Shown piece by piece: positions 1 to 37,505 of a stretch of DNA of 37,505 nt. Every line of letters begins with the position of its first letter. Position 1 is the first letter of the stretch. Source of the DNA: Planctomycetaceae bacterium. GTDB lineage: Bacteria; Planctomycetota; Planctomycetia; Planctomycetales; Planctomycetaceae. The stretch covers positions 1 through 37,505 of the forward strand of contig OMIV01000148.1 in assembly GCA_900299185.1 (NCBI GenBank). Direction: 5' to 3'. The position numbers were made by a program, and so were the translations under genes. The notes beneath the pieces were generated by a model, which was not told the origin of the DNA, made no database searches, and saw nothing but the letters and a program-made list of their open reading frames with translations.

Positions 1-57
1 CCACCGAGATCTACACCTAAGCCTTCGTCGGCAGCGTCAGATGTGTATAAGAGACAG
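1..57 (+). other. Untrimmed Illumina Nextera i5 adapter (sequencing artefact)
   Basis: Positions 1-16 are the 3' part of the Illumina P5 flow-cell sequence. Positions 17-24 (CTAAGCCT) match the i5 index known as S508. Positions 25-57 are the Nextera read-1 transposase adapter ending in the mosaic end AGATGTGTATAAGAGACAG. Genomic sequence starts at 58. Read on the minus strand, the adapter encodes the tail VSYTHLTLPTKA followed by a stop, an artefactual C-terminus familiar from metagenomic protein sets. Confidence 0.98.
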
Positions 58-448
58 CCACGATGCCCAGCCACTTCGCGCGTTGCTGACGGAGCGGTTC
101 GAATGACTTCGACTTCCCGACCAACGCCGAGGCGATGAAGAACACCACAAAGGCCAGCAGGATCTTGGTGCCAACCATCATGTGCCACAGCTTGTCGCCT
201 TTATGTGCTCCCATCAGCCGCATGTAGTTGTAGAAGCCGCTGAGCAAGAACAGCCCGATGCCGCCATGCACGAAGCGCTTCCAACGATTCAAGATCCCCG
301 CTCGCAGTTGATCATGAGCGTCGTTGGGGAGTTGCGAGGCCACGGGCATTAAGACGAAACGCATGAAGATCGAACCGCCGACAAGAGCGATCGCTGTTCC
401 AACATGAGCAAAGCGCGAAGCGGCATCTAACAGAAGCTGAGGTTCCAT
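58..448 (-). CDS. CopD-like integral membrane protein, 3' end cut off by contig end
   Basis: The frame reads a small multi-helix membrane protein. It has an N-terminal helix (RFAHVGTAIALVGGSIFM), a second around GGIGLFLLSGFYNYM and a third around MMVGTKILLAFVVFFIASAL. Overall it resembles the CopD/DUF-type four-helix proteins that often sit near cytochrome oxidase genes. I chose the Met at 448; a Met at 511 would add 21 residues that look non-conserved, and neither has a strong Shine-Dalgarno sequence. The last genomic codon is the Val at 59-61. Everything after it, including the apparent stop at 17-19, is adapter, so the true C-terminus is unknown. It lies downstream of the oxidase subunit III-like gene, separated by a hairpin repeat at 525-574. 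The function is not established. Confidence 0.7.
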
Positions 449-524
449 GAAGACGAATCCAAGTGGGGAGAAACAAGAGGTTGTGAGGCGTGCGCTTTGA
501 CGGCTAGACATTCGAGGCGCAGAT

Positions 525-574
525 CTCAGCCGCGGAGTGACTGAGCGACGTAGGCGAGTCGCTCTGCGACTCGC
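525..574 (-). repeat. 50-nt double-hairpin intergenic repeat, copy 1 (degraded)
   Basis: This 50-nt block matches the reverse complement of 14205-14254 at 46 of 50 positions. The half at 554-574 forms a perfect 8-bp stem (GCGAGTCG/CGACTCGC, loop CTCTG). The half at 525-545 has lost pairing through changes at 530 and 538. The 8-nt spacer CGACGTAG corresponds to the palindromic CTACGTAG of the other copy. It lies between two minus-strand genes. Confidence 0.85.
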
Positions 575-604
575 TTTACTCGAAATGTATGGCTCGAAGA
601 CGCA

Positions 605-1369
605 CTAGCAGGTCGCTCGGCATACCTGATGATCCATCAGAAGTTTTGACGAGCGGGACCGTTCGATGTCCGGCGGGATGATAGAGCCAATTGCTCGGAC
701 GCGTACTTCGTTCGATGTCCAATCATTGGGTTCGTTGTGCAAGATCGAAGAGGCCAGCCACAACGCTCCCATGATGATGAACCACAAGATGCCTAATGCG
801 TGCCAGAACCACGCACAGAAGATGACGCCCCATGAGTATTCATGGTCGTAGCGATTGGCGACGGCTCTCAGCAGAACAAAGACGACAAACAGCAGCGCGA
901 CGACAAAATGCACGCCGTGCATGACGACAAAGGCAAAGGCTCCGCCACGAACTCCCATCAGGCTGGCGATCTCGCGTTGTGCCAGAAAGCACCAGAGGCC
1001 GTAAGTCTGAGTCGACACGAAGGCGATGCCACAGACGAGTGCTCGCACGAGGTTCTGGCGAAACAACCTTTGGCGTTCGATTCGCACCCAGCGGCATGCA
1101 GCTTCCAGATACCAACTGCCGAAGATGAGCAGCCCGGAACTCACGCCGAAGGCCGGGGGAAACACGAGCCGGTCGCTGACTCCATGAAAGTGGCTGTTGG
1201 CGATCAAGGCCCAGGCAATGACGGCCGCCAGGCTCAACCCCAGGAGCGACAAGCCAAAGAACACCGGTGCGAATCGGCTGGGCTGTTCGAGAAATCGAGC
1301 CCACCGAGAACCCCGCAAGTCCGTGTTGTCGTTGTCATCTACAAGTGGAGTCACGACCTCTCCCGGCAA
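605..1369 (-). CDS. Cytochrome c oxidase subunit III-like protein
   Basis: This 254-residue protein has a hydrophobic profile of about six to seven helices. The pattern fits subunit III of haem-copper oxidases, the core subunit without redox centres that stabilises the proton-pumping complex in the membrane. The most telling part is the C-terminal half: FVVMHGVHFVVALLFVVF (family pattern GxHGxHV) and then YSWGVIFCAWFWHALGILW (family pattern YWHFVDxVW). Translation appears to start at TTG 1369, seven bases after an AGGA that overlaps the stop codon of the upstream gene (1379-1381), so the two are likely coupled. The last 30 or so residues are polar and not typical of the family. No subunit I or II gene is in the window. 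An alkyl-quinol oxidase or NorE-like subunit is the main alternative. Confidence 0.72.
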   Translation of the reverse strand: MPGEVVTPLVDDNDNTDLRGSRWARFLEQPSRFAPVFFGLSLLGLSLAAVIAWALIANSHFHGVSDRLVFPPAFGVSSGLLIFGSWYLEAACRWVRIERQRLFRQNLVRALVCGIAFVSTQTYGLWCFLAQREIASLMGVRGGAFAFVVMHGVHFVVALLFVVFVLLRAVANRYDHEYSWGVIFCAWFWHALGILWFIIMGALWLASSILHNEPNDWTSNEVRVRAIGSIIPPDIERSRSSKLLMDHQVCRATC

Positions 1370-1378
1370 TCCCTTGTC

Positions 1379-2281
1379 CTATTCGTCGTCTGCGGCGACG
1401 TCTTCGCTGTCATCATCGTCATCGGAAACGTCAGCGACCTTCTCTGTGAAATAGCCCAACGCAATCAGAGCTTCTAGCTCGGCGACGATTTTGGCATCGA
1501 CCTTGATCCAGGGAATTGTAGTCGTGTTAGACGAGGATGACTTGCCTTCGTTGTCGACGGTGATCGTCACGGTTTCGATGACAGCAAAGTAAGATTCATC
1601 ACATGTCGGGCACGCGTTGACGGTCAATCTCAGGAAGCAGTTTGCTCCTGGGTAGTCTCGCACGCTGGCCAGTAAGAGATCGGCTCGACCGTCTTCCAAC
1701 TCATCTCGCATTTGCAGCGAGTCCTTCATTGAAAATGGATGCGGGGCGATCTTTTGAGTTGTGACTTGATCACAGTCCTCGCAAAACGGCGGCGGCGTGT
1801 CGAGCACGCTCATCATTGTGAAGAAGTAGATCGCACCGGCTTCAATGGCCCACAAGATCCACAACACAACGCCCGTCGGTGTGTACCGCTTGATGGACCA
1901 GACTCCGTTGTCAGAGATGAGTCCGATGATTCCCCAGAGGAAGGTTGGGTCTGGTGACAGTAACTCCCACTTCACGACGGCAACGACGTAAGCCCACCAA
2001 GCGGAGTAAAGAATGGCCGTAGCCGTCAGCAAACCGAGCAACATCGAGAAGGTCCAATTTCGAACCTTCAGCTTGATGAGCGTCGAACGGACCGCGTTAC
2101 CAACCATCGCAGGCACGAAGAACGCACCGAGAAAATTCACGTAGATGATCGGGTTGTAGAACTCGACCACACCGAACACGAAGCCGCAGATCGTTGCCAA
2201 AAAGATCGCGACGGCTGATCCCAAGACGAGCCCCAAAATGGGCACGGCTCCAGAGGGTTGGTAGTACCGAGTCTCGTCCAT
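1379..2281 (-). CDS. Four-helix membrane protein with two CxxC motifs and acidic tail, unknown function
   Basis: I do not recognise a family. The 300-residue product has four hydrophobic segments at about residues 13-40, 45-65, 77-103 and 137-160. A soluble C-terminal domain follows with CEDC (167-170) and CPTC (224-227), and the protein ends in a run of Asp and Glu (SDDDDDSEDVAADDE). Two CxxC pairs in a soluble domain suggest a zinc site or a redox pair, which is inference. I chose the Met at 2281 (MDETRYYQ); an upstream in-frame Met at 2362 adds a basic, unconvincing leader. It is the first gene of the minus-strand unit that continues with the oxidase subunit III-like gene nine bases downstream, so a role in that oxidase is plausible. 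Confidence 0.75.
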   Translation of the reverse strand: MDETRYYQPSGAVPILGLVLGSAVAIFLATICGFVFGVVEFYNPIIYVNFLGAFFVPAMVGNAVRSTLIKLKVRNWTFSMLLGLLTATAILYSAWWAYVVAVVKWELLSPDPTFLWGIIGLISDNGVWSIKRYTPTGVVLWILWAIEAGAIYFFTMMSVLDTPPPFCEDCDQVTTQKIAPHPFSMKDSLQMRDELEDGRADLLLASVRDYPGANCFLRLTVNACPTCDESYFAVIETVTITVDNEGKSSSSNTTTIPWIKVDAKIVAELEALIALGYFTEKVADVSDDDDDSEDVAADDE

Positions 2282-2667
2282 GCGTGGTGGTCCTCTCGAT
2301 GCGTTGCATTTCATGGAGTGGCGGCGAGCTAACCAAAACAACATCCGAATTGGAGATAGCACATCCGCTGGAAGCTAGCCGAGACCGTCCCTTTGCCCGA
2401 GGTGCCAGGGAACCTATCGCGTTCACTTCTTCAGCGCAAGGCTCTCGTTTGCGAATGCGCTCAAGCAGACTGCCAAGCACTCGACGTGAATCCGGCTCAA
2501 GTCTCTCAGCATCCGGCGTGGTCATGCAGATGAGCCGTCTTGGAAGGCTTTGTCGAGTTTCTCCGTTTGGCTGCTTACCGACTGATGCTCGGTTGCCGCT
2601 GCGAGTCTGGCTCTCCAGACTTCGAATCCGCATCTTTTCGATCGTCACACTCGATGGGCTTGCCAAC
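2282..2667 (+). other. Divergent intergenic region without a recognised gene
   Basis: These 386 bases separate the starts of two divergent genes and should hold both promoters. An open frame runs through on the plus strand, but its translation is Arg-rich and low in structure, so I do not read it as coding. A 7-bp stem with a 4-base loop (AGTCTGG-CTCT-CCAGACT) lies at 2604-2621, 46 bases before the plus-strand start. I see no clear -35/-10 pair. Confidence 0.5.
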
Positions 2668-3558
2668 ATGGTTTCAACTTTCGCGCTGTTGATGGTGTTG
2701 AGTTGCGGCCAGGCTCCTGATGACGTGCAGGACTTGCTGAAGAGCAAGACATACGGTGTCACTTGGAACGAGCCCGATGTACCCGACTCGCAGACCATCT
2801 TGGAGATCGGGACGGGCAGCGGTCATGGGCTTTCGATGCACTGGCTGCGGTTTCAACCGGGACCAGTGCATGTCGAAGTGTTTGCCGTCGAGTTTCAAGA
2901 AGAACGTAAGCCCTACACTTCCAAATGGCCGCCGGACAACACGCCCGTGACAGTTAAACGCGGGCTGATAACGAAGCCCGCCTACGACGTGTTACTCCAG
3001 AAGATCGCGTGGCTGCACTCCGCGAAGTTGGTTCAAAGGAAATTGAAGAACTCAGATGGATCGAGTGCTGACTTTTGGGTCTCGGTACATGCGACTTGGA
3101 AGATGGTGTCGCTGATCGATCTCGATTGGGCGGGCTATCAGACTTCCAGCGATGAGTACCTCTATGCTGTCCCGCGCGCGATCGGTGTGTTGGCCGCGAA
3201 GGCGACGAAGAACGCGGACTTCAAGAAGTACGAACTCACTGCCGCAGATCGTGAATGGGCACGTGGTCGCTTTGAACACGATTGGAAACGCAGCGACCAA
3301 CAGTCGAGCCATTGGTGGGTTCGCGAACGCTTGCTCGTCATCATTGGCTACGTCGGGAATGACGCTGTGCTGCCAACGCTCAAGAAGCTGTTGCAGGATC
3401 CACCGAAGAGTGAAAGTTCGGATGCCCGGTGCGTTTATCACGCCATCAACGCGGTCACGCGGCTGACAAAGAAGGACGTCCGCACTCAGCCCGTTGAAAG
3501 CATGGACCTCAAAGAGAATCGTTTGAAAGTCTTGGAACTACTCACTCAGAAACCTTGA
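2668..3558 (+). CDS. Putative lipoprotein with C-terminal HEAT-like segment, unknown function
   Basis: The product is about 296 residues if translation starts at ATG 2668. The start is chosen because it opens directly into a short hydrophobic stretch ending in VLSC, which resembles a lipoprotein signal with Cys13 as the lipidated residue. The n-region lacks the usual Lys or Arg, so a somewhat earlier start is possible; the frame is open back to 2194. The middle is polar with scattered aromatic residues. Near residues 225-270 there is a helical pair (VIIGYVGNDAVLPTLKKLL) typical of a HEAT-type repeat. The gene ends 26 bases before the start of the large dehydrogenase, so the two are probably one transcript. 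I cannot assign a function. Confidence 0.65.
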   Translation: MVSTFALLMVLSCGQAPDDVQDLLKSKTYGVTWNEPDVPDSQTILEIGTGSGHGLSMHWLRFQPGPVHVEVFAVEFQEERKPYTSKWPPDNTPVTVKRGLITKPAYDVLLQKIAWLHSAKLVQRKLKNSDGSSADFWVSVHATWKMVSLIDLDWAGYQTSSDEYLYAVPRAIGVLAAKATKNADFKKYELTAADREWARGRFEHDWKRSDQQSSHWWVRERLLVIIGYVGNDAVLPTLKKLLQDPPKSESSDARCVYHAINAVTRLTKKDVRTQPVESMDLKENRLKVLELLTQKP

Positions 3559-3584
3559 ACCCCTACTTCAGAGGAGATCTTCGA

Positions 3585-6500
3585 ATGCCGTTACGTCGCT
3601 CTGTCTTCGCGAGCTTTGCTGTGCTGCTCGCTAGTTCGATGGCGAATGCTCAGGCTGCTGAGCCAAAGTTCGATAGCAAGGTCGTCGGTCGTGACACCAA
3701 AGGGCAGAGTGTCCCGGTGAGTGTCGACATTAAGGGCGCGAAGAAGCTGTATCTCGTGGCGACCGATGGCGGTGATGGGTTCGGTTGCGACTGGGCTGAC
3801 TGGATTGAGCCGAAGCTCGTGGGAGCTAAGGGCGAGCAGAAGCTGACCGATCTCAAGTGGAAAGCGGCGAAGAGCGGCTTTGGCAGTGTCGAGATCAATA
3901 AGAATTGTGGTGGCAACGCGCTGAAGGTCGCCGGAAAGGCGCCGGAATTCGGTATCGGCACGCATGCAACCTCGGTCATCGAGTGGGATCTGCCGGAAGG
4001 GCATTCGTTCGAGAAGTTCACGGCCGTCGCGGCGCTCGATGATCAAGGGACCGCTCAAGGTTGCGGCTCGACGGTGCGGTTCCTCGTCTTCACCGATACT
4101 CCCGATGCGAAGTTCTTAGTCGCCTCGAACGGAGGTAGCCCGCAAGCCGGGATCGGAAGTCGCGAGGCCACCGACGCTGTTAAGGGGCTCGATGTTGCTG
4201 AGGGACTCGAAGCAACGCTCTTCGCGTCAGAAGCCAGCAAGCCTGCGATGCTTAATCCAACCAGCATCGACATCGACCATCTCGGACGCATTTGGGTTTG
4301 CGAAGTCGTGAACTACCGGCATCGCAATGGCGAACGTAAGGAAGGCGATCGAATCCTCATTCTCGAAGACACCAACGGCGACGGCGTTGGCGATAAGCAG
4401 ACGGTCTTCTATCAAGGCCACGATGTGGATTCGGCTCACGGCATTTGCGTGCTGCCGACTCCTTCGGGCAAAGGCACGAAGATCATCGTTTCGTGCGGCT
4501 CTGACGTCTTCTTTCTGCATGACGACGACGGCGATCTGAAGTCGGATCGCAAGCAATTGCTCTTCACGGGGATTGAAGGCACTCAGCACGACCACGGCAT
4601 TCATGCCTTCCACTTTGGTCCCGATGGCAAGCTCTATTTCAACTTTGGCAACTCGGGCCGCCGCATCAAAGACAAAGACGGCAAGCAGATTGTCGACATG
4701 TCCGGCCTCGAAGTGCATGACCATCGCAAGCCGTATCAAGAAGGCATGGTCTTCCGCTGCAACATGGACGGCAGCGAGTTCGAAACGCTCGGCTGGAACT
4801 TCCGCAACAACTGGGAGATCGCGGTCGACAGCTTCGGTTCGTTGTGGCAATCGGACAACGACGACGACGGCAACAAAGGCGTGCGCATCAGCTTCGTCAT
4901 GGAGTTCGGTAATTATGGTTATAAGGACGAGATCACCGGCGCTGGTTGGAACACACCGCGCACGAATCTCGAACAAGAGATCCCACTGCGCCACTGGCAT
5001 CTGAATGATCCAGGCGTGTTGCCGAACCTGTTGCAGACCGGAGCGGGTTCACCGACCGGCATCCTCGTGTATGAGGGCTCGTTGCTGCCCGAGAAGTTCC
5101 GCAATCAGGTCATCCACTGCGACGCGGGACCGAACGTTGTTCGAGCTTATCCCACTAAGAAGGCCGGCGCTGGCTACACCGCCGAGATCGAAAACATCGT
5201 CAGCGGTGCACGCGATAATTGGTTCCGACCATCGGACGTGTGCGTCGCTCCGGACGGATCGCTGTTCGTCGCCGACTGGTATGACCCCGGAGTCGGCGGT
5301 CACCGCATGGGCGACGCTGATCGAGGCCGCCTCTTCCGAGTCGCTCCGCCTAAGACTCCGTATGTGTCGCCGAAGGTCGATGTCAGCACGGTCGATGGTG
5401 CGATTGCCGCTTTGAAGAGTCCTAACGAAGTCACTCGTTATCTCGGTTGGACTGCGTTGCACGAGCAAGGTGCGAAGGCTGAGGCCGCTCTCACCGCCGT
5501 GTTTGAGAAGGACGCTAATCCTCGGATGCGTGCGCGTGCGATGTGGTTGCTCGGCAATATCCCAGGCAAGGCTCAAGCGATCGTTGATAAGGCCATCGTC
5601 GACAAAGACGAAGACGTTCGCGCTGCTGGATTGCGGTTGGCTCGTCGCCTGAAGCTCGATGTGTTGGCCGTCATCGAAAAGTTCCGAGACGCGCGCGACA
5701 CCTCGGCCGTTGTGCGTCGCGAGTGCGCGATTGCCTTGCGATACATCAAGTCCGAAAAGAAGCCGCAAGTGTGGGCTCAAGTCGCCAACACCTACGACGG
5801 CAACGATCGCTGGTTGCTCGAAGCTCTTGGTATCGGAGCAGGCAATGATTGGGACGCTTGTTTGGACGCGTATCTCAAGCAAGTGAATAACGTCATCACG
5901 ACCAAGCCCGCGCGCGACATCATCTGGCGTTCGCGAGCGGCTCAAACTCCGGCTCTGATCGCCAAGCTGCTCAGTGATTCGAGCGTGACCGCTGAAGAAG
6001 CTCCTCGTTATCTGCGAGCATTCGACTTCCTCAACAGTGATTCGAAGAACGACGCACTCATTCAAGTCGCGTTCTCTTCACTGGGCGACGACAAGAAGAC
6101 GCAGTTCGCAAACGCCGAAGCCATCGGTCGCTTGAAGGGCTTTGATGTTTCCAAGAACCCGCAGCAGAAGGCGGCTCTCAATCGAGTACTCAACGACCTG
6201 AAGGGAACCGCTCAGTTCCTGTCGCTCGTCGAGAAGTTCAGCGTCAATGATCGCTATGCGGACCTCGTGGCGTTGGCGTCGACCAAGGGCGATGAGCAAA
6301 TCGGGATCGATGCCGCTCGCGTGTTGCTCGGTAAAGGTGCCAAGGACTTGCTCGAGGCCGGCTTGAAGTCGACGGCTGACTTTGGTCGATCGGCCACGGG
6401 CCTGACGACGGCGTTGTCGAATACCGGTGATGGCGCCGCGGCGATGTTGCTGCTGCCCATCGTTCAAGACGAGAAGGCTCCTGCTGATCAACGCCGACAA

Positions 6501-7148
6501 GCCATCAAGGGCGCGACGCGGACCAAGCCCGGTGCCACTGCGGTCTTGAAGATGGCGGAAGCCAAGGCGTTCGACGACAGCTTCACTCCGGCGCTGGCCG
6601 CCGCATTGTCGACGGCCCCGCTCGATGCTGCTCAGCAAGCGAGTGTGTCAAAACTATTCCCCGCCCGGGCAGGCAAGGACTCCAAGCCGCTGCCGTCCAT
6701 CGGTGAACTCGCCAAGCTGAAGGGTGACAAGAACAACGGCCAGAAAGTCTTCGCGAGCCAACAAGCCAAGTGCAGCTCGTGCCATGTAGTGAATGGTCAA
6801 GGCAAAGAAGTCGGCCCGAACTTGTCCGAGATCGGCAGCAAGCTCAGCCGTCAGGCGTTCTTTGAATCCATCATCTTCCCGAGCGCCGCGATCAGCCATA
6901 ACTACGAGCTGTACTCGGCTGAATCGAAAGATGGCACGGTCTTCAACGGCATCATCATTAGTTCCACTGACGACTCGGTCACGCTCCGCAACGCCGAGTC
7001 GATCCAAAAGACAATCAAGAATGCCGACTTCGAAGGCCCACTGGTGAAGCAGAAAATCTCCATCATGCCCGCCGACATCGCGAAGCAACTCTCGCAAGAA
7101 GAAATCGTCGACGTCGTCGAGTACCTGACGACGCTGAAGAAGAAGTAG
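3585..7148 (+). CDS. PVC-type membrane-bound dehydrogenase with NPCBM-like, HEAT and C-terminal c-type haem domains
   Basis: This 1187-residue exported protein belongs to the large cytochrome-type dehydrogenases characteristic of Planctomycetes and Verrucomicrobia. The signal peptide is residues 1-22 (SSMANAQA). An NPCBM-like carbohydrate-binding module follows at about 30-190. A beta-propeller dehydrogenase domain spans roughly 200-590, with the markers GRIWVCEVVNYR, DRILILEDTNGDG and DVCVAPDGSLFVADWYDP. HEAT-like helical repeats fill about 600-1040. A haem-binding domain starts near 1045, with CSSCH at 1063-1067 and a probable distal methionine (SIMPADI) near 1165. ATG 3585 is preceded by GAGGAG at 3571-3576; a Met 30 bases earlier would spoil the signal peptide. 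Such proteins are thought to oxidise carbohydrates or alcohols at the cell surface and pass electrons to cytochrome c. The substrate is unknown. Confidence 0.92.
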   Translation: MPLRRSVFASFAVLLASSMANAQAAEPKFDSKVVGRDTKGQSVPVSVDIKGAKKLYLVATDGGDGFGCDWADWIEPKLVGAKGEQKLTDLKWKAAKSGFGSVEINKNCGGNALKVAGKAPEFGIGTHATSVIEWDLPEGHSFEKFTAVAALDDQGTAQGCGSTVRFLVFTDTPDAKFLVASNGGSPQAGIGSREATDAVKGLDVAEGLEATLFASEASKPAMLNPTSIDIDHLGRIWVCEVVNYRHRNGERKEGDRILILEDTNGDGVGDKQTVFYQGHDVDSAHGICVLPTPSGKGTKIIVSCGSDVFFLHDDDGDLKSDRKQLLFTGIEGTQHDHGIHAFHFGPDGKLYFNFGNSGRRIKDKDGKQIVDMSGLEVHDHRKPYQEGMVFRCNMDGSEFETLGWNFRNNWEIAVDSFGSLWQSDNDDDGNKGVRISFVMEFGNYGYKDEITGAGWNTPRTNLEQEIPLRHWHLNDPGVLPNLLQTGAGSPTGILVYEGSLLPEKFRNQVIHCDAGPNVVRAYPTKKAGAGYTAEIENIVSGARDNWFRPSDVCVAPDGSLFVADWYDPGVGGHRMGDADRGRLFRVAPPKTPYVSPKVDVSTVDGAIAALKSPNEVTRYLGWTALHEQGAKAEAALTAVFEKDANPRMRARAMWLLGNIPGKAQAIVDKAIVDKDEDVRAAGLRLARRLKLDVLAVIEKFRDARDTSAVVRRECAIALRYIKSEKKPQVWAQVANTYDGNDRWLLEALGIGAGNDWDACLDAYLKQVNNVITTKPARDIIWRSRAAQTPALIAKLLSDSSVTAEEAPRYLRAFDFLNSDSKNDALIQVAFSSLGDDKKTQFANAEAIGRLKGFDVSKNPQQKAALNRVLNDLKGTAQFLSLVEKFSVNDRYADLVALASTKGDEQIGIDAARVLLGKGAKDLLEAGLKSTADFGRSATGLTTALSNTGDGAAAMLLLPIVQDEKAPADQRRQAIKGATRTKPGATAVLKMAEAKAFDDSFTPALAAALSTAPLDAAQQASVSKLFPARAGKDSKPLPSIGELAKLKGDKNNGQKVFASQQAKCSSCHVVNGQGKEVGPNLSEIGSKLSRQAFFESIIFPSAAISHNYELYSAESKDGTVFNGIIISSTDDSVTLRNAESIQKTIKNADFEGPLVKQKISIMPADIAKQLSQEEIVDVVEYLTTLKKK

Positions 7149-7173
7149 GTTTGGCTAGCCAAAGTTGGAACAC

Positions 7174-7300
7174 AGATAAAGACAAGACTGAGGTGGCTGT
7201 CGTAAGCATTGCCTCTTTTACCTCTAGCTTGGACGGCCTGATTGCAGGTCGATCATTAGAAGTATCTTTCTTGTCTGTGTTTCATCTGTGGCTTATGGCC
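7174..7300 (+). repeat. Imperfect direct repeat, copy A
   Basis: This 127-base stretch aligns with 7660-7786. The best-conserved blocks are AGATAAAGA at the left end, GGCTGTCGT, GATTGCAGGT followed by TCATT, and CTTGTCTGTGTT at the right. One compensating insertion/deletion pair is needed in the middle, where similarity is lost for about 20 bases. It ends just upstream of the small lipoprotein gene at 7319. Confidence 0.7.
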
Positions 7301-7318
7301 GCTTTCATGGACCTCGAA

Positions 7319-7579
7319 ATGAGAAGGCTCGCTGCATTGGTGTGTCTGCTAGGCTGCGCGACAACTCCTGACAATCTTGGTGTCCTACGTGAACGTGGCG
7401 TCGCGGTGCCGATTGAAGAAGTTCCGAAGGCTGTAATTGATGGCTTCGAAAATGGCAGCGGCGGAAATCAGATCCTGAGCACAGAACGAACAAGTAGCGG
7501 CTTCTACCGATTGGAGACTCGTGATGGCTCGGTCTTGTTCTTCGATGAGTCTGGCAAATACGTTGGCCGGATTATGTAA
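7319..7579 (+). CDS. Small putative lipoprotein with PepSY-like fold
   Basis: This is a short protein of 86 residues. MRRLAALVCLLGC forms a compact lipoprotein signal with a good LLGC lipobox, so Cys13 should be lipidated. The mature part (VPKAVIDGFENGSG...GFYRLETRDGSVLFFDESGKYVGRI) has the helix, strand and hairpin pattern of PepSY-like domains, which are small periplasmic domains often involved in inhibition or binding. I chose the Met at 7319 because the frame upstream is repeat sequence (7174-7300) and reads as nonsense. No partner gene is evident. It sits between two copies of an imperfect direct repeat, so it may have arrived or been rearranged with them. Confidence 0.6.
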   Translation: MRRLAALVCLLGCATTPDNLGVLRERGVAVPIEEVPKAVIDGFENGSGGNQILSTERTSSGFYRLETRDGSVLFFDESGKYVGRIM

Positions 7580-7659
7580 CTCATATTCGCTTAAATTGGA
7601 CGCGGCATCTCGGATGCGAATTGGTGTTTTGAACTACGAATGAAACACTGATGGTGCAG

Positions 7660-7786
7660 AGATAAAGATCTGGCTGATGCGGCTGTCGTTATTATTTCTA
7701 CTATTTCAGAGGCTGTAATGTCTCGATTGCAGGTAGGTCATTGGAACGTACCTCTCTTGTCTGTGTTCGATCAGTGGCAAATGACC
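7660..7786 (+). repeat. Imperfect direct repeat, copy B
   Basis: This is the counterpart of 7174-7300 and the same length. It ends about 40 bases before the first readable codons of the decayed GxxExxY gene. Similar 'CTGTGTTCATCTGTGGC'-type strings are, from memory, common next to GxxExxY genes in distant bacteria; this has not been checked here. Confidence 0.7.
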
Positions 7787-7823
7787 TCTTCGGCATTCAA
7801 GGGAGTAAGTGATGGTGTTCTGA

Positions 7824-8180
7824 CATGGCGACAGCACCGAGCAGATCATCGGAGTAGCCTTTGAGGTCCATCGCGTTCTTGGTTACGGCTTTCTCGAAAG
7901 CGTCTATCTGAAGTCGATGCAAGTTGAGCTTATTCGTCGCGGCCTTAACTGCAAACTCGAAGAGCCCGTTCGAGTGATCTACAAGGGCGACGATGTCGGC
8001 AAGTTCGAGTCGGATCAGCTCGTCAACGAATTTGTGATCGTCGAACTAAAGGTGGCCATGGAATACCTGAAAGCCGACGAAGCACAGTGACTTAACTTGT
8101 TAAGAGCTACCGGCATCAAGGCGGGTTTGCTGGTCAACTTCGGTCGTGAAAAAGTCGAACTTAACCGGTTGGTGTTCTGA
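7824..8180 (+). pseudogene. Decayed GxxExxY family gene
   Basis: The frame reads EQIIGVAFEVHRVLGYG, then FLESVY, which is the GxxExxY signature of this family of about 125-residue proteins of unknown role. It continues with VIVELKV and GIKAGLLVNFGREKVE, both typical of the family. Two lesions are visible. No in-frame start codon exists, since a TGA at 7821-7823 precedes the first family residues and the ATG at 7825 is in another frame. A TGA at 8088-8090 also interrupts the usual EAQLLN segment; a single TTA-to-TGA change would explain it. The stop at 8178-8180 is where the family normally ends. The call is a pseudogene unless TGA is a sequencing error. Confidence 0.82.
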
Positions 8181-8212
8181 TCTAATCCGCGCGATTGATT
8201 CATGGAGGGTTC

Positions 8213-9769
8213 ATGGTTCGGCAGGGATTGTTGGTTTGTTTGTTGTTATGCGGGCTTGGCTCGGTGTGGGCTCAGGATGCGGGCGAGTCGGGCATGTTGA
8301 AGGTGGCTCGCGGTCGGTTTGAACTCACGGCTGACGAAGTGGCGGTGGTGCGGCGAGTGGGAGATGAGTTACGGAGCGAAGATGCTCTGCCGTTGCTTTC
8401 GATTCGCGCGGATGTTGTGGCGTTCCTGTGTAAGAACCGTGACTCGTTAAGCGTTGTGCCGACGCGAGGGTTGGTCTTTGAGAACGTCGTTATCAACGGC
8501 TCTTTGGATCTGAGCTTCGCGAAGCTGGCGGTGCCGCTCTCGTTTTCGAACTGTCAGTTCGATCGCAATGCCGGGCGACTTTCGCTGCGGCAAGGCAATT
8601 TTCTCTCGATCACCTTCAGTCATTGCAGTGACTTGCCGGGCATCAATGCTCGTGGCCTAAGCGTTGATCACAGCTTGATCTTCGAGTCTCAATGTCTCGG
8701 AGAGATTGACCTGAAGAATGCCGATATCGGCAACGATCTCTATTTCGAAGGAGCCGAGCTGAAGGTCTCGGATGCGGCCGTTCGAAGTTGCATTTATGCC
8801 CGCAACGCTCGCATTAGTGGCGACGTGATTTTGGACCGAGCGACTGCCAATGGTCGCATCGACCTGCAAGGCGTCACGATTGGTGGAATGTTCTCGGCTC
8901 ATGATGCACGGTTTGAACTCGCTGCAGAGGGCACTTCTTCCGACAAGCAAGTTGTGCTGGATCTGGCGGGAACAACGATCGGCCGCGACTTCGATTTGGA
9001 CAACACGCTTGTTGGAGGCCAATTGAAACTCGCCGATGCCGACGTCACGAAGTCCGTGCGACTTCATCGGCTTTCTCAAGGCAGTCGTCCGTCGATCGAT
9101 CTGGCGGGGCTCAATTGCAGTCGCTTGTCTGTCGATGCCACCGCGCGGCCATTGTCGGGTAATCTGCGGCTGCATGGCTGTGTTTATTCTGACATCCATA
9201 TCGTGGATCCTGGAGAGCCAGAGACCGAGACCTACCTCAATTGGGTTCGACTTTCGGGGCCGGATCAGTTTTCGGAACAGCCTTATGAGTTCCTCGCCGG
9301 GGTTCTTAAGAAGCAGGGCAAGGACGATGTCGCTCGAGCCTTGTTGATCGCCAAGGTCGAAGACAAGCCGACTCGGTCGCTCGTTGATGCGTTGGTTCGG
9401 CAGCTCGCGTGGATGGTCGGCTATGGGTATTCGCCATTGCGTGCTGTGTGGTTGGCGTTGGCTGTGATCTTGCTGGGATTCGTCGTTTTCAAAGGTGCGT
9501 ATCGACGCGGGCTTTTAGTCGTGAAGGCCAACAATGCCCCGGTGAAATTGAAGACGCCCAACCTGACCTTGTTGATGTATTCGGTCGACGTCTTCGTTCC
9601 TCTGGTCGACTTCGGGGTTGGTCCAGCATATGTCCCCGGCAAAGTTGATACGGGCATGGAAGCTCCCGAAGTGACGCTGTTCCGCATCTATTATTGGTTC
9701 CATGTCGCGGCGGGCTGGTTGATCTGCACGGTCGCGGTCGCTGGTCTGACGGGGCTCGTGCGAGTGTAA
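8213..9769 (+). CDS. Exported beta-helix-like protein with two C-terminal membrane helices
   Basis: The 518-residue product starts at ATG 8213, after GGAGGG at 8204-8209, with a signal peptide ending near VWAQ. Residues 80-310 consist of short repeating hydrophobic and polar runs such as DLSFAKLAVPLSFSNCQF, EIDLKNADIGNDLYFEGAEL and RIDLQGVTIGGMFSAHDARF. This pattern is expected of a right-handed beta-helix, close to pentapeptide-repeat proteins but with longer coils. Two membrane helices follow, at about 407-427 (LRAVWLALAVILLGFVVF) and 494-518 (FHVAAGWLICTVAVAGLTGL). Similar proteins are sometimes annotated as membrane-associated oxidoreductases, but I see no cofactor motif, so I leave the function open. 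It begins a run of three exported proteins on the plus strand. Confidence 0.8.
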   Translation: MVRQGLLVCLLLCGLGSVWAQDAGESGMLKVARGRFELTADEVAVVRRVGDELRSEDALPLLSIRADVVAFLCKNRDSLSVVPTRGLVFENVVINGSLDLSFAKLAVPLSFSNCQFDRNAGRLSLRQGNFLSITFSHCSDLPGINARGLSVDHSLIFESQCLGEIDLKNADIGNDLYFEGAELKVSDAAVRSCIYARNARISGDVILDRATANGRIDLQGVTIGGMFSAHDARFELAAEGTSSDKQVVLDLAGTTIGRDFDLDNTLVGGQLKLADADVTKSVRLHRLSQGSRPSIDLAGLNCSRLSVDATARPLSGNLRLHGCVYSDIHIVDPGEPETETYLNWVRLSGPDQFSEQPYEFLAGVLKKQGKDDVARALLIAKVEDKPTRSLVDALVRQLAWMVGYGYSPLRAVWLALAVILLGFVVFKGAYRRGLLVVKANNAPVKLKTPNLTLLMYSVDVFVPLVDFGVGPAYVPGKVDTGMEAPEVTLFRIYYWFHVAAGWLICTVAVAGLTGLVRV

Positions 9770-9802
9770 GAGTTAGTCCGCACTCCAAACTGAGAGGCAA
9801 GC

Positions 9803-10759
9803 ATGAACCGCGTCGTCACGCTCGTTGGCATCTTCCTATTGTCGTTGTCATCTGCTTCTGCCGGAGAGAACTTGCTCGGACTTCCGGCTTCAAGAGATCC
9901 CAAGTCGCCCGGAGCCGTGGTGCTGCATGGTGGCGGTCGAATCACTGAAGATGTCTTTAATCGCTTCGTGGAACTTGCGGGGGGACGGCAGGCTCACATC
10001 GTTTTGGTTCCGTCGGCAGGTTTTCGAGTTGGAGATTACGACAGCGAGAAAGAGTTCCTGGCTGCTGTGGAGTATCGCTATGCGTCTTGGCCGAGTTTGA
10101 AGTTGTCGGGGCGCATTCGACAGTTTCAGTTCCTCTACACCGATGACCCTGAAGACGCGTACGATCCGAACTTTGTGAAGCCATTAGAGACTGCAACCGG
10201 AGTGTGGTTTACGGGCGGAACTCAATTGCGACTTAACTATCGCTTCGTTGGCCATCATCCCGAGCAGACTCGCTTTCAGAGGGCGCTGCAGGATGTCGTC
10301 GCTCGTGGTGGAGTGGTGGGTGGAACATCGGCAGGACTGGCTGCGCTGCCCGAAGTCATGACGCTTTGGGAAGAACGAGACTTCGATGGAGCGCCAGCTA
10401 ATGCGGTCGCGGCTCATGGTTTTGGCATCTTCAAGAACGCGATTGTCGAACAGCACTTCGATGCTCGCAGCGGGCGTCTCGAACGGTTCACCGGCTTACT
10501 GCGCGACTCTGCTCAAATAGACAAACTCACGGGGCGACTGAGATCGGGCGAGCGAATGCTGGGCATCGGCGTGGAAGAGCGAACGGCTTTGATTGCTCGC
10601 GACGATCGGTTCGAAGTCTTGGGCGATGGTGCGGTGCATGTCTTCGTGAAGTCACACGGTGGCCGCACGATTCATTGGCATGAGCTGGCTCCAGGCGAGA
10701 CGGCTCAACTGCGTCGCGATGCAGGATTAGTTCGCGAAGAAGTACGTTTGGAGCGGTGA
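9803..10759 (+). CDS. Exported cyanophycinase-like S51 serine peptidase
   Basis: This 318-residue protein has a signal peptide (MNRVVTLVGIFLLSLSSASA) and then a complete peptidase S51 domain. GTSAG at 174-178 carries the predicted nucleophile Ser176. It is preceded by the family motifs VLHGGGRI and WFTGGTQLRL and followed by IVEQHFDARSGRLERF, which matches the conserved QHF...R..RL region of cyanophycinases. These enzymes are homodimers that cut multi-L-arginyl-poly-L-aspartate into beta-Asp-Arg. The signal peptide places this one outside the cytoplasm, as in the extracellular type used to feed on cyanophycin from other cells. No cyanophycin synthetase is in the window. A general role against other beta-aspartyl peptides is possible. 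It follows the beta-helix gene by 33 bases. Confidence 0.85.
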   Translation: MNRVVTLVGIFLLSLSSASAGENLLGLPASRDPKSPGAVVLHGGGRITEDVFNRFVELAGGRQAHIVLVPSAGFRVGDYDSEKEFLAAVEYRYASWPSLKLSGRIRQFQFLYTDDPEDAYDPNFVKPLETATGVWFTGGTQLRLNYRFVGHHPEQTRFQRALQDVVARGGVVGGTSAGLAALPEVMTLWEERDFDGAPANAVAAHGFGIFKNAIVEQHFDARSGRLERFTGLLRDSAQIDKLTGRLRSGERMLGIGVEERTALIARDDRFEVLGDGAVHVFVKSHGGRTIHWHELAPGETAQLRRDAGLVREEVRLER

Positions 10760-10852
10760 GTTCATGGCGTCGGCCAAGTCGTTCCTTAGTTCCTCAACTA
10801 TGTGAATCGAGCTGTCGCGGCGCGCGAATGCAGTTCAACGGAGAATCTCAAG

Positions 10853-12982
10853 ATGAGTCGATTCAAGTTCGTAACGTGGCTGGCGGCGCTGTGTGCTGGC
10901 GCGAGCATCGTCGAAGCTCAAGAGCCCACGGGCGAGCTGGCGACCAAGCTCGCAGGAGTGAAGTTCGAACTCTATGCGCCGGGGCCGGGATACTCGGAAG
11001 GGCCGACATGGCGAATGGGTGACGTCTTCTTTTGCAGTGGCGCACTCTTGCGAATTGACGCTCAGCGGAATGTTTCGAAGTTCCTTGAGATCAATCCGGG
11101 AGGCACGGTGCTCAAGGCCGATGGGCACATGCTGATTGTCGACAACAAGTACAAAGCCGTGCTCGATCTGGCTCCGGACAACAAGGTCCGCGTGGTGGCC
11201 GAGTTGATTGGGACGCTGCCGTTGCGAGGACTCAACGATCTCACGATTGATGCACGCGGCAATGTGTATTGGTCGGATCCAGAAGGCTCGTCGGCGGCGA
11301 AGCCTGTTGGCGATATCTATCGAGTACGACCCGATGGACGAGTCGAACGCATTGGCGGCGGACTCGCGTTTCCGAATGGGCTCGATGTCGATCCCGCCAG
11401 CAAGTTCTTGTACGTCATCGAATCTCAGTCGAAGAAGATTCTGCGTTATGCGTTGCCGGGCGATGACGACATCCTCGGCAAGCCCGATGTCTTCTACGAC
11501 TTGGGCGGATCCGGCGGAGATGGGTGTGCGTTCGACGCGGCGGGCAACTTGTGGGTCACCGACTTCCATCGTCCTGAAACAGGCAAGGGACGCATCACCG
11601 TTCTTAGTCCCGAGGCCAAGGTGTTGGCCTACTTGCCGTTGCCGAGCATGGTCGTCAGCAACATCGCGTTTGGTGGTGAGAATCACGACGAGATCTTTTG
11701 CACGACGGGTGATCCTCCTGGCGTCTTTCATGCCAAGGTGGGAGTACCGGGTTTCAAAGGTCATCCCGGAAAACCGATGTCGTTCGTGCGCGAGTTAAAT
11801 GTCGTCGCGTTGAAGACGCATCCCGATGCCGCTGTTTTGAAGCAAGTGGCATCGATTGCCGCGAAGGCCAAATTGGACGGCAAGGCGCTCGATGCCGAGT
11901 CGCGCCAAAAGATGGTCGAGCTGATCAACGGTCTTGGCGACGGTGCCCTCAAAGCTGACGTGCAAAAGTTATTACCTCAATGGGAGCAAGCAGCGGTTCG
12001 TCATGCTCGCGATGAAGTGCTGCTAGCCGAGGTCAAGCGGTTGGGAGGGAAGGCGACGCTCGAAGTCGTTGCTCCCGATTGGCTGCGGTCGATTGTTGGT
12101 GATTCCGAATTGAACTCGTTCGCGAGGATTGTGGAACTCGATCTCAACGAACGAACCGACGGACATAAGGAGCCGACTCCGAAACCTCTCTCGGACCGAG
12201 TGACCGACGATTGGTTGAAACGCCTGGCCGATCAAACTGACCTCCGCAATCTGCAACTCTCGGGCACTGCCGTCACAAGTGCGGGGCTGGTGCATCTGAA
12301 GCCGCTCGTGAATTTGGAACGCCTCAATGTGTGTTTAACGGCAGTCAGTGATGATGGCTTCGAGCATCTGGCGGGGCTGACGAAGATGAAGCGGATGACG
12401 ATTTGCGCCTCGAAGATTACGGGTTCTGGTTTCAAGCATCTGAGCGGCATGACGCAGCTAGAGTCGATCAATTTGCATTCGGCACCCGCGAGCGATGAAG
12501 GGCTCGCCGCGATCGGCCAACTGAAAAGTTTGAAGCGCCTGGAGATTGTTCACACGCACGTGACTGACGCAGGACTTGCGCACGTCGCCAAGCTCAAGAA
12601 CTTGCGACAGTTGCATGTGCATGGTCCTGAAACGACGGCTGCGGCATTGCCGTTCGTGAGTGAGTTGCAGGAGTTGTACGAACTCGACGTCTACGACAAA
12701 GCCGCGAGCAATCAGACGATCGAGCAGATCGCAAAGCTGCCGAAGTTGCGAATGCTGATGCTCGTGAATGGCATCTTCGATGACGCGGGCGTGATGCAAT
12801 TGGCCAAAGTCGGAACGCTCGAAGCAGTGTCGCTGAGTTCGCCGCATGTGACTGATGCTTCAGTCGATGCCCTCTCGACGTTGAAGAGGTTACGGAAGCT
12901 GAATGTCGGCGGGACGAAGATCTCGGCTGACGGTAAAGCGAAGCTGAAGTTCGCACTGCCGAACGCCGAGATCACACCGTGA
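10853..12982 (+). CDS. Exported SMP-30/gluconolactonase-like propeller fused to leucine-rich repeats
   Basis: The product has 709 residues. ATG 10853 is preceded by GGAG at 10840-10843 and opens a signal peptide ending near VEAQ (20-23). Residues 30-320 form an SMP-30/gluconolactonase six-bladed propeller. The expected metal and substrate residues are present: Glu49 in YSEGP, Asn128 in GLNDL, Asn175 in FPNGL and Asp223 in GDGCAFD. A helical linker runs to about 430. Leucine-rich repeats fill about 445-705, with units such as LRNLQLSGTAVTSAGLVHLK and KRLEIVHTHVTDAGLAHVAK. The propeller family hydrolyses lactones with a divalent metal; the LRR part probably binds a protein or glycan. The fusion of an apparently intact lactonase site with a 260-residue LRR domain suggests a surface-bound enzyme, which is inference. 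Confidence 0.88.
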   Translation: MSRFKFVTWLAALCAGASIVEAQEPTGELATKLAGVKFELYAPGPGYSEGPTWRMGDVFFCSGALLRIDAQRNVSKFLEINPGGTVLKADGHMLIVDNKYKAVLDLAPDNKVRVVAELIGTLPLRGLNDLTIDARGNVYWSDPEGSSAAKPVGDIYRVRPDGRVERIGGGLAFPNGLDVDPASKFLYVIESQSKKILRYALPGDDDILGKPDVFYDLGGSGGDGCAFDAAGNLWVTDFHRPETGKGRITVLSPEAKVLAYLPLPSMVVSNIAFGGENHDEIFCTTGDPPGVFHAKVGVPGFKGHPGKPMSFVRELNVVALKTHPDAAVLKQVASIAAKAKLDGKALDAESRQKMVELINGLGDGALKADVQKLLPQWEQAAVRHARDEVLLAEVKRLGGKATLEVVAPDWLRSIVGDSELNSFARIVELDLNERTDGHKEPTPKPLSDRVTDDWLKRLADQTDLRNLQLSGTAVTSAGLVHLKPLVNLERLNVCLTAVSDDGFEHLAGLTKMKRMTICASKITGSGFKHLSGMTQLESINLHSAPASDEGLAAIGQLKSLKRLEIVHTHVTDAGLAHVAKLKNLRQLHVHGPETTAAALPFVSELQELYELDVYDKAASNQTIEQIAKLPKLRMLMLVNGIFDDAGVMQLAKVGTLEAVSLSSPHVTDASVDALSTLKRLRKLNVGGTKISADGKAKLKFALPNAEITP

Positions 12983-13101
12983 GTCGCTGTCTTCTTTCGC
13001 AGCGAGGTGTGATTGAATGTCGTAGGGCATGCTGAAAACGTGCGCTGCGAATCGCAGGACACGGACGACCGGGTGAAGTACGGACAACGATGGAGCGTGG
13101 C

Positions 13102-14190
13102 ATGACTTATCTCTTGGCTGGCGGCGGCACGGGCGGGCATTTGGCGCCCGGCATCGCGGTGGCCGAAGAGTTGTCGCTGCTCGATCGAGAGTCGCGTTGC
13201 GTCTTTGTCGGTGCTGGCCGAGCCATCGAACAACGTATGCTCGGGGGGACGCCATTCGACTGCGTGCCGTTGTCGGCTCAACCGCTTTCAAGTTTGAGGC
13301 GGCGACCGATTGAGTTCTTGCGAGGGAACATGGTCGCAGTCCGTGCGGCTTCGCGACTCGTTCGCGAGTTACGGCCTAAAGCTGTCATCGGACTAGGCGG
13401 TTACGCCTCTGTGCCGATCGTTCTGGCGGCGGCCATGCGCGGCGTGCCCGTGTGGTTGCTCGAACAAAACGCGATTCCCGGTCGAGCGAACCGCTGGTTG
13501 TCGCATTGGTTTCCGATCTGCGTCAGCTTTGCTTCGTCTGTCGGTTGGTTGCCGGTGAAAGCTCAAGTGCACGTGACCGGCAATCCGCTGCGTCGATCCT
13601 TGCTGGATGTATTTCGGGATACACCGACGTTGCCATCTTCGAGATCGAAAACGTTGCTCGTCATGGGCGGCAGCCAGGGGTCGAATAGCGTCAACCGCGA
13701 TGTGCTTGCCATTGTTGCCGCATTGAAGTCGCAACTGGCTGATTGGCGTATCGTGCATCAGGCGGGGGAATCGCAATGCGAAGCTGTGCGAGCGAGCTAT
13801 CAACAGCTCCGCTTGATGGCCGACGTTCAACCATTCTTCAACAACGTGACCGAACTGTATGCAGCGTCTCGGCTCATCATTTGTCGCGCCGGGGCGACGA
13901 CACTGACTGAGATCGCGCTCGCAGGACTGCCCGCCGTTCTGATTCCGTACCCGCATGCGGCAGATCAACATCAAGTCGAGAATGCGCGAGTCTTCGTCGA
14001 CCGTGGGGCGGCTTATTGCGTGATCGAACGCGACGCGGAGACGACTCAGCAAGAGTTGCTCACTTTGTTGAGTCGGCTTCATCGCGATGACGAGGGACTC
14101 GATCAGATGAGCAACGGGATGCGCTCACTCGCTCGTCCCGCAGCGGCGGCGGATGTGGCTCGATTAGTGATGGCGACAGATCGGCTATGA
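13102..14190 (+). CDS. murG: UDP-GlcNAc:undecaprenyl-PP-MurNAc-pentapeptide GlcNAc transferase MurG
   Basis: MurG adds GlcNAc to lipid I to make lipid II at the inner face of the cytoplasmic membrane, the last intracellular step of peptidoglycan synthesis. The 362-residue length is normal. The N-terminal Rossmann domain has GGGTGGH at residues 7-13 and GLGGYAS. The C-terminal GT-B domain has VMGGSQGSNSVN and the donor-binding stretch CRAGATTLTEIALAGLPAVLIPYPHAADQHQ with HQ near the end. I chose ATG 13102 because GGAG at 13092 sits well upstream and the protein then begins MTYLLAGG; an ATG at 13090 would add four residues. The gene stands apart from any division/cell-wall cluster visible here. 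Its presence supports peptidoglycan synthesis in this planctomycete. Confidence 0.95.
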   Translation: MTYLLAGGGTGGHLAPGIAVAEELSLLDRESRCVFVGAGRAIEQRMLGGTPFDCVPLSAQPLSSLRRRPIEFLRGNMVAVRAASRLVRELRPKAVIGLGGYASVPIVLAAAMRGVPVWLLEQNAIPGRANRWLSHWFPICVSFASSVGWLPVKAQVHVTGNPLRRSLLDVFRDTPTLPSSRSKTLLVMGGSQGSNSVNRDVLAIVAALKSQLADWRIVHQAGESQCEAVRASYQQLRLMADVQPFFNNVTELYAASRLIICRAGATTLTEIALAGLPAVLIPYPHAADQHQVENARVFVDRGAAYCVIERDAETTQQELLTLLSRLHRDDEGLDQMSNGMRSLARPAAAADVARLVMATDRL

Positions 14191-14204
14191 GATCGCTGAT
14201 GGCT

Positions 14205-14254
14205 GCGAGTCGCGGAGCGACTCGCCTACGTAGCTCAGTCGCTCCGCGACTGAG
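14205..14254 (+). repeat. 50-nt double-hairpin intergenic repeat, copy 2 (intact)
   Basis: The element has two perfect 8-bp hairpins. The first is GCGAGTCG-CGGAG-CGACTCGC (14205-14225) and the second is CTCAGTCG-CTCCG-CGACTGAG (14234-14254). They are joined by the self-complementary octamer CTACGTAG. The loops CGGAG and CTCCG are complementary to each other, so the whole element is itself a near-perfect inverted repeat differing only in the outer three stem pairs. It sits exactly between the convergent ends of murG (14190) and the TPR gene (14287) and could stop transcripts from both sides, although no T-tract follows. Confidence 0.9.
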
Positions 14255-14286
14255 ATGTGCAAGTCACGTTTAGGCGTGTCGCAAAA

Positions 14287-17200
14287 TTACCCGCCGAGTT
14301 TGGCCAAACGCTCTTTGGCCTTCTCTGCGAATTCACTGTTGGGGAAGTCCTTGATGAGCGTCTTGTAGGTCTGCTTGGCATCGTTGATGAGCTGCAGGCT
14401 TTCTTCGCATTGCCCCGCTTGATAGCTCGCCGTGGCAATCCAGTCGCTGAACTTCTTGGGATCGTAAAGCACCATCACTCGTTGGAAGGCTTCATGAGCG
14501 GACTTGAAGTTCTTCTGGTGCAGATACGACTCGCCAATCAGAAACTGGCTCTTGCAGGCGGTTTGAGTTCGCGCTCCCTCTTCTGAATTGATGACGCGTT
14601 GGAATGCTTGCCGAGCTTCATCCCACATCGCTTGCTTGCTGTAAGTTCGACCGACCACTTCATCAACGCGATACATCAACTTGGAGTTGGGCAGGACTTG
14701 GCGAGCTCGTTCGGCGGTCCTCAAGACCTCCGTGTATTTCTTCTGACGCCACTGAGATTCGGCAAGCATTGGCCACACATCTTCATACCAACTGGCCTTG
14801 CGTAAGGCTGCATCTTCACTCGCCGCGATCGGTGCCAGTAACAACTCCGTTGCGACGTTATCTCCCAAATTGAGTTGAGCGTTGGCGGTTTGGAAGGCGA
14901 CCGCCATGCGGTACTCACTCTCGGGGAACTTCTCTGAAAGCGTCTTCTGATAGGCAACAACGTCTTTCCAATTGGAGCGTTGAACTGCGATCGCAACCAA
15001 CTGATAGAAAGAATCTTCTTGCACTCGCTTATCGGAGTTCAAGCTGACGGCGAGGACTTTGAATTCCTTTTCGGCGTCTTCGATCTTGCCAGATTGCAGC
15101 GTGCTCTCGGCGAGGCTGTATCGGGCATTGTCGGCATGTGTGCTGTCGGGAAACTTCTCAATCAACAACCGGAAGACCGCATCCGAGCGTTCGTACTTTT
15201 CTGCGTCGTAAAGCACGAGTGCCCATTCATTGAGAACTTGATCTCGTTCCTTGGCATCTGAGAAAGCGGCATCAAGGTCTCCGTAGGCTTTGTCTGCAAC
15301 CTCGGGCTGTTTCAGTTTGGTGGCAATGCGAGCGGCTTGAAGTCCAGACAAGAACGCATAACGCGACGGCTTGTAGTTCTGAAACGCTTCGGCAAATGCC
15401 GTGGCGGCAACGTCCAGCTTGCCTGCCTTCTGAAGTGAGTCGCCAATCATGAAGGCTGCGTCGGCGGCGAGTTCGTGCTTGGGGTAATCCATCACTAACC
15501 GGCGGAAGGCTGTCCCGGCATCGGCATAAACTTCCTTCCGATAATGAGCCCAACCAAGTCCCGATAACGCGACGGGGCGAAACGCCGATGTCGCGGGCAG
15601 CTTTTCGAGGGCCTCAAAGAGCGGTAACGCTCGATCCCACTGTTGTTGCTTCATGGCGAGTTCGGCGACGCCTTGAGTGGCCTGCGGTAACAGAGCACTT
15701 TCGGGATGCTCTTTCTCTAACTGTGTCAAAGCCGTCGTGGCTTTGTCCCACTCTTTCAGTTGTCCGTTCGCGATCGCAATCGAACTCAGCACTTGGTCCC
15801 GAAGTCGTCCCGTTGGCTCGATCTTCAGGTAGGCATCGGCAATTCGAATGGCTTCGGCGTACTGGCCCGCATCGCTCTGTAATGAAACATACAAGACGAG
15901 CGATTCATGAAATCCAGTCTCTGGTTTGCTGATGACTTGTTCGACCAGCGGCTGAATGGCCTCGATCGCGCCGGCTCCATTTCCTCGAGTCTGTCGTAAG
16001 CGGCCCAATCGAAAGCGCGCTTCGCTTTTGGTGAGGGGCTGCTCACTTTTCTCAATGACGGACGCGAAGATCTTCTCCGCTTCAACCGCTTCAGCATCGG
16101 TGCCTTTCAGAGAAAGCATCTGCCCGCGTTGCAGCAGATGGGAAAGGCGGAAACCGGTCGTGCCAAAGTCGCGCGAGAATTTGTCGACGAGCAGTTCCAC
16201 TTGTTTGAGCTTGCTACTGCGGTCCTCGCCACTGAGCTTGGGAACTTGTTCCAGTCCACAGTCGATCGCGAAGTAGAGACTTTCGGCCGCAGACTTCCCG
16301 GTTGGCCAGCGATTGACCACTTCCAGAAACGCGGCCTCGGCATCTGCGGACTTGCCGGCTCGAAAGAGGCAATCGGCCAATTGAAAGTGAACGGACTCGG
16401 CGAGCGCGTCTTGCTTAGCCACTTTGGCAACGTCTCGCAGGATGTCAGCGGCCCCGGAAAAGTCTCCGAGTGCCTTGGCTGCTAGTCCTTTCCAGTAGCC
16501 CGCAGTGACCGTAACGGGTTCCGATTTTTGTGCTCGGTCGAATGCTGCCATCGCGTTTGCAAACTGCCCGAGCTGATAGAAGGCATAGCCGGCGTTGAGT
16601 TGAGCTGTGGGCAAATGGCGGCTCTTCGGGAATTCTTTCTCGATGCGACCATAAGCTTCTATTGCGGCCTGATATTGCTCCTTCGCGAAGAGGATGTTGG
16701 CGAGTTGAAGTTGTGCCGCATCGGCTCGCGTCGCGGCCGGAGTTGCGGCGATCTCTTTGAAGACTTCAACCGCTTTGTCGGATTGCCCGGCAGCATCCAG
16801 TGATTGAGCGAGCCAGAACTTTGCCTCTTCCGAGTAGCGTCCTTTCTCAAACAACTTCAGTGACTTCTCCAGCGTCGCGATCGCTTCGGGATACTTCTTG
16901 AGGCGACGATAACTGTCTCCGAGGTATGTCAGCGCGACTTCATACTCGGGCACTTGCGCATTGGCTTGGATGGCCTTTTCGAATTGCGTGAACTCGGTCA
17001 CGGCCGCTGCGAAGTCATTGAGTTCGTAGCTGCATTCACCAATCACAAATCGAGCGAGAGTCGCGTCCTCACTCTTTTCGAAGTCGGCAACGAATGACCG
17101 CAACGTGTCTCGCGCTGCCGGCAGCTTCTTGTTCTCGCGCTGAGTCAGCCCGAGGTAATACCGAGCTCGCGGCGCTCGCTGATGTTTGGAGTGTTTGGTG

Positions 17201-17367
17201 AGGAACTTCTGAAAGGCTTCCTCGGCGAGCACCCACTTTTCGTTCTTGTAGAGCCCGGCTGCGAAGTTGTAGTCGTCGGTCGCCTCATCGGCTTGGACAG
17301 TGCGGGCTGACAACAACACGACGCACAACAGCAGAACCCGAATCGGCAGAGTTAAAACCGTCGGCAT
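14287..17367 (-). CDS. Exported tetratricopeptide-repeat protein (1026 residues)
   Basis: A signal peptide (VLLLCVVLLSARTVQA, residues 11-26) is followed by TPR-type helical pairs across almost the whole chain. Examples are AEEAFQKFLTKHSKHQRAPRARYYLGL, repeated in variants such as LLIEKFPDSTHADNARYSLAES and TLIKDFPNSEFAEKAKERL at the end. The F-P-x-S-x-x-A-x-x-A pattern is that of BamD/CpoB-like periplasmic TPR proteins, but this one is about four times longer. It most likely scaffolds protein complexes in the periplasm. ATG 17367 is preceded by GGAGAGGTG six bases upstream, and a TATATT that could be a -10 lies just before that, so the start is well supported. It is transcribed alone and divergently from the DUF1501 gene. 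The partner is unknown. Confidence 0.88.
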   Translation of the reverse strand: MPTVLTLPIRVLLLCVVLLSARTVQADEATDDYNFAAGLYKNEKWVLAEEAFQKFLTKHSKHQRAPRARYYLGLTQRENKKLPAARDTLRSFVADFEKSEDATLARFVIGECSYELNDFAAAVTEFTQFEKAIQANAQVPEYEVALTYLGDSYRRLKKYPEAIATLEKSLKLFEKGRYSEEAKFWLAQSLDAAGQSDKAVEVFKEIAATPAATRADAAQLQLANILFAKEQYQAAIEAYGRIEKEFPKSRHLPTAQLNAGYAFYQLGQFANAMAAFDRAQKSEPVTVTAGYWKGLAAKALGDFSGAADILRDVAKVAKQDALAESVHFQLADCLFRAGKSADAEAAFLEVVNRWPTGKSAAESLYFAIDCGLEQVPKLSGEDRSSKLKQVELLVDKFSRDFGTTGFRLSHLLQRGQMLSLKGTDAEAVEAEKIFASVIEKSEQPLTKSEARFRLGRLRQTRGNGAGAIEAIQPLVEQVISKPETGFHESLVLYVSLQSDAGQYAEAIRIADAYLKIEPTGRLRDQVLSSIAIANGQLKEWDKATTALTQLEKEHPESALLPQATQGVAELAMKQQQWDRALPLFEALEKLPATSAFRPVALSGLGWAHYRKEVYADAGTAFRRLVMDYPKHELAADAAFMIGDSLQKAGKLDVAATAFAEAFQNYKPSRYAFLSGLQAARIATKLKQPEVADKAYGDLDAAFSDAKERDQVLNEWALVLYDAEKYERSDAVFRLLIEKFPDSTHADNARYSLAESTLQSGKIEDAEKEFKVLAVSLNSDKRVQEDSFYQLVAIAVQRSNWKDVVAYQKTLSEKFPESEYRMAVAFQTANAQLNLGDNVATELLLAPIAASEDAALRKASWYEDVWPMLAESQWRQKKYTEVLRTAERARQVLPNSKLMYRVDEVVGRTYSKQAMWDEARQAFQRVINSEEGARTQTACKSQFLIGESYLHQKNFKSAHEAFQRVMVLYDPKKFSDWIATASYQAGQCEESLQLINDAKQTYKTLIKDFPNSEFAEKAKERLAKLGG

Positions 17368-17646
17368 AGTTCACCTCTCCAATATACTTAGCTGCTATCT
17401 CCCGAGAATTGGCCGTCGCTCGATTCTCTAGAAGTGACGCATTCGACGCATCGCAGTCGATCCTACCGCCCGAACAAAACGCTCAACAGCCACCACAGTC
17501 CAGACTTTGTCGGACTCGAAGTCATCTCACGTATTTGATTCGACCGATATGTCGGCTATGATTCCGCCCGCTTTTGCGCCGCGACTTCGCAGGATGGGAA
17601 GTCCAACAATTGGCGACTCAGGGCTCATCGTAGAAAGGCCGCTCTC
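17368..17646 (+). promoter_or_regulatory. Divergent promoter region between TPR and DUF1501 genes
   Basis: This 279-base gap carries the starts of two divergent genes. The minus strand has GGAGAGGTG and a TATATT hexamer at about 17381-17387, and the plus strand has GAAAGG at 17633-17638 before ATG 17647. I see no operator-like inverted repeat. Confidence 0.4.
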
Positions 17647-18948
17647 ATGTTGAACTGGTTCGGACGACAACACGGCTACTGTGACGGCATTGGTCGTCGA
17701 GACTTCTTCAAGATCGGTGGCTTGGCGATGGGCGGTTTGACGCTGCCCAACCTGCTGCGGGCAGAATCTCAGTCCAATGGCCGCGCGACCCGCAAGAACA
17801 TCATCAACATCTTTTTGAGTGGTGGACCTTCGCACATGGATACGTTCGACTTAAAGCCGAACGCACCCAAGGAATTCCGCGGCGAGTTTGAGCCGATTGC
17901 CACAAACGTTCCTGGTTTTGAGATTTGTCAGCACATGCCGTTGCTGGCTCAGTCTGCCGACAAGATCACAGCCATTCGTTCGATCGTCGGAATGAATGAC
18001 GAACATACCAACATTCAATCTGATACCGGCTGGCCCAACACATCGCTGATGTCGATCGGAGGTCGCCCCAGTATCGGTTCGGTGATGTCGAAGATTTGGA
18101 GTCCTGCTCAGACAACTCCGGCTGGAACGGCGCCGACGTTTGTTGACCTGAGTGGTTCGTCCAGCCCCGGCTTCCTCGGTCAAATCTTTGCTCCGTATCG
18201 ACCAGACGGCGAAGGTCGTTCGAATCTCAAGCTCAATCAGAGCGTCAGCCGCAGTCGCCTCGAAGATCGCCGAACCTTGCTGAGTGGCTTCGACAAGATG
18301 CGCCGCGATGTTGATGCCAGCGGCATGATGAACGCACTCGATAGCTTCTCTGAGCGGGCCGTGGGCATCATCACTTCAGGCCGGATTTCCAAGGCTCTCG
18401 ACGTTTCGCAGGCGGATCCTCGTTCGGTTGATCGATATGGCATCAGCTCGCGACCCGACCTTGAACGCTTCCTTGTAGCTCGCCGATTGATTGAGACGGG
18501 CGTCCGTTGCGTCTCGTTCTCGTGGGGCGGTTGGGACACTCACGAGCGCAACTTCATGACCTTGAAGGATCAGTTGCCGGCGCTCGACCGCGGCTTGAGT
18601 GCGTTGATTCAAGATCTCGAGGCACATGGGTTACTCGACGACACGATCATCATGATGTCGGGCGAATTTGGCAGAACGCCGCGAGTGAATAACAACGCTG
18701 GCCGTGACCACTGGTCGCGAGCTGCGTTCGTCTTCCTCGCTGGCGGTGGATTCCGTCATGGTCAGGCAATAGGTTCAACGAACCGCCTTGGTGAAGTCGC
18801 TCAAGATCGTCCGGTTCATCTGCAGCACGTCTTCACAACGATCTACAAGCAACTGGGCATCGACTCGGATCACGTCGTGCTGCATGACCCGAATGGCCGA
18901 CCGCAGTTCCTCGTTGATAACCGTTCCGTGATAAGCGAACTGGTTTAA
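17647..18948 (+). CDS. DUF1501 family protein, Tat-exported (sulfatase-like fold)
   Basis: This 433-residue protein is a full-length DUF1501 member, a family greatly expanded in Planctomycetes and related to the alkaline phosphatase/sulfatase superfamily. GRRDFFKIGGLAMGGLTLPNLL at the N-terminus is a twin-arginine signal, so it is exported folded. Family landmarks follow: NIINIFLSGGPSHMDTFDLKPNAP, CVSFSWGGWDTHERN, IIMMSGEFGRTPRVN and GRDHW. The His and Asp residues in GGPSHMDTFD, WDTH and GRDHW are placed like metal ligands in the superfamily, although no catalytic Ser/Cys for sulfatase activity is evident. DUF1501 genes usually follow a DUF1549/DUF1553 cytochrome gene, but here the gene stands alone with its own terminator. 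The substrate is unknown. Confidence 0.93.
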   Translation: MLNWFGRQHGYCDGIGRRDFFKIGGLAMGGLTLPNLLRAESQSNGRATRKNIINIFLSGGPSHMDTFDLKPNAPKEFRGEFEPIATNVPGFEICQHMPLLAQSADKITAIRSIVGMNDEHTNIQSDTGWPNTSLMSIGGRPSIGSVMSKIWSPAQTTPAGTAPTFVDLSGSSSPGFLGQIFAPYRPDGEGRSNLKLNQSVSRSRLEDRRTLLSGFDKMRRDVDASGMMNALDSFSERAVGIITSGRISKALDVSQADPRSVDRYGISSRPDLERFLVARRLIETGVRCVSFSWGGWDTHERNFMTLKDQLPALDRGLSALIQDLEAHGLLDDTIIMMSGEFGRTPRVNNNAGRDHWSRAAFVFLAGGGFRHGQAIGSTNRLGEVAQDRPVHLQHVFTTIYKQLGIDSDHVVLHDPNGRPQFLVDNRSVISELV

Positions 18949-18976
18949 GCCCAGCGCCAAATGCCCTGAAATGAAT

Positions 18977-19020
18977 CGAGCCCGCAGGAGTTTCAACAAC
19001 TCCTGCGGGCTCGATTGTTT
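18977..19020 (+). terminator. Rho-independent terminator after the DUF1501 gene
   Basis: A perfect 16-bp stem (18977-18992 with 18998-19013) closes a 5-base loop TCAAC and is followed by ATTGTTT. It lies 28 bases after the DUF1501 stop and before the convergent gene ending at 19048. The reverse strand has weaker flanking T content, so it serves mainly the plus strand. Confidence 0.93.
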
Positions 19021-19047
19021 ATGGATCCACTGACTTGAGCGGACGGA

Positions 19048-19731
19048 CTAATCGTCGATGCCCAGGTCATACTTCAGTTGTTCGAAGCGGCGAATGAATT
19101 CCTCGCTCGACGAGTGAACGTGTTCGGCTTCGGTGATGAATCTCATGTCCTCTTCGCAGTCGATTGCGAAGCGGTCCAACGTCGATTCGAAGTCGTTCAA
19201 ACTCTGACCGTACGCGATCAAGAGTTTGTGCTCGTCAAACTGCACTTCCATGGGCATGTTCGGATTCATGACCGCGATGCCGGTACAACCGTCATCGAGC
19301 AGCAAGTCCTCATAATCGAGCAGCACACTCTTCAGGATCGGCAAGTCGATCGCCTCGCGGACCATGTCATGATGTGAGCCATGATCGCTTTCGTGGCTGG
19401 ACTCCAGCACGACATCGACTTGCTCGCCCATCGGGTCGAGCATCTCGAAGAAGACATCAATCAGCTCTTCTCGCGACACAGATGCCATCACAACCGGAAT
19501 TTCAACTCCGGTCTGCTCGTCACGATACTTGTCGTGTCGGAAGCCAGACTTTGGCACAACCTGCAAGTCGTATGACGGCCGAATGGCATTCGTCAGCGTG
19601 AAGCGGCCATAGCGAGCGATTCTCAGATGAGTCTCTAGTTGATCCTCGCTGAGGCTTTCGAAGCTGCTCTTGCCTCGTTGCGGCTGACCGTCGCGATACT
19701 TGTTCTTGATAAACCGTTGGAGGTAGCTCAT
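19048..19731 (-). CDS. Conserved protein of unknown function (227 residues)
   Basis: I do not recognise a characterised family. The product is soluble and acidic, without signal peptide or membrane helix. The N-terminus (MSYLQRFIKNKYRDGQPQRG) is basic and the rest is alpha/beta in character. Features include GVEIPVVMASVSREELIDVFFEMLDPMGEQVDVVLES, a His-rich stretch SSHESDHGSHHD around residues 109-120, and DDGCTGIAVMNPNMPMEVQFDEHKLLIAYG. The composition and length look like a genuine conserved gene, and the neighbouring sequence on both sides is non-coding. The His/Asp cluster could bind a metal, which is speculative. It ends 28 bases from the terminator of the DUF1501 gene and seems to be transcribed alone. 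Confidence 0.75.
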   Translation of the reverse strand: MSYLQRFIKNKYRDGQPQRGKSSFESLSEDQLETHLRIARYGRFTLTNAIRPSYDLQVVPKSGFRHDKYRDEQTGVEIPVVMASVSREELIDVFFEMLDPMGEQVDVVLESSHESDHGSHHDMVREAIDLPILKSVLLDYEDLLLDDGCTGIAVMNPNMPMEVQFDEHKLLIAYGQSLNDFESTLDRFAIDCEEDMRFITEAEHVHSSSEEFIRRFEQLKYDLGIDD

Positions 19732-20132
19732 CGCCGTCCCAACCCTTTATTCCGACCGGAGTCGAAGAAGCCATTGTTCGCGGCGGTGTGAGGTCCGCAG
19801 CGGGTTCACGGGGTTCGTGTCCGAAACCAACCAGAACCTAGCACGGGTTTTTGGGCGGCCTTGAGACGGTCCGGCCATCTCGACTTTTTTTGCTCTCGGA
19901 GCGTTCCTGCCTACCTTCAAGGCGAAGATGGGATGACCTTGCCAATTGACGAGACAGTCCGATTGAGCCGATCGCGAGAGGTCGTCAGGTCAGACATTGT
20001 GAGAAATGGTCTGAATCTCGCGGCATCTCGACAACATGTTGCCTGAGAGCAACGCGAGATTGGTACGGCTGGCCGCGTCGACGTTTGCGGCCACAAGAAC
20101 GAGATAGCCCGGAATGATTTGCTCCGGTCGAA
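19732..20132 (-). other. 401-base region with no supported gene
   Basis: I see no convincing gene here. Short frames exist on both strands, but none has a plausible start with a ribosome binding site. On the minus strand a frame ending at 19990 reads LICGHISKLIRPEQIIPGYL then VLVAANVDAASRTNLALLSG, which looks protein-like. It is preceded by a TGA within arsC and has no start codon, so it may be a remnant of a gene lost behind arsC. Confidence 0.4.
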
Positions 20133-20618
20133 TCAACTTGCTGATGTGGCCGCAGATAAGGCTCTGAGATGTCTCGAAGTTGAGTGCCCTTGAATCTCGA
20201 TGAGTCCCTTCATGATGGCAGCTTTGATCTCATCGCGAACCCGCCGAAACTCGGCGGGGATATGAGCCTCGTCGCCTTGGGAGTGGTAGGGATCATCGAA
20301 GGGCCAGTGCCAACGCTGCACTGCTCCTGGAAAGACCGGGCATTCTTTTTCCGCCCCAGAGCAAACACTGATGATGAGATCGGGCGGCTGTCCAACTGGT
20401 GGCAGGAATTCTTTGATCGACTTGCTGCGCTGAGCTGCGATGTCGATGCCAACTTCAGCCATCGCGGCAATGGCTCGTGGATGCACGTAACCGGCGGGTT
20501 TAGAGCCTGCCGACAATGCATCAAAATCACCGCCACCGAGTGCTCGTAACCAACCTTCGGCCATCTGGCTGCGGCATGAATTGCCGGTACAGAGAAAGAG
20601 GACGCGGCGCTTCGACAT
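20133..20618 (-). CDS. arsC: Arsenate reductase, thioredoxin-coupled low-molecular-weight phosphatase type
   Basis: ArsC reduces arsenate to arsenite in the cytoplasm so that it can be pumped out. The P-loop CTGNSCRS starts at Cys10. The redox pair Cys86 and Cys93 in SVCSGAEKEC has the six-residue spacing of Cys82/Cys89 in the Staphylococcus enzyme, and the DDP at 108-110 provides the general acid. These features separate it from plain tyrosine phosphatases and point to the thioredoxin-dependent class. The 161-residue length exceeds the usual 130-140 because about 20 residues (from EIQGHSTS) follow the normal end. No arsR, arsB/acr3 or arsM gene is adjacent, so it is an orphan. Confidence 0.92.
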   Translation of the reverse strand: MSKRRVLFLCTGNSCRSQMAEGWLRALGGGDFDALSAGSKPAGYVHPRAIAAMAEVGIDIAAQRSKSIKEFLPPVGQPPDLIISVCSGAEKECPVFPGAVQRWHWPFDDPYHSQGDEAHIPAEFRRVRDEIKAAIMKGLIEIQGHSTSRHLRALSAATSAS

Positions 20619-20774
20619 TTATGCTCCGAGCGGCGTGTATGGAGAAACGAAGAAAGGTCAGGGACATCAAATTTCTCACTCACCTCAGCAGCTGATGGGG
20701 CAGCGCTGCTTAGGCTTGTTCTGAATCTTGATGTGCCTGACCTCTGTGTGTTTCACAAGGCCAATAGCAGCAGC

Positions 20775-21092
20775 TTAATGGCAAGGCTCGATGTCCATGT
20801 CCGACAGACAAGCCCAGCGGTAGTAGATCTGCTGAGCTTCGCAGCGATCGATGTAGCTTTGAGGGATCGCAGCCACGACTGAGTCTTCCCACTCGATGAA
20901 GTACTTGTAAGGCGGCTTCTTCCCAGAGACCTCGACGATCTTGCCCGTCCAGCCTGCAAACGAGATGTCGTCAAAGTCGGGCGAGACAACGCCGCTCTTG
21001 GCGCGGATACGAGTGCCAACGGTCATCGACAAGGTCTTGCGGGGCATTCCGCTGCGTGAAGCACCGGGCGTTGTTCCGGTCAGTGTGGTCAT
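20775..21092 (-). CDS. Small SH3-like protein of unknown function
   Basis: I chose the Met at 21092 because TAGGAA precedes it by a suitable distance, giving 105 residues; the frame is open further back but reads poorly. The core VGTRIRAKSGVVSPDFDDIS and FAGWTGKIVEVSGKKPPYKYFIEWEDS has the five short strands and the G-x-I/V-x-E-V turn of SH3-like or Tudor/KOW-type barrels. The C-terminus (QSYIDRCEAQQIYYRWACLSDMDIEPCH) has three cysteines and a terminal CH. No signal peptide or membrane helix is present, so it is probably cytoplasmic. Similar small proteins occur in planctomycete genomes as far as I recall, but I cannot name the family. It is minus-strand, like its neighbours arsC and the TPR lipoprotein, but with gaps that suggest separate transcripts. 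Confidence 0.65.
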   Translation of the reverse strand: MTTLTGTTPGASRSGMPRKTLSMTVGTRIRAKSGVVSPDFDDISFAGWTGKIVEVSGKKPPYKYFIEWEDSVVAAIPQSYIDRCEAQQIYYRWACLSDMDIEPCH

Positions 21093-21263
21093 GGGCCAGT
21101 TCCTAGTCGCTAAGAGAAACACTGCGGGGCTCGAATGCAGTCGTGGTTCGGGATCGAGCACTCCGGCGAGAATGATTCAACAAAATCAGTTTTTGAGTCT
21201 ATGCCACTTTCATGAAGTTTTTGGCCAGTGGCATCTGTGACGGATTGCGGGCAGTTTGAAGGC

Positions 21264-22118
21264 TTATCGAGCTTCAACTTCATCCGTGGCTGCAGTGCGC
21301 TCGTCGGCATGAGCAGGGTCAGCCGCTGTGATGGGGCTGCCAAGTTGCACCGGCTGACCACTGGAGTCGGCGGTGGCATTTGGCACCGGGGGAAGCAGGA
21401 CAACCGGCGAGGCTGCGTAAGGCTGTTGAGCAAACATGGGAGCGGGTTGAGCCGCCATCATGGATGAATTCGCGGGATAAGATGGTCCCCAGGTGCCGTT
21501 GATCGAACCAATGCGGCTCTTCACATCGGGCTGATACCAATCTTGGTAGAGCGAGCGACGATACATCGCCAAGGCTTCGCTCTTGCGACCTTGATCATGA
21601 TAGGTCTGACCGAGGTGCGCGAGTGCGGTAGCGTTGGTCGGATCGACTTGCAGAGCTTGTCGCAGATTGGCTTCCGACTCGGCGGCATTGCCGGTTTCGC
21701 GATTTAACCAGGCGAGTTCGATCTGTGGTTCGGGCATGTAAGGCTGAGTATCGGCCCACATGGCGAGCCATTGCTTGGCTTCTTCAGTACGACCTTGATC
21801 CTTCATCAACGACGCCAGCCCGTGATAAGACGGCTGATGACTTGGGTCGACGTCGAGAGCGCGGCGATAGAGTTGCTCGGCTTGCGCGACCTGTCCCTGC
21901 TTCTTCATCGATGAAGCTAAGTTATGGAGATAGTCGGCATTCTCGGGATCATCTGCGGCGGCCATGTTGAAGTAGCGTTGTGCCGCCGAGAAGTTCCCAG
22001 CTTTGTAGTGTTGGCTGCCCAGGCTGTTGTTGAAGAAGCCTGTCGTCTTTCCGCAGCCGGTCACCAACGTGGCCAGACACAGAAATACGCAGCATGTGAA
22101 CGGACCTCGAAACCTCAT
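21264..22118 (-). CDS. TPR-containing lipoprotein
   Basis: The 284-residue product has a lipoprotein signal ending in LVTGC, so Cys22 should be lipidated. Residues 35-205 contain about five TPR units, for example GSQHYKAGNFSAAQRYFNMA, EQLYRRALDVDPSHQPSYHG, and LRQALQVDPTNATALAHLGQ with TYHDQGRKSEALAMYRRSLY. The C-terminal 75 residues are rich in Pro, Ala and Gln (MMAAQPAPMFAQQPYAASP) and probably disordered. Its closest functional analogues are PilF/NlpI-type lipoproteins that assist assembly of envelope machines, but no such machine is adjacent. The start is divergent from the ABC transporter genes. Confidence is high for gene and architecture, low for role. Confidence 0.88.
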   Translation of the reverse strand: MRFRGPFTCCVFLCLATLVTGCGKTTGFFNNSLGSQHYKAGNFSAAQRYFNMAAADDPENADYLHNLASSMKKQGQVAQAEQLYRRALDVDPSHQPSYHGLASLMKDQGRTEEAKQWLAMWADTQPYMPEPQIELAWLNRETGNAAESEANLRQALQVDPTNATALAHLGQTYHDQGRKSEALAMYRRSLYQDWYQPDVKSRIGSINGTWGPSYPANSSMMAAQPAPMFAQQPYAASPVVLLPPVPNATADSSGQPVQLGSPITAADPAHADERTAATDEVEAR

Positions 22119-22435
22119 TGGTTCGGTTCTCCGTTATTGAGAATGGAGGGATTGAGTTCGCTGCGAGTGAGCGAAGACGGGATGTAAGACGAGCAAGTTT
22201 GCGACGGTGAATCGTCTCGAAACTTGTCTGTGAGATGGGAACCGCGAGAGGCGGTCAGGGCGGGAGAATCAGAGAGGCAAATTCAGAGGGGCGGGAATAT
22301 AGCCGTGTTTTTCAGAATGCTGCAAGATCGGATTTCTCGTGATCGAACGCGGTCTGAGTGGCACTGAGTCGATCTGCTGGCGACACTCGAATGACTTCTA
22401 TTCGTCCTACGTTTTTGGTGTTTGGCTTCCTTATG
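22119..22435 (+). promoter_or_regulatory. Divergent intergenic region upstream of ABC transporter genes
   Basis: Just over 300 bases separate the TPR lipoprotein start from the chosen permease start. I see a 6-bp stem (TTCGCT/AGCGAA) near 22158-22176 but no strong promoter. I see no molybdenum-cofactor riboswitch or ModE-like palindrome. Confidence 0.35.
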
Positions 22436-23275
22436 CCGACTGAATCTTCTTCCGCGAATGCTCGAAAAACGCCGCGTCGGCAATGGCCATTCTTTGCTGT
22501 GATGGGCACGCTCGGCGGCAGCTATGTTGTGTTGGTGGCATTGCTGCTGATGGGTGACACGTTTTTTACATCGCGTGGCCACATCGAAGACGCACTGTTG
22601 AAGCCCGAAATTCAAGCGGCGATCCGGCTCACGCTGTTGTCCTGCACGATGTCTGCAGTGTTATCGCTGTGGGTCGCAACGCCGCTGGGCTACTTGCTGT
22701 CTCGCTTTCGATTTCGAGGTCGTTGGTTGGTCGACATCTTGGTCGATATCCCCGTGGTGCTGCCTCCGCTCGTTCTGGGGTTAAGCTTGCTCATTCTGTT
22801 TCATCTCAGAATTGGTGAATGGCGGCTTGAGGATTGGATGCGAGAGCAAGTTGGGTGGCAGATTACTTACTCGGTTCCGGCGGTGATCCTCGCTCAGTTC
22901 TCGGTGGCATGTGCCTTTGCGGTCAGAACGATGCGAGTGACCTTCGATCAAATCAGTCCTCGGGCGGAGCAGGTGGCTCGAACGCTGGGGTGTTCTCGCG
23001 GGCAAGCGTTTCTGCAGGTGGCTCTGCCTCAAGCTGGAAGGGGAATGACAACGGCTTTCACGTTGGCCTGGGCACGCTCGCTCGGAGAGTTCGGGCCGAT
23101 TCTGGTGTTTGCAGGAGCGACCCGTTTTCGGACTGAGGTCCTATCGACGTCGGTGTTCTTGGAGCTGAGTGTTGGCAACTTAGAGTCTGCTGTTGCTGTC
23201 TCGTTGCTGATGGTCTTGATGGCTGGAATCGTGCTGGTGATCTTGAGGCTCTTGGGCTCGGAGGTCGGCGCATGA
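22436..23275 (+). CDS. modB: Molybdate/sulfate-type ABC transporter permease
   Basis: About 279 residues from ATG 22436 (MPTESSS). The frame is open further upstream (ATG at 22391 and 22358) and no ribosome binding site decides the matter; the chosen start places a short basic cytoplasmic tail before the first helix. Five to six helices follow, including VLVDIPVVLPPLVLGLSLLIL. The ABC permease EAA loop AEQVARTLGCSRGQAFLQVA, ending in LPQAGRG, lies near residue 175. The motifs IPVVLPPLVLG and SLGEFGPILVFAG are those of ModB/CysU-type permeases, which carry molybdate, tungstate or sulfate inward. The stop overlaps the ATPase start by four bases (ATGA), so the two are translationally coupled. 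No periplasmic binding protein gene is nearby. Confidence 0.85.
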   Translation, partial: PTESSSANARKTPRRQWPFFAVMGTLGGSYVVLVALLLMGDTFFTSRGHIEDALLKPEIQAAIRLTLLSCTMSAVLSLWVATPLGYLLSRFRFRGRWLVDILVDIPVVLPPLVLGLSLLILFHLRIGEWRLEDWMREQVGWQITYSVPAVILAQFSVACAFAVRTMRVTFDQISPRAEQVARTLGCSRGQAFLQVALPQAGRGMTTAFTLAWARSLGEFGPILVFAGATRFRTEVLSTSVFLELSVGNLESAVAVSLLMVLMAGIVLVILRLLGSEVGA

Positions 23276-23937
23276 TCGAGTTGCGAGATGTCACGTTGCG
23301 AGCTGGGAAGTTCGAACTCAGCTGCGTCTCGTTCTTGATTGAGCGAGGTCAGTATGCGGTCTTGATGGGCCGGACGGGCGGGGGCAAGTCGACCATTTTA
23401 GAAGCAATCTGCGGCTTAAGGTCGGTTGACTCCGGTAGCGTTTGGTTGGATGGAGTGGACGTCACCGCCTTCGATCCGGCAGATCGCGGGATCGGCTATG
23501 TGCCTCAGGACTTGGCGTTCTTTCCAACCTATTCCGTGCGGGAGCATCTCGCCTTTGCGTTGAAGTTACGGAAGGCGACTTCGAAGTTAGTTGTCGATCG
23601 AATTGCTGAGATTTCAGAACTGTTGGGGATCTCTCATTTGCTTGATCGTCGTGTGAAAGGGCTCAGTGGTGGCGAAGCGCAGCGCGTGGCGTTGGGGCGA
23701 GCGTTGTCGTTTCATCCGCCTGTCTTGTTGCTCGACGAACCGCTCAGTGCGCTGGATGAGGCGACGCGAGATGAGATGTATTCACTCTTGAAACATGTCC
23801 GACTTAAGACGGGAGTCACGACGTTGCATGTGACTCATAGTTTGCACGAAGCACGCTGCTTGGCCGATCGGCTTTTGGTGATTGCGGATGGGTGTGTGCG
23901 GGAAGAGTTGGTTGGCGATGCCAGCCTGAAGCGCTAG
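23272..23937 (+). CDS. modC: ABC transporter ATPase of the molybdate/sulfate type, without TOBE/MOP domain
   Basis: This 221-residue nucleotide-binding protein has all ABC motifs: Walker A GRTGGGKS (33-40), Q-loop YVPQDLAFF, signature LSGGEAQR (131-138), Walker B VLLLDEP with Asp155 and Glu156, and the switch His in LHVTHS. It powers the permease encoded just before it, with which it overlaps by four bases. Canonical ModC is about 350 residues and carries a C-terminal MOP/TOBE domain that senses oxyanions. Here the protein stops after the ATPase core, so that regulatory domain is missing. The anion specificity therefore rests mainly on the permease, and sulfate or tungstate remain possible. 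Confidence 0.87.
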   Translation: MIELRDVTLRAGKFELSCVSFLIERGQYAVLMGRTGGGKSTILEAICGLRSVDSGSVWLDGVDVTAFDPADRGIGYVPQDLAFFPTYSVREHLAFALKLRKATSKLVVDRIAEISELLGISHLLDRRVKGLSGGEAQRVALGRALSFHPPVLLLDEPLSALDEATRDEMYSLLKHVRLKTGVTTLHVTHSLHEARCLADRLLVIADGCVREELVGDASLKR

Positions 23938-24167
23938 CGATCAAGGTCTTGGAGGCGGCGGTCTCGTCGCTTCGGAAGGCTTCGGTGTCACTGGCCGGCC
24001 GCTTGCTTGTGGCCGCTGCTGATCAACGAGGGCGGGGAATCTCAAAGACTTTTCGAAAAAGTTGTACGAAGTCCCGACGGCGGTCCCACTACTTAAAGTG
24101 GTGTTTTTGAATGCAGGCGTCGGCTTGATGCCGAGCCCGAGTCGTCCTCGAGACTTCGAGATTCGTT

Positions 24168-26369
24168 ATGAGACTTACTCTTCGCACGCTGCTGGCTTAC
24201 ATGGATGACGTGCTTGATCCCGATCATGCTCGGGAGATTGGCAACAAGGTCAACGCGAGCGCGAATGCCTCGGCTCTGGTGAATCGGATTCGAGAAGTTG
24301 TCAGACGGCGGCGGTTGTTGGCTCCAGAGTTAGCCGGTCCGCAGTCGGGTCTCGATCCCAACACGATTGCGGAGTATCTCGACAGCACGCTCGATGCGGA
24401 TACGGTCGCTGAAGTCGAGAAGGTGTGTCTCGATTCTGACATGCATCTGGCCGAAGTTGCGGCGTGTCATCAAGTCCTGACCATTGTGCTGGGCGAACCG
24501 GTTGATGTGCCGGTGCGAACTCGCGAGCGGATGTATGCGCTGGGGCCGAGTCGTCAGCGAGCGGCGAGTGTGGAAGAGCCATCGCCAGCATCTGCGTCGA
24601 CGGTGCCTCCGATGAATCCTCCGCCAGAACCAGAACGAACGCCGGTGCGGCCTGTCACCATGAGTCTTCCGAAGCCAACAGTCGAGGGCTTCGAAGACGG
24701 AGTCCCGGACTATTTGAAGCCCGCTCCGTTTTGGAAACGAGCATTGCCGGTGGCGGTGGCAATCGTCTTAGTTGGCGGCTGGGCGATCATGATGTATCGC
24801 GAGTTGAATGGTCGAACTCCGAGCGATCCCTCGCGTGCAACAGTGGCCAGCGGCGCTCCGAACGCCAATCCGAAGACTGATGAAGACTCTGCCGCAGTTG
24901 ATGCTCACGAGGATGCTCAAGTGAGGAACGCGGCTCCCAAGAATGCGGAGCCGTTTGTCGCGGCGCCGATGTCGAATGGTCCAGACGATGGCAACGAGAA
25001 GTTTACGCGCCGTCCGCTCGATCAAGTGACGACGCCGTTGGATGCGGCTCGTCCTTCCAACAAGACCCCGGCTGTTGAACCCGAACCAAAGACGACGATC
25101 GAGAAACCGGCACCGATGAAGACTCCGCTGCCGATGCCTGAAGCGGTTGCGAAGGTCGACGAGCCGAAGCCTATGCCTGAGAAGCCTGCGGTGCCTGTTG
25201 AAGCTGCGGTTATGCCGGGGCCGGAAGTTGTCTATACGGCTAGGTCCGGCCGTTTGGTTCAACGTACGGCGAATGGTTGGACGGTGATGCCGTATCGCTC
25301 GACGATTCGACGCGGAGATCGCGTGTGTTCGCCATATCCGTTCTCGGCATTGTTCGAGATTGCGAGCCTGGGGCTGACGATCGAACTGTTGCCGGGCTCA
25401 TCGATGGAGTTCGGTGGTGCGACCGCTCAAGAGGCGATCGTTCTGGAAGTGCCGCGCGGGCGAGTGTCGTTTAAGCGAGCAGCTCAAGCGGGGGCCAATC
25501 CTCTAACGATTGGCTTGCGACTGGCGGGCGAGTCCTGCCAATTGACGATGTTGTCAGAGCAGTCGTTGTGTGGAATGGAAATTACTCCGCGTGAGCCTGA
25601 CTCGTTGGAAATGGATTTGGGTGAAGATCGTATGCGCGGCCATCTAGCTGTGGTGACGAGCGATGTCCGGTTTACGAGTATGTCGAGCGGCGAAGAGAAG
25701 CTTGGTCCGCAGTCTTGGTTCTCGTTGGCGTTGCGAGATCGAAAGCAAACCGATCCTGCTCGTCGGCTTGCGGAACTCGTGGTGATTCCAGATTGGCTCG
25801 ATGCCAACAAACCACGCATGACCGCTACTGAGCGGACCTATGCGACTCAGTTTGAGAAGAAAGTTGACCCTGATTTGTCTTTGGCCGAAAGCGTGTCCGG
25901 CTTGGTCAACGAGAAGTCTCAGATGCTGTCGACGTTTGCTGTGAAGGCGCTGGCTGCCACCGAACTGCATACGGAACTGGTCAAGGCGTTGGCGAAAGCC
26001 GAGTTTGAAGAGACTCGCGTTGCGGCGATTGTCGGCTTGCGGCAATGGTTACCGTTGGCACCACGCAATCGCGAGTTGCTCAAAGAAGAACTCGCTCAGA
26101 ACTTTGCTGCCGATCATGTGGATGCGATCTATCGACTGTTGTGGGGCTTCAACGAAGACGACGCACGCAGTCCGGCTTCGTCACGGATCTTGTTTGACTG
26201 GCTCAGTCATGAGAACTCTGTCATTCGGCACTTGGCCTTCTATCACATCTATCATCTGACCGGTCAGAAGTACGACTACCGACCGGTAAGCCCGGCTCCT
26301 CAACGCAATGCTGCGATCGAGCGCTGGCACATGCACATGGAGCGGAACAAGGGCGCGTTGGTGAATTGA
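24168..26369 (+). CDS. Membrane protein with anti-sigma-like tandem N-terminal modules and FecR-like region
   Basis: The product has 733 residues. Two related modules open it: YMDDVLDPD (11-19) and YLDSTLDAD (70-78) lead into similar helices, as in the cytoplasmic part of zinc-finger anti-sigma factors, but the zinc-binding His/Cys set is absent. A single membrane helix lies at about 190-212, preceded by WKR. A Pro/Ala/Lys-rich linker runs to about 350. Then comes a FecR-like stretch (357-500) with SGRLVQRTANGWTVMPYRST, VCSPYPFSALFEIASLGLTI and VLEVPRGRVSF, and finally helical repeats (about 570-730) around IVGLRQWLPLAPRNRELLKE. The topology places the modules inside and the FecR-like part outside. 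The sequence suggests an envelope-signal sensor, but no sigma factor is adjacent, so the role is inferred. It precedes scpB by 70 bases. Confidence 0.8.
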   Translation: MRLTLRTLLAYMDDVLDPDHAREIGNKVNASANASALVNRIREVVRRRRLLAPELAGPQSGLDPNTIAEYLDSTLDADTVAEVEKVCLDSDMHLAEVAACHQVLTIVLGEPVDVPVRTRERMYALGPSRQRAASVEEPSPASASTVPPMNPPPEPERTPVRPVTMSLPKPTVEGFEDGVPDYLKPAPFWKRALPVAVAIVLVGGWAIMMYRELNGRTPSDPSRATVASGAPNANPKTDEDSAAVDAHEDAQVRNAAPKNAEPFVAAPMSNGPDDGNEKFTRRPLDQVTTPLDAARPSNKTPAVEPEPKTTIEKPAPMKTPLPMPEAVAKVDEPKPMPEKPAVPVEAAVMPGPEVVYTARSGRLVQRTANGWTVMPYRSTIRRGDRVCSPYPFSALFEIASLGLTIELLPGSSMEFGGATAQEAIVLEVPRGRVSFKRAAQAGANPLTIGLRLAGESCQLTMLSEQSLCGMEITPREPDSLEMDLGEDRMRGHLAVVTSDVRFTSMSSGEEKLGPQSWFSLALRDRKQTDPARRLAELVVIPDWLDANKPRMTATERTYATQFEKKVDPDLSLAESVSGLVNEKSQMLSTFAVKALAATELHTELVKALAKAEFEETRVAAIVGLRQWLPLAPRNRELLKEELAQNFAADHVDAIYRLLWGFNEDDARSPASSRILFDWLSHENSVIRHLAFYHIYHLTGQKYDYRPVSPAPQRNAAIERWHMHMERNKGALVN

Positions 26370-26439
26370 GATGCGAGCGATTCGGCGAGCAGTCGCGGAT
26401 GACTCCGCGCGTTGATTCAGTGCCGGCAAAGGATTGCTG

Positions 26440-27246
26440 ATGAGTGACGACCATAGTCCGATTATCGAAGACGAGTCCGGTGCTGATTGGCCGAATCTCG
26501 ATATTGAAGAAGCCTATCGCCGCGCGCTCGAAGCCAATGACGCCGCCGAATGGGAGATCGGTCACCTCTCTCCTGAGGCTGCGGCTGAATCAACGGGCGA
26601 AGACACGATCCATGACACCGCAGATAGTGCTGCAGTTGCGGTTGATGAAACGACTGTGGCTGCAGCGACGCCTGCCAAGAACGAGCCTGCAGATGCACCT
26701 GCTCCGCCGGCAGAGTTGCCGACGCGAGTCACTCCGAAGCAGGTGATTGAGGCTGCATTGTTCGTCGGCGGTCAGCCGCTCACTGCGAAGAAACTCTGCT
26801 ACGTCTTGCGCGGTGATTTCGATCTCGACTTCATCGAGCAGACGATCGATGACCTCAATCATCTGTATGTGGAAGAAGAACGACCTTACGAGATTCGGCT
26901 GGGCGAAGGCGGCTATCGACTCGTGCTGCACGAGGAATTTCAGCGTTTACGCAATCGCGTGTATGGCATTGGGCCGCGAGAAGTGAAGCTGTCGCAAGAT
27001 GTGCTCGAAGTGCTGGCTCTTGTGGCGTATCGGCAACCGATGACTCAGGCCGATATTGAAGGGCTTGGTAAGAGCAACCCTGGTCCATCATTGCGCCAGT
27101 TGCTGCGGCGAGAACTTATTTCGTTGGAGCGTGACCCACAAGATCGCAAGAACGTGAAGTACCGCACCACACGTCGGTTCTTGTCTGTCTTTGGTTTGGG
27201 GCGGCTTGACGAATTGCCACAAGCCGACGAGTTGATGTTTAAGTAG
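26440..27246 (+). CDS. scpB: Segregation and condensation protein B (ScpB)
   Basis: ScpB dimerises and joins ScpA and SMC in the bacterial condensin that compacts and separates chromosomes. The winged-helix core starts near residue 98 (TPKQVIEAALFVGGQPLT) and includes RLGEGGYRLVLHEEF, LSQDVLEVLALVAYRQPMT, and KSNPGPSLRQLLRREL, where canonical ScpB has RGV..; it ends with KYRTTRRFLSVFGL. ATG 26440 follows AAAGGA by six bases, which decides against a TTG two codons earlier. The first 97 residues are an extra acidic, Ala/Pro-rich and probably disordered extension; typical ScpB proteins are about 190 residues against 268 here. ScpA is not adjacent. The gene converges on the HD-GYP gene. Confidence 0.93.
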   Translation: MSDDHSPIIEDESGADWPNLDIEEAYRRALEANDAAEWEIGHLSPEAAAESTGEDTIHDTADSAAVAVDETTVAAATPAKNEPADAPAPPAELPTRVTPKQVIEAALFVGGQPLTAKKLCYVLRGDFDLDFIEQTIDDLNHLYVEEERPYEIRLGEGGYRLVLHEEFQRLRNRVYGIGPREVKLSQDVLEVLALVAYRQPMTQADIEGLGKSNPGPSLRQLLRRELISLERDPQDRKNVKYRTTRRFLSVFGLGRLDELPQADELMFK

Positions 27247-27334
27247 CGCGGCTGAACGCTGCCGCGCCACTTGAAAACAGAATCAAGCTCGTGGTGTAGT
27301 TCTTACGGAGGTTCGCTTTATGGCGAGCTGACGA

Positions 27335-28972
27335 TCAATCGGTGCTCTCGAAATGTGGTTCGTCGTCTGACCAAATCTCTGGGCCGCCGATCTTTCGGAT
27401 CTCGTTACGAGCGGCGAAGTATGCTCCGACCACATCGGGATCCCACTGCTTTCCCGCTCCATTGCGGAAGATGTGATCGACTTGTGACTGCGGCATACCT
27501 CGCCGGTAAGGACGATCGCTGCGCATCGCATCAAAGGCGTCTGCCACGGACAAAATCCTGGCGAGCAACGGGATCTCGGTGCCCTTCAGCCGATCTGGAT
27601 AACCCCCACCAGTGAACTCTTCGTGGTGGCTGCGAACTCCCGGCAGCAGACGATGCATGCTCTTGAGTCCGCGCAGGATGCGGTAGCCGATCATCGGATG
27701 CTGCTTGACGTGCTCGTACTCTTCTGCCGTCAACGCGTCGGTCTTTTGCAAGATGGCGTCATTGACTCCGATCTTGCCGATGTCGTGCAACAACCCCGCG
27801 TTGAAACAATCGTGTTGGTCGCGGTCGGCCAACTTCAACTGCTTGGCTAGGCACTTTGCAATTGCGGCGACTCGTTCGCTGTGACCTCGGGTGTAAGAGT
27901 CCTTGGCATCAATGGTCGTCACCAGCGAACCAACGAACTGCAAGAGAAGCTCGTCATGAGCTTCGTAAATCTCTCGGTTGCGGGTGTGAGTGACGATCAA
28001 TGTTGCGACGGTTTCAGCGAGTGCGACATCCGTTTGGTCAAACTCTTCTTGATCGGTGCGGTTAAAGAGACAGACCCAGCCGGTTACGTGGGAGCCTTCG
28101 CGGATCGGACATAACAACAAGCTTTGAAGGCCGGGGAAGTCTGCACCGAGTAATGTTCCGACGACGTTTTGTCGGATGATGGGATCAGACTGTCGTTCGC
28201 TCACACAATGATCGATCAGCGAAGGTAGTCGCGACATCGTGACCGGAATGCGACCGTGTTTGATTTCTAATCGTCTTTGTGGACCTAATTCCCAAATCAC
28301 TGCGCAGCCGGCGGAGGACGTTAAATACTGCAAGCCCATGAGGCAGGCATCATTCAGGTTGTCGGTGTTTTGCGAGATCGTGAGTTGGCCAAGTATGCGA
28401 TGCAGGAACTGCACTTGGTCTACGCCGCGTTCGTTTTGTCGGCGGAGTTGGGTGATTTCGCGAGTCAGCAGCGACTCGCGGCATTCACGTTCGCAGTACG
28501 CCTGAAGGACGAGAGATAGGACCTCTGGCGAGCATGACTTTTGTCGTGCGCACCACTCGGCCAACTGGGGCATTTCCCAACTCAGCTCAACTCCTAACTG
28601 GAGTAGCTCGTCAGTGATGCGGCCTGAGTGGTTCACGAGGTAACCAATGCCGATGATTTGCAGTCCTTCAAGCTGTGGCAGAGGAACGGCGTAGAAGGTC
28701 AAGCCGCATGTGGACTCGACGACCTTCGGCAGCGGACCTTCGACGAGTTGCGCGAAGGTTTCGCTCGGCAAAATCTCGACAAAGTCGTCATCGGTGTTGG
28801 CCACCACCAGTCCCGACGATGCGTCGACACACATCAGGGGCAGAGCGAGTGACTCGCTGAATTGAACCATCTGTTGGATGGCTTGTTCCGAACTACTGCG
28901 CGAGTAGCGGAACTTGGTCTCTAACGAATAGGGCACTAACTGTGATTCGGGCGCGACAACAGCAACTGACAT
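27335..28972 (-). CDS. GAF/HD-GYP domain protein, probable cyclic-di-GMP phosphodiesterase
   Basis: HD-GYP domains hydrolyse cyclic-di-GMP to GMP through a metal centre. In this 545-residue protein the C-terminal HD-GYP domain has GHSERV (363-368), HDIGK (396-400) with the metal-binding His-Asp pair, HPMIGY, and HHEEFTGGGYPD (449-460) with the GYP triplet intact at 457-459, although the usual GTGYP reads GGGYP. A GAF-like domain is likely at about 185-330. The first 180 residues have PAS-like features and two small cysteine groups (CSPE, CERECRES). No membrane helix is seen, so it senses a cytoplasmic signal. The start is supported by AAGGAG five to six bases upstream. The neighbours are a pilin and the flagellar operon, which makes motility control plausible but unproven. 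Confidence 0.93.
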   Translation of the reverse strand: MSVAVVAPESQLVPYSLETKFRYSRSSSEQAIQQMVQFSESLALPLMCVDASSGLVVANTDDDFVEILPSETFAQLVEGPLPKVVESTCGLTFYAVPLPQLEGLQIIGIGYLVNHSGRITDELLQLGVELSWEMPQLAEWCARQKSCSPEVLSLVLQAYCERECRESLLTREITQLRRQNERGVDQVQFLHRILGQLTISQNTDNLNDACLMGLQYLTSSAGCAVIWELGPQRRLEIKHGRIPVTMSRLPSLIDHCVSERQSDPIIRQNVVGTLLGADFPGLQSLLLCPIREGSHVTGWVCLFNRTDQEEFDQTDVALAETVATLIVTHTRNREIYEAHDELLLQFVGSLVTTIDAKDSYTRGHSERVAAIAKCLAKQLKLADRDQHDCFNAGLLHDIGKIGVNDAILQKTDALTAEEYEHVKQHPMIGYRILRGLKSMHRLLPGVRSHHEEFTGGGYPDRLKGTEIPLLARILSVADAFDAMRSDRPYRRGMPQSQVDHIFRNGAGKQWDPDVVGAYFAARNEIRKIGGPEIWSDDEPHFESTD

Positions 28973-29221
28973 AAGAATCTCCTTCCCGACCTGCTCTCGA
29001 AAACTAGGTCAGGAAGAATGTCTGTCGTTTGCGATCTACCGCGTGTGGCTTGAGAGGCGTGAAAGGCAGGTTTGCCATGCGTTGGACGAGGTGCGATTCC
29101 TCCCTCGCCAATTTGAAAACGTGGAATCACTCGCTGTTGGTGTGGAGTTTTTCCGTCACGTACCTCAATCAAGAACCTCCCGGCTAGACGAGTCGCAGCG
29201 GCCACACGGATTGCAGCGGCG

Positions 29222-29437
29222 CTACGGCATGCGACTGCGTGTGAGTTCGAAAAACGCCAGCGTCTTGGTGCCGACCAGACCGATGCCGATCATGCAAGCA
29301 AAGATCACAAGTGACAGCATGAAGAGGTATTCGATCGACGTGATCGCGGCGTCCTCAACGAGGAATCGCTTGAGGAATACACCCCAGCTCTCTCTGAGTG
29401 CTCGCGGTGGCTGATGGGTGTTGTTGCTGAATGGCAT
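29222..29437 (-). CDS. Flp-type pilin subunit
   Basis: Starting at the Met at 29437, the product is 71 residues. The pilin signature is VEDAAITSIEYLFMLSLVIF: an acidic and Ala-rich processing region followed by the IEY pair and a hydrophobic helix, as in Flp/Tad type IVb pilins, where prepilin peptidase cuts near this site and Glu5 and Tyr6 are conserved. The leader is longer than the common 10-20 residues, and the cleavage residue is not a clear Gly (DAAI rather than GATA). No tadA, rcpA or prepilin peptidase gene is present here. The upstream Met at 29467 is less likely. It is transcribed on the same strand as the flagellar operon and the HD-GYP gene. Confidence 0.7.
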   Translation of the reverse strand: MPFSNNTHQPPRALRESWGVFLKRFLVEDAAITSIEYLFMLSLVIFACMIGIGLVGTKTLAFFELTRSRMP

Positions 29438-29752
29438 CGCAGGAGCTTCCGTGTTGCAGATCGGCAACGAATCGCTGCTGGTCCGAACTCGCAGCGCGAT
29501 GCGAATGCCTCAACGCACCCGGCATGCCAATCGACGTCGCGTTCTTGGTCGCAGCGAAAATGGACGGCTCGTTAAGGCGTAGAGTCTCACGCAGAGACGC
29601 TGAGGACGCAGAGAAATCAATGACCTAAGGGTGGCCTCAAATGAGCGGCTTAAGAATTCCTACAAGCACGATGGCAGATTCGTTTCTGCCCATCGTCTTA
29701 TCTCTGCGACCTCCGCGCCTCTGTGTGAGATACCTCTTCGCTACATCCGTTT
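29438..29752 (-). other. Intergenic region between pilin gene and flhA
   Basis: There is no gene in these 315 bases. The main structure is an imperfect inverted repeat, listed separately. Minus-strand signals for the pilin gene should lie here, but I cannot point to a clear promoter. Confidence 0.5.
29585..29730. repeat. Long inverted repeat (30-bp arms, 86-bp spacer)
   Basis: The arm at 29585-29614 (TCTCACGCAGAGACGC...GCAGAGA) pairs with 29701-29730 at 26 of 30 positions. The arms are rich in CAGAG/CTCTG units, and the spacer contains a partial hairpin (GATGGCAG with CTGCCCATC). Strings of this type recur in distantly related genomes, often next to GxxExxY genes, as far as I recall. It could be a small non-autonomous mobile element. 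I see no flanking target duplication. Confidence 0.75.
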
Positions 29753-31843
29753 TTAGGACTGCTGCATCGCTCGGAAGACCTCGTCGTAGCGCACGATGAC
29801 TTCAGGTTCCAAGAGCGTGTCGATGGGCACTTCTGAGTACGAGATCACAGCGAGGTCAGGCAGGCCGCGTTGCAGCATGACGCGAATCGGACGACGCAGG
29901 GACGAGTCGACCAGCAACGCAACTTCCTGCTTGCGAGCACTCGCGTCTCGCAGTTCGGTTGCGAGCTTCAAGATCAGACCTTCGAACGCTTCCGGTGGCA
30001 AAATGATACGACCATTCTGAAGGGCTCGGCGTAATTCCAATTCCAACCGTGGCTCGAAGACCATGCCGTGAATGCGACCTTGCTCGTCGGTGAATTGCTC
30101 GCAAATCGCGCGGTTGAGATTCAGCCGAATGCGTTCGACCAATTCGTTGGGATCCTTCGTTGAGGACACGTTCGCGGACAGGCTCTCGAAGATACGCGTC
30201 AAATTGGTAATCGGCACATGCTCTTCCAACAGCAACGTCATGATGCGATGCACGGTGCCCATCGAGAGCTGGCCCGGCACGAGTTCATCAACGACTTGCG
30301 GCGATGACTCTTTGACCTTCTCAACGAGCTTGCCGAAGTCTTCGCGGCTGAGCAGTTCGCCCGAATAGCGACGCAACACTTCGCGGAGGTGTGTGATCAA
30401 GACGCTCGGCGCATCGACCACAGTGCAGCCGTAGATTTCGGCTTGAGCTCGATCGACTTCCGGGATCCAGCGAGCGGGCAGACCGAACGCGGGATCGACG
30501 GTGTCTTCGCCCTCGACGGGGATCTCTTCACCTTGCGGATGGATGGCCAGCAGCGAGTCGTAACGCAGGCGACCGCGAGCCACTTCCTGGCCATTGATCA
30601 TGAAGGTGTAGGCTTCTGGTTCGAGACGCGCGTTGTCGCGGACTCGGATCAGCGGAACCCAAATGCCGGTTCGTCGCGCGAGGTCTCGGCGCAAGGTGCC
30701 AATGCGTTGCAGCAAACTGAGGCCGCGTTTCGGATCAACCAATGGAATAAGTCTGGCACCAATCTCCACACAGGCGCGGTCCGTTTGCAGGAAGTCATCG
30801 ACCGCTTGCTCCATCGGAGTCTTGGTCGGTTCCGTCGGCGCTGTTGTCGCTGCGGCCATCGCGGCTTGCTCATCGAGTTCCTGTTGAGTGAACTCGGGTA
30901 GCTTGCGATACAGCCAAAATAACCCGCCAGCCAAAGCCAAAAACGGGATCTTCGGTAGACCAGGAACGAGTGCCATCGCAGTCATCATGACGGCACCGGC
31001 AACCAGTGGCGTTCGCTTGCCGAGGAACTGCAGGCTGATTTCCGGGCCGATGCTGGAGTCCGTGTTGGACTTGGTCGTCAGCAAACCGGCGGCGGTCGCG
31101 ATGATGAGGGCCGGGATCTGAGAAACCAGCCCGTCACCGACTGTCAGCACTGAGTAAGTCTGCAAGGCATTGCCAATCGACATGCCATTCATCATGCCGA
31201 TGATCACACCGCCGACGATGTTGATCACGGTGATGATCAAGCCCGCGATGGCATCGCCACGCACGAACTTCGAAGCACCGTCCATCGAGCCGTAGAACTC
31301 GGCTTCTTGCATCAACATCTTGCGACGACGACGCGCTTCATCTTCGTTGATGATGCCCGCATTAAGATCGGCGTCGATCGCCATTTGCTTGCCGGGCATC
31401 GCGTCCAAGGTGAAACGCGCGCTGACTTCCGAGATACGCGACGCACCTTTGGTGATCACCACGAACTGAATGATGATCAAGATCAGGAACACCACGAGGC
31501 CGACGACCAAGTTGCCACCGACCACGAAGCGACCGAAGGCATCGACCAGCTTTCCAGCATGCGCATCGAGCAAGATCGAACGTGTGGTAGCCACGTTGAG
31601 TGCCAGTCGAGTCAACGTCAGCAACAACAAGGCCGAGGGGAAGACCGATAGCTCCAAGGGTTGTCGCACGTTGAGCGTGACGAGCATCAGCAGCACGACC
31701 ACGCCGACATTCAACGACAAGAACAAGTCGAGCAGGATCGGCGGCAGCGGAATGATCATCACGCCGATCAGGACCATCACGACGAGTGGTAGTAAGAACT
31801 CCACTCCGCGGCTTTGGACTCCAGGGACTTTGATGCCAGCCAT
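29753..31843 (-). CDS. flhA: Flagellar export gate protein FlhA
   Basis: FlhA is the largest export-gate subunit of the flagellar type III apparatus; a ring of nine couples the proton gradient to substrate transfer and docks export chaperones. The product is 696 residues, the usual length. Eight membrane helices occupy about residues 15-310. The conserved FHIPEP loop is represented by TLDAMPGKQMAIDADLNAGIINEDEARRRR. The cytoplasmic domain covers about 340-696 (VEIGARLIPLVDPKRGLSLL near its start). I chose ATG 31843 because AAGGA lies eight bases upstream; the extra Met 18 bases earlier is less well placed. It is the last gene of the operon, 27 bases after flhB, and a long inverted repeat follows. 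Confidence 0.97.
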   Translation of the reverse strand: MAGIKVPGVQSRGVEFLLPLVVMVLIGVMIIPLPPILLDLFLSLNVGVVVLLMLVTLNVRQPLELSVFPSALLLLTLTRLALNVATTRSILLDAHAGKLVDAFGRFVVGGNLVVGLVVFLILIIIQFVVITKGASRISEVSARFTLDAMPGKQMAIDADLNAGIINEDEARRRRKMLMQEAEFYGSMDGASKFVRGDAIAGLIITVINIVGGVIIGMMNGMSIGNALQTYSVLTVGDGLVSQIPALIIATAAGLLTTKSNTDSSIGPEISLQFLGKRTPLVAGAVMMTAMALVPGLPKIPFLALAGGLFWLYRKLPEFTQQELDEQAAMAAATTAPTEPTKTPMEQAVDDFLQTDRACVEIGARLIPLVDPKRGLSLLQRIGTLRRDLARRTGIWVPLIRVRDNARLEPEAYTFMINGQEVARGRLRYDSLLAIHPQGEEIPVEGEDTVDPAFGLPARWIPEVDRAQAEIYGCTVVDAPSVLITHLREVLRRYSGELLSREDFGKLVEKVKESSPQVVDELVPGQLSMGTVHRIMTLLLEEHVPITNLTRIFESLSANVSSTKDPNELVERIRLNLNRAICEQFTDEQGRIHGMVFEPRLELELRRALQNGRIILPPEAFEGLILKLATELRDASARKQEVALLVDSSLRRPIRVMLQRGLPDLAVISYSEVPIDTLLEPEVIVRYDEVFRAMQQS

Positions 31844-31870
31844 ATTTGCGTTCCTTCGCAAGCTGCGGCG

Positions 31871-32947
31871 CTAGGCCGCATGTAAATCACCGTGCTTCAG
31901 ACGATAGAGGTATGCCAACACCTCGCTCACTGCGATGTAGAGCATGTTGGGGATTTCGTCACCGACGTTGACCATCTTGTAGAGTGCTCGCGCCAACGGC
32001 TTACGCTCGATGACGGTGACTCCATGCTTCTTTGCTTCGGCGATGATCTTGAGAGCAAAGTGGTTGGTGCCTTTGGCCAAACACACCGGAGCAGAGTTCT
32101 CGCCTCGTACATATCGCAACGCGATGGCGTAGTGGTCAGGGTTAGTAATCACGACCGTTGCTTTGGGGACGTCGCGAATCATCTTTCGTTTCTGAGCCAG
32201 CTCGCGTTGAATCTGACGTCGTCGGGCTCGGACGTGCGGATCGCCTTCTTCGTTGCGATGTTCGTCCTTCATTTCTTGCTTGGACATCTTCAATTCGTTT
32301 TCAACGCGGTACCACTGATAGACGTAGTCGGCCGCGCCGAGCACCATCAGCATCGCCGTGGTGGCCAAGAGCAGTTGCAGAGCCATCGCCCAGGTCTGCT
32401 TGGCACTCCAGAGCAACGGGGCGTCGGTTAATGAGGCTACTAAGGCTTCACGACCCCACAGCAACCAGCAGGAGATTGCTCCCACCGCGGTTGTCTTGAG
32501 GACTTGTTGCAAGCCCTTCATCAAGCCCATCACCGAGAAGAGCTTTTGCATGCCGCCGATCGGGTCGAGCTTCTCCCATTTGAATTCGATGGCTTCTGTG
32601 GAGAAGTAGAAACCGACTTGAGCGAAGTTCACGAGCAAGGCGATTCCGAACATCGTGGCCATGAAGCCGCCGGCAATTCCTAGACCTCGCTTTACCGCAT
32701 CTTGCAGAGCATCGAAGGCACCGACATGCACGATGAGTGCATGCGAGTTGCCGATGTATTGCTCCATGGCCTCGCGAAGTTGCGTCGTGAAGTCCGCTCC
32801 ATAGAGCCACATGGTGATGACAGCGGCCATCAGCAGCATCGTGCCGGTGAGTTCCGGGCTGTACGCGACCTGACCCTGACGCCGCGCTTCGTCGCGCTTG
32901 CGTTGGCTGGGGGCTTCTGTTTTTTGGCCGTCATCCTCGGAAGCCAT
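31871..32947 (-). CDS. flhB: Flagellar export protein FlhB with NPDH autocleavage motif
   Basis: FlhB switches the export machine from rod/hook to filament substrates, in most bacteria after self-cleavage between Asn and Pro of NPTH. The 358-residue protein has the conserved start (KTEAPSQRKRDEARRQGQVA), four membrane helices (about 32-52, 92-112, 145-175 and 185-210) and a basic cytoplasmic domain. The motif reads NPDH at residues 269-272, exactly where Salmonella has NPTH, followed by YAIALRY. The Thr-to-Asp exchange leaves the Asn-Pro bond and His in place. The end (NMLYIAVSEVLAYLYRLKHG) is typical of the family. It sits between fliR (92 bases upstream) and flhA. Confidence 0.97.
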   Translation of the reverse strand: MASEDDGQKTEAPSQRKRDEARRQGQVAYSPELTGTMLLMAAVITMWLYGADFTTQLREAMEQYIGNSHALIVHVGAFDALQDAVKRGLGIAGGFMATMFGIALLVNFAQVGFYFSTEAIEFKWEKLDPIGGMQKLFSVMGLMKGLQQVLKTTAVGAISCWLLWGREALVASLTDAPLLWSAKQTWAMALQLLLATTAMLMVLGAADYVYQWYRVENELKMSKQEMKDEHRNEEGDPHVRARRRQIQRELAQKRKMIRDVPKATVVITNPDHYAIALRYVRGENSAPVCLAKGTNHFALKIIAEAKKHGVTVIERKPLARALYKMVNVGDEIPNMLYIAVSEVLAYLYRLKHGDLHAA

Positions 32948-33039
32948 TGCAGTCGCACTCGTGGGTTAGGCAGGGGAAGGGACGTTGAAGGAGTTGGGTT
33001 TACTTGTGTGAGAGGGGCGATGAGCCATGTGCTGGCTCG

Positions 33040-33807
33040 TTAAAGCACAGACAGCATTTTGGAGAACCGCATCATCACCTGAGTGAAGTTCGGAGCGATC
33101 TCGGGCAGCAGCACGATTGATGCTCCGAAGCCTGTGATAAGTCGCAGCACAAAGCCGACGTTCATGATGTTGAGTTGCGGAGCGGCACGAGCCATCAACG
33201 CCAAGATGACCGACGTGATGAAGAGCCAGCAGGCAATCGGGGCGACCAACGCCATGCCCCATTCCTGAGTCAGCGTCATGGCTTGTATGTATTCCTCCAC
33301 ATGCAGCGGGCCGATGCCTGCCCCGACGGGACGTCGAGCGAATGAAGCGTGGAACGCCGACAGGAAGACGTGGTGAAAGTCGAGTCCGAAGAACAGCATC
33401 ATCCCGAGCGTGTCGAAGATCTGGCCGACCGCCGTGCCGGTCGAATGCTGAGTTGGGTCAGAGATCGTTGCGATCGTGAGTCCCATCTCTTGGCCGACGA
33501 ATTCACCTGCGACTCGGAAGGGGACTAAGAACAGGGCGAAGGCATTTCCCAGAATCAGACCAATGGCAACTTCCTTGATGATCATCGCGGCGAAGCACGC
33601 CCAGTGCGTGCCGATGAACTTCAACTCTTGAGCTGGGAGCGTTTGCAGTTGGCTCATCCAAAACAGGGAGAGCACCAGAATCAGACCAGCCTTCACAAAC
33701 CGAGGCACAGCCGCGCCGCCGAAGTATGGGAAGGTCATCACGAAAGGGATGACCCTCGCCATGATCAGCGAGAGCGAAACTGTGAGGTCTTGAAGGTAAG
33801 GGGCCAT
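33040..33807 (-). CDS. fliR: Flagellar export gate protein FliR
   Basis: FliR joins FliP and FliQ to form the helical export gate. The 255 residues carry about six hydrophobic segments, with the family markers IMARVIPFVMTFPYFGG near the start, VGQEMGLTIATISDPTQH in the middle and ATGIV-like ITGFGASIVLLPEIAPNF near the end. The length is normal. The gene follows fliQ by 54 bases and precedes flhB by 92, a slightly larger gap than elsewhere in the operon. I see no clear ribosome binding site at the start, as for several genes of this operon. Confidence 0.95.
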   Translation of the reverse strand: MAPYLQDLTVSLSLIMARVIPFVMTFPYFGGAAVPRFVKAGLILVLSLFWMSQLQTLPAQELKFIGTHWACFAAMIIKEVAIGLILGNAFALFLVPFRVAGEFVGQEMGLTIATISDPTQHSTGTAVGQIFDTLGMMLFFGLDFHHVFLSAFHASFARRPVGAGIGPLHVEEYIQAMTLTQEWGMALVAPIACWLFITSVILALMARAAPQLNIMNVGFVLRLITGFGASIVLLPEIAPNFTQVMMRFSKMLSVL

Positions 33808-33861
33808 GCAACTGAATCCAAATTGATTGCCAGAGTTCTTACATCGCTTGAAGGACGTCGG

Positions 33862-34131
33862 TCAGTGCCCCATTTGCGAGGCTCGCCAGAACATCTGCGT
33901 CGTGAAGCTCACCGACGTTTCGAGCATCCACGGCATGGTGAAGACGAACAATGCGAGCAACGCCAAGAGACGCGGCACGAAGGTCAGCGTTTGCTCTTGG
34001 ATGCTCGTCGCGGCTTGAAACACGCTGATGATCAAGCCCAACGCCAAGCTCAATGCCAAGGCCGGAAGAGCCAGCAATGTCGAGTAGAAGAAGAACTCTC
34101 GCGTGATGTCGATGGCGATTTCGGGAGTCAT
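33862..34131 (-). CDS. fliQ: Flagellar export gate protein FliQ
   Basis: FliQ is the small two-helix gate subunit. The 89-residue length is standard. MTPEIAIDITREFFFYSTLLA, with its first helix continuing LPALALSLALGLIISVFQAA, is followed by the conserved TSIQEQTLTFVPRLLALLALF loop and the second helix to MPWMLETSVSFTTQMF. The start is the ATG at 34131, with no obvious Shine-Dalgarno. It lies between fliP (96 bases upstream) and fliR. Confidence 0.96.
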   Translation of the reverse strand: MTPEIAIDITREFFFYSTLLALPALALSLALGLIISVFQAATSIQEQTLTFVPRLLALLALFVFTMPWMLETSVSFTTQMFWRASQMGH

Positions 34132-34227
34132 GATTCAGCCAGATCGAGAGATAACGGACGTGATGAGAGACGCTTGCTGGTTGTGGTCTCAAGCCGGTTG
34201 CGGCGAGACGTCGGCGACTTAACGCGG

Positions 34228-34968
34228 CTAACCAAAGCTTTGATTGAGCGACAAACAGATGAGGTGCCATCCATCCGCGAGGACGAACAGCAGGATCTTG
34301 AACGGCGTCGAGATGATGACCGGCGGCATCATCCACATACCCATCGACATCAAGATGGTGGCGACGACCATGTCGACCAACAGGAAGGGGATGTAGATGC
34401 AGAAGCCCATCAAGAAGGCGGTCTTCATCTCGCTGATCATGAATGCCGGCACGAGCGCGACCATGGGGGTGTCGCTTGGCGAATAAGGCATCTCTGACTT
34501 GGACATTTCTAGAAACAGCGCGAGGTCGTTCTTGCGAGTCTGCCTCAGCATGAATTGCTTGTGGACCGCCAGCCCAGCCTGCATGGCTTGGTAGCCGGTC
34601 TTCTCTTCCTTGAGGTAAGGCAGCACGGCTTTGCTGCTGATCTCATCCCATGTCGGAGCCATGACGAACATGGTTAGGAATAGAGACAGTCCCAACATGA
34701 CCGATGTCGGTGGAATTTCCTGTGTCGCCATGCCTCGTCGAATGAACGACAGCACGATCGCGATTCGCGTGAAGCACGTGAGGCTGGCGAGCATCGCTGG
34801 GATGAGTACCAGGCTGCCCATCAGCAGCGACATCTGGACTGGAGGAGCCAGGTTGCTCCAGAGGTCTGATTCAAACAGCGATTGGGTGACTTGATCAAAG
34901 CTATTTATGGCAATGCCTTTGTCGGGGAGCCTGCTCGTCGTCTCAGCTGATCGACATCGCGGACGCAC
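34228..34968 (-). CDS. fliP: Flagellar export gate protein FliP
   Basis: FliP pentamers form the core of the export gate with FliR and FliQ. The 246-residue product has the family signatures SLTCFTRIAIVLSFIRRGMA, LFLTMFVMAPTWDEI, LVPAFMISEMKTAFLMGFCI and MSMGMWMMPPVIISTPFKIL. The start overlaps the end of fliO by 26 bases, suggesting translational coupling. The first 24 residues (MRPRCRSAETTSRLPDKGIA) do not look like a signal peptide, whereas FliP usually has one, so either the start is later or export uses the first helix. Confidence 0.95.
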   Translation of the reverse strand: MRPRCRSAETTSRLPDKGIAINSFDQVTQSLFESDLWSNLAPPVQMSLLMGSLVLIPAMLASLTCFTRIAIVLSFIRRGMATQEIPPTSVMLGLSLFLTMFVMAPTWDEISSKAVLPYLKEEKTGYQAMQAGLAVHKQFMLRQTRKNDLALFLEMSKSEMPYSPSDTPMVALVPAFMISEMKTAFLMGFCIYIPFLLVDMVVATILMSMGMWMMPPVIISTPFKILLFVLADGWHLICLSLNQSFG

Positions 34969-35566
34969 GCGGTTTGACTTCGGTCTTCAAGCGGCCTCGT
35001 TCATGCGCACCGAAGAAGGGATCCACGGAGATGGGCTCTTCCGCGCGAGCTGGCGTCGCCACATCATCGAGCACGTTGCCGAAGGTCTCTGGCAGTGGAA
35101 TCAGCGACTGCAGTCCCGAACGATCGGTGCCCGCCAAGATGCGTTGATTGCCGACCTGCAAGAGATGCACGAAGCACTGGCCGCCGACTCGCGTGGATTC
35201 AATCAACCGCAGCTCGCCGCCTTTGACTGGCAGAACGCCTTGAGCTTTCTGCAGCCATTTGCGGCCGTACCACAGTGAGCCGACACATGCTCCGAGCGCG
35301 AGCACCGTGCCGAAGGCTATCTTGAAGAGCAGCGAACCCAGGCTGGGGCCTTTGTTCCAATCGGGCTGTTGATAGTTAACGTCGCGTCCGGCTGATGGAG
35401 CGGCTTTCTCGTCGACTTGCTCTGTCAGTGACGCGGGTGGCGTACCTGCTGAGCGAGCCTTCGAAGCTGCTGTTGGTCGAGTGGTGGGGGCTCGGTCGTC
35501 GGCGATGGTGCTTGATGTCACCAGCAACAACGCAGCCATTAGGAATGCGCAGAGTGAGCGGAGCAT
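34943..35566 (-). CDS. fliO: Flagellar export accessory protein FliO
   Basis: FliO assists FliP assembly. The chosen Met at 35566 follows AAAGGA and starts a signal peptide (MLRSLCAFLMAALLLVTSST, residues 1-20), giving 207 residues; an upstream frame to 35737 is low-complexity and rejected. After a polar stretch of about 65 residues (Ala/Pro/Thr-rich), one membrane helix (KIAFGTVLALGACVGSLWYG) is followed by the cytoplasmic FliO domain with GELRLIESTRVGGQCFVHLL and VGNQRILAGTDRSGLQSL, which is the conserved part. The position between fliN and fliP fits. Sequence conservation in FliO is low generally, so confidence comes from domain plus position. Confidence 0.9.
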   Translation of the reverse strand: MLRSLCAFLMAALLLVTSSTIADDRAPTTRPTAASKARSAGTPPASLTEQVDEKAAPSAGRDVNYQQPDWNKGPSLGSLLFKIAFGTVLALGACVGSLWYGRKWLQKAQGVLPVKGGELRLIESTRVGGQCFVHLLQVGNQRILAGTDRSGLQSLIPLPETFGNVLDDVATPARAEEPISVDPFFGAHERGRLKTEVKPRASAMSIS

Positions 35567-35829
35567 GGCGTCCTTTCCATGCGAGGAATTGCGAATGGGG
35601 AGAGTGATGAATCGAGGGGGGAGAAAAGAGTGGGTGACTGGTTTCGAAGAGGTGAGACTGCGAGAGTTGCAGTGGGAGATGAGCTGACGAGAAGTCAGAG
35701 GGGAGATGAGCTGCGAGGACTGTCTTGCGGCCTTCAAGACCTAGAGGGGCCGTACTGTCTTGAGTTGCCTGGTTGGCAACCGGCTCACTCTCAGTGGGTG
35801 AGCCAGTCGCGTCAGGATTGTAGGAAGTG
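35567..35829 (-). other. Gap between fliN and fliO with two adjacent hairpins
   Basis: Reading the minus strand, two perfect stems follow shortly after the fliN stop: GGCTCAC/GTGAGCC with a 9-base loop (35782-35804) and GTTGCC/GGCAAC with a 5-base loop (35764-35780). There is no T-tract afterwards, so an intrinsic terminator is unlikely. The remainder toward fliO is pyrimidine-rich on the transcript strand (35590-35720). An RNA-processing or attenuation site would fit the position but is inference. Confidence 0.6.
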
Positions 35830-36162
35830 TTACCGAACGGGTTGCACGATCTCTTTGATGCGAATTGCGAAGCAGTCGTCAACAACTACGACTTCACCTG
35901 CTGCGACTTTCACACCTTGGATGACCAGGTCGACTGGCTCAACGATTTGCCGATTGAGCTCGATGACTGACCCAGCTCCTAGTTTCAGGATCTCGCCGAC
36001 CGACATCACGGTACGACCGAGAATTGCTTCTGCTTCGAATTTCACTTCCGTGAGATGATCCAAAGACGGACCACTTTCACCGGCTTGGCCGCGAGCCAGT
36101 TCGGGAAAGTCGACCGCTTTCACTTCCGTGGATGGTCCTGACGGGCCCTTCGCTTTCGCCAT
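35830..36162 (-). CDS. fliN: Flagellar motor switch protein FliN
   Basis: FliN forms the lower part of the cytoplasmic C-ring. The 110-residue product has a polar N-terminus of about 35 residues (Pro/Ala/Ser-rich) and then the SpoA domain: LTEVKFEAEAILGRTVMSVG, EILKLGAGSVIELNRQIVEP and GVKVAAGEVVVVDDCFAIRI, all typical. The length is normal. The start is 3 bases after the fliM stop (36166), so the two are coupled. The Shine-Dalgarno must lie inside fliM, and CAAAGGC-type sequence there is weak. Confidence 0.95.
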   Translation of the reverse strand: MAKAKGPSGPSTEVKAVDFPELARGQAGESGPSLDHLTEVKFEAEAILGRTVMSVGEILKLGAGSVIELNRQIVEPVDLVIQGVKVAAGEVVVVDDCFAIRIKEIVQPVR

Positions 36163-36165
36163 GAC

Positions 36166-37035
36166 TCAGCCTTTCACCAAAGATTCAATTTGCAGTGCTT
36201 GTCGCGTTCCAACCCTGCCGGGCCAACCTACGAAAGCACACTCGTCGGCCACCGTGACGTTCAGCGGTGAATCGACCTTTTGATCCAAGACCAACACATC
36301 TCCGGGCTGCAACGTTTTCAGTTGCAGCGAGTTGAGTTCAATCATTCCGAGTCGCACGGTCACGCGGGCTGGCATGTCGTTGACAAGACCTTCCAGCATG
36401 TGCCGTTCGGTCTTTGTCTGAGTGATGCGTTGCTCGTCCTCAAAGGACTGAAACAACCCCAACACGATTTCGTAAGGGACCACCCACAACCACGGCTCCG
36501 TGCCGAATGCTCCTTTGAACTGATATCGCACGACGATCGCCGACTCTTCTGGCTGGATAACTCGTTGCCGTTTCAGAGTGGGCTCTTCGCCTTTGAGTTG
36601 AATGTGACCGGGATTGCCGCCGGGCCAGTTCTCGCGAATGGCTCGCACGACATAGTCGATGAAGAATTTCAGGACATTGTTTGAGGCTGGTGAGAGTTCA
36701 CCGTCGTCGGGCAGTTTCGTCGGACTGTCGCCGAGAATCGCGTCGATGAGCAGTTTGGCGAACGGCCGCTTCATGATCATCAACGTGTCGCGTTCCTCGC
36801 GAACAAACGCCACTCGGAAGCCAATTGACGACGCATGAAGCGTGGGGAACAGGACATTCCAACGAGCCGTATCAATCGACTCGATCGTGGTTCTCATGCG
36901 GAAGTCGAGCGGGAAGTAGCGATCGATCATTTCGTCGAGGCTCGAAGCGCTGCCCTTCATCCATTCGAGCAGTCGTTCTTCCTCGTCGCTCGCTAAGCGC
37001 TGCGGCTTCTTAAAATCATGCAACTCCATCGACAT
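36166..37035 (-). CDS. fliM: Flagellar motor switch protein FliM, short form
   Basis: FliM connects FliG and FliN in the C-ring and normally binds phospho-CheY through an N-terminal peptide resembling LSQxEIDALL. I chose ATG 37035 (MSMELHDFKKPQRLASDEEE) because AGGAG sits eight bases upstream; the frame extends only 19 residues further and those are Arg/Gly-rich. The 289-residue protein starts directly in the middle domain, so no CheY peptide is visible. The middle domain has the fold cues RMRTTIESIDTARW, KRPFAKLLIDAILGDSP, and FFIDYVVRAIREN. The GGxxG motif that contacts FliG reads ILGDSP. The C-terminal SpoA domain (VRLGMIELNSLQLKTLQPGD, VLDQKVDSPLNVTVAD) is well preserved. The call rests on this domain plus position. 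Confidence 0.88.
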   Translation of the reverse strand: MSMELHDFKKPQRLASDEEERLLEWMKGSASSLDEMIDRYFPLDFRMRTTIESIDTARWNVLFPTLHASSIGFRVAFVREERDTLMIMKRPFAKLLIDAILGDSPTKLPDDGELSPASNNVLKFFIDYVVRAIRENWPGGNPGHIQLKGEEPTLKRQRVIQPEESAIVVRYQFKGAFGTEPWLWVVPYEIVLGLFQSFEDEQRITQTKTERHMLEGLVNDMPARVTVRLGMIELNSLQLKTLQPGDVLVLDQKVDSPLNVTVADECAFVGWPGRVGTRQALQIESLVKG

Positions 37036-37107
37036 GACTCTGGCTCCTAGTCGCCTGCCACGCTGTCTCGCTGCTCCATGAGTCGCGATCAAACGGGCTC
37101 TCTTCGC

Positions 37108-37505
37108 TTAGTCAATGTGCCATTCGTCGAACAGCACGTCTCGAATTCGGCGGACCCCATCAGGGAACAGGATCCGATTGAACTCATCATGGATCTCACG
37201 CTTCAGTCGATTGATGCCCACTTTTCCGTTGACGTCGTCGATGGACTTGTCGGCCACCAACGTTGTCAGTCGGTCTTTCAGCAGTGGCATCTTTCGAGTG
37301 ACTAACTTCTTAACCATCTGATAGTCCTCAGGGGCGACTACCAGCACACATTCCATTTGCAGGTACTTTGTCAAAGACGGATCGTGCAGATTGAAAACCA
37401 GGCTCATCGCAAAACCGTGGGGGGTAACTGGTAAAGAGCGGACAGACTGGTTCAGCTGGGGTTGTGAGTTCTCAAGTCGCAACTTCAACGGAGTCCCAGA
37501 ATGTC
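37108..37505 (-). CDS. fliL: Flagellar basal-body protein FliL, 5' end beyond window
   Basis: FliL is a membrane protein around the stators that supports torque. The visible 131 or so residues are the periplasmic SPFH-like domain: AMSLVFNLHDPSLTKYLQME, then CVLVVAPEDYQMVKKLV, DRLTTLVADKSIDDVNGKVG, and a terminal IHDEFNRILFPDGVRRIRDV with LFDEWHID (family form FNxxL...I..V.FTEF). The frame stays open to the window edge, and no N-terminal membrane helix is included, so the true start lies beyond 37505; the TTG at 37488 is only an internal codon. It is the first visible gene of the flagellar operon, 72 bases before fliM. Confidence 0.88.
   Translation of the reverse strand, partial: HSGTPLKLRLENSQPQLNQSVRSLPVTPHGFAMSLVFNLHDPSLTKYLQMECVLVVAPEDYQMVKKLVTRKMPLLKDRLTTLVADKSIDDVNGKVGINRLKREIHDEFNRILFPDGVRRIRDVLFDEWHID

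Follow-up and report, generated by a model that had tools for sequence, protein, structure and literature searches.

Contamination of genome assemblies with synthetic sequence is known, and NCBI screens for it with VecScreen (PMC7218494, PMC10246020). In the parts of these two papers that were available, the contamination is mainly DNA of foreign species, and peptides coded by adapters are not described; the case reported here is of the same general kind, in that adapter sequence has likewise remained in deposited assemblies and given rise to false residues on translation. The closest described counterpart of the locus is the Illumina Nextera dual-index adapter pair S508/N712. The accessible part of PMC10528933 prints the joined P5-CTAAGCCT-Read1 oligo, labelled index S508, as well as the oligo of index N712, TCCTCTAC. 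The stretch of DNA analyzed here (the window) is an entire contig, C148, from 1 to 37505, and its first 57 bases are the same as P5-S508-Read1 at all 57 positions, but only the final 16 of the 29 nt of P5 are kept.

The initial annotation had read positions 1 to 57 as a P5 fragment, an index, and the Nextera mosaic end, and had proposed a comparison with the Nextera adapter sequences. Both the order of the elements and the identity with the S508 oligo, as far as PMC10528933 could be consulted, bear this reading out: P5, index, and Read 1 follow one another in the exact order of a Nextera read-through, closing with the mosaic end (Table 1). The 33-nt Nextera Read 1 sequence occupies 25 to 57, mosaic end included. 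With up to 3 mismatches allowed, the mosaic end matches once in the window, compared to 0.00 matches expected from 100 shuffles. Beyond 1 to 57, the window contains no 13-base word of P5, P7, either Nextera read sequence, or the TruSeq stem, and its right end is thus without such a remnant. It is virtually certain that positions 1 to 57 are an untrimmed Nextera library adapter. An adapter on a contig end is an ordinary artifact of a well-known kind and of low biological interest.

Table 1. Adapter-derived and genomic features at the left end of the window
Feature	Position	Strand	Basis
Last 16 of 29 nt of Illumina P5 flow-cell sequence, ccaccgagatctacac	1..16	+	sequence read; printed oligo
i5 index CTAAGCCT (S508), written ctaagcct	17..24	+	sequence read; oligo in accessible part of PMC10528933
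Nextera Read 1 specific part (tcgtcggcagcgtc; TCGTCGGCAGCGTC)	25..38	+	sequence read; oligo in accessible part of PMC10528933
Synthetic Tn5 mosaic end (agatgtgtataagagacag; AGATGTGTATAAGAGACAG)	39..57	+	sequence read; proposed transposase cut at 57/58
False TAG stop inside i5 index, from its reverse complement	19-17	-	ORF translation
False C-terminal tail VSYTHLTLPTKA coded by adapter	20..55	-	ORF translation
Genome/adapter hybrid codon (Ala)	58-56	-	base 58 plus two adapter bases
Truncated small membrane-protein gene, 130 genuine codons	59..448	-	ATG at 448; homologues

The same adapter recurs throughout the genome. A search that tolerated 2 mismatches, followed by inspection of every site, located the 19-nt mosaic end 84 times, on 74 of the 383 contigs; all 84 matches are exact, with 42 per strand, and the pattern read backwards has no match in the genome. 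All but one of these copies (83 of 84) lie at contig ends with the adapter facing outwards, with 20 to 74 bases from the end to the junction. By side, 42 are P5 and 40 are P7, and two were left unclassed by the script: a P7 copy on contig C369 that contains an additional base, and the copy on contig C38. The i5 index CTAAGCCT is found in 19 of 19 P5-side copies showing all 8 bases, and the i7 index TCCTCTAC is found in 18 of 18 fully readable P7-side copies. One index pair on both adapter types fits a single library, not a genetic element. The copies on contigs C328 and C345 (L344 and L351) extend through the whole of P5, and four P7 copies pass the whole adapter into 6 to 8 T, with a fifth passing into 2 T, as expected of a read running off its molecule.

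The sole nonterminal copy of the 84 lies at C38 45770-45796 (L008 1493-1519), where a P7-side fragment, GGGCTCGG, is followed by the mosaic end. It sits within an open frame of Asp/Gly-rich repeats and reads GGLGDVYKRQDGIDD in frame. Because the 53 bases past this copy duplicate sequence found shortly ahead of it, it looks like a chimeric read or a misassembly, not simple read-through.

On the minus strand, the ORF 511..17 enters the adapter and terminates in AVSYTHLTLPTKA and a stop, which falls inside the index as had been predicted. The longest ORF starts at 511, upstream of the start at 448 that is backed by homologues, and the final complete genomic codon is 61-59. The gene had been described as partial at 58-448; the truncation holds, but the genomic codons span 59-448, and base 58 belongs to the hybrid codon. 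A homologue search of 40 genomes gave matches in 19, the window's genome among them. The C-terminus is readable in the homologues of all 18 other genomes (one is split between two contigs, and its C-terminal piece was used), and all 18 run 19 to 60 residues beyond residue 130 to a stop, indicating that the window copy is truncated. Their continuation opens with a hydrophobic stretch. The nearest homologue, with 71% identity, has 162 residues, 32 of which (about a fifth) lie beyond the junction. What lies at 59-448 is therefore a genuine membrane-protein gene in truncated form; any gene call entering 1 to 57 in its frame would pick up VSYTHLTLPTKA. Its Pfam matches to Sdh_cyt (PF01127; 21.6 bits, curated cut-off 25.8) and CopD (PF05425; 20.5 bits, curated cut-off 32.1) are below threshold, so that the product is named here as a small membrane protein without a family; the full-length relative in genome G001 has no Pfam match at an E value of 0.001.

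The missing end of the gene was sought on the other contigs and not found, about 32 residues being too short for reliable detection. No second copy of the gene was found in the assembly: window positions 58-900 match only themselves over the gene, the other 40 matches being a dispersed repeat at the far side, and the full-length relative matches the window copy alone, plus three matches at E values of 0.2 to 0.4. When the window ORFs in 1-12000 were compared with stretches of three relatives, the truncated gene alone was matched, and gene order is thus no help in finding the missing end. In the nearest relative, a large protein is encoded two ORFs downstream of this gene; it is unmatched in the genome of the window, an empty result that is uninformative. 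Among phage records, the genomic stretch 58-1500 is unmatched.

Two further features lie near the gene. Its upstream neighbor (605-1369, minus strand) encodes a distant cytochrome oxidase subunit III-like protein that scores 23.0 bits with Pfam COX3, slightly under the cut-off of 23.8. The dispersed repeat, about 60 to 100 bases long, is located at 510-609 and 14205-14260 (minus strand) of the window and forms a strong hairpin, GCGAGTCGC-TCT-GCGACTCGC. It has at least 40 further matches in the genome at 78 to 94% identity (40 of 187 candidates were scored) and no Rfam match in the window at the gathering threshold.

The adapter is also present in many other records. The exact 41-mer consisting of index and Read 1 occurs in at least 116 stretches of a bacterial and archaeal genome collection, and among the matches listed, 118 of 118 sites are no farther than 36 nt from a contig end. 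The taxa among these listed matches include Clostridia, Eubacterium, Lactobacillus, Acetobacteraceae, Methylocystaceae, Betaproteobacteria, Deltaproteobacteria, and Streptomyces violaceorubidus; because a small number of sequencing runs account for most of the matches, the breadth of taxa weighs more than the count. In viral contigs, the 33-mer occurs in at least 120 stretches, and 117 of 120 sites among the matches listed are no more than 100 bases away from a contig end. Of the three others, one (L169 2154-2186) has the Read 1 adapter in the interior of the contig, next to a run of N, and two (L230 4061-4093 and L239 8-40) have it at the edge of the stretch while the contig extends further. 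Among the listed viral sites that show the 8 bases ahead of the 33-mer (n = 95), there are 11 different 8-mers, with CTAAGCCT in 5, indicating that the index varies by record and the remainder is constant. A megablast search with the 57 bases matched 30 of 50,697 phage records, two of them in the P5 and index part alone, and 8 of 72,556 plasmid records; at the settings used, no match was obtained among 20,395 E. coli complete-genome records. Within the phylum sample, 3 of 392 genomes carry the 33-mer, including the window's own. The two others are G047 and G253 (L165, L166, and L167); in L167 (G253:C213:3254-3286), the adapter lies in the interior of a contig of 5,843 bases, and the four bases ahead of it, TCGC, are those with which index S501 ends in PMC10528933.

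Translation of the adapter gives a small set of recurrent peptides. In this genome, 77 open frames with at least 60 genomic codons enter the adapter at the 83 terminal sites (C38 omitted), a mechanical count in which not all frames are genes. SYTHL appears in 25 of these frames, CLLYTS in 25, and LSLIHI in 26 or 27, according to how a match is defined (LIHI in 27). Ten of the 25 SYTHL frames contain SYTHLTLPT, and 8 end exactly in SYTHLTLPTKA and a stop; hence, a query with SYTHLTLPTKA alone finds 8 of the 77. That tail, singled out in the initial annotation, is indeed coded by the adapter, but its last two residues are not general: the P5-side tail common to different libraries is only VSYTHLTLPT, and KA and the stop derive from index S508. 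The two other frames of the P5-side adapter give LSLIHI and a stop and CLLYTSDAADE. Since the residues past the constant part encode the library index, the source library should be traceable from the protein sequence.

Annotated genes have incorporated these residues. Six genes were selected for an annotated feature beneath an adapter match, and their products were translated from the annotated coding coordinates instead of being taken from deposited protein entries. Adapter residues are present in five; the sixth, a tail fiber gene of Acinetobacter phage TAC1, was translated over part of its length and out of its own frame and is uninformative. The C-terminal end is VSYTHLTLPTICSV in a gene of phage ev207 (YP_009909638.1) and CLLYTSDAADD in a gene of Klebsiella plasmid NZ_CP040712.1 (WP_286497426.1). 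False residues stand at the start in phages Lambda_ev066 (VUF54226.1) and ev017 (VUF54202.1), as LSLRRQRQMCIRDS and MCIRDT, respectively, and VUF54226.1 is flagged as incomplete at that end. The 33-nt Read 1 adapter equals 11 codons and is open in four of six frames, so a copy lodged inside a gene lengthens the product by 11 residues, keeps the frame intact, and can escape annotation checks. An example is the terminase large subunit YP_009877169.1 of the P2-like Peduovirus P22H1 (NC_049386.1 1245-3053; L292), a RefSeq gene that contains the 33-base adapter in frame, read as CLLYTSDAADD, after which the frame runs on to its stop. Such RefSeq-annotated genes reading into the adapter, together with the contig-end position of the listed 41-mer sites, support the earlier proposal that other records with this tail are the same kind of artifact. 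Three adapter-coded peptides (20 to 24 amino acids) have no match in PHROGs, Pfam, or NCBIfam at E values up to 10, nor does a fourth (24 amino acids) that joins genomic residues to the adapter tail, short queries being a weak test. Literature searches for the tail and related peptides returned nothing on adapters; papers were matched through DVYKRQ only, some of whose abstracts mention transposition or transposomics cloning. Within the literature searches made, no description of these tails in print was found.

Could the left end of the window be the end of a natural Tn5/IS50-like element or an engineered transposon insertion at a contig edge? Tn5 ends are the source of the 19-nt mosaic end, and the junctions carry the Tn5 target preference, whose consensus is GNTYWRANC. 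When the nine genomic bases beside the adapter were scored at 7 positions, with the adapter sequence itself unused, the 84 junctions reached a mean of 3.29 of 7, versus 2.42 (standard deviation, 0.13) for random nine-base words of the same pieces, and 0 of 5,000 resamplings attained the observed score. The junctions look like tagmentation cuts; with a score of 3 of 7 for the window's own junction, the test applies to the 84 as a set and not to this single site. The mosaic end is, however, synthetic and different from both natural IS50 ends, and here it is joined to P5 or P7 with one index pair and runs off into T. Its copies are confined to contig ends at 83 of 84 sites, and of the 391 other genomes in the phylum sample, just 2 carry the 33-mer, meaning that it is not a lineage trait. 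We consider an element end or an engineered insertion extremely improbable. The adapter interpretation put forward in the initial annotation has withstood this comparison through the single index pair genome-wide, the contig-end position, the Tn5 site preference, and the run-off into T, and nothing on the opposing side favors another reading.

The peptide invites a different misreading, that VSYTHLTLPTKA is a genuine conserved C-terminus, since it recurs unchanged in unrelated taxa, at the end of 19 of the 75 frames with at least 60 codons that enter the adapter in the 116 listed stretches of the bacterial and archaeal genome collection. Against this recurrence, the same DNA gives different peptides in three frames across the 77 frames of this genome, the tail varies with the index, as the ev207 gene illustrates, and the homologues of the window gene continue otherwise in 18 of 18 cases, with their hydrophobic stretch. 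That VSYTHLTLPTKA is such a genuine C-terminus can be regarded as practically out of the question.

The untrimmed adapter probably reached the contig as follows. A Tn5 transposase carrying the Read 1 adapter would have cut the bacterial DNA at 57/58, and P5 with index S508 would have been attached by PCR. With an insert shorter than the read length, Read 2 would pass through the insert into the Read 1 sequence, the index, and P5. Such reads were probably left untrimmed, and the assembler, arriving at the end of coverage, may have retained the last of them as the first 57 bases of the contig.

The right treatment of the window is to trim positions 1 to 57 and label the gene as partial, and the same applies to the assembly's other adapter copies (84 in all). 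On balance, adapter-coded peptides seem to form a widespread but barely recognized class of false "conserved" ends and in-frame insertions in public protein sets. As a quick filter, protein databases can be screened for SYTHLTLPT, SYTHLRAHET, CLLYTSDAAD, CLLYTSPSPR, LSLIHI, and LSLIHISEPT, and in the other direction for MCIRD and DVYKRQ. The practical use of the finding is thus an exclusion rule for protein termini: identical protein ends across many phyla look conserved but are adapter, and the rule avoids this false reading.
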